A DNA stretch of 64,000 nt from Brevibacterium ihuae (GTDB lineage Bacteria > Actinomycetota > Actinomycetes > Actinomycetales > Brevibacteriaceae). This document shows positions 1 through 64,000 of the stretch, in pieces (positions within the stretch are counted from its first letter, which is position 1; the number at the start of each line of letters is the position of its first letter). Under the pieces are notes generated by a model. It was not told where the DNA came from and made no database searches. It worked only from the letters and a program-made list of their open reading frames with translations. A program made the position numbers and the translations under genes. The stretch is from positions 310,001 to 374,000 of the forward strand of contig NZ_FXWZ01000003.1 of the NCBI RefSeq assembly GCF_900184225.1, in the 5' to 3' direction.

Positions 1-206
1 CGAACCGCGACCGGTGGGTGTCTACAGCCTCTTCCGTGAGCGTGGGACGCTGTGCAATCAGCACGTGGGCTTCCTTTCGGCGAGCATCCGCTATATGACG
101 CTCGCAATGCACTTGAGAGTATTGCTACTCGTGACGCTTGCGGTGGGTGGGGTCCGGCGCGCCGGGACCGCGGACGCGGGTCCGCGGTGCCGACGGCCGA
201 TCCGGG
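1..206. other. Intergenic region downstream of rpsK
   Basis: No convincing gene is visible. On the minus strand this is the spacer after rpsK, where rpoA and rplQ are expected to follow beyond the window edge. The only clear structure is a short hairpin at 167-188 (ACCGCGGAC pairing with GTCCGCGGT), just past the rpsK stop. It could be an attenuator or a processing site. Confidence 0.5.
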
Positions 207-614
207 TCAGCCGCGCCGGCGCTTGGGCGGGCGGCAGCCGTTGTGCGGCGTCGGGGTGACGTCCTGGATGGTGCCGAGCTCGAGGCCGGCGGCCTGGAGC
301 GAGCGGATCGCGGTCTCGCGTCCGGAGCCCGGGCCCTTGACGAAGACGTCGACCTTCTTGAGGCCGTGCTCCTGGGCGCGGCGGGCAGCGGATTCCGCGG
401 CCATCTGCGCTGCGTACGGGGTGGACTTGCGGGAGCCCTTGAAGCCGACCTCACCGGAGGAAGCCCATGAGATCACGGCGCCGGTCGGGTCGGTGATCGA
501 CACGATGGTGTTGTTGAAGGTCGACTTGATGTGGGCCTGACCGTTGACGATGTTCTTCTTGGCCTTGCGGCGGGTGTTCCGAGCAGCGGAGGCTGCGCGA
601 GTCTTGGGAGGCAT
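207..614 (-). CDS. rpsK: 30S ribosomal protein S11
   Basis: Component of the 30S platform that contacts 16S rRNA near the E site. The 135-residue product has the usual lysine/arginine-rich N-terminus and ends with the hallmark S11 tail [16 protein letters not shown] start with TAA-free spacing of about 34 bp after rpsM, so it is almost certainly cotranscribed as the last visible gene of the infA-rpmJ-rpsM-rpsK cluster. It stops with TGA. Identification rests on clear family sequence across the whole length. Confidence 0.98.
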
Positions 615-648
615 AAGTGTGAAACTCCTGTTCGAAGGCTAGAGTGCG

Positions 649-1017
649 TTACTTCTTCTTACCGGCCACCGTGCGCTTGGGCCCCTTGCGGGTGCGCGCA
701 TTGGTCTTCGTGCGCTGACCGCGGACGGGGAGACCCCGGCGGTGGCGCAGGCCTTCGTAGCTGCCGATCTCGACCTTGCGGCGGATGTCGGCGGCGACCT
801 CGCGACGGAGATCGCCCTCTACCTTGAACGTGCCCTCGATGTAGTCGCGCAGCTGCACGAGCTCGGCATCGGACAGATCCTTGACCCGGGTGTTCGGATC
901 GATCCCGGTCTCGGTCAGGGTCTGGCTCGCACGAGTGCGGCCCACACCGAAAATGTATGTCAGGGCGACTTCCACGCGCTTCTCACGCGGGAGGTCGACT
1001 CCGGCAAGACGTGCCAT
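649..1017 (-). CDS. rpsM: 30S ribosomal protein S13
   Basis: Head protein of the 30S subunit that contacts the P-site tRNA and forms intersubunit bridges with the 50S. The 122-residue product starts [19 protein letters not shown], carries the helix-two-turn-helix GVGRTRA region, and ends in the long basic tail ([21 protein letters not shown] region) that reaches into the P site. Length and sequence are typical of actinobacterial S13. It sits between rpmJ and rpsK in the conserved order. Confidence 0.98.
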
Positions 1018-1198
1018 TGTTGATACTCCATGGGTTGTTCGGAGGTGCTTGCTCAGACCTGTCCGGGGATCTCACCGGTCCGCGGCCTCCGAGCCGCGGG
1101 TGTCGTCCTGTCTCCAGGGGGCGAGGCCTGCTTGGGTGTGGTGCTCACTGCGGCCGCGGGTGCGGCACAGCTGTGTCGATCTGCTCGGAGCGAGCGAA

Positions 1199-1312
1199 TC
1201 AGCCCTGGCGCTGCTTGTGGCGCGGGTTGTCGCAGATCACCATGACGCGGCTGTTGCGGCGGATGACCTTGCACTTCTCACAGATCTTCTTGACGCTGGG
1301 CTTGACCTTCAT
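1199..1312 (-). CDS. rpmJ: 50S ribosomal protein L36
   Basis: A 37-residue zinc-ribbon ribosomal protein, found by reading the short gap between infA and rpsM. It starts [14 protein letters not shown] and has metal ligands at Cys11, Cys14, Cys27 and His32, which is the zinc-binding form. It ends KQRQG followed by TGA. Position between infA and rpsM is the normal one. The length matches the family exactly, so start and stop are secure. Confidence 0.96.
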
Positions 1313-1392
1313 CGTTCATCCTTCTTCTCACCGCGAAGACCCCGGGTCGGGACCCGGGGGCTGGGAGCGGCGAAAACTGTCGAAAAGACCGT

Positions 1393-1614
1393 TTACTTGT
1401 ACCGGTAGACGATACGACCGCGGGTGAGGTCGTAGGGAGACAGCTCCACCACGACCCGATCCTCGGGGAGGATGCGGATGTAGTGCTGGCGCATCTTTCC
1501 GGAGATGTGCGCGAGCACCTTGTGCCCGTTGGTCAGCTCGACGCGGAACATGGCGTTCGGCAGAGCCTCCACAACGGAGCCCTCGATCTCAATGACCCCT
1601 TCTTTTTTGGCCAT
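1393..1614 (-). CDS. infA: Translation initiation factor IF-1
   Basis: Single S1/OB-fold domain protein that blocks the 30S A site during initiation. The true start is the ATG giving [12 protein letters not shown], producing the standard 73-residue product. The frame remains open upstream, but no IF-1 has an extension there. It ends GRIVYRYK and TAA. It heads the infA-rpmJ-rpsM-rpsK unit and is divergent from the calpain-like gene across a 241-bp spacer that must hold its promoter. Confidence 0.97.
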
Positions 1615-1808
1615 ATCGTTCGTCAACCTCATCTTCCCGTGGCCGCAAAGGGCCACGCATCGTTCGTATCTCGGATCCTCTTCGGTCTCCCGGGCGGGAT
1701 CCGATTCGACCGGGATCTGCAGGGCGGGTGCGATGCCGCGCATGGCGTCCTGGGACCGCAGCGCACGGAACGTGCGCTAGGATCGGGGCGACACGGCGGA
1801 ATCATTCC

Positions 1809-1837
1809 TTGCCGATAACAGACCAATCAACTACTGT
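1809..1837 (+). promoter_or_regulatory. Putative promoter of the calpain-like gene
   Basis: A TTGCCG box and a TACTGT box are separated by exactly 17 bp, ending 18 bp before the ATG at 1856. This fits a vegetative-sigma promoter with a very short or absent leader. On the opposite strand TTGATT and AATGAT with 18-bp spacing overlap the same segment and could drive infA. Both are pattern-based guesses. Confidence 0.35.
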
Positions 1838-1855
1838 ACCCGAACCGGGTGGTGC

Positions 1856-2870
1856 ATGCCAAGCGGAACCGACATCTCCCCGCAGGCGCTCCGGACGCTG
1901 CTCGCCGTCGAGCCGCTCCCCCGCGCCGACCTCGGCGCCCTGTCCGCCGCACTCCGCCCGTCCCCGGCCCGCGCCCCGTCGCTCCTCGCCCGCCTGCGCC
2001 GCCGGCTCGGTCTCGGCCTCGACCGGGGTCCCCGGCTCCTCGATGCGATCGGTCCCGCCCTCACCGCCGCCGAGGTCCGCCGCGCCGCGGACACCGTGCC
2101 GGCGCTCGAACCCGTCCCGCGCGGCCCCGCCCGCTGGGTCCGGGTTCCGTCGTCCGCCCGCCGCTGCCGACCGGCGCCCCTGCCTGTTCGCACCGCCGAA
2201 CAGGCCACCCCGCCCGGCTCCGGGGAGGCACCCGCGGATCGCACTCCCCTGCCGATCCGCCAGGGGCGGCTGGGCGACTGCTGGTTCATCGCCGCCCTCG
2301 CCGCCTGCGAGCACTCGCGTCCCGGGTTCGTCGAGGGACTCGTCCGCGATCTGCCCAACGGCCTCGTGAGCGTGCACTTCCCGGGCCTCGCGCCCCGCCC
2401 CGTCACCCTCACCCGCCGGGTGCCGGTCGCCCATCGCGCCGGAGATCTCCGACTGCGGCCCACCGCCGCCTCGCTCGTCGAGAAGGCGCTCGCGGTGACG
2501 TACGGCCGCGGCAGCTACCGCCGCACCCAGCACTGGTTCGCCGGCACGGCCCTCCGCCTCCTCACCGACCGGTGGTGCCCGCCCCGTCGTCGCCTCGACC
2601 CTCGTCCGACCGGGCGGCCCCTTCCTCGTGCCCCGCGAGGACGACCCGGAGCGCGCCGTCGCCGTCATGGACCGCCACGTGTACGTCGTCCATGGCGTCG
2701 CCCGCACCACCGAGGACGGGGCTCCCGATCCGTCTGCGGAGCTCCGCGTCCACCTCCGGAACCCGGTGGGCGGCCGGGAGACCGAGCCGCGGCGCACCGA
2801 CCTCTTCCTCTCCGCCGAGCAGCTCCGCCGCGCCTGCATCAGCGTCAACGTCGGCCCCCGCCTGCGCTGA
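1856..2870 (+). pseudogene. Calpain-family (C2) cysteine protease, frameshifted
   Basis: The first part (from ATG 1856) contains a calpain active-site signature, QGRLGDCWFIAALA, with the oxyanion Gln and the nucleophilic Cys at about residue 142. Around 2570 the family similarity moves to the +1 frame. There the sequence continues GGARPVVASTLVRPGG, then RHVYVVHGV (probable catalytic His) and LRNPVGG (probable catalytic Asn, usually LRNPWG), to TGA at 2868-2870. The nucleophile and the His/Asn pair therefore lie in different frames. Restoring one frame at GACCGG (about 2567-2572) would give about 337 residues. No signal peptide or membrane span is seen in it. The gene is either inactivated, read by +1 frameshifting, or affected by a single-base sequence error. 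Calpain-like proteases are uncommon and poorly characterised in bacteria. Confidence 0.75.
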
Positions 2871-3078
2871 GACGCCGCCGGTGCCGCGGGAGCGCGGGCG
2901 CGGTGAGCACGGTGCGCACGCCGCCCGACCGCGCCACCCACAGCTGCCACCGCCCGCGGCTGTCGCGGCGCGCACCGGCCTGCGGGCGGATCGGATGTCC
3001 ACCGCGGTCGGGTCTCGCGTTCGGCCTCCCCTCCGTCGCCGCTCGGGTCCGGCCCGTGCCCCGGGATACCGTGGATGC

Positions 3079-4269
3079 ATGACGCTTCCCGAGTACACCC
3101 CGGACCAGCTCCGTGAGCGCGGAGCCCTCAAGTGGACCGCCGTCCCCGACACCCTCGGCGCCTTCATCGCCGAAGCCGATTTCGGCACCGCGCCGGCCGT
3201 GCACCGCGCGCTCGCCGACCTGAGCGAGCGCGAGCTCTTCACCTATACGCCGCCGTGGATGCTCCGCGAGCTCCGTGAGGCGACCGCGGAGTTCTGCTCC
3301 CGTCACCACGGCTGGGAGATCCCGCCGGCGCGGATCGCTGCGGTCCCCGACGTCATCACCGCCTACGCCGCGATGATCGACCTCTACACCGAACCGGGCA
3401 CCCCCGTCGTCCTCATGACGCCGGCGTACATGCCGTTCTTCCGCGTCCCGCCGCTGCGCGGCCGGGAGATCCGGGAGGTCGCGCTGCTCCGCACCGCCGA
3501 CGGCTGGGAGATCGACGAGCCCGCCCTGGAAGCTGCGCTCTCCGGCGGAGCGCTGCTCGTGCTGTGCAATCCTCACAACCCCGTGGGCAAGGTCTACTCG
3601 CGCACCGAGCTCGAGACGGTGAGCCGGATCGCGGAGCGGACCGGGAGCCGGGTGTTCGCCGACGAGATCCACGCCCCGCTCGTGTTCCCCGGGTCCGCGC
3701 ACGTGCCCTACGCCTCCGTCTCCCCCGCGGCGGCCGCGCACGCGATCACCGCGGTGTCCGCCTCGAAGGCCTTCAACATCCCCGGCCTCAAGTGCGCCCA
3801 GATGATCTTCTCGAACCCCGCGGACCGCCGGAGGTTCGCCGAGCTCGGCGAGTTCGTCGCCCACTCGACCGCGAACCCCGGGATCGCGGCGACCATCGCC
3901 GCGTACCGCGAGGGCGATTCCTGGCTCGCCGAGCTCGTGGACTACCTCGACGGCAACCGTCGTGCTCTCGCCGGGCTGCTCGCCGAGCACCTGCCCGCCG
4001 CGCAGCATCTGCCCGCGGAGGGCGGATATATCGCCTGGGTGGATCTGCGGGCCTACGACCTCGGCGACGATCCCGCCGGGTTCCTCCGCGAGCACGCCGG
4101 CGTCGCGCTCACCGACGGCCGCGAATGCGGCACGGCGGGGGCCGGGCACGTCCGGATCAACACCGCGACCCCGCGTGCGATCCTCGTCGAGATCGTCGAA
4201 CGGACCGCCGAGGCGATCACCGGGCGGGCGGGTGCTGCCCGGCCGGCTCCCGCGGCTCCCACTCGATGA
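3079..4269 (+). CDS. MalY/PatB-type PLP-dependent C-S lyase (aminotransferase class I/II fold)
   Basis: A 396-residue fold-type I PLP enzyme. Visible motifs are the NPHNPVGKVY loop, DEIHAPLVF (Asp and partner residues for the pyridine ring), the Schiff-base lysine in SASKAFNIPGLK and the C-terminal substrate-carboxylate Arg in GHVRINTATP. The DEIHAPL plus SASKAFN combination is characteristic of the MalY/PatB group, cystathionine beta-lyase-like enzymes that cleave cysteine conjugates. Substrate is inferred from the family only. ATG start at 3079. The last 53 bp overlap the 3' end of the convergent PaaX-like gene. Some family members also bind transcription regulators, which cannot be judged here. 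Confidence 0.88.
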   Translation: MTLPEYTPDQLRERGALKWTAVPDTLGAFIAEADFGTAPAVHRALADLSERELFTYTPPWMLRELREATAEFCSRHHGWEIPPARIAAVPDVITAYAAMIDLYTEPGTPVVLMTPAYMPFFRVPPLRGREIREVALLRTADGWEIDEPALEAALSGGALLVLCNPHNPVGKVYSRTELETVSRIAERTGSRVFADEIHAPLVFPGSAHVPYASVSPAAAAHAITAVSASKAFNIPGLKCAQMIFSNPADRRRFAELGEFVAHSTANPGIAATIAAYREGDSWLAELVDYLDGNRRALAGLLAEHLPAAQHLPAEGGYIAWVDLRAYDLGDDPAGFLREHAGVALTDGRECGTAGAGHVRINTATPRAILVEIVERTAEAITGRAGAARPAPAAPTR

Positions 4270-5080
4270 GCTCGGCGCTCGGCATCTCCCTCACCCGGGC
4301 GAGGACCTCGGGGGCGAGCACGCTCCAGCAGTAGCTGTTGAGCATGCCCATGCACGTCCCGAGGCGGGCGTGGACGTCGAGGTCGGGCGCGAGCTCCGGG
4401 GGCAGCACCGGGGCGCTCATGAGCTGGCCGGAGACGGCGTAGTAGAGGTCGAAGTAGCGTGGGAACGGGAGACCGCCGGGATCGTCGAGCGCCGCCGCGA
4501 CCCGGGCCTCGGATTCGTCGATGGTGCGCCTCAGGGCCGCGATCTCGAACGCCCGGTCGGCCCACCGGCGCGCCTGCTCCGGGCTCTCCGGGGTGAGGGT
4601 GCAGAAGTCGAGCCACGCCCGCCCCTCCGCACCGATGTCGGCGGAGATCTCCGCGCGGAGCGCCTCGGCCGCTTCGGTGATCGCGATGAGGACGCCGGGG
4701 CGCAGCTGGCGGTACCCGGAGAACCGGGCGTTGTAGAGGACGCGGTCCCGCACCGAGCGCCGCGACTCCGGGATCGAGAGGATGACGGCGGGAAACAAGC
4801 CGTCGAACTCCGGTGCCCCGGCCTGCCCCGCAAGGCGGGTGAAGCTCGGCCGGAGAGCGGGTGCAAGCCGGTAGACGGCGATCCTGCCGGCCTAGGAGCG
4901 CTCGAGCATCCCGAGCTGCACGAGCCGTGTGATCTGATTCCGAGCAGCCGACTCGGTGTAGCCGTGGAGCTCGAGGACCGCGGTGACGACGGGACCGGGC
5001 ACGGCCTCGGCGCCGAGCGATCCGAACACCGACACGACGTCGAAGCCCCCGCGGGTGATGCGGTAGCGCGGTCGATCCAT
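4217..5080 (-). pseudogene. PaaX-family transcriptional regulator with internal amber codon
   Basis: Starts at ATG 5078-5080 behind a strong GGAGGT ribosome-binding site. Residues 1-62 form a winged helix like the PaaX N-terminus (VVTAVLELHGYTESAARNQI, then LGMLERS). Codon 63 is TAG (4892-4894). The same frame continues as AGRIAVYRLAPALRPSF, which matches the R-x-GR-x-x-YRL linker of PaaX. It then runs into the PaaX core (LFPAVILSIPESRRSVRDRV) and C-terminal domain (LGTCMGMLNSYCWSVLAPEV). Total length with the TAG is 287 codons, the normal family size. PaaX proteins repress catabolic genes and are released by aryl-CoA or similar ligands, but no catabolic cluster is adjacent. Either a nonsense pseudogene or a suppressed stop. 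Confidence 0.82.
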
Positions 5081-5176
5081 CACAGTTGACCTCCGTTTCG
5101 GGACGAAATGGAGCACCGGTGTGCGCGATCCTACCGTGAGGAGTGCCACATCCCGCTCCCCCACCCAGGAGGAATC

Positions 5177-5485
5177 ATGAACCCCCTCGAACTCACCCGC
5201 CGGTCCTACATCCTCGTCTCCGCGGTGTCGGCCGCGCTCATGGCCGCCGCGATCTGTGCCGTCGTCGGATTCATCGCGTTCACCCTCGTCGGCGTCGACA
5301 TCGGCACCACCGCCGTCTGGCTCGCGGTCCTCGTGCTCGTGTGCGGGTCCGGGACGTACATCGGCACGGCCATCGGGACGAGCGCCGCCGCCCGTCGCAC
5401 CGCCCCCGGGGACGCCTCGGCCGGGGTCACCGCACCGGCGACCGGCCGGGCACCGGCTCCGGCGCGGACCGGAGCCCCCGCCTGA
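5177..5485 (+). CDS. Small two-span membrane protein
   Basis: Unrecognised 102-residue protein with an excellent AGGAGG ribosome-binding site 7 bp before ATG 5177. Two hydrophobic helices are clear: about residues 10-40 (ILVSAVSAALMAAAICAVVG and following) and about 44-68 (AVWLAVLVLVCGSGTYIGTA). A 30-residue Ala/Pro/Gly-rich tail follows. It is divergent from the PaaX-like gene, with about 96 bp between starts, so it is a possible target of that regulator. It is followed by a strong hairpin terminator. Confidence 0.75.
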   Translation: MNPLELTRRSYILVSAVSAALMAAAICAVVGFIAFTLVGVDIGTTAVWLAVLVLVCGSGTYIGTAIGTSAAARRTAPGDASAGVTAPATGRAPAPARTGAPA

Positions 5486-5509
5486 CCGTCGCACACCCCA
5501 CCGGATGCC

Positions 5510-5545
5510 GGACGGCCGGAGCGCACTGTCGCACTCCGGCCGTCC
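5510..5545. terminator. Bidirectional hairpin terminator
   Basis: A perfect 12-bp stem (GGACGGCCGGAG with CTCCGGCCGTCC) and a 12-nt loop lie between two convergent genes, the small membrane protein and map. No long T-run is present, as is usual in high-GC actinobacteria. Confidence 0.7.
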
Positions 5546-5578
5546 GGTTCTCGTGGATGCGGTCGCTCCGCCCGGGGC

Positions 5579-6409
5579 TCAGTCCTCGAGCGGAACCGGG
5601 ACGACGCCGTAGGGCCGCAGCCGTGCCGCGCCCCCGTCCTCGGCGGTGAGCACCCAGATGCCGGCGGCGTGCCTGGCCACCGTGTGCTCCCAGTGCGCGG
5701 CCCGCTTCCCGTCGACGGTGACCACGGTCCACTCGTCGTCGAGGGTGCGGGAGGCGATGTCGCCGGCGACGAGCATCGGCTCGATCGCGAGGCACATCCC
5801 CGGCCGGACCTTCGGCCCCATGTTGCGCGCCCGGTAGTTGAGCACCTCGGGCTCCATGTGCATCTGCGTCCCGATGCCGTGCCCCGTGTAGTCCTCGAGG
5901 AGGCCGAGATCCGGGGCCTCGCGCTCCGCGAAGTCCTCGATCGCCGCGCCGATCTCCCCCACCCGCTTGGCGGTGGCGAAGGCCGCGATGCCGGCCCACA
6001 TCGATTCCTCGGTGACCTCGGAGAGCCTCCGGTCGGCGGCGCTCGCGGCGTCCCAGCCTCCCACGCACAGCGTGAAGGCGGAGTCGCCGTGGTACCCGTC
6101 GACGATCGCGCCGCAGTCGATCGAGACGAGGTCGCCGGTCTCGAGGACGCGCGGTCCGGGGATCCCGTGGACGATCTCGTCGTTGATGGAGATGCACGCG
6201 GTGGCCGGGAAGCCGTGGTAGCCCTTGAAGTTCGAGCGCGCCCCGGCGTCGGCGATGACGGCGGCGGCCGCGGCGTCGACCTCTGCGGTGGTCGCACCGG
6301 GGACGCACGCCGCGCGGGCGGCCTCGAGGGCCGCCCGCGTGACGAGACCGGCGCGGCGCATCGTGCGGATCTGCGCCTCGGTCTTGAGCTCCGTCCTGGA
6401 ACCGAACAC
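5579..6409 (-). CDS. map: Type I methionine aminopeptidase
   Basis: Removes initiator methionine from nascent proteins using a dinuclear metal site. The 276-residue product has the pita-bread fold motifs: metal Asp in SIDCGAIVDGYHGDSAFT, His in DYTGHGIGTQMH, Glu in CLAIEPMLVAGD and Glu in HWEHTVARH. The start codon is GTG at 6409, directly abutting the adk stop (TGAGTG), so translation is probably coupled to adk. secY-adk-map is the standard actinobacterial order. Confidence 0.96.
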   Translation of the reverse strand: MFGSRTELKTEAQIRTMRRAGLVTRAALEAARAACVPGATTAEVDAAAAAVIADAGARSNFKGYHGFPATACISINDEIVHGIPGPRVLETGDLVSIDCGAIVDGYHGDSAFTLCVGGWDAASAADRRLSEVTEESMWAGIAAFATAKRVGEIGAAIEDFAEREAPDLGLLEDYTGHGIGTQMHMEPEVLNYRARNMGPKVRPGMCLAIEPMLVAGDIASRTLDDEWTVVTVDGKRAAHWEHTVARHAAGIWVLTAEDGGAARLRPYGVVPVPLED

Positions 6410-6979
6410 TCAGCGACCGATCTGCGCGAGGATGCGCGCCGTGATGTCCTCGATCTCCCCGAGGCCGTCGACCTGCCGGAGCAGGCCGCGCTCGGCGTAG
6501 ATGTCGGTAAGCGGCTGGGTCTGCTCGGCGTAGACGTCGAGGCGGTGGCGGATGACGTCCTCGGTGTCGTCCGCGCGGCCCTGCAGCTGGGCGCGGGCGA
6601 GCAGCCGCTCGACGACCTCGTCGGTGTCGGCGGTGAGCTCGACGACGTGGTCGAGCGACTCTCCGCGCGCGGAGAGCATCGAGTCGAGCTCGGCGACCTG
6701 CGCGGCGGTGCGCGGGTAGCCGTCGAGGAGGAAGCCGGGCCTCGCATCGTGCTGGGCCAGCCGATCGGCGACCATGGAGTTGGTGACCTCGTCGGGGACG
6801 TACTCGCCGGCGTCCATGTACCGCTTGGCCGTCCGACCGAGCTCCGTCTCCCCGGCGACGTTGGCGCGGAAGATGTCACCGGTCGAGATCGCCGGGATGC
6901 CCAGCTCCTCGGACAGGCGCGCTGCCTGGGTGCCCTTGCCCGCACCCGGGGGGCCGATGAGGATGATCCGAACGCTCAT
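6410..6979 (-). CDS. adk: Adenylate kinase
   Basis: Interconverts ATP, ADP and AMP. The 189-residue product has the P-loop GPPGAGKGTQAA, the NMP-binding STGDIFRAN, the DGYPRT motif and a short LID (RLLARAQLQGRADDTEDVI). It therefore lacks the zinc-binding LID insertion of long-type kinases, which is normal for actinobacteria. ATG start. It lies 86 bp after secY and abuts map. Confidence 0.97.
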   Translation of the reverse strand: MSVRIILIGPPGAGKGTQAARLSEELGIPAISTGDIFRANVAGETELGRTAKRYMDAGEYVPDEVTNSMVADRLAQHDARPGFLLDGYPRTAAQVAELDSMLSARGESLDHVVELTADTDEVVERLLARAQLQGRADDTEDVIRHRLDVYAEQTQPLTDIYAERGLLRQVDGLGEIEDITARILAQIGR

Positions 6980-7065
6980 GCGTGTGTTTTCCTTTCAGGA
7001 GGGACCCGCCGGCGTCCGCTCCCGCCGGGTGGCCCCGGGCGGACGACGGGCGCCGCGGGCGGCTG

Positions 7066-8367
7066 TCAGCGCAGCAGGCCTTCGTAGTGACGCTGCTGCA
7101 TCTGCGAATCGATCTGCTTGACGGTCTCGAGGCCCACACCGACGATGATGAGGATCGAGGTGCCGCCGAACGGGAAGTTCTGGTTGGCGTCGATGAGCAC
7201 GAGCGCGATGAGCGGGATCATCGCCACGAACGCGAGGTAGAGCGAACCCGGGAAGGTGATCCGGGTGAGCACGTAGCTCAGGTACTGCTCGGTCGGCCGT
7301 CCGGCGCGGATGCCGGGGATGAATCCGCCGTACTTCTTCATGTTGTCCGCGACCTCTTCGGGGTTGAAGGTGATCGCGACGTAGAAGTAGGTGAAGAAGA
7401 TCGTCAGCAGGAAGTAGACGAGCATGTAGACCGGGTGGTCGCCGGTGGTGAGGTACTCGGTGATCCACTGGACCCACTGCGCTTCGGGATCGCCGAACTG
7501 CGCGACGAGGCTGGGCAGGTACAGCACCGAGGAGGCGAAGATCACCGGGATCACGCCGGCCTGGTTGACCTTGATCGGGATGTAGGTCGAGGTGCCGCCG
7601 AACATCCGGCGGCCGACCATGCGCTTGGCGTACTGCACCGGGATGCGCCGCTGCGACTGCTCGACGAACACGACGAGCGCGACGATCGCGAGGCCGACGG
7701 CCACGACGATGAGGAAGATGTCGATGCCCTGCGAGGTGAGGATCGCGCCGAAAGCGGCCGGGAAGCCGGCGGCCACGGCGGTGAAGATCAGCAGCGACAT
7801 GCCGTTGCCCACGCCGCGCTCGGTGATCTGCTCGCCGAGCCACATGATGAGGCCGGTGCCCGCGGTAAGGGTGATGACGATGATGAGGACGCCCCACCAG
7901 GTGTCGTTGACGATGAGGTCCTGGCATCCCTCGACGTTGCCGAAGAGCGCACCGGTGCGCACCGTGGACACGAGGGTCGTGGCATTGAGGATGCCGAGGC
8001 CGATGGTCATGTAGCGCGTGTACTGGGTGAGCTTCGCCTGACCGGAGGCGCCCTCCTTGTGGAGCGCCTCGAAGCGCGGGATGACGACGCGCAGGAGCTG
8101 GGTGATGATGCTCGCGGTGATGTACGGCATGATGCCCAGCGCGAAGATCGAGAGCTGGAGCAGGGCCCCGCCGCTGAACAGGTTGATGAGGCCGAAGGCC
8201 CCCTGGCTGAGCTGCGGGTTCGCGACGCACTGCTGGACCTGGGCGTAGTCGATGCCGGGGGCGGGGATGTACGAGCCGAGCCGGTAGAGCACGACAACGC
8301 CGAGAGTGAAGAGGAGTTTGTTCCTCAGATCGGGCGTTCTGAAAGCCCGCCCAATTGCGCCGAGCAA
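7066..8367 (-). CDS. secY: Protein translocase subunit SecY
   Basis: Channel-forming subunit of the SecYEG translocon in the cytoplasmic membrane. The 433-residue protein has about ten hydrophobic spans, including the plug-region sequence after TM1 and the cytoplasmic loop GMSLLIFTAVAAGFPAAFGA. The C-terminal part NPEEVADNMKKYGGFIPGIR is strongly conserved in SecY. The start is TTG at 8367, preceded by AGGAGG four bases upstream, and no nearby ATG fits better. A terminator separates it from rplO, so secY-adk-map probably has its own promoter in the 241-bp gap. Confidence 0.97.
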   Translation of the reverse strand: MLGAIGRAFRTPDLRNKLLFTLGVVVLYRLGSYIPAPGIDYAQVQQCVANPQLSQGAFGLINLFSGGALLQLSIFALGIMPYITASIITQLLRVVIPRFEALHKEGASGQAKLTQYTRYMTIGLGILNATTLVSTVRTGALFGNVEGCQDLIVNDTWWGVLIIVITLTAGTGLIMWLGEQITERGVGNGMSLLIFTAVAAGFPAAFGAILTSQGIDIFLIVVAVGLAIVALVVFVEQSQRRIPVQYAKRMVGRRMFGGTSTYIPIKVNQAGVIPVIFASSVLYLPSLVAQFGDPEAQWVQWITEYLTTGDHPVYMLVYFLLTIFFTYFYVAITFNPEEVADNMKKYGGFIPGIRAGRPTEQYLSYVLTRITFPGSLYLAFVAMIPLIALVLIDANQNFPFGGTSILIIVGVGLETVKQIDSQMQQRHYEGLLR

Positions 8368-8609
8368 GCGTCCTCCTGGGGGTGTCCACCGGGCCGGACG
8401 GCCGCGCTCGCGCGCCGGCGCCGTCGATCCTCGGATGATGAGTCGTTGAGAGTACCTGTTGAACTGTAGCAGGGTGGTTCCGCGCGCCCGAAACCGGAGA
8501 ACCGGCCCCTGCCGGGCCGATCGCCGCCGGCCCCGGGTGCGGACGCGACGGGAGGGAGGCCGCCCGCAGGCGACCTCCCTCCGCTATCGACCGGGGTGAG
8601 GAATCATCC
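8368..8609. other. Spacer between rplO and secY
   Basis: No gene is visible. It holds the rplO terminator (8551-8582). On the minus strand there is a TACAGT box near 8466-8471, about 100 bp before the secY start, which might be a -10 element, but no good -35 box accompanies it. An independent secY promoter is plausible only by context. Confidence 0.4.
8551..8582 (-). terminator. Terminator of the S10-spc operon
   Basis: Fourteen-base arms (GGAGGGAGGCCGCC and GGCGACCTCCCTCC, one mismatch that becomes a wobble) close a 4-nt loop. It lies 28 bp past the rplO stop and would end the transcript that starts before rpsJ. Confidence 0.75.
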
Positions 8610-9062
8610 TCAGGCGGTCGTCGTCTTTCCGCCGGCCGCCTCGATCTTCTCGACGGCGGACGCCGAGAACTTGTCGGCGGTGATGTCGAGCTTGACGGAG
8701 ATCTCTCCGGTGCCCAGCACCTTGACCGGCTGCTTGGCGCGCACGGCGCCCTTGGCGACGAGCTCCTCGACGCCCACGGTGCCGCCCTCGGGGAACAGCG
8801 CCGACAGCTTGTCGAGGTTGATGACCTGGAAGGTCACCTTGTTCGGGTTCTTGAACCCGCGCAGCTTGGGGAGCCGCATGTGCAGCGGGGTCTGCCCGCC
8901 CTCGAAGCCGTGGGGCACCTGGTACCTGGCCTTCGTTCCCTTGGTACCGCGACCAGCGGTCTTGCCCTTCGACGCCTCACCGCGACCCACGCGGGTCTTG
9001 GCGGTCTTGGCACCGGGAGCAGGACGCAGGTGGTGCAGCTTCAGCACGTTCTCTTCTGCCAT
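8610..9062 (-). CDS. rplO: 50S ribosomal protein L15
   Basis: Late-assembly 50S protein. The 150-residue product has the glycine/arginine-rich N-terminal extension ([20 protein letters not shown]) that threads through 23S rRNA, followed by the globular domain. ATG start two bases after the rpmD stop region, TGA stop. It is the last gene of the merged S10-spc operon in this genome. Confidence 0.98.
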
Positions 9063-9063
9063 C

Positions 9064-9246
9064 TCAATCCACCTCTTCGCACTTCACCAGGTGGCGCACG
9101 GTGTTCACCATGCCGCGGAACTCCGGCCGGTCCTCTTTCACGACGACGTCGTTGATCTTCTTGAGACCGAGGCTCCGGAGGGTTTCGCGCTGGTTCTGCT
9201 TGCCACCGATTTCGGACTTGATCTGCGTGATCTTCAGCTGTGCCAT
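9064..9246 (-). CDS. rpmD: 50S ribosomal protein L30
   Basis: Small 60-residue 50S protein beginning [19 protein letters not shown] and containing [14 protein letters not shown], both typical of L30. Its ATG overlaps the rpsE stop by one base (TGATG), which indicates translational coupling. Length is exactly that expected. Confidence 0.97.
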
Positions 9247-9908
9247 CAGGCCTTCGCCCCGCTCTCTGCCGCGCGCAGCATGGCGTACGGCGCCACTTCG
9301 TCGACCGGGAGTCCACGGCGGGCGGCGACTTCCTCCGGCCGCTCGAGACCCTTGAGCGCCGCGATCGTGGCGTGCACGATGTTGATGGCGTTCGAGGAGC
9401 CCAGCGACTTCGAGAGGATGTCGTGGATGCCCGCGCAGTCGAGGACGGCCCGCACGGGACCGCCGGCGATCACGCCGGTGCCCGGTGCGGCCGGGCGGAG
9501 CAGGACGACGCCTGCCGCGGCCTCACCCTGGACGGGGTGCGGGATGGTCTGCTGGATGCGGGGGACGCGGAAGAAGCTCTTCTTCGCCTCCTCGACACCC
9601 TTGGCGATGGCCGCGGGAACTTCCTTGGCCTTGCCGTAGCCCATGCCCACCATGCCGTTGCCGTCACCGACGACCACGAGCGCGGTGAAGGAGAACCGAC
9701 GTCCGCCCTTGACCACCTTCGACACGCGGTTGATGGTGACGACGTGCTCGATGAACTGGTTCTTGTCGTCCCGGTCCTGCCGGTTGCCGCGACGGTTGTC
9801 GCGACCGCCGCCCTCGCCGCGTCCCCGGCCGCGTCCGCGGTTGCGGTCGTCGGTCTGCGGGGTCTCGGTCTGGGCCACCTGCTGGTCCTTGTTCTCTTCA
9901 GTGCTCAC
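9246..9908 (-). CDS. rpsE: 30S ribosomal protein S5
   Basis: Decoding-fidelity protein and the spectinomycin-binding neighbour. The 220-residue product has a low-complexity Arg/Gly-rich N-terminal extension (about residues 20-48). The S5 dsRNA-binding domain follows ([20 protein letters not shown], with [12 protein letters not shown]), then the C-terminal domain. The start is GTG at 9908, overlapping the rplR stop as GTGA. Such extensions are common in actinobacterial S5. Confidence 0.98.
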
Positions 9909-10285
9909 AGGGACAGTCCTCCTTCGCGTGCACCTTCTGCGATCGCGGCGACGCGGCCGTGGTAGGTGTTGCCGCCGCGGTCGAACACCACGGTCTCAAC
10001 GCCTGCTGCCTTGGCGCGCTCTGCGACGAGCTCGCCGACCCGGCGCGCCTTCGCGGTCTTGTCGTCGCCGGCACCCCGGAGATCCGCTTCCATGGTGGAG
10101 GCCGATGCGAGGGTCTTGCCGACGGTGTCGTCGATGACCTGCACGAACACGTGGCGGCTCGACCGGTTGACCACGAGACGCGGCCGCTCGGCGGTGCCGT
10201 TGATGTGCTTGCGCAGACGGTTGTGGCGACGGGCACGCGCAGCGGCCTTGCCCTTGCCGTAGCTCTGCTTCTTTCCGAAGGCCAT
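9905..10285 (-). CDS. rplR: 50S ribosomal protein L18
   Basis: Binds 5S rRNA together with L5. The chosen ATG at 10285 gives [21 protein letters not shown] and 126 residues. An in-frame GTG two codons upstream overlaps the rplF stop and is the alternative start. The C-terminal [20 protein letters not shown] is the conserved L18 signature. Confidence 0.97.
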
Positions 10286-10287
10286 GG

Positions 10288-10824
10288 TCACTTACCAGCC
10301 TTTCCGACCTTGCGGCGAACGTTCTCGCCGGCGTAGCGAACACCCTTGCCCTTGTACGGCTCGGGCTTGCGCAGCTTGCGGATGTTGGCCGCGACCTCAC
10401 CGACCTGCTGCTTGTCGATGCCGGAGACCGTCAGCTTGTTCTGCCCCTCGACCGAGAAGGTGATCCCGGCCGGCGGCTCGACGGTGATCGAGTGGCTGTA
10501 GCCGAGCGCGAACTCGAGGTTCGAGCCCTTGGCCTGCACACGGTAGCCGGTGCCGACGATCTCGAGCGACTTCGAGTAGCCCTCGGTCACACCGACGATC
10601 TGGTTGTTGATCAGGGTGCGGGTGAGTCCGTGGAGCGAGCGCGACTCGCGCTCGTCGTTCGGACGGGTGACGGTCACGGTGCCGTCCTCGAGCGCGACCT
10701 CGATCGGCTCGGCGACGGTGAGGCCGAGCTCGCCCTTGGGTCCCTTGACGGAGACCCGGCGGCCGTCGACCTTGACCTCGACACCGGACGGAACGGAGAT
10801 CGGCTGCTTGCCAATGCGTGACAT
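10288..10824 (-). CDS. rplF: 50S ribosomal protein L6
   Basis: Two-domain 50S protein near the sarcin-ricin loop and the factor-binding site. The 178-residue product starts [17 protein letters not shown] and ends with the second-domain signature [16 protein letters not shown]. Length and both repeated domains are normal. It is tightly packed with rplR. Confidence 0.98.
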
Positions 10825-10841
10825 TCTGCTCTCCCCCTTCC

Positions 10842-11240
10842 TTACCAGACGTAGGCGAGGACTTCCCCACCCACGCCCTTCTTCGACGCTTGCTTGTCGG
10901 TCAGCAGACCCGAGGAGGTCGACAAGATCGCGATTCCGAGACCGCCGAGGACCTTGGGCAGGTTGGTGCTCTTCGCGTAGACCCGCAGACCGGGCTTCGA
11001 CACGCGGCGGATGCCGGCGATCGAGCGCTCGCGGTTGGGGCCGAACTTGAGGTCGAGCTCGAGCTTCTTGCCGACCTCGGCGTCAGCGACGCGCCAGTCG
11101 GAGATGAAGCCCTCGGTCTTGAGGATCTCGGCGATGTTCGACTTCAGCTTGCTGTAGGGCATGCTGACATCCTCGTGGTACGCCGAGTTGGCGTTGCGCA
11201 GACGCGTGAGCATGTCTGCGACAGGATCAGTCATTGTCAT
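10842..11240 (-). CDS. rpsH: 30S ribosomal protein S8
   Basis: Primary 16S rRNA-binding protein. The 132-residue product starts [20 protein letters not shown], the form common in actinobacteria. A second in-frame ATG two codons later is possible. The C-terminal [20 protein letters not shown] is the S8 signature. A GAGGAAGG ribosome-binding site lies upstream. It directly follows rplE with a 69-bp gap that does not contain rpsN. Confidence 0.98.
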
Positions 11241-11309
11241 TGGGCTGGTGCCCTTCCTCGTTGGGGTTTCGTCTGCGGCCGGAGCCGCTCGGACCTACAA
11301 CGTAGAGAT

Positions 11310-11882
11310 TCAGTTGGTCTTGAACGGGAAGCCCAGGTGGCGCAGCAGCGCCCGGCCTTCGTCGTCGGTCTTGGCGGTGGTCACCACGGTGATGTCCATG
11401 CCGCGGACCCGGTCGATCGAGTCCTGGTCGATCTCGTGGAACATCGACTGCTCGGTCAGGCCGAAGGTGTAGTTGCCGTTCCCGTCGAACTGGCGGTCCG
11501 ACAGTCCGCGGAAGTCGCGGATGCGGGGCAGCGCCAGGGACACGACGCGGTCGAGGAACTCCCACATCCGGGCTCCGCGCATGGTGACGTGGGCACCGAT
11601 CGGCTGTCCCTCGCGCAGCTTGAACTGCGCGATCGACTTCCGGGCCTTCGTCACCACGGGCTTCTGACCGGTGATAAGGGTGAGGTCGCGGATCGCGCCC
11701 TCGATGAGCTTGGAGTCGCGCGCGGCGTCTCCCACACCCATGTTCACAACGACCTTGACGAGGCCGGGAACCTGCATCGGGTTGCCGTAGCCGAACTCCT
11801 CCTGGAGCTTCGGCACGATGTCTTCGCGGTAGACCTGCTTAAGGCGGGGTGCCGGGCGGGTCTGCACGGTGCTCTCGGTCAT
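11310..11882 (-). CDS. rplE: 50S ribosomal protein L5
   Basis: 5S rRNA-binding protein that forms bridge B1b with S13. The 190-residue product contains [16 protein letters not shown] and the family region [20 protein letters not shown]. Its ATG overlaps the rplX stop by one base (TGATG). Length is standard. Confidence 0.98.
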
Positions 11883-12250
11883 CAGATGTCCTCCCCGGTC
11901 CGGCGCGAGACGCGGACCCGCACGGTACGGGTGCGACCGTCGCGTTCGACTTCCTCGGTGCGGTAGCCCACGCGGGTCGGCTTGTTGTCCTTGGGATCGA
12001 CGAGCATGACCTTGGCCACGTGGATCGGCGCCTCGTGGATCTCGATGCCGCCGGCGGTGGCGCCCGAGGCGGTCTGCCCGGCCTTGCGGTGCTTGGTCAC
12101 GCGGTTGACGCCCTCGACGAGGACGCGGTTGGTCTCGGGGAACACCTCGAGGACCTTGCCCTGCTTGCCGCGGTCGCCGCCGCGCGAGGCCCGCGCACCG
12201 GCGATGACCTGCACGAGGTCACCCTTCTTGATCTTGAGCTTGGCTGCCAT
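11882..12250 (-). CDS. rplX: 50S ribosomal protein L24
   Basis: Assembly-initiating 50S protein with a KOW domain ([20 protein letters not shown], then [20 protein letters not shown]). I chose ATG 12250 ([10 protein letters not shown], 122 residues). A GTG at 12256 that overlaps the rplN stop is the alternative, since a GGAGG lies 4 bases before the GTG and 10 before the ATG. Confidence 0.96.
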
Positions 12251-12252
12251 GC

Positions 12253-12621
12253 TCACAACACCTCCGGCGCGAGCGAGATGATCTTCATGAACTTCTTGTC
12301 GCGCAGCTCGCGTCCGACCGGCCCGAAGATACGGGTGCCGCGAGGCTCGCCGTCGGTCTTGAGGATGACCGCTGCGTTCTCGTCGAATCGGATGTACGAG
12401 CCGTCGGCGCGACGGCGTTCCTTGACGGTGCGGACGACGACGGCCTTGACCACGTCGCCCTTCTTGACGTTGCCGCCGGGAATGGCGTCCTTGACGGTGG
12501 CGACGATCGTGTCGCCGATGCCGGCATAGCGCCGGCCGGAGCCGCCGAGGATGCGGATCGCGAGGATCTCCTTCGCGCCCGTGTTGTCGGCGACCTTGAG
12601 TCGCGACTCCTGCTGGATCAC
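12253..12621 (-). CDS. rplN: 50S ribosomal protein L14
   Basis: Intersubunit-bridge protein at the GTPase-factor face. The 122-residue product starts [20 protein letters not shown] and contains [20 protein letters not shown], both diagnostic. It is separated from rpsQ by a 146-bp gap, the longest within this operon. Confidence 0.98.
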
Positions 12622-12698
12622 TGGTTATCTCCTGTCGTCTCGTCGGTTCTCACCGCGCGGGCGAGCCTGACGGAACGGATGGTTGACGTGTGTGCCCT

Positions 12699-12754
12699 GC
12701 CCCGGGGTCCCGGTGGCCGCCTCGGAAGGGGCGGGACCGGGAGGGACCCGGGGC
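12699..12754 (-). promoter_or_regulatory. Imperfect hairpin between rpsQ and rplN
   Basis: The 146-bp gap between rpsQ and rplN holds an imperfect dyad: GCCCCGGGGTCCCGG at 12699-12713 and CCGGGAGGGACCCGGGGC at 12737-12754. It could be an attenuator or an RNA-processing site that separates the S10 and spc halves of the transcript. No T-run follows. Confidence 0.4.
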
Positions 12755-12767
12755 GTCGGCGGGCGTC

Positions 12768-13058
12768 TTACTTGGCGCGCTCGACGATCTCGACGAGGCG
12801 CCAGCGCTTGCTCGCCGACAGCGGGCGGGTCTCGGACACCACGACGAGGTCGCCGATGCCGGCGGTGTTCTCCTCGTCATGGGCCTTGATCTTGTTGGTC
12901 TTGCGCATGATCTTGCCGTAGAGGCGGTGCTTCTTGCGGTCCTCGATCTCCACCACGATGGTCTTGTCCATCTTGTCGGAGACGACGTAGCCGCGGGCGG
13001 TCTTGCGCGAGTTCCGCTCGGTCGCCTGCTCTGCGGCAGCCTGGGTCTGCTCGGCCAT
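12768..13058 (-). CDS. rpsQ: 30S ribosomal protein S17
   Basis: Primary 16S rRNA-binding OB-fold protein. ATG 13058 gives 96 residues. An Ala/Gln-rich N-terminal extension of about 20 residues precedes the conserved core [20 protein letters not shown] and the [17 protein letters not shown] region. The start overlaps the rpmC stop by one base (TGATG); an adjacent GTG is an alternative. Confidence 0.97.
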
Positions 13059-13315
13059 CACTTATCCTCTTCCTTGGCATCGGCCGGGTTCGACCGGATC
13101 GACAGCTCGCGCTCACGGAGCACGGTGTAGATCCGGGCGATGTCGCGGCGCACGGCCTTGAGACGGCCGTGGCTCTCCAGCTGGCCGGTGGCCGACTGGA
13201 ACCGGAGGTTGAACAGCTCGGCCTTGGCCTTCTTCAGCTCCTCGACAAGACGGTCGTTGTCGAAGCCGTCGAGGGCGTCCATGGACAGGTCCTTGGAACC
13301 GATCGCCATTGTCAT
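13058..13315 (-). CDS. rpmC: 50S ribosomal protein L29
   Basis: Small helical 50S protein near the exit tunnel, part of the docking region for SRP and trigger factor. The 85-residue product has the core [20 protein letters not shown] followed by [20 protein letters not shown]. The start overlaps the rplP stop as ATGA; a second in-frame ATG two codons later is possible. Confidence 0.97.
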
Positions 13316-13728
13316 TCACCACCTTCGCGCCGCACGATGCGGGCCTTGAGAGGAAGCTTGTGGATCGCCAGGCGCAAGGCCTCACGAGCGACTTCCTCGG
13401 GGACGCCGGCGAGCTCGAACAGAACTCGACCGGGCTTGACGTTTGCCACCCACCACTCGGGTGAGCCCTTGCCGGAGCCCATGCGGGTCTCAGCGGGCTT
13501 CTTGGTCAGCGGGCGGTCGGGGTAGATGTTGATCCACACCTTGCCGCCGCGCTTGATGTGACGGGTCATGGCGATACGAGCGGCCTCGATCTGCCGGTTG
13601 GTCACATAGGCGGGCTCGAGCGCCTGGACGCCCCAGTCGCCGAACGTGACCTCGTTGCCGCCCTTGGACATGCCACCGCGCTTGGGGTGGTGCTGCTTCC
13701 GGTGCTTGACTCGACGAGGGATCAGCAT
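13312..13728 (-). CDS. rplP: 50S ribosomal protein L16
   Basis: 50S protein near the A-site tRNA elbow. The 138-residue product starts [19 protein letters not shown] and contains the conserved [20 protein letters not shown] and [18 protein letters not shown] segments. Three bases separate it from the rpsC stop. Length is standard. Confidence 0.98.
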
Positions 13729-13731
13729 GTG

Positions 13732-14550
13732 TCAGCCCTCCGATCCGGCCGCGGCGGGAGCCGCCTCGGCGTTGTTGTCAGTCTTCCTCTGGCCGGCCTC
13801 GGGACGACGGTCGGAGCCCCGACCGCGTCCGCCGCGACCGCGACCGCGCGCTGCACCGCCGCGGGGTCCGCGGGCGTTGGGCTGCGCGGCCTCCTGGGCT
13901 GCGAGCTCCTTGTCCGTGAGGTCGCCCTTGTAGATCCAGACCTTCACGCCGATCCGGCCGAAGGTCGTGTGCGCCTCGTAGAAGCCGTAGTCGATGTTCG
14001 CGCGGAGGGTGTGCAGCGGCACGCGTCCCTCGCGGTAGAACTCCGAACGGCTCATCTCGGCGCCGCCGAGCCGACCCGCGCACTGGACGCGGACGCCCTT
14101 GGCGCCGGCGCGCTGCGCGGACTGGATGGCCTTGCGCATCGCGCGGCGGAACGCCACGCGGCTCGCGAGCTGCTCGGCGACTCCCTGGGCGACCAGCTGG
14201 GCATCGGTCTCGGGGTTCTTGACCTCGAGGATGTTGAGCTGGATCTGCTTGCCGGTGAGCTTCTCGAGCTGCCCGCGGATGCGGTCGGCCTCGGCGCCGC
14301 GGCGGCCGATGACGATGCCGGGACGCGCGGTGCGGATGTCGACGCGCACGCGGTCACGGGTGCGCTCGATGTTGACCTTCGAGATGCCGGCCCGCTCGAG
14401 GCCGGTGCTCAGCAGGCGCCGGATCTTGACGTCCTCGCCCACGTAGTCGCGGTAGCGCTGCCCGGCCTTCGTCGAGTCTGCGTACCACTTCGACTTGTGG
14501 TCGGTGGTGATTCCGAGTCGGAATCCGTTGGGATTGATCTTCTGTCCCAT
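13732..14550 (-). CDS. rpsC: 30S ribosomal protein S3
   Basis: mRNA entry-channel protein with helicase function. The 272-residue product has a KH domain (about residues 40-107, including [18 protein letters not shown]) and the S3 C-terminal domain. A low-complexity Arg/Gly then Ala-rich tail (about 220-272) is longer than in E. coli S3 but usual in actinobacteria. Its ATG overlaps the rplV stop (TGATG). Confidence 0.98.
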
Positions 14551-14936
14551 CAGCGGTTCCCCTTCCGTGAAGCGCTCGCCGGGACGTCGTCGCCGGACGC
14601 CAGGACCACGGTGATGTGGCTGGTGCGCTTGTTGATGCGGTAGGCACGTCCCTGGGCACGAGGCCGGAACCGCTTCATGGTCGGTCCCTCGTCCACGAAT
14701 GCTTCCGAGATGACCAGTTCGTTCTCGTCGAACGCCTCACCGAGCTTGTCGGCCTGGATACGCGCATTCGCGATGCCCGAGGCGACGAGCTTGTAGATCG
14801 GGTCGGAGGCCGACTGTTCTGCAAATTTCAGCACCGCCAGAGCTTCGGTTGCCTGCTGACCACGAATGAGGTCAACGACGCGCCGAGCCTTCTGGGGCGT
14901 GACGCGCAGGTAACGCGCCTTCGCCTTGGCTTCCAT
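14550..14936 (-). CDS. rplV: 50S ribosomal protein L22
   Basis: Exit-tunnel protein with the long beta-hairpin that lines the constriction. The 128-residue product starts [20 protein letters not shown]. The hairpin region is [20 protein letters not shown], which shows the wild-type pattern with no deletion of the kind that causes macrolide resistance. ATG start, 44 bp after rpsS. Confidence 0.98.
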
Positions 14937-14980
14937 CGCTTCCTTCTTTCCTTGTCGAAGATCGCTCAGAGCTGCCCGCC

Positions 14981-15262
14981 TCAGCGGCGGCGGCCCTTGC
15001 GATCGTCCTTGTCGTGGCCGCGGAAAGTCCGCGTCTGGGCGAATTCGCCGAGCTTGTGCCCGACCATGGCTTCGGTGATGAACACCGGCACATGCTTGCG
15101 TCCGTCGTGCACGGCGATCGTGTGTCCCAGGAAGTCCGGGATGATCATCGAGCGTCGGGACCAGGTCTTGATGACGTTCTTGGTGCCCTTTTCGTTCTGA
15201 GCAGCGACCTTCTGGTACAGGTGCTCGTCAACGAAGGGGCCCTTCTTGAGGCTACGAGGCAT
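14981..15262 (-). CDS. rpsS: 30S ribosomal protein S19
   Basis: 30S head protein that contacts S13 and 23S rRNA. The 93-residue product starts [19 protein letters not shown] and contains [20 protein letters not shown] and the [15 protein letters not shown] signature. Gene order between rplB and rplV is canonical. Confidence 0.98.
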
Positions 15263-15277
15263 TCTTCAGGCTCCCTA

Positions 15278-16114
15278 TCAACGCTTCTTGCCGGTACGGC
15301 GGCGACGCACGATGAGCTTGTCGCTTTCCTTCTTGGGGCGGCGGGTGCGGCCTTCCTTCTGACCCCACGGGCTGACCGGGTGGCGGCCACCCGAGGTCTT
15401 GCCCTCGCCACCGCCGTGCGGGTGGTCGACGGGGTTCATCACGACGCCGCGGACGGTCGGGCGCTTGCCCTTCCAACGCATGCGTCCGGCCTTGCCCCAG
15501 TTGATGTTCGACTGCTCGGCATTGCCGACCTCGCCGACGGTGGCGCGGCAGCGCACGTCGACGTTGCGGATCTCGCCGGACGGCAGGCGCAGCTGCGCGT
15601 ACGGCCCGTACTTCGCCACGAGCTGCACCGAGGAGCCGGCGGAACGAGCGATCTTGGCTCCGCCGCCCGGACGCAGCTCGACTGCGTGGATGACGGTGCC
15701 GACCGGGATGTTCCGCAGGGCCAGGCTGTTGCCCGGCTTGATGTCGGCCGTGGGGCCGGCCTCGATGCGGTCGTTCTGCTTGAGGCGGTTCGGCGCGAGG
15801 ATGTAGCGCTTCTCGCCGTCCGCGTAGTGCAGCAGCGCGATGCGTGCGGTGCGATTCGGGTCGTATTCGATGTGTGCGACGCGTGCGGGCACGCCGTCCT
15901 TGTCATGGCGACGGAAGTCGATGACACGGTACTGGCGCTTGTGTCCACCGCCGTGGTGGCGGGTGGTCACGCGTCCCTGGCTGTTGCGGCCGCCGCTCTT
16001 GGACAGCGGGCGCAGAAGCGACTTCTCCGGCGTCGACCGGGTCACTTCGACAAAGTCGGCGACCGAGGAGCCGCGTCGGCCCGGGGTCGTCGGCTTGTGC
16101 TTACGGATTCCCAT
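15278..16114 (-). CDS. rplB: 50S ribosomal protein L2
   Basis: Core 50S protein required for peptidyl-transferase activity. ATG 16114 gives [15 protein letters not shown] and the normal 278 residues; the frame is open further upstream, but this has no family support. The conserved loop [16 protein letters not shown], including the histidine near the catalytic centre, is present. Confidence 0.98.
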
Positions 16115-16145
16115 GAGTCTTGATCCTTCTGACGAGGGGTATCGC

Positions 16146-16445
16146 TTAGAGCGATCCGCCGAAAATGTCGATCGAACCTTCCTTGAGGGCGACGATGGCA
16201 CGCTTGGTGTCATTGCGCTTGCCCCAACCGGACCGGGTGCGACGGCGCTTGCCCTGACGGTTCAGGGTGTTCACCGATGCGACCTTCACGCCGAAGATGG
16301 ATTCGATTGCGTACTTGATCTCGGTCTTGTTCGACCGGGGATCGACGAGGAAGGTGTACTTGCCCTCGTCCATGAGGTTGTAGGTCTTCTCCGAGACGAC
16401 CGGGGCGATGATGATGTCGCGCGGGTCCTTGAACGTCACGCTCAT
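16146..16445 (-). CDS. rplW: 50S ribosomal protein L23
   Basis: Exit-site docking protein for trigger factor and SRP. The 99-residue product includes [20 protein letters not shown] and the basic loop [20 protein letters not shown]. Its start overlaps the rplD stop as ATGA, so the two are translationally coupled. Confidence 0.98.
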
Positions 16446-17128
16446 TCTGCGTCCTCCTCGCGGGTGGAGCGTCCGCCTGCAGCGACGCGGCCGCGAGCGG
16501 CTCCGTCGAGGAAGGTCGCGAGCGCGCCCTCGGTGAACACGATGTCGTCGGCCATCAGCACGTCATACGTGTTGAGCTGGTCGGCGGGCAGCACGTGCAC
16601 CTTCGGCAGGTTGCGGACGCTGAGATAGGTGAGCTCATCGGCGCGCTCGACGACGACGAGCTTGTTCGCCCGGTCGCTGAGGTTGGTGAGAGCCGTACGG
16701 GCCTGCTTGGTCGACGGCACGTCGCCGTCGATCAGGCCGCTGACCACGAACACCCGGTCGAGGCGGGCGCGGTCGGACAGGGCACCGCGCAGAGCGGCGG
16801 CCTTCATCTTCTTCGGGGTCCGCTGCGAGTAGTCGCGCGGCACCGGGCCGTGGACGATTCCGCCGCCAGCGTACTGCGGAGCGCGGATCGAGCCCTGACG
16901 TGCGTTGCCGGTGCCCTTCTGGCGGTACGGCTTGCGACCGCCGCCGCGGACCTCGGAACGGGTCTTGGCCTTGTGGGTGCCCTGGCGCGCAGCGGCGAGC
17001 TGGGCGACGACGACCTGGTGGATGAGCGGCACGTTGGTTGCCACGCCGAACACGTCGGCGGGGAGCTCAGCGGTGCCGGACTTCTTGCCGGTGGCGTCGA
17101 GGACGTCGATGGTGGTGTTCTCGGTCAT
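16442..17128 (-). CDS. rplD: 50S ribosomal protein L4
   Basis: Tunnel-lining 50S protein. ATG 17128 ([18 protein letters not shown], 228 residues) is preceded by GGAGG ten bases upstream, inside the end of rplC. The tunnel loop [20 protein letters not shown] is intact. In E. coli L4 represses the S10 operon; whether that applies here is unknown. Confidence 0.98.
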
Positions 17129-17133
17129 CGCTC

Positions 17134-17808
17134 TCAGGCCTCCTTCGCGGCAGTGCGGACGAAGACGACTGCGCCCTTGGGGCCGGGGACGGCACCCTTG
17201 ATGAGCAGCAGGTTGTTCTCGGCGTCGACAGCGTGGACGGTGAGGTTCTGGGTGGTGTGCTTGACGGCACCCATCCGGCCGGCCATCCGCAGTCCCTTGA
17301 AGACGCGACCGGGGGTCGATGCCCCACCGATCGAGCCGGGCTTGCGGTGGTTGCGGTGGGCACCGTGCGAGGCGCCCACGCCGGCGAAGCCGTGGCGCTT
17401 CATGACGCCGGCGGTTCCCTTGCCCTTGCTCTTGGCGGTCACGTCGATCTTGGTGCCGGCCTCGAAGACGTCGGCGCCGAGCTCCTGACCGAGCGTGTAC
17501 TCGCCGGCGTCGGCGGTGCGCAGCTCGATGAGGTGGCGGCGGGGGGCGACCCCGGCCTTCTCGAAGTGTCCGGCGGTGGGCTTGTCCACCTTGCGCGGGT
17601 CGATCTCGCCGAAGGCGATCTGCACGGCGGTGTAGCCGTCGACGTCCTCGTTGCGGATCTGGGTGACGACATTGGAACCGGCGGCGATCACCGTGACCGG
17701 AACCAGGTTGCTCTGCTCGTCCCACACCTGGGTCATGCCGAGCTTGGTGCCCAGCAGACCCTTGACGGTCCGGGTGGTGGGGAGAGCGCTGGAACGCATG
17801 TTGGCCAT
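17134..17808 (-). CDS. rplC: 50S ribosomal protein L3
   Basis: Early-assembly 50S protein close to the peptidyl-transferase centre. The 224-residue product contains [18 protein letters not shown] and the central loop [22 protein letters not shown] 17808 follows GGGGGAGTA and lies 9 bp after the rpsJ stop. A downstream in-frame ATG (MRSSALPTT) is an alternative. Confidence 0.98.
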
Positions 17809-17817
17809 TACTCCCCC

Positions 17818-18126
17818 TTAGAGCTTGATCTCGATGTTGACGTCGTCGGCGAGGTCGAGTCGCATGAGCGAGTCGACGGCCTTCGGCGTCGGGTCGACGA
17901 TGTCGATGAGCCGCTTGTGGGTGCGCATCTCGAAGTGCTCGCGGCTGTCCTTGTACTTGTGCGGCGAACGGATGACGCAGTACACGTTCTTCTCCGTCGG
18001 CAACGGCACGGGGCCCACAACCGTAGCGCCAGCGCGGGTGACAGTGTCCACGATCTTGCGTGCTGCACTGTCAATGACCGCGTGGTCGTACGACTTGAGC
18101 CGGATGCGGATCTTCTGTCCCGCCAT
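17818..18126 (-). CDS. rpsJ: 30S ribosomal protein S10 / NusE
   Basis: 30S head protein that also acts as NusE in antitermination with NusB and NusG. ATG 18126 gives [20 protein letters not shown] and the standard 102 residues; the open frame upstream is not part of the family. First gene of the merged S10-spc operon, with a long leader described separately. Confidence 0.98.
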
Positions 18127-18410
18127 GGCGTCGTAACTCTCTCTCTTGGTCTTCCCGGACATCAACCGCCGTCCTGTGCGGATCGCGCGGTCTGCTCCGG
18201 CTTGGTGTGACCGACCCCCGAGGTCGGGCGTGTCGCCACTCCCTTGCGGGCGAAGCTCCACTTCATCAATCGGCTGCCCGGTGCTGACGAACCCGCCTGC
18301 GGCAGATTCTCCCGGTAGATCTCGGACTGTTCGCGGCGCGGAGGCCGCTGTGCAGGGGTCATGAGCCCGAAATACAACTTGTTCATCTTGTCACAGGGCA
18401 CAAGTCACCG
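18127..18410 (-). promoter_or_regulatory. rpsJ operon leader and probable promoter
   Basis: This is a 284-bp non-coding leader on the minus strand. It contains a 21-nt element at 18216-18236 that is shared with the rpsL leader (20 of 21 identical). On the minus strand it reads GCGACACGCCCGACCTCGGG followed by G. In this copy CCGACC and GGTCGG can pair. The most upstream part (about 18370-18405) is AT-richer and reads GTGACAAGATGAACAAGTTG on the minus strand, a likely promoter zone, though I could not fit clean -35 and -10 boxes. Confidence 0.5.
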
Positions 18411-18866
18411 CAAATCCGGGGCGGCCGGCCCCGGTGTGACGTTCGACTCCTGCTTCCGGGCGCCGGCGACGGTGATTCGTGACCGGCCGGGGCGATTCCT
18501 CACTTCCGTGCTTACTCACCCCGGCGACGGTGAGTCCTCGCTCCCGCGGCTGCTCACCCGCCGCGAACCGGGCCCGCACTCCTCCGGCCGCTCATCCTGC
18601 CGAGCGGATCCGCGCGCTCCCGGCTGCGCACCTCCGGCGAACTGCGCGGTATCCCACGATCCACGCATCATTGCGCGCAGCTCGCGGGATACCGCGCAGT
18701 CCACGGCGGGCCCCTCCCCTGGGGTGCGGTCCGCGGCCGAGGCGGGAGCCGGACCCGCCGGGGCCGGTTCCGGCCGGCGGGCCGATCGAGATCTCGGCCG
18801 TCGCGCCGATCGTCGGAGCAGTCGTCGGGCCGACCCACTCCTCGTCAGGCCCGGCAGGCTCGCCGG
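18411..18866. other. Non-coding region with inverted repeats between rpsJ and the sugar-transport ATPase gene
   Basis: No gene is supported. It holds a small hairpin at 18514-18535 (ACTCACC with GGTGAGT), two copies of GGCGACGGTGA, and the long perfect palindrome at 18641-18700. It separates the 3' end of the ABC transporter operon from the rpsJ promoter. Confidence 0.5.
18641..18700. repeat. Long perfect palindrome (REP-like or terminator)
   Basis: Arms ACTGCGCGGTATCCC (18641-18655) and GGGATACCGCGCAGT (18686-18700) are perfectly complementary over 15 bp, with a 30-nt loop. It lies 167 bp past the ABC transporter ATPase stop. The large loop and distance from the gene are unlike an ordinary terminator and resemble extragenic palindromic elements. 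Confidence 0.6.
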
Positions 18867-20171
18867 TCAGGCCCGGTCGTCGGCCCGGTCGTCTGTCCGG
18901 CGGGCGTCGAGGTCGGCGGAGTCGTGATCGGCGCGGGCGCGCTCGAGCGCGCGCTTGCGCGTCTCCTCGGACTTCCGCGTGATCTCCGCGGCGCGCTCCT
19001 CGTCGCGGGTGAGGTTCGCCCCGGTGGAGGGATCGAACACCATGACGTCGGCGGGGTCGAAGAACAGCTTCACGGTGTCGCCCTCGCGCACCCGCGACTG
19101 CGGGTCGAGCGCGGCGACAACCTGGGTCCGCATGCCCTCGCCGTCGAGATCGCGGTCGAGCTCGTCAAGCGATTCCTGCACCTCGGACGAGGCCTCGAAC
19201 GGGAGGTACGCGTAGATCTCGTTGCCGAGCCATTCGGTGACGTCGACCTCGGCGGCGATGACCGCCCCGCGCTCGAGGTCCGCGTCCTCGAGGAGCTCGG
19301 CGTCCTGGAACGCCTCGGGACGGAGGCCCGCGATGAGCAGCTCGGGCGCGTCGGCGAGCCCGCGGGCCCGCTCCTCCGGCAGCCGGAAGGTGCCGAACGG
19401 GGACTCGAGCTCGCCGTCGCCGCGGTGCGTCACGGGCAGGAAGTTCATCGACGGCGAGCCGATGAATCCCGCGACGAAGATGTTGACCGGCTCTCGGTAG
19501 AGCTCCTGCGGGCTCGCGTACTGCTGCAGTGCGCCGCGCTTGAGCACGGCGACCTTGTCGCCGAGCGTCATCGCCTCGGTCTGGTCGTGGGTGACGTAGA
19601 CGGTGGTGATGCCGAGCGTGCGCTGCATCCGCGCGATCTCGGTGCGCATCTGGCCGCGGAGCTTCGCGTCGAGGTTCGACAGCGGCTCGTCGAAGAGGAA
19701 CGCCTTGGCGTCGCGCACGATCGCGCGGCCCATCGCCACCCGCTGCCGCTGGCCGCCGGACAGGTTGGCCGGCTTGCGGTCGAGGTGCTCGCCGAGCTCG
19801 AGCATCGACGCCGCCCGGTCGACCCGGGAGCGGACCTCGCCTTCGGGGTAGGACTCCTTGTCGAGGCGGAGCGGGAACGCGATGTTCTCGTACACCGTGA
19901 GGTGGGGGTAGAGGGCGTAGTTCTGGAACACCATCGAGAGATCCCGATCGCGCGGGGCCTTGTCGTTGACCCGCTCGCCGTCGATGAGGAGGTCGCCGTC
20001 GGTGATGTCCTCGAGCCCGACGATCATCCGCAGCACGGTCGACTTGCCCGAGCCCGAGGGCCCGACGAGGATGACGAACTCGCCCTCGTCGATGTGGAGG
20101 CTGACGTCGTTGACGGCGGGGAATCCGTCGCCGTAGCGCTTGACGAGGTTCTTGAGTTCGATTTCAGCCAT
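18867..20171 (-). CDS. sugC: Sugar ABC transporter ATP-binding protein (SugC/MsmK/UgpC type)
   Basis: ATPase of a CUT1 carbohydrate importer. The 434-residue product has Walker A GPSGSGKST (about 37-45), the signature LSGGQRQRVAMGRAIV, Walker B AFLFDEPLSNLD and the switch His in YVTHDQTEAM. A C-terminal TOBE/regulatory domain (about 240-380) follows. A charged Arg/Asp-rich tail of about 55 residues is longer than usual. It is last in the four-gene operon, after two permeases and a binding protein. The gene name is by analogy with the trehalose importer LpqY-SugABC; the substrate is inferred. Confidence 0.85.
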   Translation of the reverse strand: MAEIELKNLVKRYGDGFPAVNDVSLHIDEGEFVILVGPSGSGKSTVLRMIVGLEDITDGDLLIDGERVNDKAPRDRDLSMVFQNYALYPHLTVYENIAFPLRLDKESYPEGEVRSRVDRAASMLELGEHLDRKPANLSGGQRQRVAMGRAIVRDAKAFLFDEPLSNLDAKLRGQMRTEIARMQRTLGITTVYVTHDQTEAMTLGDKVAVLKRGALQQYASPQELYREPVNIFVAGFIGSPSMNFLPVTHRGDGELESPFGTFRLPEERARGLADAPELLIAGLRPEAFQDAELLEDADLERGAVIAAEVDVTEWLGNEIYAYLPFEASSEVQESLDELDRDLDGEGMRTQVVAALDPQSRVREGDTVKLFFDPADVMVFDPSTGANLTRDEERAAEITRKSEETRKRALERARADHDSADLDARRTDDRADDRA

Positions 20172-20219
20172 GGTGTGCTCCTGGTCGGGGGCGGACGGAG
20201 TTCGAGGTGTCGGGCGCGC

Positions 20220-21071
20220 TCATCCCTTGACCGCGCCCGAGGTCAGGCCGGACACGATCTGGCGCTGGAAGAGGAGGACGATGACGATCACCGGGATGGT
20301 GACGATGATCGACGCCGCGGCGATCGACCCGGCGGGCTCCTCGAACTGCGAGGCGCCGGTGAAGAACGACAGCGCGGCGGGCACCGGACGCGCGGCCGAG
20401 GTCGAGGTCAGCGAGATGCCGTAGAGGAAGTCGTTCCACGCGATGAAGAAGGCGATGATCGCGGTGGTGAAGACCCCCGGCGCGGCGAGCGGCACGATGA
20501 CCTTGCGGAACGCCTGGAAGGCGGTTGCGCCGTCGACCTGCGCCGCCTGCTCGAGCTCCCACGGGATCTCCTGGAAGAAGGACGTGAGCGTCCAGATCGA
20601 GATCGGCAGGGTGAGCGAGAGGTAAGGGATGATGAGCCCGAGCCAGGTGTCGTAGAGACCGATGACCGACCACAGGTTGAACAGCGGGGTGACGATCGAG
20701 ATCACCGGGAACACGGTGATCGCGAGCGACATGTAGAGCACGATGTTCTTCCCCGGGAAGTCGAGGCGGGCGATCGCGTAGGCCGCGAGCGTGGAGAGCA
20801 CGACGGCGACGAGGGTCGCGATGAGGCAGATCCCGATCGAGTTCCGCAGCGCCGGCAGGAACAGGTCCTGGGCGCCGCCGGCGAGGATGAGCTCGTAGTT
20901 CTCCCACGAGATCTCCGTCGGCCAGAACTGCCGGTTCGCGACGTCGGACGGGCTCTTGAGCGACAGGGACAGGATCCACACGACGGGGAACAGGGCCCAC
21001 AGCGCGATGAGCACGAAGGCGACGATCCACAGGCCGGTGGTCAGCGGTGAGGTGGTGCGCTTGGCGGCCAT
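20220..21071 (-). CDS. sugB: Sugar ABC transporter permease (MalG/SugB type)
   Basis: Second permease of the CUT1 importer, 283 residues with about six membrane helices. The EAA loop for coupling to the ATPase is EQAAQVDGATAFQAFRKVIV, followed by PLAAPGVFTTAIIAFFIAWN. ATG start 4 bp after the partner permease; 48 bp separate it from the ATPase gene. Sugar specificity is inferred only from the operon. Confidence 0.88.
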   Translation of the reverse strand: MAAKRTTSPLTTGLWIVAFVLIALWALFPVVWILSLSLKSPSDVANRQFWPTEISWENYELILAGGAQDLFLPALRNSIGICLIATLVAVVLSTLAAYAIARLDFPGKNIVLYMSLAITVFPVISIVTPLFNLWSVIGLYDTWLGLIIPYLSLTLPISIWTLTSFFQEIPWELEQAAQVDGATAFQAFRKVIVPLAAPGVFTTAIIAFFIAWNDFLYGISLTSTSAARPVPAALSFFTGASQFEEPAGSIAAASIIVTIPVIVIVLLFQRQIVSGLTSGAVKG

Positions 21072-21075
21072 CGAC

Positions 21076-22053
21076 TCATCCTCTCGAATCGCCGAGGTTC
21101 ACGCGGAACCCCTTGATGAACAGCAGGCAGATGAGGCCGACGCAGAGGAACAGCAGCACCGACACCGCCGAGCCGAGGCCGGTCTGGAGCTGCGAGATCG
21201 TCTGGTCGTAGGCGAGCGAGGACACCGTGGCGGTGCCGTTGGCGCCCTGGGTCATGACGAACACCGAGTCGAAGATGCGGAACGCCTCGAGCGTGCGGAA
21301 CATCAGGGCGACCATGATCGCGCTCTTCATGTTCGGCAGGATCACGCGGGTGAGCCGCTGCCACCAGGTGGCGCCGTCGACGGTCGCGGCCTCGACCATG
21401 TCACCGGGGATCTGGGCGAGCCCGGCGAGCATGAGGAGCGAGATGAAGGGGGTCGTCTTCCAGATCTCGGCGAGCGCGATGACGAAGAACGACGACCAGA
21501 AGTTGCCGAACCAGTCGAACGTCTCGATGCCGAACCACGTGCCGACGAACCCGGTGCCGAGGTCGAACGCGTACTGCCACGAGAAGGCGGCGACCACGGT
21601 GATGATGCCGTAGGGCACGAGGATGATCGTGCGGATGGGTCCCCGGACCCCCTTCATCGCGTTGAGCATGACCATCGCGAAGAGGAAGCCGAGCACGAGC
21701 TCGATCGCCACGGTGACGACGGTGATGAGAAGGGTGAAGCCGAGGGTCTGCCACCACAGCGGGTCGGTGAGGACCGTGACGTAGTTCGCGCCCCAGTTGA
21801 AGTACGAGTTCTCCTGGTCGGTCAGGCGCAGGCTGAAGAACGACTGGTAGACCGCCTGGAGGATCGGGTAGCCGGTGACGAGGAGGAGCACGATCGCGGC
21901 GGGAGCCGCGAGCATGAGCCCGAGCTTCGCTTCGGCCCGGCTCCGCTCCGAGGTGTAGCGCTTCGTCTTCTTCGTCCTTCCGCCCGGCGCAGTGCCGCCG
22001 GCGGCCGCCGAGGAGCCCGACCCGGATCCGTGGACCGTCGTCGATTCGCTCAC
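21076..22053 (-). CDS. sugA: Sugar ABC transporter permease (MalF/SugA type)
   Basis: First permease of the importer, 325 residues. A Gly/Ala/Ser-rich cytoplasmic N-terminus of about 35 residues precedes about six membrane helices. The EAA loop is VEAATVDGATWWQRLTRVIL, followed by PNMKSAIMVALMFRTLEAFR. The GTG start overlaps the stop of the binding-protein gene as GTGA, indicating coupled expression. Confidence 0.88.
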   Translation of the reverse strand: MSESTTVHGSGSGSSAAAGGTAPGGRTKKTKRYTSERSRAEAKLGLMLAAPAAIVLLLVTGYPILQAVYQSFFSLRLTDQENSYFNWGANYVTVLTDPLWWQTLGFTLLITVVTVAIELVLGFLFAMVMLNAMKGVRGPIRTIILVPYGIITVVAAFSWQYAFDLGTGFVGTWFGIETFDWFGNFWSSFFVIALAEIWKTTPFISLLMLAGLAQIPGDMVEAATVDGATWWQRLTRVILPNMKSAIMVALMFRTLEAFRIFDSVFVMTQGANGTATVSSLAYDQTISQLQTGLGSAVSVLLFLCVGLICLLFIKGFRVNLGDSRG

Positions 22054-23357
22054 AGCAGCGCCTCCCCTCGCATGATGTCCAGGATGAGCTCGGTCGACTC
22101 CGCAGGTGTCGTCGCCGGGTCGATGTCCTCCGGCGGGTGCCAGCTGCGCTGGATGCCGCCGGTGATCGAGTTGTAGTAGGGCGAGGTCGGCCGGGACGCG
22201 GCGTTCTCGAGCGAGTCGAGGATGGTCTGCGCGTACGGGAGCTCGTCCTGCACGGCCGGGTCGTCGAACGCGGCGCGCGTGGCCGGCGGCAGTCCGTCGG
22301 TGATGAAGTACTCCGCCTGGTTCTCAGGTGCGCGGATGCAGTCGATCGCGGCGAAGGCGGCCTCGGGATTCGTCGAGAACGAGCCGACAGCGAGCTTGAC
22401 GCCGCCGAAGGGTGCCGCACCGGGGGTGCCCTCCTCGACCGCGGGATACGGCGCCCAGCCGACGTCGTCGAGCACCTCCTGGTCGATGGAGCCGTCCTCG
22501 ACGCCGGCGACGAGGGCCGAGTACACGAACGGCCAGTTGACCATGAAGCCGCCGTTCTCACCCTGGAAGCGGAGGAGCGAGCCGTTCTCGTCGAGGTTGG
22601 AGAACGACGGGCCGCCGAGGCCCTCGCTCCCGATCGTCGACATGATCTCCGCGGCCTTCTCCCCCTCCGGCGTGTCGAGACCGAGCTCGGTCTCCTCCGG
22701 TTCCGCCTCGGGATCGACGACCATGCTGCCGCCCTGGGATTCGATGAGCGCATTGAGCCACACGGTGAGCGACTCGGCGCGGATGCCCTGGGCCCCGATC
22801 TCCTTCTCCTGGCTCTGCGCGGCCTCGATGATCTGGTCCCACGTCACCGGCTGCTCCATATCGAGCCCGGCGGCCTCGGCGACCGATTTGCGGTACCACA
22901 GGATCTGGGTGTTGGCCTGGAGCGGGGCGGCGACGAGCTCGTCCTCCCACAGCGAGGACTCGACGGCGGCTTCGACGACGTCCTCGGTGAACGTCTCGGT
23001 GTACTCCCCGGGCACCGGCTCGAGGTACCCGGCGTTCGCGAACTCGGCGACGTACACGGTGTCGAGGCTCATGATGTCGATCGACGAGTCCTGCGAGGCG
23101 AGACGGCGGATGAGCTGCTCGCGCTGGCTCGAGGCGTCGTTGGGCAGGACCGAGGTGCTGATGGAGTACTCACCGCCGGAATCGGCGCTGCACTTCTCGG
23201 CGAGCGCGGCCTGTCCCCCGTTGTCGGGATTGATGTACCAGGTGATGGTGTTGCCGCCGGGGTCGGTCTGACAGCCGGAGAGCGCCATCACCGCCGCACC
23301 CGCCGCTGCACCCAGGGCCAGCAGTCGCCCGGACCTCCGCCGTTGCGGCCTCATCAT
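22050..23357 (-). CDS. lpqY: Extracellular sugar-binding lipoprotein (LpqY-like)
   Basis: Substrate-binding component, 435 residues. It has a lipoprotein signal: Arg-rich N-terminus, hydrophobic stretch, lipobox ALSGC at about residue 28. The mature part begins [20 protein letters not shown] and contains [20 protein letters not shown] and [16 protein letters not shown], which resemble mycobacterial LpqY, the trehalose receptor. First gene of a four-gene operon set between tuf and rpsJ. The symbol is an analogy; maltose or another alpha-glucoside cannot be excluded. Confidence 0.8.
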
Positions 23358-23450
23358 CGAGCCTCCGTCGTCGCCGTCGTCTTCGTCATATCAGCCCCAC
23401 CCTAACGCCGAACCGGTCGGAGTGCATGACGACGGACGCGTCCGGACACG

Positions 23451-23486
23451 ACAGCGGCCCCGGAGATCGCTCTCCGGGGCCGCTGT
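23451..23486 (-). terminator. tuf terminator
   Basis: Perfect 16-bp stem, ACAGCGGCCCCGGAGA with TCTCCGGGGCCGCTGT, and a 4-nt loop, located 16 bp beyond the tuf stop. It ends the rpsL-rpsG-fusA-tuf transcript. Confidence 0.85.
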
Positions 23487-23502
23487 TCAGTCGCAGATCA
23501 GA

Positions 23503-24696
<1,194 letters not shown>

Positions 24697-24804
24697 TGGG
24701 TTCCTCCTCGTGGGTGGTGCAGGATGTGCGGTTCACATCCTACGCCTGGGTTGGATATTCATATGCCGTCGGGCCGGGCAGCCCGCGCAGACTGGGGGCG
24801 GAGA

Positions 24805-26907
<2,103 letters not shown>

Positions 26908-26976
26908 GATGTCTCTCTCTCGTCTCGATGACTGGGTGTGCCGGCCGGGCGGACGGTGGTCCGCCCGGCCCGACGG

Positions 26977-27447
26977 TCACCAGCGGTAATGGGCGAAGGC
27001 CTTGTTGGACTCGGCCATCTTGTGGGTGTCCTCGCGCCGCTTGACGGCGGCGCCGAGGCCGTTGCTGGCGTCCATGATCTCGTTCTGCAGACGCTCGGTC
27101 ATGGTCTTCTCGCGGCGCTGGCGGGAGTACCCGACGAGCCAGCGCAGGGCCAGGGTCGTCGAGCGCGCGGGGCGGACGTCGACCGGGACCTGGTAGGTCG
27201 CACCGCCGACGCGGCGGGACCGGACCTCGAGCGAGGGGCGGATGTTGTCGAGCGCCTTCTTGAGCAGCACGACCGGATCCGTGTTCGTCTTCTCGCCGGC
27301 GCCGGCGAGGGCGCCGTAGACGATGCGCTCAGCGGTGGAGCGCTTGCCGTCGAGGAGGATCTTGTTGATGAGCTGGGTGACCAGCGGCGAGCTGTAGACC
27401 GGGTCGATGACGACCGGGCGCTTGGGTGCGGGGCCCTTGCGTGGCAT
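26977..27447 (-). CDS. rpsG: 30S ribosomal protein S7
   Basis: Primary 16S rRNA-binding protein of the 30S head. ATG 27447 gives [20 protein letters not shown] and the expected 156 residues. The conserved [19 protein letters not shown] hairpin is present. The start overlaps the rpsL stop by one base (TAATG). Confidence 0.98.
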
Positions 27448-27821
27448 TACTTCTTCTCCCTCTTGGCTCCGTAGCGGCTGCGGGCCTGCTGACGACCCTT
27501 GACTCCCTGGGTGTCGAGCGAACCGCGCACGATCTTGTAGCGGACACCGGGGAGGTCCTTCACACGACCGCCGCGCACGAGCACGATCGAGTGCTCCTGC
27601 AGGTTGTGTCCCTCGCCCGGGATGTAGGCCGTGACCTCGATCTGGCTCGAGAGCTTCACGCGGGCGACCTTGCGGAGGGCCGAGTTGGGCTTCTTGGGGG
27701 TGGTCGTGTACACGCGGGTGCACACGCCGCGCCGCTGCGGGCTGCCCTTGAGGGCAGGCGTCGCGTTCTTCGCGGCCTTGTCCTGCCGTCCCTTGCGGAC
27801 GAGCTGCTGGATTGTTGGCAC
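27447..27821 (-). CDS. rpsL: 30S ribosomal protein S12
   Basis: Decoding-centre protein. The GTG start at 27821 gives [20 protein letters not shown] and the standard 124 residues, with GGAG nine bases upstream. The two streptomycin-resistance hot spots are wild type: Lys in [13 protein letters not shown] and Lys in [12 protein letters not shown]. The usual terminal [11 protein letters not shown]-type tail ([11 protein letters not shown]) is present. First gene of the str operon. Confidence 0.98.
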
Positions 27822-28226
27822 TGAGATGTTCTCCGTTTGCTTCTCGCTGGTCCTAAGTCCGAGAGTCCGCCGACCGCGGGTGCGGCGCCGGCCCGTACAT
27901 CTCGCACATGTCTCACTGCGATCGAGTGAAGCGACCTGCTCGATCCCAGTTCCCGCACGGCCTCTCCCACCCCGAGGTCGGGTGTGTCGCAATGACACGC
28001 TCCCGCTTTGATACGGTGGGAACTGGACTGTGCGGCTCGCTCGCCCGTGCGGCGGCCCGCTCGTCACCGCCGATGTACGGTCTCAGCGGTCCGGGTCCCG
28101 CCCGCAGGCGTGCGGGCACGTCTGATGGAGTCAGACACGATCAAGCGTAGACGGTGCGGGTTCCATCGGTCAAAACGGCGGACACCGGGGAGTCCGGGCG
28201 GTTTCCGGGTGTCCTAGAGTTGGACC
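27822..28226. promoter_or_regulatory. rpsL leader and divergent intergenic region
   Basis: A 405-bp gap with no supported gene, between rpsL (minus) and the DUF1707 gene (plus). It contains the 21-nt element at 27970-27990 that recurs before rpsJ. On the minus strand a short GTGTC/GACAC dyad (about 27984-27998) lies immediately upstream of it. A GTATCA box near 28010-28015 could be a minus-strand -10, with no convincing -35. Confidence 0.45.
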
Positions 28227-28919
28227 ATGGACGCCGACTCCCCCTCCGAACCGATCGAACCCGCTCCCCGCCGCATCCGGGCCTCCGACCGGGACCGCGA
28301 TGCCGTGCTCGACGTGCTCGCCGCCGCTCACGCCTCCGGGCGCCTCGACCCCTTCGAGGTCGACGAGCGCCAGACCGCGGTCGTGCGCGCGAAGTTCCTC
28401 GACGCGCTCCTCGACCCGATCGCCGACCTGCCGGAGGGCGCCGAGGTCACCCGGCGCATCGAGACGCAGCTCGGGACCGGGAGGCGGCCCGGCACCGGCC
28501 TGGTCCCCGCGCCCGCCTCGGGCCCGGCCGATGTCGTCCCCGCCCGGCCCGGCTCCGGCGCGTCCGAGAACTCGGTGGCGATCCTCTCCGGCCGTGAGAT
28601 CGAGGTCGCCCCCGGCACCCCCGCGGTCCACAGCTACTGCGTCATGGGCGGCGACGACATCTACCTCACCGATGCGCTCGGCCCCGGGGTCGAGATCACC
28701 CTCGACTGCTATGCCCTCATGGGCGGCAACACGATCTACATCCCGGGCGGGGTGCGCATCATCGACCGGACGGTCAACATCATCGCCGGCAACGACGTCA
28801 AGAAGAAGGCGCGCGGCGACGGCTCGAACGGCACCCTCGTCCTCACCGGATTCAGCCTCATGGCCGGTCACGACATCAAGATCGATCCCGGCTGGGCCCG
28901 GGCGGTCGAACGCTCGTAA
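28227..28919 (+). CDS. DUF1707 domain protein with LiaF-like C-terminal region
   Basis: A 230-residue protein of unknown function. Residues about 16-70 (IRASDRDRDAVLDVLAAAHA, then LDPFEVDERQTAVVRAKFLD) are a DUF1707 module, a short helical domain very common in actinobacteria. After an Ala/Pro-rich linker, the C-terminal 110 residues form a beta-rich repeat region (ILSGREIEVAPGTPAVHSYC, then MGGNTIYIPGGVRIIDRTVN) like the cell-wall-active antibiotic response domain of LiaF. No membrane span is seen. Probably an envelope-stress-linked cytoplasmic protein, by family analogy only. Confidence 0.75.
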   Translation: MDADSPSEPIEPAPRRIRASDRDRDAVLDVLAAAHASGRLDPFEVDERQTAVVRAKFLDALLDPIADLPEGAEVTRRIETQLGTGRRPGTGLVPAPASGPADVVPARPGSGASENSVAILSGREIEVAPGTPAVHSYCVMGGDDIYLTDALGPGVEITLDCYALMGGNTIYIPGGVRIIDRTVNIIAGNDVKKKARGDGSNGTLVLTGFSLMAGHDIKIDPGWARAVERS

Positions 28920-29023
28920 CCTCCTGCTCACCCACGACCGATAGCCTGCCGGAGGAGCCCGCGCGGGGACGCGCACCCCTGCCCGGCCACTCGACCGCAC
29001 AGCGAACGACCGAAGGAGAACGG

Positions 29024-30049
29024 ATGAACATCGGAATCATGACCTCGGGCGGCGACGGCCCCGGCCTCAACGCGGTGATCCGCGGGGCGGTCCGGAAGGG
29101 GATCCGCGCGCACGACTTCTCCTTCACCGGCATCCGGGACGGCTGGCGCGGCCTCCTCGAGGACGACACCTTCCCGCTCCACATGGTCGACGTTCGCGGG
29201 CTGTCGGGCCGCGGCGGCACGATCCTCGGAACCTCGCGGACCCACCCCTACTCGCAGGGCGGACCAGAGCAGATGCGCACGGTGATGGAGCGGCGCGGGA
29301 TCGACGCGATCATCGCGATCGGCGGCGAGGGGACCCTCGCCGGGGCCGCGCGCCTCGCCGACGACGAGGGCATGCCGGTGGTCGGCGTGCCGAAGACCAT
29401 CGACAACGACCTCGACGGCACCGACTACACCTTCGGCTTCGACACCGCGCAGTCGATCGCGACCGAGGCGATCGACCGCCTCCGCACCACCGCCGACTCC
29501 CACCACCGCTGCATGGTCCTCGAGGTCATGGGCCGCAATGTCGGCTGGATCGCGCTCCAGGCCGGGATGGCCGGCGGCGCGCACGCGATCCTCATCCCCG
29601 AGTTCCCGGTGAGCTACGAGCGGATCTACGACTGGGTGCGCTCGGCCTGGGACCGCGGGCGCGCGCCGCTCGTCGTCGTCGCCGAGGGCTTCGTGCCCGA
29701 AGGGGTCGAGGACCAGGTCGCCGATCGCGGCACCGACAAGCACGGCCGCGTGCGCCTCGGCGGCATCGGGAACCACCTCGCGCCGCTCATCGAGGAGGCG
29801 ACCGGCATCGAGACGCGGGCGATGATCCTCGGCCACCTCCAGCGCGGCGGCTCCCCCACGGCGTACGACCGCGTGCTCGCGACCCGGCTCGGAATGGCCT
29901 CGGTCGACATCGTGCGCGACGAGCAGTGGGGCCACATGGCCGCTCTCGACGGCACGGCGATCACCCGGGTGCGCCTCGCCGATGCGGTCGACAACCTCAA
30001 GTTCGTGCCCCGCGAGCGCTGGGACGAGGTCCAGGTGCTCCTCGGCTGA
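29024..30049 (+). CDS. pfkA: 6-phosphofructokinase
   Basis: Phosphorylates fructose 6-phosphate in glycolysis. The 341-residue product has TSGGDGPGLNAVIRG, the donor-binding IGGEGTL and the catalytic VPKTIDNDLDGTDYTFGFDTA. It also has MGRNVGWIAL and GHLQRGGSPTAYDR. The glycine in GGEG (E. coli Gly104 position) favours ATP over PPi, although the Lys of PKTIDND is shared with PPi enzymes. A GAAGGAG ribosome-binding site precedes ATG 29024. It is followed by a hairpin terminator at 30060-30093. Confidence 0.95.
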   Translation: MNIGIMTSGGDGPGLNAVIRGAVRKGIRAHDFSFTGIRDGWRGLLEDDTFPLHMVDVRGLSGRGGTILGTSRTHPYSQGGPEQMRTVMERRGIDAIIAIGGEGTLAGAARLADDEGMPVVGVPKTIDNDLDGTDYTFGFDTAQSIATEAIDRLRTTADSHHRCMVLEVMGRNVGWIALQAGMAGGAHAILIPEFPVSYERIYDWVRSAWDRGRAPLVVVAEGFVPEGVEDQVADRGTDKHGRVRLGGIGNHLAPLIEEATGIETRAMILGHLQRGGSPTAYDRVLATRLGMASVDIVRDEQWGHMAALDGTAITRVRLADAVDNLKFVPRERWDEVQVLLG

Positions 30050-30059
30050 TGCCGATTCC

Positions 30060-30093
30060 GCGCGACCGCCGTCCGACCGGATGGCGGTCGCGC
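30060..30093 (+). terminator. pfkA terminator
   Basis: An 11-bp perfect stem (GCGCGACCGCC with GGCGGTCGCGC) and a 12-nt loop start 11 bp after the pfkA stop. Confidence 0.65.
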
Positions 30094-30148
30094 GCCGTCC
30101 GAAAGGCAGGACGAGTCGCCGCCGCAATCCGAAGGAAGGCGGTGCCCC

Positions 30149-31093
30149 ATGAAGGCATGGCACTTCACCAACACCCACGAGCCCCTCGTCCTCAACGAGG
30201 TCGAGGAGCCCAAGGCCGGACCCGGCGAGGTCGTCATCGAGATGAAGGCCGCGGGCCTGTGCCACTCGGACGTCGGACTGCTCGAGGACGAGGGCTGGCT
30301 CTCCACTCTCGCCAAGCAGCCCATCACCATCGGCCACGAGAACGCCGGTGTCGTCGTCGAGCTCGGCGAGGGCGTGACGAACGTCCAGGTCGGCGACCGC
30401 GTGGGCGTCTGCCCCACCACCCCGGCCGGCGCACCCGGCTACGTCGCCGACGGCGGCTTCCAGCCGAAGATCGCCTTCTCCGCCGATGCCCTCGCCCCGA
30501 TCCCGGACGGCGTGTCCTGGGAGCAGGGCGCGGCCGCCACGGATGCGGGCATGACCTCGTACCACGCGATCATCACCAACGGCCAGGCCGGCCCGGGCAA
30601 GAAGATCGGCGTCATCGGATTCGGCGGACTCGGCCAGATCGGCACCCGCGTGGCGATCCTCGCCGGCGCCGAGGTCTACGTCGCCGAGGTCAACGAGAAG
30701 GTGTGGGACACCGCGAAGGAGATCGGCGCAGCCGGTGTCGCGTAGTCGATCACCGAGTTCGCCGACGTCGAGTTCGACGCGATCGTCGACTACGCCGGCT
30801 TCGGCACCACGACCGCCGAGGCGATCGAGACCGTGGGCCGCGGCGGACGCGTCGTCCAGGTCGGCATGGGCAAGCTCGAGGCGACGATCTCGACCAAGGC
30901 CATGATCCTCTCCGAGGTCACCCTCGTCGGTTCCCAGGGCGGTACCAAGGAGGACATCGCCGGGGTCTACGAGTACCTCGCGACCGGGAAGCTCGAGCCG
31001 ACGATCACCACGATCGGCTTCGACGACATCCCCGACGGCCTCGACAAGCTCGCCAAGGGCGAGGTCGTGGGCCGGCTCGTCGCCCTCTACTGA
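30149..31093 (+). pseudogene. Zinc-type alcohol dehydrogenase with internal amber codon
   Basis: Medium-chain dehydrogenase family. It shows GLCHSD (catalytic zinc Cys), GHENAGVV (His-Glu pair) and the Rossmann motif IGFGGLGQIG. Codon 199 is TAG (30743-30745). The same frame continues without other interruption as SITEFADVEFDAIVDYAGFG, then ETVGRGGRVVQVGMG and GEVVGRLVALY, to TGA at 31091-31093. Full length would be 314 codons. The structural-zinc lobe of classical enzymes, with four clustered cysteines, is replaced by VGVCPTTPAGAPGYVADGGF with a single Cys, which explains the shortness. The part before TAG lacks half the NAD domain and would be inactive. Nonsense pseudogene, suppressed stop or sequence error. 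Confidence 0.85.
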
Positions 31094-31106
31094 GCCGCAT
31101 CACCCA

Positions 31107-31164
31107 TCGAGTGGTCGGTTCCGGTCGGATACCCGCGAGTATTCGACCGGAACCGACCACTCGA
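31107..31164. repeat. Long palindrome after the alcohol dehydrogenase gene
   Basis: Arms at 31107-31132 and 31139-31164 (beginning TCGAGTGGTCGGTTCCGGTC) are complementary over 26 bp with a single mismatch, and the loop is 6 nt. It lies 13 bp past the dehydrogenase stop and can act as a terminator. The arm is far longer than needed and no T-run follows. Confidence 0.7.
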
Positions 31165-31190
31165 CGTTCGGGGGTCCGGCAGGACCGATG

Positions 31191-31235
31191 AATGGCGGCG
31201 GGCCCGGAGAGAATCTCTCCGGGCCCGCCGCCATT
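31191..31235 (-). terminator. rpoBC terminator
   Basis: A 22-bp perfect palindrome (AATGGCGGCGGGCCCGGAGA and its complement) with a 1-nt centre, 28 bp beyond the rpoC stop on the minus strand. The flanking AAT/ATT gives a short T-run in both directions. Confidence 0.88.
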
Positions 31236-31263
31236 CACGGGTGCTGCGACTGCGGGGTTCGGC

Positions 31264-35136
<3,873 letters not shown>

Positions 35137-35193
35137 GTAAATCCTCTTTCTCGTGACGATCGTCGGGCGATCGTCGGTTCGCGTTCGTAAGTA

Positions 35194-38679
<3,486 letters not shown>

Positions 38680-38855
38680 TGGGATCCTTCCGAGTGGGTC
38701 ACCTGTTGAGTCCGGCTTCACCTGAGCCGGGGCCGAGGCCAGGGAGATCCGGGTGTAACGTACACATCCGGTTCCCGCGGTCGTCTCAGTCCGGGATTTC
38801 CGATGTGCCCACCGCTATATGAAGGCACCACGAAGGCGAAGCAACGCAAATATCC

Positions 38856-38884
38856 ACTGTAGACCTGCGTTCCCCGCCGTGCAA
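38856..38884 (-). promoter_or_regulatory. rpoBC promoter
   Basis: On the minus strand TTGCAC (38879-38884) and TACAGT (38856-38861) are separated by exactly 17 bp, a good vegetative-sigma promoter. It would give a leader of about 170 nt before rpoB. It overlaps the tail region of the upstream GNAT gene's 3' spacer. Confidence 0.65.
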
Positions 38885-38925
38885 GTCGGGATGTGGTATG
38901 GTTCCCGGCCGCTCCCGGCCCGCGA

Positions 38926-40179
38926 TCAGTCGGCTGCGGATCCGCCGCGCTGCCACAGCCCGGTCATCCCGAGCGGCCGGAAGCCCACCCGGTTGTTGAT
39001 CGCGAGCATCGGGGCGTTCTCCGCGGCGTTCCACGTGTAGATCCGTTCGACCTCGGGGGCCTGCGCACGCAGGTGACCGGCGTTGAGCTCCTTGAGGAGC
39101 GCGGCATATCCGCGGCCGCGGACGGCGGGGACGGTCACGGTGTGCTCCTGGAACCCGAACTCCCGGCCGGTGCAGACCTCGAAGAACGTCAGGCCCAGCG
39201 GCGCATCGTCGGCGTCCGCCAGGAGGACGGTGCCGTAGGCGGTCATGCCGCGAGCGCGCCGCAGCCGATCCTCGTCCCGCACCCGTTCGGGGGTGTGCAC
39301 GACGGCGTCGAACTCGGCCTCGCCCGTGGGGATCGTCTCCTCGAACACGGTGAAGAGGTGGGCGACCGCCGGGAGCAGGCGATCGGGCACATCGCCCACC
39401 CAGCTCTCCGCACGCAGGCCGGCGGGCACCGCGCGCACGGGGACGTCGCGCACGGGCAGGACCGAGAAGCGCTCGATCTGCACGAGCCGGAACCCGCGCT
39501 CCGCGAATCGCCGGACCACGGGATCGTCGGCGAAGAGCGCGCCGTGATCCGGGGCAAGGGTGAGCAGCGGTCGCGACGGCGGGCTCACTTCCCCGGATCC
39601 GGAGCCGAGGTCCCCCGCGGCATCGCCGCTCACGTGCGCGCAGTCGCCCGTCCCCGCCTCCCGATCGCCGAGCGCGGCCGCGGTGAAGTTCGCGCGCGGG
39701 TGGTCGGCGTGCTCCTCGTACCCGTAGAGGACGGTACGGCCGCGCGCCGCGGCGATCCGGTCGATCCGGTTCCACAGGGCATCGGCCGTGAGCCGCGCGA
39801 GGTCCGTGCCGAGCTCGGGGAGGGTCATCACCCGGACGTCGGCGGATTCGAGGTTCTCGCGCAGCGGCAGGGCGATGGTCGCGGCACCCAGGCAGCGTCC
39901 CGCACCGTCGACGGCGAGCGCGCAGTCGCGCTCGTGGTGCGGGTCGGACTCCCAGGTCGCCGCCAGCTCCTCGGCCGTGGTCGCGAGCTCGGGCAGGCCG
40001 ATCGCGTCCATGAGCAGCTCCTCCTCGATCTCCTGCATGCGGGAGAAGAGCTCGGCCCGGAGCGCGGGGGCGTCGCCGAGGTCGGCGGCGAGGACCAGCA
40101 GCACCTCGGGTGCGGCGCCAGGGTGCGGGCGGGCGTGTGCGAGGAGCGCGGGGGTGACAGCGGGGATGGCGGCGTCCAT
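38926..40179 (-). CDS. GNAT-family N-acetyltransferase (probable two-domain)
   Basis: A 417-residue protein. The C-terminal half has a clear acetyl-CoA motif A (VTVPAVRGRGYAALLKELNA) and the following RIYTWNAAENAPMLAINNRV with VGFRPLG, the motif B pattern of GNAT enzymes. The N-terminal half (LGAATIALPLRENLESADVR) looks like a degenerate second GNAT fold, an arrangement seen in MshD- and Eis-like proteins. Substrate cannot be predicted. ATG 40179 was chosen as the first start after a divergent spacer. No strong ribosome-binding site is visible, so it may be leaderless. Confidence 0.8.
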   Translation of the reverse strand: MDAAIPAVTPALLAHARPHPGAAPEVLLVLAADLGDAPALRAELFSRMQEIEEELLMDAIGLPELATTAEELAATWESDPHHERDCALAVDGAGRCLGAATIALPLRENLESADVRVMTLPELGTDLARLTADALWNRIDRIAAARGRTVLYGYEEHADHPRANFTAAALGDREAGTGDCAHVSGDAAGDLGSGSGEVSPPSRPLLTLAPDHGALFADDPVVRRFAERGFRLVQIERFSVLPVRDVPVRAVPAGLRAESWVGDVPDRLLPAVAHLFTVFEETIPTGEAEFDAVVHTPERVRDEDRLRRARGMTAYGTVLLADADDAPLGLTFFEVCTGREFGFQEHTVTVPAVRGRGYAALLKELNAGHLRAQAPEVERIYTWNAAENAPMLAINNRVGFRPLGMTGLWQRGGSAAD

Positions 40180-40353
40180 GGTCCACTCGTACCACGGGGC
40201 TCTCCTCCCGACCACCGATGCAGGGGACATGCGGCTGTGGACGACGGCCGCGGGAGCCGATCGGCTGGTAGGTTCGGCATACGCGGAGGGCGTGCTCCGC
40301 CCCGCACGTCTGCTGCCGTGCAGTCCCCCTGGACGCGGAAGAGAGCTGTTCCC

Positions 40354-43300
40354 ATGGTCGATCTCACCTATCTGGCGCTCTGGCAGCTGCTGACCTGGGC
40401 GATCGCACTCCCCGTCCTCGTCACCGCCGTCGTCGCCACCCTCGTCAGCGTCTCCGCGGGGCGGTCGGCACGACCCTCTCGCTCTCCGGGCCCGGTACCC
40501 CCGTCCGCACACCCGGCGCCTCCCCCTCCGTGGTCCGGCCGCGCTGCCGAGTCAGACCGGCCGCAGGTCGAGCAGGTGCCCGGACCGGGTCACGCGCCCG
40601 GCCCACCGCCCGCCCCCGGGGTGGGATACGTGACCGAACCTGGTTTCGGACACAGCGCCGGCCCCGAACAACCGCCATACGCCGCCGGGGCGCCCCCGCA
40701 CCTCGGCCCAACCGCCATACGCCGCCGGGGCGCCCCCGCACCTCGGCCCTGGTGCTCCCCCGCGCCTCGGCCCCGGTTCTCCGCCGTACCCGGGCCCCGG
40801 GATGCCGCAACACCCGGCCGCCCGACGGAGCACGCTCTACCCGAATCTCCTCCTCGGGGTCGCCTGCCTGTTCGTTCTCGCGGCAGCCGTCGTCTTCGCC
40901 GGGATCAGCGGTTCGGCGGTGCTGCGCGCCGCGAGCATCTGGGCGGTCGCGCTGGTCTCCTACGCAGCCGGCCTCCTGCTCCACGGCCTCGCCCCCCGGC
41001 TGCGCCCGGTGGGGATCGCCCTCACGGGGCTCGGCCTCGCGCTCGTCCCGATAGCCGGCGGGCTCCTCGGCGGCTTCTCGCTCACCAGCCCCTCGCTCGC
41101 GTGGTTCATCGCCTCGTTCGTCGGCGTGCTCTGCTACGGGTTCGCGGCGTTCCGGCTCCGCTCGCGGATCGTCACCTGGTTCGGCCTGCTCTTCGTCCTG
41201 TCGCTCGTGATGTCGGCGGTGGCGCTCACCCCGGCACCCACCGTCTGGTACTTCTGCGCGCTCGTCGTGGCGGCGACCGTGTTCGCCGTCGGCGCCCGCC
41301 TCCTCACCGGCCGGGTCGACCGGTCCTTCGTCCTCCCCCACCTCCTGCTCGGCGAGGTCGTCGCGCCCGTGGCCGTGTTCGCCGCGCTGTTCGTCAGGCC
41401 CTTCCCGAGCGCGTGGGCGTGGGCCGCCCTGTTCACCGTGCTCGGAATCCACTACGTCGTCGGCGCATGGCTCCTGGGCGCTCGGGTGCGCGGTCCGGCG
41501 GCCCGGCTGGCGCTGGCGGCAGCGGCGCTCTGCGCGACCGGCGCTCTCGTGCGGACCCTCTGGCCGGACCAGCCGGAGAGCACCCGGTGGGCTGCGATCG
41601 CCCTGTGCGCACTCGTGCTCGCCTGCGTCTTCTACGGCGAGACCCTGCTGCACCGCACCCGCTCGGCGACCACGTGGCTCGTGTTCGGGGTTGCCTCCGC
41701 ACTCGGGTTCATCGGGACGGTGGTCTCCCCCGTCGTGCTCGAGTCCCCGGCCGCCCGCGTGCTCGCCGGCGGCTTCATCGCGCTCGACCTCGTCCTCGTC
41801 GTCCTCCTCGTCGTCATCGCACTGCGGTTCGACTCCCCGCTCGCCCGGGCCGGGGCGGTGGCGTTCGGAGTCACCCTGGGCCCGTGGGTCGCGGCCGCCC
41901 TCGGCATCGAGGCGTCGCCCTCGGCGGCTCGCAGCGCGGCCTACCTCATCCTCGTAGTCACCCTCATCCTCGTGCTCGCCGCGGATTCGGCCGGAGCGGT
42001 GTGGATCACCTCGCGGCGCGGCAGGCGGCTTCGGAACCTCCGGCGGACCGCTCCGGTGATGTCGGCGGTGACGAGCGGCGCTCTCCTCGCCCCCGCCGCC
42101 GGTGCACCCGACCTCGGTCACCCGATGATCGCGTTCGTGGGCTATCTCCTCGTCCTCCTCACCCTGTGCGCCGCAGCCTGGGCGGTGCGGTCGGCGCTCC
42201 TCCTCACCGGGGCGATCCCGCTCGCCGTGGCCGTCGCGCTGTCCCTCGCCGGCTCGTACGCGACCCCGGAGGCGCGGACACCGGCACCCGCGGTCTTCGA
42301 GCTCACCCGGGCCGGCCTCTTCGTCGCGCTCCTCGCCGGGGTCGCGATCGCGGAGCTCCTGCTGCTGCGCGCCGGGCGACGGTGGCGGGCCCGGTACGCC
42401 GGCATCATGGCGTTGGTGCTCGGCGCCGTCGTCGGCCTCGACGCCGTGGTTCCGGTGTTCCCGCCGATCGAGTCCGACCTCGGCACAGGCGCCATCGCGC
42501 TCGGGGCGGCGGTCTTCCTCGCCCTTCTCTACGTCGCCTACGAAGTCTGTCTCCGGCTGCATCCCGCCGCATCCGCCCACTCAGCTCCCGGGCCCGCGGC
42601 GCCCTCGGCTCCGGTGGCTCCCGTGGCGTCCGGCCGGTCCGCGTACTCGGTTCCCCGACCGGCTGTTCCCGGATCGGTTGGTCCCGGACCGGCTGTTTCC
42701 AGCTCGGCTGCTCCTGGATCACCGGTTCCCGGCCCGGGCGGATACGCCGTGACCCGACCGCCGACCAGCCCTCCGACGGGCGCACCCGACCTCGCTCGCC
42801 CGGGCCGCCGGCGGCCGTCACCCACCCTCGCGGTCATCGCACTGTGGGCGGGCCTCGGAGCGCTCATGCTGCTCGCCCTCCGCCGAGCGACGATCGCACC
42901 GGAGATCTTCGCGGTCGTCACCGCCCTCGTCGTCATCGCGCTGAGCGTGCACGCGGCCTGGGTGCACCGGTCTTCGTGGATCCTCCTGCCGGCAGCCGCC
43001 GCCACTGCGGTCCTCGTCGGCAGGCTCACCGGCCTCCTCCTCGACGACGGGGCGCTGCGCACGGTGCTGTCGGCCTGGATCGTCTGGGCGCTGTGGTACG
43101 CGTGCTACTGGGTCCTCAGCAGCCGCCGAGTGCCGGCGCTCGCACCGCTGGCGGTGGCCTTCGCGGCCGCGGTGGTCGCGATCGCCGCCACCCCATTCCT
43201 CGATGTGGACGTCCCCTGGCTCCACTCCGTCACGCAGCTCGCGGCGGGGATCTCGGTGACGATCCCCGCGCTCATGCTCGCCCTCCTCACCGCCCGCCTC

Positions 43301-44334
43301 GCCGACCCCACCGCGCGGCGGGTCGTGCCGGAGATCGCCTCGTACATCGGCGCCGTCGGCCTGATGATCGCGCTCTACGGCGTGGTGTCGACGGCGCTCG
43401 TCGTCAACCTCCACATCCTCGTCGCGGCGGCCTGGCTGTGGGCATGGCTCGCCGACCGCCGCGGAGACGCCCCCGCCGGCGGGCTCATCCGCCGGTCCGT
43501 GTCCGCCGCCGCCATCACCGTCGCCGGGGTGGTCGCGGCTCTCGTCGACGGAGGCTGGTACACCGTGCTCTTCCTCGTCGACCATGTGGCCCTCCTCGTC
43601 TACGGCGCAGTGCGCTCCCGACCATGGGCGCTGTGGTGGGGGCTCGGCGCCTCCGTCGCGGCGATCGTGTGGTTTCTCCGCGATCTCGTCTGGCTCGCGC
43701 TCATCGTCCTCGCACTCGTCCTCATCGGCGTCGTGGTCTGGTTGCTGCTGCGGAAGCCGGCGGCCGGCGGGCCCGGACAGAACGACGGGACCAGGCCGAA
43801 CGGTGCCGGTCCCGGGGTGAGCGGTGTCGGCCGAGGGCCGGCTCCGGGATTCGGCGCTGCGCCGGGATACGACACTGCACCGGGCCGGGTGCCCGGGGGC
43901 GGGGCGCCCGGGTTCGCTCCGCGCGACGGCGGGCCGGTCGGCGGGATGCCGGGCCGCGACCCGTACCGCTCCGTGCCGCCGGCCGGGAACCCGTTCGCAC
44001 CCGGGTCTCCGGGTCCGGTCGGCGGCCCGGTCCAACCCGGAACCCCGGAATCGGTCGGTCGTCGGGTCCCACCCGCGTCGCCGTCTCCAGGTCCCGCGGT
44101 TCCCCCGATGCCCGCGCCTCCGCGCACTGTTCCCGGGGCCTCGGCTCCGGTCCGTCCGGGTCAGGGACACCCGTTCGCTCCGCCCGCCGGCCGAAACTTC
44201 GGATACCACCGGAGCACCGTGACCCCGGGATGCGACCCGGGGCCGCCCCGACCCCGGACGCCACCCGGCCTCCTGCGACAGACCCCGGCAGCGGACCGCC
44301 GCAGGCACCTCGGCACGGGGGTGGGAATGGCTGA
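40354..44334 (+). CDS. Giant multi-span membrane protein, frameshifted by a tandem duplication
   Basis: The natural start appears to be ATG 40354, behind GGAAGAG. It encodes MVDLTYLALWQLLTWAIALP (one membrane span), then a Pro/Gly-rich linker. After the duplicated segment (40669-40749) the protein continues in the next frame as GAPPRLGPGSPPYPGPG, then MPQHPAARRSTLYPNLLLGV (40802), followed by roughly 25-30 hydrophobic spans. This resembles actinobacterial DUF2157-like integral membrane proteins. The C-terminal 150 residues are Pro/Gly-rich. The frame that holds the membrane spans stays open into the downstream hydrolase gene, while a TGA in the original frame at 44332-44334 overlaps that gene's ATG (ATGGCTGA). 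That suggests a second small indel near 44200. Transport, polymer export or a scaffold role are all possible; function unknown. Confidence 0.65.
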   Translation: MVDLTYLALWQLLTWAIALPVLVTAVVATLVSVSAGRSARPSRSPGPVPPSAHPAPPPPWSGRAAESDRPQVEQVPGPGHAPGPPPAPGVGYVTEPGFGHSAGPEQPPYAAGAPPHLGPTAIRRRGAPAPRPWCSPAPRPRFSAVPGPRDAATPGRPTEHALPESPPRGRLPVRSRGSRRLRRDQRFGGAARREHLGGRAGLLRSRPPAPRPRPPAAPGGDRPHGARPRARPDSRRAPRRLLAHQPLARVVHRLVRRRALLRVRGVPAPLADRHLVRPALRPVARDVGGGAHPGTHRLVLLRARRGGDRVRRRRPPPHRPGRPVLRPPPPPARRGRRARGRVRRAVRQALPERVGVGRPVHRARNPLRRRRMAPGRSGARSGGPAGAGGSGALRDRRSRADPLAGPAGEHPVGCDRPVRTRARLRLLRRDPAAPHPLGDHVARVRGCLRTRVHRDGGLPRRARVPGRPRARRRLHRARPRPRRPPRRHRTAVRLPARPGRGGGVRSHPGPVGRGRPRHRGVALGGSQRGLPHPRSHPHPRARRGFGRSGVDHLAARQAASEPPADRSGDVGGDERRSPRPRRRCTRPRSPDDRVRGLSPRPPHPVRRSLGGAVGAPPHRGDPARRGRRAVPRRLVRDPGGADTGTRGLRAHPGRPLRRAPRRGRDRGAPAAARRATVAGPVRRHHGVGARRRRRPRRRGSGVPADRVRPRHRRHRARGGGLPRPSLRRLRSLSPAASRRIRPLSSRARGALGSGGSRGVRPVRVLGSPTGCSRIGWSRTGCFQLGCSWITGSRPGRIRRDPTADQPSDGRTRPRSPGPPAAVTHPRGHRTVGGPRSAHAARPPPSDDRTGDLRGRHRPRRHRAERARGLGAPVFVDPPAGSRRHCGPRRQAHRPPPRRRGAAHGAVGLDRLGAVVRVLLGPQQPPSAGARTAGGGLRGRGGRDRRHPIPRCGRPLAPLRHAARGGDLGDDPRAHARPPHRPPRRPHRAAGRAGDRLVHRRRRPDDRALRRGVDGARRQPPHPRRGGLAVGMARRPPRRRPRRRAHPPVRVRRRHHRRRGGRGSRRRRLVHRALPRRPCGPPRLRRSALPTMGAVVGARRLRRGDRVVSPRSRLARAHRPRTRPHRRRGLVAAAEAGGRRARTERRDQAERCRSRGERCRPRAGSGIRRCAGIRHCTGPGARGRGARVRSARRRAGRRDAGPRPVPLRAAGREPVRTRVSGSGRRPGPTRNPGIGRSSGPTRVAVSRSRGSPDARASAHCSRGLGSGPSGSGTPVRSARRPKLRIPPEHRDPGMRPGAAPTPDATRPPATDPGSGPPQAPRHGGGNG
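40669..40749 (+). repeat. Exact 40-bp tandem duplication inside a coding region
   Basis: Two identical adjacent 40-bp copies (40670-40709 and 40710-40749, each beginning AACCGCCATACGCCGCCGGG). Forty is not a multiple of three, so the second copy shifts the frame. Removing one copy joins the N-terminal frame from ATG 40354 cleanly to the main membrane domain. Confidence 0.92.
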
Positions 44335-45073
44335 GATCTACGTCTTCACCTCGGACCCGGTGCAGCTCAACGCCTACCTCGTCGTCGGATCCGACCGTGC
44401 CCTCGTCATCGACACCGGAGCCGGCCCCCACCAGGGCGCGGCGATCCTCTCCGCCTTCCGCGCCCTCACGGACCTCCCCCTCACCGTGGTCAACACCCAT
44501 GACCACTGGGACCACTTCTTCGGCAATGCGACGTTCGCCGCCGCGGGCGTCACCGAGTTCCTCGGTTCACCGGGATTCGTCCGCGATCATGCGGCCTCGG
44601 CCTGGATCCAGCTCGAGGCGGTCCCGCTCTCCCACGAACCCGACCTCCCCACCCCCGACCGCCTGCTCGTCTCCGTGAGCGAGGTGCGCACGGGGGATCG
44701 CGTGGACCTCGGCGGCTGCACGGCGACATTCCTCGCACTCGGCGGGCACACCGAATCCGATCTCGTCGTCCTGTGCGAGGACATCGCGCTCGTCGGCGAT
44801 CTCGTCGAGGAGGGCGCCCCTCCGCAGTTCGGAGACGACGCGCTGCCCGCCCGCTGGGCCGATGCGCTCGAGACCCTGCTCGCACAGCGCGGGATCACGG
44901 TCTTCGCTCCTGGGCACGGGCATCCGGTCGATCGCGCGTTCGTCTCCGCGCAGCTCGGGGACGTGGCCGCGGTCGCCGAGACCGACTCCTCCGCCGAGGT
45001 GCCCACCCGCACCGCGGACCCGTTCCCCTGGGTGCCCGGCGAGTTCCCGACCGGGGTGCGCCGACTCCGCTGA
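44327..45073 (+). CDS. Metallo-beta-lactamase-fold hydrolase
   Basis: A 248-residue MBL-fold enzyme with the dinuclear zinc motif THDHWDH (about residues 57-63), a later metal His in LGGHTESD and Asp in LVGDLVE. The final His lies in FAPGHGHPVD. The fold suggests a thioesterase, lactonase or glyoxalase II-like hydrolase; substrate unknown. ATG 44327 starts the recognisable domain (MAEIYVFTSDPVQLNAYLVV) and overlaps the probable stop of the upstream membrane-protein gene. No stop separates the two in the current frame, so an in-frame fusion is the formal alternative. Confidence 0.85.
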   Translation: MAEIYVFTSDPVQLNAYLVVGSDRALVIDTGAGPHQGAAILSAFRALTDLPLTVVNTHDHWDHFFGNATFAAAGVTEFLGSPGFVRDHAASAWIQLEAVPLSHEPDLPTPDRLLVSVSEVRTGDRVDLGGCTATFLALGGHTESDLVVLCEDIALVGDLVEEGAPPQFGDDALPARWADALETLLAQRGITVFAPGHGHPVDRAFVSAQLGDVAAVAETDSSAEVPTRTADPFPWVPGEFPTGVRRLR

Positions 45074-45125
45074 GGACGTGGGCGGGTTGCGCGCCGCCCA
45101 CAACTCGCTCGCGAGGGGGTAAGGG

Positions 45126-45848
45126 CTACGGCGGCCCGGTGTCCTCCGGCTGCGCGCTCACCGCGGGATCCGGTTCGTGGTCGGGACGGAAGACCTCGTC
45201 CTCGTCGAACAGGTCGAGCAGAGGAGCGACGGCTTCCGCGATGCTCGCGTGGACCGGGTCATCGCGCCAGCACAGGGTGTTCGCCTCGACCGTCCGGACC
45301 CGGGTGTCCCCGACCCACACCTCGAGAGAGTACGAGGTCGCCCCGGAGGGGTACGGCGGCGGACACGACCCGGAATCGGCGACTACGGGCTCGACTGCGG
45401 CGACGGCGGTCTCCCAGACCTCGGGATCCATCTCCACCCGCCCGCTTCCCACGTGCGCACCGTAGGCGGAGACCGCGATCGCGGCGTCGGACGCATCTGC
45501 CTCGAGCCGGTAGCTCCGGTGGTACCGCGGCGGGGTCGAGACGTCGCGGTAGCTCACGCGCAGCGCAGTGCCTGCGGGATCGAGCGGCTGCGCGGTGGAC
45601 CCCGCGGGCCATTCCGGGTGGTTCGTCGCGGTCCCGGTCGGTTCCGGTCGCGGGTTGAGTGTGGGGATGCATGCGGTCGTCGAGAGGACGAGCAGGAGCC
45701 CGAGGCCGACCATCGCGACGCGCTGCGCCGGGAAGCGTTTCGTCGTGACGCGGCTTGCCGGAGAACGGCGCGGCGGAACGTGGGGTGTCCGGCGCGCCTG
45801 TCGATGAGCGCGGGACGTCTGGCGCAGGTGCCGGTGAGTGCGGGTCAT
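45126..45848 (-). CDS. Putative lipoprotein, function unknown
   Basis: A 240-residue product from ATG 45848, preceded by GGAG nine bases upstream. An Arg/His-rich N-terminus is followed by a hydrophobic stretch (VAMVGLGLLLVLSTTAC) ending in a plausible but imperfect lipobox at Cys. The mature region has two further cysteines (SGSCPPPYPSG, NTLCWRDD) that could form a disulfide. A GTG within the Arg-rich region is an alternative start that would give a more standard signal. Ends with TAG, convergent with the hydrolase gene. No family recognised. Confidence 0.65.
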   Translation of the reverse strand: MTRTHRHLRQTSRAHRQARRTPHVPPRRSPASRVTTKRFPAQRVAMVGLGLLLVLSTTACIPTLNPRPEPTGTATNHPEWPAGSTAQPLDPAGTALRVSYRDVSTPPRYHRSYRLEADASDAAIAVSAYGAHVGSGRVEMDPEVWETAVAAVEPVVADSGSCPPPYPSGATSYSLEVWVGDTRVRTVEANTLCWRDDPVHASIAEAVAPLLDLFDEDEVFRPDHEPDPAVSAQPEDTGPP

Positions 45849-46020
45849 GAGACGAGTCTCCGATGGCACTCCGCGCCGGACGTGACGGTCATGTTCCGGT
45901 CCGGGCACATGACCGACCGCCCGACAGACCGGCTGCGGGGCCGCGCCTGCCGGTCGAGATTGCAATAGATTGCGGATTCGTTCTCAGGAACCTTCGGAAA
46001 TTGAGGGGTGAATGCACGGA

Positions 46021-46047
46021 ACCCCGCTGCCGTGATGGCAGCGGGGT
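46021..46047 (-). terminator. rplJL terminator
   Basis: An 11-bp perfect stem (ACCCCGCTGCC with GGCAGCGGGGT) and a 5-nt loop, 57 bp past the rplL stop on the minus strand. Confidence 0.75.
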
Positions 46048-46103
46048 CCGATGCTGGATGCGTTCCGCGCACGGTCCGAGTGATCACGCCGCGGCGGACC
46101 GGA

Positions 46104-46493
46104 TCACTTGAGGGAGACGGTGGCGCCAGCGGCCTCGAGGGCCTCCTTGGCCTTCTCCGCGGTCTCCTTGTTGACGCCCTCGAGGACGGCCTTGGGCGCG
46201 CCGTCGACGAGTTCCTTGGCCTCCTTGAGACCGAGCGAGGTCAGTCCGCGGACCTCCTTGATGACCGGGACCTTCTTCTCGCCGCCGGACTCGAGGATGA
46301 CGTCGAACTCATCCTTCTCCTCGGCGGCGGCCTCGCCACCGGCACCGCCGGCGGCCGGGGCAGCGGCAGCGGCGACCGGAGCGGCAGCCTCGACCTCGAA
46401 GGTCTCTTCGAACTGCTTGACGAAGTCGGAGAGTTCGATCAGGGAGAGCTCTTTGAACGCTTCGATGAGCTCTTCGGGGGTGAGCTTAGCCAT
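46104..46493 (-). CDS. rplL: 50S ribosomal protein L7/L12
   Basis: Stalk protein that recruits translation GTPases. The 129-residue product has the N-terminal dimerisation helices ([20 protein letters not shown]) and an Ala/Gly-rich hinge. The C-terminal domain [20 protein letters not shown] with [20 protein letters not shown] is complete. ATG start, 63 bp after rplJ. Confidence 0.98.
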
Positions 46494-46556
46494 GATGGCT
46501 ATGTCCTTCCTTACATGGCTGCCGTGAGCAGCCGGGGTGGTTTACAGGGGTGAAAC

Positions 46557-47099
46557 TCAGGCGTCCTCGGCAGGAGCCGACTCGGATCCGGCGTTCTTCT
46601 CGCGAAGAGCGTCGACGGTCCGGACGGTCTTGACCAGCGGGGCGGTGAACATGTAGGCGGCCTTGTACAGGCTTCCCTTCATGGCACCGGCTGCCTTCGC
46701 AAGCAGCACCTCGCGGGATTCGAGGTCGGCGAGTTTCGTGATGTCCTCAGCGGTCAGCGGCTTCCCCTCGAGGTAGCCCGCCTTGATGACCAGCTGCGGA
46801 TTCGCCTTGGCAAAGTCACGCAGCGCCTTCGCGGCCTCGGAGGGTTCGCCGTTGACGAAGGCAATGGCGGAGGGTCCGTTGAGGAGTCCGTCGAATGCCT
46901 CGATGCCGGCTTCCTTGGCAGCGATAGCGGTGAGCGTATTCTTTACCACGGCGTAGCTTGCCGTCTCACCGAGTGCAACGCGCAGGTCTTTCATCTGCGC
47001 GACGGTGAGACCGCGGTACTCGGTCAGCACTGCAGCCGGGGAGTTCTCGAGCAACTGCTTGAGCTCCGCAACTGCCGCTGCCTTGTCAGGCCTCGCCAT
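46557..47099 (-). CDS. rplJ: 50S ribosomal protein L10
   Basis: Base of the L7/L12 stalk and autoregulator of its operon through a leader RNA. ATG 47099 gives [20 protein letters not shown] and 180 residues; the longer upstream open frame runs through the leader and is not real. Conserved [15 protein letters not shown] and the C-terminal helix that binds L7/L12 dimers are present. Confidence 0.97.
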
Positions 47100-47311
47100 G
47101 GTATTCCTTTCGTACGGTGTCGGTGCCGAGAACACGAAAAAGCGCTCCGCGCAGAATGCACGGAACGCTGGGAGTGCGGATGCGAGCATCCGGTCGTCGT
47201 TCTCATGACACCTGCGCTGGCCGCTCTGTCGAGCTCTTCGCCTGCGGGCACCGCCGTCCGAGAACGGATGGCGGTGATTCCCACGGGGACCGACGGTCTT
47301 GGGCAGATTCC
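47100..47311 (-). ncRNA. Ribosomal protein L10 leader
   Basis: The minus-strand leader before rplJ contains CTGCCCAAGACCGTCGGTCC near 47287-47306, GGCGAAGAGCTCGACAGAGC near 47220-47242 and CGCAGGTGTCATGAGAA at about 47199-47215. Their order and spacing match the L10 leader RNA, in which an L10(L12)4 complex binds a kink-turn and represses translation or elongation. A second hairpin (AGCGTTCCGTGC with GCGCGGAGCGCT, about 47140-47170) followed by TTTTTCG lies just before the gene and looks like the attenuator stem. Confidence 0.8.
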
Positions 47312-47341
47312 ATCGTAGTGCACGCGCCACCCCGGCTCCAA
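47312..47341 (-). promoter_or_regulatory. rplJL promoter
   Basis: On the minus strand TTGGAG (47336-47341) and TACGAT (47312-47317) are separated by 18 bp. This places transcription start just before the L10 leader, as expected for an independently regulated rplJL unit. Confidence 0.55.
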
Positions 47342-47384
47342 ATCCACCCGGATGGCGACGTCCACGCTCGGAAGGCGACGTGGT

Positions 47385-47499
47385 CCACCTGCCGTTTCTG
47401 CTCGATCCCTCCGTCGACCTGCCACCTGCGCTCGAATCCGGTGCCGAATCTCGGGCATGAACGGCAGGGCGACATCCATCGAGCAGAATCGGCAGGTCG
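47385..47499. repeat. Imperfect inverted repeat upstream of rplJ
   Basis: A 22-nt segment at 47385-47406 (CCACCTGCCGTTTCTGCTCG and following) and its complement at 47478-47499 match at 20 of 22 positions, separated by 71 nt. The remaining gap between the rplJ promoter and dedA (to 47596) shows no gene. Confidence 0.55.
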
Positions 47500-47596
47500 A
47501 TGAGGTGCGGACGAGGGCCGAGGGCGGGTACAGCGGCGTGAGGGCAGCCCGCGCGGCCGCGGCGGGATCCGGGCACGGGGCCTGTAGGCTGGGTCG

Positions 47597-48196
47597 GTGG
47601 ACGAGATCGGGGCGTGGGTGGCGGAGTTCGCCGGAACGCTCCTCGTCTACCCCATCGCCGCTCTCGTCAACGCACTCGCCGCGATCATCCCGCCGGTGCC
47701 CTCGACAGCCCTCTTCGTGGGGCTCGGCGCGCTCAATGCGACGAGCGGCGAACCGTCCTTCCTCGGGCTCGTGCTCGCGATGATCGCGGGGTCGCTCGTC
47801 GGCGATCTCGCGCTCTTCGCGGTCGCCTCCCGCTTCGACTTCCGGGCGTGGCCGATGCTGTCCTCCGCCCGCGCGCAGCGGCGGCTCGACCGGATCGACG
47901 CGCGACTCGAATCGGAGTCGATCCAGGTCCTCGCCGTCTCCCGCTTCATCCCCCTCGGCCGGACCGCGGTGTCCCTGCTCGCCGGCTCCGGCAGGATGTC
48001 GGTGCGCGACTTCGTCGGTGCGCTGTCAGCGGCCTCGGTGCTCTGGGCGGTCTACTCCGTGGGCTTCGGCTGGCTCACCGCCCGTTGGATCCCGGTGCCG
48101 ACGATCGTCGCGGTCGTCATCGCGATCGTGCTGTCAGTCGTCCTCGGGTTCGTGATCTCGCGCCTGGGCGACTGGTGGATCGAGCGGCGGTCTTAG
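47597..48196 (+). CDS. DedA/SNARE-associated family membrane protein
   Basis: A 199-residue DedA-family protein, a group implicated in flipping lipid carriers such as undecaprenyl phosphate. It has the re-entrant-loop motif [20 protein letters not shown], then [16 protein letters not shown], and the conserved Arg/Gly motif [20 protein letters not shown]. Two C-terminal membrane helices follow. GTG start at 47597; ends with TAG. It is inserted in plus orientation between rplA and rplJ. Confidence 0.88.
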
Positions 48197-48306
48197 GACT
48201 GATCGGATCGGGGCGGCCCGCACACGGGTCGACCCTCGAACACCGGTTCACCCCGCACACCGTTCCACCCCACACCGGTCCACCTCCGCGCACCGACCCT
48301 GAATGC

Positions 48307-48347
48307 GCCGGACGGCGGGGGCGGAGATCCGCACCCCGCCGTCCGGC
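48307..48347. terminator. Convergent terminator of dedA and rplKA
   Basis: A 14-bp perfect stem (GCCGGACGGCGGGG with CCCCGCCGTCCGGC) and a 13-nt loop. It lies 18 bp beyond rplA and 111 bp beyond dedA, so it may serve both. The DNA between it and dedA holds three degenerate copies of an ACACCGGTTCACCCC-like unit (about 48239-48290). Confidence 0.75.
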
Positions 48348-48364
48348 GGTACTCGAGCTGGGCG

Positions 48365-49060
48365 TCAGCCGCGCAGCGCGTTGGTGTCGACGGGCACACC
48401 CGGACCGTTGGTGGTCGAGATGGTGGCCTTCGAGATGTAGCGACCCTTGGACGAGGACGGCTTGAGACGGAGCACCTCTTCGAGCGCCGCGTCGAAGTTC
48501 TCCTGGAGCTTGTCCTGGTCGAACGACGCCTTGCCGATGATGAAGTGGAGGTTCGAGTGCTTGTCCACGCGGAACTCGATCTTTCCGCCCTTGATGTCCT
48601 GGACCGCCTTGGCGACATCCATGGTCACCGTGCCGGTCTTGGGGTTCGGCATGAGGCCGCGGGGACCGAGCACCTTACCGAGGCGACCGACCTTGCCCAT
48701 CATGTCCGGGGTGGCGACTGCGGCGTCGAAGCCGGTGAAACCGCCGGCCACCTTCTCGAGCAGGTCATCGGAGCCGACGAAATCGGCACCTGCTTCACGG
48801 GCGGCCTCCGCACGGTCGCCGGCGGCGAACACCAGGACCGTGGCGGTCTTGCCGGTGCCGTGCGGGAGGTTGACGGTGCCGCGCACCATCTGGTCCGCCT
48901 TGCGCGGGTCGACGCCCAGGCGGAAGGCGACCTCGACGGTCGCGTCGAACTTCGACACCGAGGTGTCCTTGGCCAGGGCGATCGCCTGAGCCGGGTCGTA
49001 GTGCGTGTCTGTCGCGATCTTCTCGGCGGCGGCCCTGTAGGCCTTCGAGCGCTGTGCCAT
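48365..49060 (-). CDS. rplA: 50S ribosomal protein L1
   Basis: L1-stalk protein involved in E-site tRNA release. ATG 49060 gives [20 protein letters not shown] and 231 residues. The second domain has the hallmark [15 protein letters not shown] and the C-terminal [20 protein letters not shown]. It lies 71 bp after rplK. Confidence 0.98.
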
Positions 49061-49131
49061 CTGCTTCTCTCCTTGCAGTCGTGGTGCGGGCCGCGCCGGC
49101 CCTGCCACTGGAACGTTCCGATCCGGTCGGA

Positions 49132-49569
49132 TCAGAGCTTGACGTCGGTGGTGATGCCCATCGAGCGAGCGGTGCCCGCGATGATCTTCGATGCGGTCTC
49201 GATGTCGTTGGCGTTGAGGTCGGGCATCTTCGTCTCGGCGATCTCGCGCACCTGGTCGACGGTGAGGTGTGCGACCTTGTCGGTGTGCGGGGTGGCCGAG
49301 CCGGACTTCACGCCCGCAGCCTTCTTGATGAGCTCTGCGGCCGGCGGGGTCTTGGTGATGAAGGTGAACGAGCGATCCTCGTACACGGTGATCTCCACCG
49401 GGACCACGTTGCCGCGCTGGTTCTCCGTCGCGGCGTTGTAGGCCTTGCAGAACTCCATGATGTTGACGCCGTGCTGACCAAGCGCCGGGCCGATCGGAGG
49501 CGCCGGGTTCGCGGCACCTGCCTGGATCTGGAGCTTGATCAGACCGGTGACCTTCTTCTTGGGAGGCAT
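49132..49569 (-). CDS. rplK: 50S ribosomal protein L11
   Basis: Protein of the GTPase-associated centre, binding site of thiopeptides. The 145-residue product starts [20 protein letters not shown] and contains [20 protein letters not shown], with the thiopeptide-interacting prolines of wild type, then the C-terminal rRNA-binding domain. ATG start. Confidence 0.98.
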
Positions 49570-49712
49570 GTTTCGGTCCTTTTCTGTTTCGTCGGCCCCG
49601 CAGCCGAGTGCTGAGGGGCAGGTGATCGCCGGTCCCGATGAGGATCAGCAATCAAACCACACCATTGTTCCACGGTTTACCGGGGAACTCTAATCCGGTG
49701 GGCGCCCACCGA

Positions 49713-49750
49713 CGCGACAGGCGCCCGGTGTGCACCGGGCGCCTGTCGCG
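49713..49750 (-). terminator. nusG terminator
   Basis: An 18-bp perfect stem (CGCGACAGGCGCCCGGTG with CACCGGGCGCCTGTCGCG) and a 2-nt loop, 20 bp past the nusG stop. It separates secE-nusG from rplK-rplA. A promoter for rplK is therefore expected in 49570-49712; a run of AT-rich sequence at 49645-49690 is the likeliest place. Confidence 0.85.
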
Positions 49751-49769
49751 AAGCGGGTGTTCGTGCAGA

Positions 49770-50630
49770 TCAGATCTTCGAGACCTGCTCGAAGCCGAGC
49801 TCGACGGGAACGTCGCGCTCGAAGATCGAGAGCAGCACGGTGAGCTTCTGCGACTCGGGGCGGATCTCCTGCACGGTCGCCGGGTGGCCTTCGAACGAGC
49901 CCTCCTTGACCATGACCGATTCGCCGACCTCGAACTCGACCGAGATCGGGGCGCCGGGCTGCGCGGAGCCGGCCGCGCCGGACTCGGCTGCAGCCTTCGC
50001 CTGCTGCTCCTCGAACACCGGAGCGAGCATCGAGAACACCTCGTCGAGGCGCAGCGGGACGGGATCGTAGGCGTTGCCGACGAATCCGGTGACGCCCGGG
50101 GTGTGGCGCACCACGCCCCAGCTCTCGTCGGTGAGGTCCATGCGCACGAGCACGTAGCCGGGGATCCGCACGCGGCGGATCTGCTTGCGCTGGCCGTTCT
50201 TGATCTCGACGACGTCCTCCATCGGGACCTGGATCTCGAAGATGTGCTCCTCCATGTCGAGGCTCACGATCCGGTTCTCGAGGTTCGCCTTCACCCGGTT
50301 CTCGTAGCCGGCGTAGGAGTGGATGACGTACCAGTCACCCTCCTTCATCCGGAGCTCGGCCTTGAACTCCTCGGCCGGGTCGACCTCGTCCGCGGCGGGA
50401 CCGGCGGACTGCTCGGCGTCGTCGGCGGCAGGCGCGGCAGCGGCCTCGGCATCGTCGGAACCGGTGCCCGCGGCGGCGTCTGCGGAGGAGTCGGCGCCGT
50501 CGACCTCGGCCGAGGCGTCGGCGGAGTCAGCCGACTGCTGCTCGGTCTCGACCGCGGCGGTCTGCTCCTCGACTGCAGTCGTCTCCTCGACGGCTTCGAC
50601 GTTCTCGGTTTCCGGGGTGTTGTCCGACAC
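49770..50630 (-). CDS. nusG: Transcription termination/antitermination factor NusG
   Basis: Couples RNA polymerase with ribosomes or Rho. GTG 50630 ([16 protein letters not shown] when read with Met) is preceded by AAGGAG and gives 286 residues. The first 85-90 residues are an acidic Ala/Glu/Asp/Ser-rich disordered extension typical of actinobacteria. The NGN domain ([20 protein letters not shown], then [20 protein letters not shown]) and KOW domain ([20 protein letters not shown]) follow. Confidence 0.97.
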
Positions 50631-50708
50631 CAGTTCTCCTTGTGAATCAGTGGGTGGCATGCGCCAGGTCCGTGCGGGCCGGGCGGCTGCGGGTGGTCGC
50701 GGGGCGGC

Positions 50709-50987
50709 TCACCAGAGCGGCCAGAGCGGGGTCCCCCCGAAGACGAACCCGGCGAGCCTGCCGAAGATGAAGTCCAGTACGGTGACGAGCAGCATCATCA
50801 CGATGACGAAGGCGAGCACGACGAGCGTGTAGTTGATGAGCTCCTTGCGGGTGGGCGTGACGACCTTCTTGAGCTCGGCCACGACTTCGCGGAAGAACTG
50901 CAGGATTCCGCCGAGGAGTCCGCGCTTCTTCTGCTCGGTCTCGCGCTCCCGCCGGGCACCGGAGGTCTTCGCAGGTGTGTCTGCCAC
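50709..50987 (-). CDS. secE: Protein translocase subunit SecE
   Basis: Single-span essential SecYEG subunit. The 92-residue product from a GTG start has the amphipathic helix ILQFFREVVAELKKVVTPTR followed by the membrane span LVVLAFVIVMMLLVTVLDFI. Located between tRNA-Trp and nusG, the normal position. Confidence 0.96.
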   Translation of the reverse strand: MADTPAKTSGARRERETEQKKRGLLGGILQFFREVVAELKKVVTPTRKELINYTLVVLAFVIVMMLLVTVLDFIFGRLAGFVFGGTPLWPLW

Positions 50988-51064
50988 GCATCCTCACTCG
51001 GTCGTCGTTGAAATTGCCGCTGTTCCGCCGAGCCGGATCGTCGTCCCGACCGGCGAAGCCTGAG

Positions 51065-51137
51065 CAGGGGTGACAGGACTCGAACCTGCAACCTACGGTT
51101 TTGGAGACCGTTGCGCTACCAATTGCGCCACACCCCT
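51065..51137 (-). tRNA. trpT: tRNA-Trp (CCA anticodon)
   Basis: A 73-nt cloverleaf on the minus strand. The acceptor AGGGGTG pairs with CACCCCT and has a G discriminator. The anticodon loop is CTCCAAA with CCA, and the T-loop TTCGAGT is normal. No CCA is encoded. It lies upstream of secE as in most actinobacteria. Confidence 0.96.
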
Positions 51138-51294
51138 TCGGCGTTCGGAGGCACCCGCGAGAAGCAGGCGGCCCGCCGCCAAGGTACGAGCATACAGTCT
51201 CCGCCCGTGGTCCGTCGAACCGGGCAGCGGGGACCGCTCACGCGCCCCGCACCCGTGCCGCGACGCCCCGAGTCCGGGGCCGAGGCCGGCCCGT

Positions 51295-52950
51295 CTACTC
51301 CTCGGGCGCCGCCCACGGCCCGGGCGGGGGTACCGGCTGCCACGGAGCGAAGGACACCTGGGCATCCATCCCGACGGTCACCACCTGAAGGTCGAGGGGC
51401 GAACCGGTGTCGGCGTCGAAGCGCAGCACGGTGAGCTCGGCGGGCATCTTGAGCGGACCCGGGGTGAGGGCGTCGGCGAGAGCGCCGCCGGTCGTCGAGC
51501 CGACGTACCGGGAGCCCTGGGCGTAGGGCTCCGGCCCGACCCGCCGGTGCCAGTGCCCGCTCAGCGCGAACCGCGCGCAGCCGGATTCGAGCGCCGGCAG
51601 GGCGTGGCGCGGATCGTGGATGAGGGTGACCGCGGCATCGGCCTCGCACGCCTCGTCCGCCATCCTGTCAGCGAACTCCTGGGCGGTCTCGCCGGTCTCG
51701 AGCACCGGCGCCGGGGACCCGAACACCGTCCGGCGCGGATCCGCCCCGCCGTGGATCCGGAGCCCGGCGACCTCGACGACGCCGTTGTCGAGCACCGTCC
51801 ACCCGGTGTCCGCGGCGTGCCGAGCGGTGTCGAGGGAGTCGTGGTTGCCCTTGACGAACACCCGGGGAAGCCCGTCGGGGAGCTGATGGGAGAGCGCGTC
51901 GACGCAGTAGTTCTCCGCCGGGGTGCCGGTCATCGTGATGTCGCCGCCGTCGAGGTAGAGGTCGGCCCCCGTGCGCTCGGCCACCTCCCCGACGATCCGG
52001 GCCATGCCGACGTTGCAGTGGAGATCGGATCCGAACACTGCGGTGACGACCTCACCGGCGTGGCCCCCGGTGCGCGGATCGGGCGGCGGGACTAGGGCGG
52101 CGGCCGAGGACCAGCGGGCCTCGAAGGGCCGGTCCTCCCACGCGGTGTCGAGCGCGGTCGTCGCTGCGTCGTAGAACGCGTCGTTGTCCTCGATGAAGCC
52201 GGACACGAGGCCGGCGGCCTCGTCGATCACCCCGGACAGCCGTCCGGTCACCTCGGCGCCGGCGAGCGGGGTGCCCGCGAACCCGGGGTTCGGTTCGATG
52301 GGCCGCGGTCGCTGGATCGGGACGAGGAGGACTCCGAGGAGACAGGCGAGCGCGGTACCGGACACGAGGCCGACGGTGAGACGCCGGCGGGAGCGGGGCG
52401 TGCTCCGGTCTGGCGGACCGCGCAGCACGACGACGACCCCGATGAGCGCCGCAAGGCCGAGCCCGGCACCCACGGCCCGGAACAGCGCGTCGATGAGCAG
52501 GCCGCGGGCGACGATGTCGAACTGCGCCTCGGGCGAGGCGAAGAAGGTCGCATAGGCGGCCACGTCCTCGCCCACGGCGTCGAGGGCGGTCCCGCCGAGT
52601 GCTGACTCCGCGGGGATCTCGCCGACCTCGATGAGCACCCCGAGGCCGAACGGCAGGATGTCCGTCGCTGGCATCCGCACGCTTCCGAGCGCGCCGAGGT
52701 CGATCGTCACGGTGGTGTCGGTGGTGATCGAGTAGTCGGCGACATGGGGGCCGAAGTTCGCCTCGGTGCGGGCCGTGAGCGCGGCCCACGGGGCGACGAG
52801 GAGCAGGCACGCGAGGACGACGCCGACGGCCGGGAGCACGCGGAACAGCACCCGCGCGAGAAGGCCGTCCTCCCCCGCCCGGGTGCCGGGGCGGGGTCCG
52901 GTCCGGACCTCGGGCTCCGCCGTCGGCGTCCGGCTGAGGAGGGGGTTCAT
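51295..52950 (-). CDS. Membrane-anchored metallophosphoesterase
   Basis: A 551-residue protein with three membrane spans (about residues 31-58, 150-177 and 191-212) and an extracytoplasmic calcineurin-type phosphatase domain from about residue 300. Metal-ligand motifs are GSDLHC (309-311 DLH), GGDI (336-337 GD), GNHD (368-371) and SGHWH (465-468). Substrate unknown; envelope phospholipids, nucleotides or teichoic acid precursors are possibilities. Its ATG overlaps the murB stop as ATGA, so it is the last gene of the hadA-hadB-murB unit. Ends with TAG. Confidence 0.88.
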   Translation of the reverse strand: MNPLLSRTPTAEPEVRTGPRPGTRAGEDGLLARVLFRVLPAVGVVLACLLLVAPWAALTARTEANFGPHVADYSITTDTTVTIDLGALGSVRMPATDILPFGLGVLIEVGEIPAESALGGTALDAVGEDVAAYATFFASPEAQFDIVARGLLIDALFRAVGAGLGLAALIGVVVVLRGPPDRSTPRSRRRLTVGLVSGTALACLLGVLLVPIQRPRPIEPNPGFAGTPLAGAEVTGRLSGVIDEAAGLVSGFIEDNDAFYDAATTALDTAWEDRPFEARWSSAAALVPPPDPRTGGHAGEVVTAVFGSDLHCNVGMARIVGEVAERTGADLYLDGGDITMTGTPAENYCVDALSHQLPDGLPRVFVKGNHDSLDTARHAADTGWTVLDNGVVEVAGLRIHGGADPRRTVFGSPAPVLETGETAQEFADRMADEACEADAAVTLIHDPRHALPALESGCARFALSGHWHRRVGPEPYAQGSRYVGSTTGGALADALTPGPLKMPAELTVLRFDADTGSPLDLQVVTVGMDAQVSFAPWQPVPPPGPWAAPEE

Positions 52951-53984
52951 GCCTGCAGGCTGCACCCGATGAGATTCGGCTCCGGTTCGAGGTCGATCCC
53001 GTACGCTTCGCGGACGCCGTCGCGGATGCGGCGGGCGAGGGCGAGGATGTCCGCCGCCTGCGCCCCGCCCCGGTTCGTCAGCGCCAGCGTGTGCTTGGTC
53101 GACAGCGTCGCGCGGTCGTCGAGGCCGAAGCCCCGGGAGAACCCGGCGTTGTCGATGAGCCACGCGGCCGAGGTCTTGAGCAGCGTCGCGTCGCGCGCTC
53201 CGGTGACCGGGTCGACCACCGGGTACACCGGGGCATCGGCGGGCAGGGCCGCGTTCGCGGGGAGGATCGGATTGGTGAAGAACGAGCCGGCCGACCAGGT
53301 GTCGTGGTCGGCAGGATCGAGCACCATGCCCTTCGAGGCGCGGAGATCGAGCACCGCCCGGCGCACCTCGGCGGTCTCGACCCGGTCCCCGAGATCGACC
53401 TCGAGAGCGCGCGCGAGCTGCGCGTAGCGGATGGGGGCGGAGAGCGTGGACTCCGCGAGGCGGAACGTCACCGCGAGGACGACGAACTGCACCGCACCGG
53501 TGTTCGCGGCGGTGCGCTTGAGCCGGGAGGTGCGGTAGCCGAACTCGAGCTCGGTGCGGCCGAGCACGAGCTCGTCGCCGCTCAGGCGATCGAACACGAG
53601 CACCGATTCGATCGAATCGGCGACCTCGGCCCCGTAGGCGCCGACGTTCTGCACCGGCGTCGCACCGACCGAGCCGGGGATCCCGGACAGCGCCTCGAGC
53701 CCGGCGAGACCGGCGTCGAGGGTGCGCGCGACGAGATCGTCCCAGTTCTCCCCCGCCTCGACGGTGAGGACCCGGCGCTCGGTGCGCAGCGGGCGCTCCT
53801 CGACGCCGGATGTCCGGATGACGCACACGGGGCCGGGGAAGCCCTCGTCGGCGACGAGGAGGTTCGAGCCGCCGCCGACGAACAGGACGTCCGAGAAGGC
53901 TCGGAGCTCCTCGCGCGTGTGCGCTTCGGCCACCGAGCCCGCCGGGCCGCCCACGCGGAATGTCGTGAGCTCGGCGAGGTTCAC
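52947..53984 (-). CDS. murB: UDP-N-acetylenolpyruvoylglucosamine reductase
   Basis: FAD-dependent enzyme making UDP-N-acetylmuramate for peptidoglycan. GTG 53984 gives 345 residues and overlaps the hadB stop as GTGA. FAD-binding motifs are TTFRVGG and FVGGGSNLLVADEGF, plus SGIPGSVGATPVQNVGAYGA. The catalytic Ser is in WSAGSFFTNPIL and the C-terminal acid is in EPEPNLIG. Length matches actinobacterial MurB. Confidence 0.96.
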   Translation of the reverse strand: MNLAELTTFRVGGPAGSVAEAHTREELRAFSDVLFVGGGSNLLVADEGFPGPVCVIRTSGVEERPLRTERRVLTVEAGENWDDLVARTLDAGLAGLEALSGIPGSVGATPVQNVGAYGAEVADSIESVLVFDRLSGDELVLGRTELEFGYRTSRLKRTAANTGAVQFVVLAVTFRLAESTLSAPIRYAQLARALEVDLGDRVETAEVRRAVLDLRASKGMVLDPADHDTWSAGSFFTNPILPANAALPADAPVYPVVDPVTGARDATLLKTSAAWLIDNAGFSRGFGLDDRATLSTKHTLALTNRGGAQAADILALARRIRDGVREAYGIDLEPEPNLIGCSLQA

Positions 53985-54481
53985 GACAGCCGGACCTTGA
54001 CCTGCGTCCGGCCGAGCACCTTCTTCTCCCCCGCGGAGACCTCGACGTCGAGGCGCGCGATCCCGGCCTCCGGGTCGACCGCGCCGACGACCGCCGTCAT
54101 CTCGAGGAACGCAGTCGGGGTGTCCGGGGCGCCGGATTCCGCGTCCGGCACGACGACGGGAGCGGTGAAGCGGGTGCGGTAGTCGACGATCGCACCGGGG
54201 TCGACCGCCCACTCGCTGATCCGGGAGATCACCGAGCCCATGGTGAGCATGCCGTGGGCGATGACGTTCTCGAGGCCGACCTCGCGGGCGAAGCGCTCGT
54301 TCCAGTGGATGTGGTTGTAGTCGCCCGAGGCGCCGGCGTAGCGGACGAGGTCCGCGCGCGACACCGGGATGCTCGCCGAGACGACGGTCCGGCCGACCTC
54401 GAGGTCGGCGAGACGGGGGGCGAGGTCGGACGCCGAGCGGCGGACCTCCTCGCGCGGGACCGGGCTGCTCTGGGCGCTCAT
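53981..54481 (-). CDS. MaoC-family (R)-hydratase, HadB-like
   Basis: A 166-residue hotdog-fold protein with the hydratase motif SGDYNHIHWNERFAREVGLE and VIAHGMLTMG, carrying the catalytic Asp and His. In mycobacteria the neighbouring HadA/HadB pair dehydrates 3-hydroxyacyl-ACP in fatty-acid elongation, and the pair here sits in the equivalent place. Whether this organism uses it in FAS-II or another acyl-CoA pathway is not shown. Overlaps both neighbours (ATGA and GTGA). Confidence 0.88.
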   Translation of the reverse strand: MSAQSSPVPREEVRRSASDLAPRLADLEVGRTVVSASIPVSRADLVRYAGASGDYNHIHWNERFAREVGLENVIAHGMLTMGSVISRISEWAVDPGAIVDYRTRFTAPVVVPDAESGAPDTPTAFLEMTAVVGAVDPEAGIARLDVEVSAGEKKVLGRTQVKVRLS

Positions 54482-54930
54482 GCGTCCTCTCCTCTCACGA
54501 CGATGGTCGACACCACGGTGGCGACGGGATCGCCGCCGTCGGCGTCGGTGAGCTCGGTGCGGGTGGTGATCATCGCATGGCCGCCGGCCTCGCGGATGCC
54601 GTCGACGTGGCAGGTCGCGGCGAGCACGTCGCCGGCGACGATCGGCCGGGTGTAGGTGAACTGCTCCGAGCCGTGGACCACGCGGGAGAAGTCGATGCCC
54701 GCGTCGGGCCGCCGGATGTAGAGCGCCTCGGTGCGCTGCGCGGGGATCACGGCGAAGGTGCTCGGTGCGACGACGTCGGAATAGCCGAACTCCTGGGCGA
54801 CCGCGGGGTCGACGTGGGCGCGGTTGTGCGCGCCGGTGGCGCGGGCGAACTGCGCGATCGCCTCCCGGGTGACCTCGAACGGCTGCTCGAGCGGATAGCT
54901 CGTGCCCTGCAGCTCCGTATTCACTGCCAT
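54478..54930 (-). CDS. MaoC-like dehydratase N-terminal family protein, HadA-like
   Basis: A 150-residue hotdog protein from ATG 54930 with GAGGAGG upstream. It starts MAVNTELQGTSYPLEQPFEV and contains ATGAHNRAHVDPAVAQEFGY, in the region that in the HadB partner has the catalytic Asp/His pair. This fits the HadA-type non-catalytic or substrate-binding partner of the hydratase heterodimer. It is the first gene of a four-gene cluster ending with the phosphoesterase. Confidence 0.87.
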   Translation of the reverse strand: MAVNTELQGTSYPLEQPFEVTREAIAQFARATGAHNRAHVDPAVAQEFGYSDVVAPSTFAVIPAQRTEALYIRRPDAGIDFSRVVHGSEQFTYTRPIVAGDVLAATCHVDGIREAGGHAMITTRTELTDADGGDPVATVVSTIVVRGEDA

Positions 54931-55078
54931 GGTGCTCCTCCTCGGATCTGGCGTGCGGGTGCCGGATGCGGACATCCCGGCCCCGGCAGTCTATCGGCGG
55001 CGGCCCTCTGCGCTCCACGTGACGGGCACCCGGATCGTCGGTGGACCTGTCGTGGCCGCCGGTCCGGCACCGGTGGCC

Positions 55079-55912
55079 TCAGTCTGCCCGGCGCGGACCG
55101 ATCTTCATGATCGCGACTGCATACTCGGCGACGTCCGCGGCGGCCTCCTCCGGGCCCACCGGTCCGCTCGGGCTGTACCACTGCGCGAGCGAAGTGCACA
55201 TGTTCGCCACCACCCGGCAGGCGATCTTGAGGTCGGGGACCGAGAACGCGCCCGATTCGACTGCGGCTGCGGCCTCCTCGTCGATGACGTGCTGCACCGA
55301 GCGCCGGAGCTGGGCGATCCGGGTCCGGTTCGGCTCCTCGAGGCTGCGCATCTCGCTCGCTCCGATGAAGGCCGTGCCGCGCGAGGTCGCGTGGTAGTAG
55401 GCGAGCGCCTCGACGATCGCGGCGAACCGCTCCTCCGGCGGGCGGTCCGCGACCTTCGCCCGGACCCCCTCGACGCCGTCGATGAGGCCCGTCATCGTCG
55501 AGTCGAGGATCGCGACGAGCATCTGCTGCTTGCTCTCGTAGTAGTGGTAGACGCCGGCCACGCTGACGTTCGCGGCCTGCGCGATCTGCCGCATCGACGT
55601 CCCGTGGTACCCCCAGCGCGTGAAGCACTCGATGGCCGCCTCGAGGACCTTCGGCAGGGTGTCGTCGTGCCGGGTGTCGGACCGGTGGGGGGAGACGAGC
55701 TCGTCGAGCTCGAGGTCGAGGGCGGCGGCGATGTCGGTGAGCCGGTCGACGGTGATCGAGACCTTGTCGCGCTCGATGAGGGAGAGGGTCGCTGGGCTCA
55801 CACCGATCTTCGAGCTCACCTGCTCGAGGGTGAGACCCGCTCCGTTGCGCGCCGCGCGCACCCGGCGGCCGAGCTCTCCGCTGCCCGCGGTCTCCGCTGT
55901 TGCTTTAGTCAT
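55079..55912 (-). CDS. Dual-HTH transcriptional regulator (XRE + TetR)
   Basis: A 277-residue protein with two DNA-binding domains. Residues about 13-73 are a Cro/C1-type HTH (LGRRVRAARNGAGLTLEQVS, then GVSPATLSLIERDKVSITVD). Residues about 86-132 are a TetR HTH (ECFTRWGYHGTSMRQIAQAA, then VSVAGVYHYYESKQ), followed by a TetR ligand/dimer domain. The start ATG 55912 lies inside a TTTAG-N5-CTAAA palindrome, which may be its operator. It is divergent from the cyclase gene and probably regulates it, by position. The ligand is unknown. Confidence 0.88.
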   Translation of the reverse strand: MTKATAETAGSGELGRRVRAARNGAGLTLEQVSSKIGVSPATLSLIERDKVSITVDRLTDIAAALDLELDELVSPHRSDTRHDDTLPKVLEAAIECFTRWGYHGTSMRQIAQAANVSVAGVYHYYESKQQMLVAILDSTMTGLIDGVEGVRAKVADRPPEERFAAIVEALAYYHATSRGTAFIGASEMRSLEEPNRTRIAQLRRSVQHVIDEEAAAAVESGAFSVPDLKIACRVVANMCTSLAQWYSPSGPVGPEEAAADVAEYAVAIMKIGPRRAD

Positions 55913-55918
55913 GCTAAA
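55904..55918. promoter_or_regulatory. Palindrome over the regulator start codon (candidate operator)
   Basis: TTTAG and CTAAA arms separated by 5 nt, centred on the regulator's ATG. The local AT-richness stands out in a GC-rich window. Binding there would block both transcription and translation start of the regulator. Confidence 0.45.
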
Positions 55919-56035
55919 AACCCTAACACCGGGAAGCGGGGATTCCGGGGTGAACGCGCACACCCGCCGGTAGCATGGGCGCACGGAGCACCGACTGTTC
56001 GTTCGGTGCCGTCGATCTCGAAAGGCAGCGTCGCC

Positions 56036-56986
56036 ATGTCCGATCCGACCGATCTCGCCGAGCTCCTCGCCTCCGCGCCGCACAACTGGGGTCGCTGGGG
56101 CCCCGATGACGAGGTCGGATCGCTCAACCACCTCGACGCCGCACAGGTGCTGCGCGGGGTCGCCGCTGTCCGCAGCGGGAGGGTGTGCACCCTCCAGCGC
56201 CTCATCGGGGATCCCGCCGGCGATCCCGTGTGGCCGGGCCGTCCGCAGCCGAGCCGCCGCATGCACCTCGACGAATCGAAGTACGAGGCGGGATTCCCGG
56301 AGATGCCGGGCGGCGCGCACAGCTCGGACGACTCGATCCGGATGTCGCTCCAGGGCTCGACCCAGTACGACGCGCTCGGGCACGTGTGGCATTCCGGTCG
56401 GATCTGGAACGATCGGCCGGCGTCGACGACGAACGGTGAGATGCGCTTCGCCGGGGTCGATCCGATCGCCCGGCGCGGGGTCGTCGGCCGCGGGATCCTC
56501 CTCGACCTCGCCGGCCACCTCGGCGTCGATGCCGTACCCGCCGGGACCGCCTTCGACCTCGCGGACCTCCTCGCCTGCGCGGACCGGCAGGGGGTGACGA
56601 TCGAGAAGCACGACATCCTCCTGCTGCGCACCAACCACCTCGCGCTGTTCGATGCGGATCCGGAGGCGTTCTTCGCCGACTTCTGCGAACCGGGTCTGGC
56701 CTACTCGCCCGAGCTCGTCGACTGGTTCGCGGAGCGGGGGATCCCCAACCTCGTCACCGACACGATCGGCAACGAGATCACCACCGATCCGCGCACGGGG
56801 TTCTCGCTCACCCTCCACAATGCGCTCATGCGCAACCTCGGCGTGGCGTTCACCGAGCTGTGCGACTTCTCCGCGCTCATCGAGGCGTGCCGGAAGACCG
56901 GCCGGTGGGAGTTCCTCTACGCCGCTGCGCCGCTGCGGGTGCACGGGGCGACGGGTTCCCCGGTCAACCCGATCGCAGTGCTCTGA
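56036..56986 (+). CDS. Cyclase-family (kynurenine formamidase-like) metal hydrolase
   Basis: A 316-residue member of the cyclase family (PF04199 type), which includes arylformamidases. The metal-site region reads QGSTQYDALGHVWHSG; classical formamidases have HxGTHxD there, whereas the long GSTQYD subfamily has Gln. The later motif GRGILLDLAGHLGVDAVPAG fits the same subfamily. The C-terminal part LHNALMRNLGVAFTELCDF carries a conserved Glu. Substrate unknown. ATG 56036 behind AAAGG. It is followed by a hairpin (57004-57039) and divergent from the dual-HTH regulator. Confidence 0.85.
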   Translation: MSDPTDLAELLASAPHNWGRWGPDDEVGSLNHLDAAQVLRGVAAVRSGRVCTLQRLIGDPAGDPVWPGRPQPSRRMHLDESKYEAGFPEMPGGAHSSDDSIRMSLQGSTQYDALGHVWHSGRIWNDRPASTTNGEMRFAGVDPIARRGVVGRGILLDLAGHLGVDAVPAGTAFDLADLLACADRQGVTIEKHDILLLRTNHLALFDADPEAFFADFCEPGLAYSPELVDWFAERGIPNLVTDTIGNEITTDPRTGFSLTLHNALMRNLGVAFTELCDFSALIEACRKTGRWEFLYAAAPLRVHGATGSPVNPIAVL

Positions 56987-57003
56987 GCGGGCCGGATACG
57001 ACG

Positions 57004-57039
57004 ACAGCCGCTCACCCGGAAATCCGGATGAGCGGCTGT
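57004..57039 (+). terminator. Terminator after the cyclase gene
   Basis: Seventeen-base arms (ACAGCCGCTCACCCGGA with TCCGGATGAGCGGCTGT) with one wobble mismatch and a 2-nt loop, 18 bp past the stop. It also lies just beyond the tRNA-Met 3' end on the other strand and can end that transcript. Confidence 0.75.
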
Positions 57040-57044
57040 GTCTG

Positions 57045-57118
57045 TAGCGGGGGCGGGACTCGATCCCGCGACCTCACGATTATGAGTCGTGCGCTCTAAC
57101 CAGCTGAGCTACCCCGCC
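57045..57118 (-). tRNA. tRNA-Met (CAT anticodon), with A54
   Basis: A 74-nt cloverleaf on the minus strand. The acceptor is GGCGGGG with CCCCGCT, D-arm GCTCAGCTGGTTAGAGC, and the anticodon loop CTCATAA has CAT. It has elongator features (G1-U72 and no C1-A72 mismatch). The T-loop reads ATCGAGT instead of TTCGAGT, so position 54, normally T, is A. No CCA is encoded. Confidence 0.94.
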
Positions 57119-57144
57119 CCGGCACGAATCGTGATTCGTACGAG

Positions 57145-57217
57145 AGCCCCAAAAGGGAATCGAACCCTTGACCTTTTCCTTACCATGGAAACGCTCTGCC
57201 GACTGAGCTATTGGGGC
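57145..57217 (-). tRNA. tRNA-Thr (GGT anticodon)
   Basis: A 73-nt cloverleaf on the minus strand. The acceptor is GCCCCAA with TTGGGGC and a T discriminator, the anticodon loop ATGGTAA has GGT, and the T-loop TTCGATT is normal. It is 26 bp upstream of tRNA-Met and likely cotranscribed with it. Confidence 0.95.
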
Positions 57218-57460
57218 AACGAGAAGATACTCTACACATCCGTTTCCGCGAACGCAAAACCGTTCGGCAGCGGCCTCGCGGGGTGATCCGGACGCCCGGA
57301 TGCGCCCCCGCTGCGCCGCTGTGCGACGGAAACTGCGGTGGCCGCCGGAACCTGCGAATTCTCCGCCCGCCACCGCAGTTTCCGTTGCCTGCTCGGCGAG
57401 ATGAGCCCGCCGATTCGGCCGCAGCGCCCGTTGCCCATCCGGCGAGGCGGGCACGCCGGC
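57218..57460. other. Spacer between tRNA-Thr and the envelope gene pair
   Basis: No gene is visible. The tRNA promoter should lie just above 57217, and the 3' end of the two-gene envelope operon is at 57461. The main structure is the long palindrome at 57326-57385. Confidence 0.5.
57326..57385. repeat. Long perfect palindrome (REP-like)
   Basis: Arms ACGGAAACTGCGGTGGC (57326-57342) and GCCACCGCAGTTTCCGT (57369-57385) pair perfectly over 17 bp with a 26-nt loop. Its total span, 60 bp, equals that of the element at 18641-18700. It lies 76 bp beyond the 57461 gene. Confidence 0.6.
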
Positions 57461-58804
57461 TCAGCGCATCGCGCGAGCGCGGATGACCTCCTCGACGAGG
57501 TCGGCCTCGGTCGCCCCGTAGAGGGTGCGCGCCCACACGGTGTCGCGGTCGGGGTACGGGGCGCCGTCGACGCGCAGCCACTGGAGGGGCTGACCCTTCC
57601 GCTGGTCGTGCGCGCACTTCGCGCACATCGGCACCGTGAGGTCGCGGCCGCCGCCGGCGGTGACCTTCCCCTCCTTGCGCGCCTCCCCGTGCCGGGGGTT
57701 GACCGTGCAGGTCCCGCGGAGTCGCGGAGCGGTCGTCATCCGGGTTGAGCGCTGACGCTCCACCGATTCGAGCGAGCGCTCGGCGATGTCGAACAGCACG
57801 AGCGAGCCGACGAGGTCGTCCTCGGCCGCGGAGGCGTCCTCGGCGATCCGTCGTGCGAGGCCGAACGCGTCGAGACCGCGCTGCACGGTCTCGGACTGCT
57901 CGGCGGTGAGCCCCTCGGTCCGCAGCGCCTCGAGCTTCTCCGCGATCCGCAGCGCATCCTGTCCGAGCACGCGCCGCATGCGATCGCGGTCGGAGCTCCG
58001 CGCCGCCTCCATGACGCTGTCGGGGATCCGGTATTTCCGGGATCGCACGGGACGGCTCCGGGCGAACAGCCAGACGCCGGCCACGAGCGCGGCGAAGACC
58101 GCACCGGCGATGAGCGCAGAGCGCACGGGACGGAACATCACCGCATTCTGCAGCCGATCCGACAGAGACGGCTCATAAGCCTCGTACTGCGGATCGACGA
58201 GGCGATCGAGCACATCGTTGAGCCATTCGAGACCCGACAGCCGGTAGTCCGGGTCGTGAACCCACTGGTCGAACTGCTGCTCGACGGCGAGACTCGCGTC
58301 GAGGTCCTCGAGCTCGACGGCGTGGCCGAGCTCCCCGTCGGCGGACATGACGACGTAGGCGCCCTGACCGCCGTGCGCCTGTGCGATGAGCAGCGAGAGA
58401 TCGTTGAGCCTCTCGTAGTCGAGCTGCCCGGCGAGGACGAGGTAGGTGGGGTGCTTCGTCGCCGCCACCTTCTCCTCGAGCAGGCCGAGGGTGGGCTGCG
58501 TGTAGCGGTCGGCCGCCGCGTCGTCGACGTACAGCGGGGATTCGTCGAGCGCCTCGGCGATCCGCATCGCGGTCTCGAGCGTCGTCTCCGAGCCCTCGAG
58601 CAGCTCCTCGACCTTCTCCGCATCGGTCTGCTCCGGCACCTCGGTCGTCGAGCCCGAGCCCGGGTCCGTGCTCGGCTGCGATGCGGCGAGCAACGGCGCC
58701 GCGACGGCCCCGTCCTGCGGGGTCGCGGCGAGCGCGGGGGCACCGCTGAGCAGCGCTGCGGCCATCCCCGCCGCCAGCCCGGCGGCGGCGAACATCGATC
58801 TCAC
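57461..58804 (-). CDS. Secreted/membrane-anchored protein of a two-gene envelope system, unknown function
   Basis: A 447-residue protein from GTG 58804. It has a signal peptide (cleavage near ALAA, about residue 27) and an extracytoplasmic region with the module ALDESPLYVDDAAADRYTQP leading to HPTYLVLAG (about 84-126). One membrane helix follows (about 229-248, LIAGAVFAALVAGVWLFA). The cytoplasmic tail is helical and ends in a metal-binding-like region with Cys366, His372, Cys394 and Cys397 (CTVNPRHGEA, VPMCAKCAHD). The start is 7 bp after the upstream gene, so they form an operon. The extracytoplasmic module recurs twice in the partner. Family not recognised. Confidence 0.7.
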   Translation of the reverse strand: MRSMFAAAGLAAGMAAALLSGAPALAATPQDGAVAAPLLAASQPSTDPGSGSTTEVPEQTDAEKVEELLEGSETTLETAMRIAEALDESPLYVDDAAADRYTQPTLGLLEEKVAATKHPTYLVLAGQLDYERLNDLSLLIAQAHGGQGAYVVMSADGELGHAVELEDLDASLAVEQQFDQWVHDPDYRLSGLEWLNDVLDRLVDPQYEAYEPSLSDRLQNAVMFRPVRSALIAGAVFAALVAGVWLFARSRPVRSRKYRIPDSVMEAARSSDRDRMRRVLGQDALRIAEKLEALRTEGLTAEQSETVQRGLDAFGLARRIAEDASAAEDDLVGSLVLFDIAERSLESVERQRSTRMTTAPRLRGTCTVNPRHGEARKEGKVTAGGGRDLTVPMCAKCAHDQRKGQPLQWLRVDGAPYPDRDTVWARTLYGATEADLVEEVIRARAMR

Positions 58805-58811
58805 CGGTCTC

Positions 58812-61154
58812 TCACTTCCGTCCCTGATTGCTGATGTACGTGCGGCCGAGCACCAGTCCGCCGATGCCGAGCACCACGAACACCGTCGCGCCGAGGACGA
58901 TCACCGAGGTCCGCACCCGGTCGAGGTACTCCGGAGTGCCGGGGAACGGCCCCGGCTCGTAGTCCTCGGCGTCGGCCTCGTAGAGCCTGCGGGCCTCGGA
59001 CTCGAGGTCCATCCCCTCGTACCACTCGATGCGGGGCAGCGCGAGGAGGTACTCCCCGACGACACGCGGCGGCGGCAGGTCGTCGGTCCGTTCGCGGAGC
59101 TCCTGCTCCCCGCTCGTGAAATCGGAGATCGCGTCATAGCGCTCGTAGCGCACGAAGCCGTCCCCGACGAGGATGAGCGTCGTGTCCTGCGGGATCCGGT
59201 CGAAGAGCGCGAGCTCGAAGGCCGTCTGCTCACCGCGGAACTCGTCGGTCCTCTCGATGCTCGTCACCACGACGGCGACGGGCTCTTCGGACTCGCCCAC
59301 GAGTTGGGCGAAGCGCTCCTCGTCCTCGGGGGCGTACCGGATCCGAGCAGTCGGGTCGATGTACACCCCGTCCTCCTCGACGGCCGCGGCCACCGCGTCG
59401 ACACGGGCCATGTCGTACTCGGAGCCGAGCGCGACGAGCGGGAGATGCGCAGGCGACGCGACCGAGACGATGCTCTCGCGACGGTCGCTCTCCCGCAGGG
59501 ACCCGAGGCCGGCGACGAGGGCCGGGATGATGAGGGCGAGGACCGTGACATGGACCCACGCCGGCAGCCACGGGCGCAGAGGTGCACTCGCCGGAGTCGC
59601 ACGACGGTCGCCGGCGTTCTGACGCCTCCGGGCGCGGTCGCGCTCATCGGCCTCGCGGAGCGCCGCGTCGAATGCACTCGGCTCGTCGAACACACCCGGC
59701 TCCGGCTCCCAGTCCTCCGGCGCATCGGCGAGCGCGGCGCTCAGCGGTCGGAACGCGCCGAAGCCGCTGAGTGCGAACGGCGAGTCCGCGTCCCGCCAGT
59801 ACGGCCGGCCCTGCCCGAGGCCCGTTGCGGAGAGGAAGTCGGGGTCCTCCCCCGCGGCGAGCTGGCGGGCGATCCCGGCGGACACCGGCACCTCGACGTC
59901 GCCGCCGAACCCGTCCCAGCTCCGCCGCTCATCCGCCTCGAGCTGCGGGAGGAAGAAGCAGCGTTCGCGGGAGCGTCCGCGCGCCTCGTCATCGAGCACC
60001 GTCCACGCGGTCCACACGAGGGGGTTCGTCGTGTCGCCCGGAGCGGGCAGCCGATCGACGGCGGCGCCGAGGTCTCCCGGCAGCGGCTCGCGCCGCTCCA
60101 GGCTCATCCGCGCACCGATCGCCCGGTCGCGCATCCGGTTGAGATCGCGCAGCAGCACGACGGAGTCCGCCGCCGCAGCGCGACCGCGCCCCACCGTCGA
60201 GCGCAGGAAGGGAACGGCTCCGAGGGCTTCGGCCCCGGCGCGGATCATCCAGATGATGACGAGGTAGGCGACGCCGAGGCCGCCGCCCACCCCGATGAGG
60301 ACGGCCGTCCAGAACACGGGGACCATCGGCACCCGGTCGGCTGCGGCGTGCTCGGGCCGCACGTCCCGGGCCGTCGGGGTGAGCTCCTCGATGTCGAGCG
60401 GCTCCGCGTCCGCGGACGGGTCGAGACCGGTGCGGACCGCATAGTGGATCGCGGGACCGGGGACCTCGGTGTTGAGATCGCGGGCATGGACCTGCGTGAG
60501 CGAGCGGGAGAGCGCACCATCCGACAGACGCAGCGTGAGCACCCCGCTGTCCGGGACCCACAGGACGTAGAGCGCCGTGCCGATCCCGCGCGCTTCGGCA
60601 TCGGCGAGGAGGATCTCCTCGATGATCAGCTCGTCCGCCTCGCCCGTGTCGAGCTCTCCGGTGCGATCGCGGCTGGGGAGATCGCGGATGAGTGCGATGA
60701 AGACCGGCGTGCTCGCCGGCTCGACCTGTTCGAGCGCGCGCGAGGTGATCTCCTGCTGGCGCTCGTCCCAGAACGACGCGACCTGCGGGTCGGCGTACAC
60801 CTCACCCGCGCTCCACGCGGCGCCCATCCGCTCGACGTAGCCGTCGATGTACCACTGCCGAGCGGACTCGGCGAGCGCTGCATCGTCGGGTTCGGCTCCC
60901 CCGTCGTCCGCTGGGGCTTCGGACCCCTCGTCCCCCGGAGGGATGCCGCCGGCCGGTTCGTCGGCGGGCGCCTCGGCTGCGGCACGGACCTCCGCGCTGC
61001 TCGGGCCCGCGGGCGAGGTCGCCGCGGCGGGACGGGCGAGGATCGCGGGGCCGAATCCGAGCGCGACGCAGGCGACGAGACCGAGCGCACGCCCGAGCAC
61101 CGAGGCACGCCGACGACGGCGCACAGTGCGGTCAGGCGGAGGACAGTCGGGCAT
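58812..61154 (-). CDS. Large multi-domain membrane protein of a two-gene envelope system, unknown function
   Basis: A 780-residue protein from ATG 61154 with about four hydrophobic segments. They are an N-terminal signal/anchor (about 19-45), a central span (about 279-304), another span (about 533-553) and a C-terminal span (about 750-770). Extracytoplasmic module 1 is at 113-158 (GEVYADPQVASFWDERQQEI ending TPVFIALIRD). A cytoplasmic region (310-530) is charged and partly helical. Module 2 is at 583-632 (EEDGVYIDPTARIRYAPEDE ending PVAVVVTS). Both resemble the module in the downstream protein. No enzymatic motif seen. Confidence 0.7.
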   Translation of the reverse strand: MPDCPPPDRTVRRRRRASVLGRALGLVACVALGFGPAILARPAAATSPAGPSSAEVRAAAEAPADEPAGGIPPGDEGSEAPADDGGAEPDDAALAESARQWYIDGYVERMGAAWSAGEVYADPQVASFWDERQQEITSRALEQVEPASTPVFIALIRDLPSRDRTGELDTGEADELIIEEILLADAEARGIGTALYVLWVPDSGVLTLRLSDGALSRSLTQVHARDLNTEVPGPAIHYAVRTGLDPSADAEPLDIEELTPTARDVRPEHAAADRVPMVPVFWTAVLIGVGGGLGVAYLVIIWMIRAGAEALGAVPFLRSTVGRGRAAAADSVVLLRDLNRMRDRAIGARMSLERREPLPGDLGAAVDRLPAPGDTTNPLVWTAWTVLDDEARGRSRERCFFLPQLEADERRSWDGFGGDVEVPVSAGIARQLAAGEDPDFLSATGLGQGRPYWRDADSPFALSGFGAFRPLSAALADAPEDWEPEPGVFDEPSAFDAALREADERDRARRRQNAGDRRATPASAPLRPWLPAWVHVTVLALIIPALVAGLGSLRESDRRESIVSVASPAHLPLVALGSEYDMARVDAVAAAVEEDGVYIDPTARIRYAPEDEERFAQLVGESEEPVAVVVTSIERTDEFRGEQTAFELALFDRIPQDTTLILVGDGFVRYERYDAISDFTSGEQELRERTDDLPPPRVVGEYLLALPRIEWYEGMDLESEARRLYEADAEDYEPGPFPGTPEYLDRVRTSVIVLGATVFVVLGIGGLVLGRTYISNQGRK

Positions 61155-61306
61155 ACGAAGAACTCTACGGCCTGGTGACGGGCGAGCCGCCTGCGCACCT
61201 GTGCCCGTTCGGTCACACGCGCGACGAAGACGTCACCGGGCCCCGATCCCCTGCGACGACGCCGCGTCGGCTGTCCGCGCGCGACCGCAGACCGACCGGG
61301 AGCGGT
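61155..61306. other. Spacer upstream of the envelope gene pair
   Basis: This 152-bp gap between two minus-strand genes shows no ORF or hairpin that I trust. The operon promoter should be here, but no clear boxes were found. Confidence 0.4.
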
Positions 61307-62104
61307 TCACACCGCGTCGTACTTCGCGGCGAGATACCCCTGCAGCCGACCGGGGTGGTTGGTGATGATCCCGGAGACACCCGAGCCGAGCAGGCGCTCC
61401 CACACGGCGGGTTCATCGACGGTCCACACGAACATCCCGAATCCGAGCTCCATGAACTCCTCGGCGAGCTGCCTGCGGCCGAAGAACCCGCGCTGCGAGG
61501 GGTTGTATGCGATGACCTCGAGCGCGTGGGCGAGCTCGACGTCGCCGTCGCGCGGAACGAGCCGCAGCAGGCACCGCGGGACCATCGGGATGAGGTCGCG
61601 CAGCGCCTCGAGGGTGGTCACCGAGAAGCTCTGGAGGATGATCCTGTCCGCGGTGCCGGTCTCGATGATGTCCTCGGCGACCTGCGAGACCGCACCGGGC
61701 GACCAGTCGTCCTTGAGCTCGAGGAGCAGCGTGCCGCCGTGCTCCGCGAGGTCGGCGAGCACGTTCCGCAGCCGCGGGACGCGCTGCCCGGCGAACCCGG
61801 GGCCCAGCCACGACCCCGCGTCCGCCAGTGAGATGCGCTCGTCGCTCATCTGCGCGATCGTGCCGCTCGCGGACGTCGTCCGGTTGAGCGTCGAGTCGTG
61901 GAGCACCATCGGGGTGCCGTCGCCGCTGATCCCGAGGTCGACCTCGATGAGATCGCTGCCGATCGCGCGTGCGGCGTCCACTGCGGCGAGCGTGTTCTCC
62001 GGGGCCGCGCCCGAGTACCCGCGGTGTGCGATGACCCAGGGGCGCGCGTCCCGCCCGGGCACGATGCGGATCCGCTGGGCGCGGAGGTACTCCGCGAAGC
62101 TCAA
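61307..62104 (-). CDS. Glycerophosphodiester phosphodiesterase
   Basis: Hydrolyses glycerophosphodiesters to glycerol 3-phosphate and an alcohol. The 265-residue TIM-barrel protein has IAHRGYSGAAPENT (first metal/catalytic His-Arg), LIEVDLGISGDGTPMVLHD (Glu, Asp and second His) and LLLELKDD. The C-terminal FVWTVDEP and IITNHPGRL are typical. No signal peptide, so cytoplasmic. The start is TTG 62104, overlapping the glutaminase-gene stop as TTGA, which implies coupled translation. Confidence 0.9.
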   Translation of the reverse strand: MSFAEYLRAQRIRIVPGRDARPWVIAHRGYSGAAPENTLAAVDAARAIGSDLIEVDLGISGDGTPMVLHDSTLNRTTSASGTIAQMSDERISLADAGSWLGPGFAGQRVPRLRNVLADLAEHGGTLLLELKDDWSPGAVSQVAEDIIETGTADRIILQSFSVTTLEALRDLIPMVPRCLLRLVPRDGDVELAHALEVIAYNPSQRGFFGRRQLAEEFMELGFGMFVWTVDEPAVWERLLGSGVSGIITNHPGRLQGYLAAKYDAV

Positions 62105-63894
62105 CTGTGGCCCCGGAGCACCTGGCCGAGCCGCGCGTAGCCCTCCACCGCGATGGCCCGCCACAGGTGCGAGACCGTGATCGGGTCGGTCTCCATCATC
62201 TTCTCGATCGCGTCCTTGGGCAGGAGCTTGATCTCCGTGTCGGTCTCGGCCTTGACGGTGAAGGGCTGCTTGAAGTGGTCGTTGAGGGAGAGCTCCCCGA
62301 ACGACATGCCCGCGGTGAGGATCGACACGACCTCCCGGCCGCGGTCGGCCGGGGAGAGGGTGTGGACCGTGCCCGAGGTGATGAAGCGGATCCCGTCGAA
62401 CTTCTGCCCGATCCGGCGGATGACGTCGCCGGCGGCGTACTCCTCGTCGACGAGGTGCTCGGCGATCTTCTCCCGGAACTCGGGGTCGATCGAGCCGATG
62501 AGGGTGGGGCGGTCGGCCTCCTCGTCGGGGAAGCAGTCCGCGTCGCCGTACTCCTCGAGGATCCGGTTCTCCGCCCAGGTCAGCGCCTCGTTGCGGGAGC
62601 CGAAGATCTCGACGTCCATCTCCACCGGGACCATGAGCTCGGCCAGGCGGTCGTCGGGGTCGACGAGGCCGAGAGCGATCCCGGACTCGTCGAGGGCACG
62701 GGCCATGCGGGAGAGCTGGCCCACCGAGACCTCGGCGATGTCGTCGGCCCGGCTCAGGTCGATGACGATGCATTCGGTGTCGTCGCCGAACACGGCGACC
62801 GCGCGGGAGAGCACCTCCGCACCGGAGAACAGCAGGTCACCCATGACCTCGACGACGTGCGCCTGGTGGCCGTGCTCGGCGAGCACCTTCTCAGCGGCCT
62901 CGGGGCGACGGGTGGTCGACGGGGTCTTGTCGATCGTCTCGTTCGAGCGGATGGTCGACAGCCCGGCCTTCGAGGTGCGGACGAAGTGGAGCTCGAGGTC
63001 GCTCGAGATCTGCCGGTGGGCGGCGAGGCCGCGGACGCTCGAGCCGTGCTCGTCGAGCGGCGGGGAGAAGGAGGCGAGGCCGAGCTGGCCGGGGAGCACG
63101 GAGATGATGCCGCCGCCCACCCCGCTCTTGGCGGGCAGGCCCACGCTCGCCACCCAGTCGCCGGAATCGTCGTACATGCCGCAGGTGAGCATGACGGAGA
63201 GCACCCGCTGCACGACACGGGTGTCGAACACCCGCTCCTGGGTCACCGGGTTGACCCCGAGGTTGGCCAGCGTGGCGGCCATGACGGAGAGGTCCTTGGC
63301 GGTCACCGCGATCGCGCACTGCTTGGTGTAGTCGTCGTGGGCCGGGTTCGGATCGCCCTCGAGGATGCCCCAGGAGGAGAGGAACCAGGTGAGGCCGCGG
63401 TTGTGGGCGCTGCCCTGGCTGTCCTGCGAATGGACGTCCTCGTCCATGATGAGCTGGCGGCCGGCGCACGCCGACATCACCGACAGGATCTTGTCGAACA
63501 CGGTCCTGCCGCGCTCGGGGAGGATCTGCCCGGTCGCGGCGATCGCGCCGATGTTGATGAGCGCGTTCTTCGGCCGGCCGCTGCCGGACTCCGAGGACAG
63601 GTCCGCGAAGGACGAGCCGGAGGGCTCGACGTCGATCTTCGAGTCCATGTAGGCGAAGCCCCTGTCCTGCAGCGCGATCGCGTAGCAGAAGACCTTCGAG
63701 ATCGACTGGATCGCGAAGGGCACCTCGGCATCGCCGGCGGTGTAGGTGAAGCCGTCGGACGTCGTCATCGCCAGCCCGCACAGGTTGGGGTCCTGGGAGG
63801 CGAGCACGGTGTTCGACGATTTCGTGGACCCGCCGCGGATGTCGAGGAGGCTCTCGTGGACGGTGTCGAGGTATCTCTGGATGGGTGCGTACAT
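62101..63894 (-). CDS. glsA: Glutaminase fused to STAS and cyclic-nucleotide-binding domains
   Basis: A 597-residue fusion. Residues 1-310 are a serine-dependent beta-lactamase-like glutaminase with the Ser-x-x-Lys pair in IQSISKVF (Ser64, Lys67), and ENALIN-like PKNALINIGAIA and KSGVGGGIISVLPGQLG. A STAS domain follows (about 345-425, VIDLSRADDIAEVSVGQLSR). A cyclic-nucleotide-binding domain is last (about 470-585, GMSFGELSLNDHF with the FGELSL phosphate-binding turn). It converts glutamine to glutamate and ammonia; the added domains suggest control by cAMP or by protein partners. ATG 63894. Such fusions exist in actinobacteria. Confidence 0.92.
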   Translation of the reverse strand: MYAPIQRYLDTVHESLLDIRGGSTKSSNTVLASQDPNLCGLAMTTSDGFTYTAGDAEVPFAIQSISKVFCYAIALQDRGFAYMDSKIDVEPSGSSFADLSSESGSGRPKNALINIGAIAATGQILPERGRTVFDKILSVMSACAGRQLIMDEDVHSQDSQGSAHNRGLTWFLSSWGILEGDPNPAHDDYTKQCAIAVTAKDLSVMAATLANLGVNPVTQERVFDTRVVQRVLSVMLTCGMYDDSGDWVASVGLPAKSGVGGGIISVLPGQLGLASFSPPLDEHGSSVRGLAAHRQISSDLELHFVRTSKAGLSTIRSNETIDKTPSTTRRPEAAEKVLAEHGHQAHVVEVMGDLLFSGAEVLSRAVAVFGDDTECIVIDLSRADDIAEVSVGQLSRMARALDESGIALGLVDPDDRLAELMVPVEMDVEIFGSRNEALTWAENRILEEYGDADCFPDEEADRPTLIGSIDPEFREKIAEHLVDEEYAAGDVIRRIGQKFDGIRFITSGTVHTLSPADRGREVVSILTAGMSFGELSLNDHFKQPFTVKAETDTEIKLLPKDAIEKMMETDPITVSHLWRAIAVEGYARLGQVLRGHS

Positions 63895-64000
63895 ACGGCC
63901 ACACTATCGGTATCGCGCGCGGGCGCGAGTCGGCGTCCGGCCGGGCGCGGAACGGCATGCGAGCGGGGTGCGGCGGGCGTGGCCGTGCGGGCGGGTGAGG

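What the first reader, a model, noticed from the sequence alone, without database searches (positions are those of the whole stretch)
57461..61154. Two-gene envelope system built on a repeated extracytoplasmic module
The 780-aa and 447-aa membrane proteins, 7 bp apart, share a module seen three times: VYADPQVA to PVFIALIRD, VYIDPTA to PVAVVVTS, and LYVDDAA to PTYLVLAG. The pattern is helix, [LV]Y[VIA]D, a 13-25 residue helical stretch, then a hydrophobic strand. All three copies are predicted outside the membrane. The smaller protein has a cytoplasmic Cys/His cluster that could bind zinc. I recognise no described function, and two proteins sharing one sensor-like module suggests hetero-oligomerisation.
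Basis: partly seen in the sequence, partly recalled or inferred. Interest (0 to 1): 0.62.

Follow-up and report, generated by a model that had tools for sequence, protein, structure and literature searches.

The report
Fused three-gene actinobacterial envelope operon
Two neighbouring membrane-protein genes in a Brevibacterium-type bacterium are a rearranged copy of an undescribed three-gene operon found across actinobacteria, whose proteins share an outside domain resembling the TPM domain and an inside zinc-finger-like domain; it is probably a membrane assembly or maintenance complex, but its function is untested.

Summary
A780 (61154..58812, -) and B447 (58804..57461, -) are 7 bp apart and share one extracytoplasmic module three times. 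A profile built from 59 modules of other loci, without the window's own clade, scores B at E 3e-17 and the two copies in A780 at 3e-10 and 5e-4; the next best of 530 window frames scores 0.71. AlphaFold2 gives all three the same order of helices and strands.

The unit is not an original two-gene system. Most Brevibacterium, and Kribbella, carry three genes: A1 (module-TM-zinc motif), A2 (module only) and B (module-TM-zinc motif), in Brevibacterium usually between rplL and rpoB. These loci hold three modules and two CxPH..CxxC motifs. The window has a second paralogue, beside a glutaminase gene, with A1 and A2 fused and A1's zinc ligands lost.

Pfam and NCBIfam have no family for it. The module most resembles TPM domains (BA41, Rhodothermus TPM, a mycobacterial supercomplex chain), but only remotely. 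Best reading: a hetero-oligomeric TPM-like membrane scaffold with a cytoplasmic zinc domain. Hetero-oligomerisation is supported indirectly; a sensor role is not.

The parts
58812..61154 (-). Gene A (780 aa): signal sequence, module 1, TM, cytoplasmic domain with degenerate zinc site, TM, module 2, TM; a fusion of A1 and A2 of the three-gene operon
   Evidence: ORF; front half aligns with A1, back part with A2; natural A1-A2 fusion in L070; AlphaFold2; TM flanks
60504..60884 (-). Module 1 of gene A (residues 91-217)
   Evidence: iE 5e-4, residues 106-202; secondary structure, pLDDT mostly 79-96
59727..60023 (-). Cytoplasmic domain of gene A (residues 378-476) matching the zinc domain of B and A1, with the ligand Cys/His other than C399 lost
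   Evidence: CFLFPHH..LCVDC in A1 against CFFLPQL..VPVSAGIA here; own-genome match of the B profile at G000:C3:369748-369984, E 2.6e-8
59085..59417 (-). Module 2 of gene A (residues 580-690)
   Evidence: (iE 2.8e-10, residues 580-675)
57461..58804 (-). Gene B (447 aa): signal peptide, module, TM, helical cytoplasmic region, zinc-motif domain
   Evidence: 21 homologues aligned; AlphaFold2
58259..58582 (-). Module of gene B (residues 75-182)
   Evidence: E 3e-17; pLDDT 83-96; Foldseek: TPM structures on top
57749..58021 (-). Cytoplasmic helices of B (residues 262-352), probably a three-helix bundle
   Evidence: helices 262-293, 301-322, 328-352
57467..57727 (-). Cytoplasmic zinc-motif domain of B (residues 360-446): C366 and H372, then a beta-hairpin, then C394xxC397 at the start of a helix
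   Evidence: four ligands invariant in 21; three invariant, last at least 90% across the class; strands 377-383 and 387-393, helix 395-402

Best explanation
The pair is a relocated, duplicated and fused version of a widespread but undescribed actinobacterial three-gene operon (A1-A2-B). The operon encodes three remotely TPM-like extracytoplasmic modules on membrane anchors and, on A1 and B, a cytoplasmic helical region ending in a CHCC zinc-finger-like domain. Shown here: the repeat, the operon, its recurrent content of three modules and two zinc motifs, the fusion, the paralogy, and the loss of A's zinc ligands in the window's clade. Inferred: the modules assemble with one another outside the membrane into a hetero-oligomer, the zinc domain docks a cytoplasmic partner, and the complex acts as an assembly or maintenance scaffold for other membrane protein complexes, as proposed for TPM-domain proteins. 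My probabilities: about 0.9 for the anatomy and history, 0.7 for a hetero-oligomer, 0.55 for TPM-like ancestry of the module, and 0.35 for the assembly or maintenance role; the score below is for the whole.
For: Repeat; same predicted secondary structure: 35, 60. Three-gene operon between rplJ-rplL and rpoB in most Brevibacterium: 16-18; same gene order in Kribbella: 31. Of 37 loci of the titled genome set, 22 Brevibacterium and all 9 Kribbella contigs have three modules and two CxPH..CxxC motifs at the operon; the other six (L091-L096, window-type clade or cut by a contig end) have 0-3 detectable modules and one motif there: 82. A1-A2 fusion: alignment 43; fused frames also in L070 (729 aa) and L113 (778 aa): 82. 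Paralogy: window-type B proteins form one clade (100/99), and G002, G005 and G030 also carry a second, distant copy: 74. The window's rplL-rpoB interval lacks the operon: 23, and its genome has no second close copy: 7, 8. TPM-like: Foldseek top four for B are two chains of BA41, the Rhodothermus TPM domain and 8ovc chain V: 40; weak Pfam hits of single modules to Rv1476, DUF5130 and TPM: 51; profile comparison above reversed controls: 73. Assembly role of TPM proteins in the literature: PMC11237479, PMC12419801, PMC8267372 (CcoZ, with DUF5130 and TPM domains, is needed for full oxidase activity and resembles MSMEG_4692 of the mycobacterial supercomplex).
Against: No TPM match passes a usual threshold: Foldseek E 0.02-0.3 for B, no TPM structure in the top 50 for A780, no Pfam model above cut-off, hhalign probabilities only 18-58% with one reversed control at 8.5%. 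Neighbours differ between lineages (rpl/rpoB, carboxylase genes, aconitase and a protein kinase, GroEL), so context names no client. There are no interaction or expression data. Some copies have fewer detectable modules: the window-type clade, and the rplL-rpoB copies of G002, G015 and G030. The operon is broken by stops in B. iodinum and unmatched in several Brevibacterium, so it is dispensable there.
Confidence: 0.4

Rival explanations
1. A transmembrane sensor: the modules detect an envelope state and the cytoplasmic zinc domain passes it to a cytoplasmic partner.
For: Module-TM-cytoplasmic zinc domain layout; in two genomes (G093, G126) the operon lies next to a Ser/Thr protein kinase gene.
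Against: No kinase, phosphatase, regulator or other output domain in either protein; neighbours are not regulatory elsewhere; in the window's A protein the zinc ligands are lost.
Confidence: 0.2
2. An extracytoplasmic phosphatase or nucleotidase: the modules are catalytic, as claimed for some TPM domains.
For: Remote TPM resemblance; a paper cited in PMC11237479 reports ATPase/ADPase activity of a TPM domain (reference seen).
Against: The module alignment has no invariant column, unlike a conserved enzyme site; PMC12419801 argues that TPM domains are unlikely to be phosphatases. TPM catalytic or metal residues were not mapped here.
Confidence: 0.1
3. A cell-wall maintenance complex related to mycobacterial Rv1476 rather than to TPM proteins in general.
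For: The lowest E-value of a single module in Pfam is to Rv1476 (0.0051) and the longest profile alignment is with Rv1476 (90 columns). Rv1476 has the same plan of N-terminal domain and C-terminal TM with a basic tail (sequences). In G093 and G126 the operon neighbours aconitase, as Rv1476 does in M. tuberculosis (own knowledge: acn, Rv1476, ripA, ripB).
Against: Below the Rv1476 cut-off; only 3 Rv1476 sequences in the comparison, and without the window clade its probability falls to 21%; Rv1476 lacks the zinc domain; its own function is unclear (PMC10888442).
Confidence: 0.2

Closest known systems
TPM domain (Pfam PF04536; TLP18.3/Psb32/MOLO-1; BA41, YdjH)
   Same: Alpha/beta domain of about 110 residues on a membrane anchor; top Foldseek hits of B; weak Pfam and profile matches
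   Different: No match over the family cut-off; three copies per operon; a cytoplasmic zinc-motif domain on A1 and B; [LV]Y[VIA]D motif after a long N-terminal helix
DUF5130 (PF17174) and MSMEG_4692 of the mycobacterial III2-IV2 supercomplex
   Same: TPM-like fold in actinobacteria; DUF5130 and TPM models hit many of the same loci; 8ovc chain V is the fourth Foldseek hit; PMC8267372 describes MSMEG_4692 as having a TPM domain. That chain V is MSMEG_4692 is my inference
   Different: Single domain, no zinc domain; the modules are below the DUF5130 cut-off
Rv1476 family (PF20381)
   Same: N-terminal alpha/beta domain, one C-terminal TM and a basic tail, as in the signal-less Brevibacterium B and A1 proteins
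   Different: No cytoplasmic zinc domain, one copy, below cut-off
Actinobacterial single-gene relatives with glycine-rich tail (in L204, L205, L206; G000:C3:1621427-1622332)
   Same: Same TM, cytoplasmic helices and CFFxPxHGP motif
   Different: One gene; some lack the module; CAAD in place of CxxC; often next to a biotin-carboxylase gene, in the window's genome near pspA

Membership tests
TPM domain (PF04536) | Sequence match to the Pfam model over its cut-off | tested here: not met
   1 of 66 modules at E 0.036, none over cut-off; nothing for A780 and B447; no PF04536 match in the window's genome
TPM domain (PF04536) | TPM fold | tested here: inconclusive
   B: 5anp E 0.023 prob 1.00 TMt 0.49, 7tbr E 0.28 prob 0.85; A780: none in top 50
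TPM domain (PF04536) | Profile-profile similarity | tested here: inconclusive
   hhalign 18-46%, E 1e-3 to 2e-4; reversed TPM control 8-8.5%, E 0.004
TPM domain (PF04536) | Conserved metal or catalytic residues | not tested
   not mapped
Rv1476 (PF20381) | Match to the Pfam model over its cut-off | tested here: not met
   one module at E 0.0051, below cut-off; no match in the window's genome
DUF5130 (PF17174) | Match to the Pfam model over its cut-off | tested here: not met
   one module at E 0.021; no match in the window's genome
Undescribed A1-A2-B operon family | Three modules in tandem or fused genes | tested here: met
Undescribed A1-A2-B operon family | Intact zinc motif on both A1 and B | tested here: not met
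   Present in B; ligands lost in A780 and its clade, although the domain itself is still recognisable in A780; so the window is a derived member by descent
Undescribed A1-A2-B operon family | Binds zinc | not testable with these tools
   needs a purified protein

The most novel reading that the evidence does not exclude
A dedicated three-subunit actinobacterial membrane machine in which three different TPM-like modules form one extracytoplasmic hetero-oligomer coupled through the membrane to a zinc-finger platform in the cytoplasm, a kind of TPM system not described before.
Probability: 0.25. Interest if true: 0.6.

Novelty: new variant of a known kind. Interest (0 to 1): 0.42.

Why it matters
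Pfam and NCBIfam hold no model for a membrane-protein family whose relatives occur in 47 of 98 genomes sampled across the class. Its recurrent three-module, two-zinc-motif operon gives a concrete, testable complex, and Brevibacterium offers natural variants (split, fused, duplicated, zinc-less, broken) for testing it. If true it would extend TPM-like proteins from single domains to a multi-subunit transmembrane assembly, and it bears on the open question of what TPM proteins do.

Tried and rejected
Chance similarity: rejected by the leave-clade-out profile; the shuffle test in the same script failed to run and was not repeated. Known family by sequence: rejected. PDB profile search with the module alignment: only chance-level hits. 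Foldseek with full-length A780: uninformative, a long multi-domain query. Class-wide profile searches with alignment A1 at n=300 and n=200 returned no answer; A5 at n=100 worked. The first genome-contig scan with the single protein found nothing. Promoter and terminator scans found no site. 'Envelope system of the Micrococcales' was rejected as the scope. The window's pair as the original arrangement was dropped.

Full report
What is there. The two genes are on the - strand: A, 780 aa, 61154..58812, and B, 447 aa, 58804..57461, with 7 bp between them. Pfam, NCBIfam and PDB sequence searches give nothing of use. The window lies in a genome of 3.10 Mb.

The repeat is real. A profile built from the modules of B proteins alone already scored the 780-aa frame at E 1.7e-5. 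A profile of 59 modules from other loci, with the window and its closest clade (L051, L052, L054-L056) left out, gives B447 E 3e-17 and A780 two copies, residues 580-675 (iE 2.8e-10) and 106-202 (iE 5e-4); the next best of 530 window reading frames has E 0.71. The second half of that script, a comparison with shuffled modules, stopped with an error and was not repeated. AlphaFold2 models of B (mean pLDDT 77.9, module 83-96) and A (73.8) show the same order of elements in all three copies. I could not superpose them, because coordinates are not returned.

Layout. Both proteins of the window have N-terminal signal sequences; charges around the TM helices favour modules outside and the C-terminal part of B and the middle part of A inside. 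B's cytoplasmic part is three helices followed by C366 and H372, a beta-hairpin, and C394xxC397 at the start of a helix. That order is like a treble-clef zinc finger; this is inference. The ligands are invariant in 21 B proteins of the genus and nearly so across the class.

The three-gene operon. In most Brevibacterium the related genes lie between ribosomal protein genes rplJ-rplL and rpoB (gene names from my reading of the sequences) and are three: A1 (module, TM, zinc motif), A2 (TM, module, TM) and B. Adjacent genes abut or overlap by a few bases in several species (coordinates). Kribbella antiqua has the same three genes in the same order, with signal peptides. Of the 37 loci of the titled set, 22 Brevibacterium and all 9 Kribbella contigs hold three modules and two CxPH..CxxC motifs at the operon; the other six (L091-L096) belong to the window's type or are cut by a contig end and show 0-3 detectable modules and one motif there.

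The fusion. A780 aligns over its first half with A1 and over its last part with A2, and L070 carries a natural A1-A2 fusion that bridges the two. L113 has one 778-aa frame with both modules. So A is a fused A1-A2. In two other families of the class (G093, G126, G144) two modules and one zinc motif are fused in a different order (sequences).

Paralogy. A tree of 29 B proteins puts the window, G003, G031, G002, G030 and one copy of G005 in one clade (100/99). G002, G030 and G005 also carry a second, distant copy elsewhere. Five of the six lie by a glutaminase gene; the G005 copy lies elsewhere. The window's own rplL-rpoB interval has no operon but a lipoprotein-like gene, a large membrane protein and others, and no other close copy was found in its genome. 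In the window's clade A has lost the zinc ligands except C399, while the domain around them is still recognisable.

Signal peptides. B and A1 at the rplL-rpoB locus lack a signal peptide in many species: the open frame upstream holds no start codon that would add one. They then resemble Rv1476, an N-terminal domain followed by one TM and a basic tail. How such modules reach the outside is unexplained.

Distribution. Single-sequence searches found B in 30 of 59 genomes, all of this genus, and in none of the 21 other genera of the order. A profile of 20 B proteins from several families finds relatives in 47 of 98 genomes of the class. Many of these are single-gene relatives with a glycine-rich tail, often next to a biotin-carboxylase gene. 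The window's genome has one such relative at G000:C3:1621427-1622332, without a module, near groEL (my reading) and genes for PspA, PspAB and an M48 protease.

What the module is. Foldseek with the B model has BA41 (5anp), the Rhodothermus marinus TPM domain (7tbr) and chain V of the M. smegmatis supercomplex (8ovc) as its best hits, at E 0.02-0.3 with probability 0.72-1.00. A780 as a whole finds none of them. Single modules hit Rv1476 (0.005), DUF5130 (0.021) and TPM (0.036) weakly; with 66 modules tested such values can arise by chance. hhalign gives 18-58% against TPM, DUF5130 and Rv1476, and at most 8.5% against reversed controls. I read this as remote common ancestry, more likely than not but not proved, and do not file it as a TPM member.

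How it may work. TPM proteins have been proposed to help assemble membrane-linked complexes (PMC11237479; PMC12419801), and CcoZ of Campylobacter, with DUF5130 and TPM domains, is needed for full oxidase activity (PMC8267372). By analogy the operon may build a hetero-oligomer of three modules that supports other membrane complexes, with the zinc domain holding a cytoplasmic partner. The steady operon content and the fusions support physical association; the role itself is inference. Gene neighbours do not settle it, since they differ between lineages.

Verdict. A real, undescribed family and operon; the window holds a derived copy. The fold is probably of a known kind and the function is open.

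Noticed in passing
L067:8655-9872, L061:8297-9487 and other rplL-rpoB copies: B and A1 proteins at this locus lack a signal peptide although the module should lie outside; the upstream frame has no start codon that would add one.
   Followed up: partly
G000:C3:1621427-1622332 (L200:8428-9333): A module-less relative with TM, CFFNPQHGP motif and glycine-rich tail lies near groEL, pspA, pspAB and an M48 protease gene in the window's own genome.
   Followed up: partly
window:55079-56128 (-): One frame carries a Cro/CI-type HTH_3 followed by TetR N-terminal and TetR_C_24 domains, a possible double DNA-binding regulator, near a MaoC-like dehydratase gene.
   Followed up: no
window:62104-63894 (-): Glutaminase fused to STAS and cyclic-nucleotide-binding domains.
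   Followed up: no
   Followed up: partly
G000 (whole genome): No match to PF04536 (TPM) or PF17174 (DUF5130) in the window's genome, although 40 and 38 of 60 class genomes have them.
   Followed up: no
L133:1843-4113 and 7858-10707; L137:6149-8449 and 12622-15393: In two genomes the operon lies between an aconitase gene and a Ser/Thr protein kinase gene (names from my reading of the sequences).
   Followed up: no
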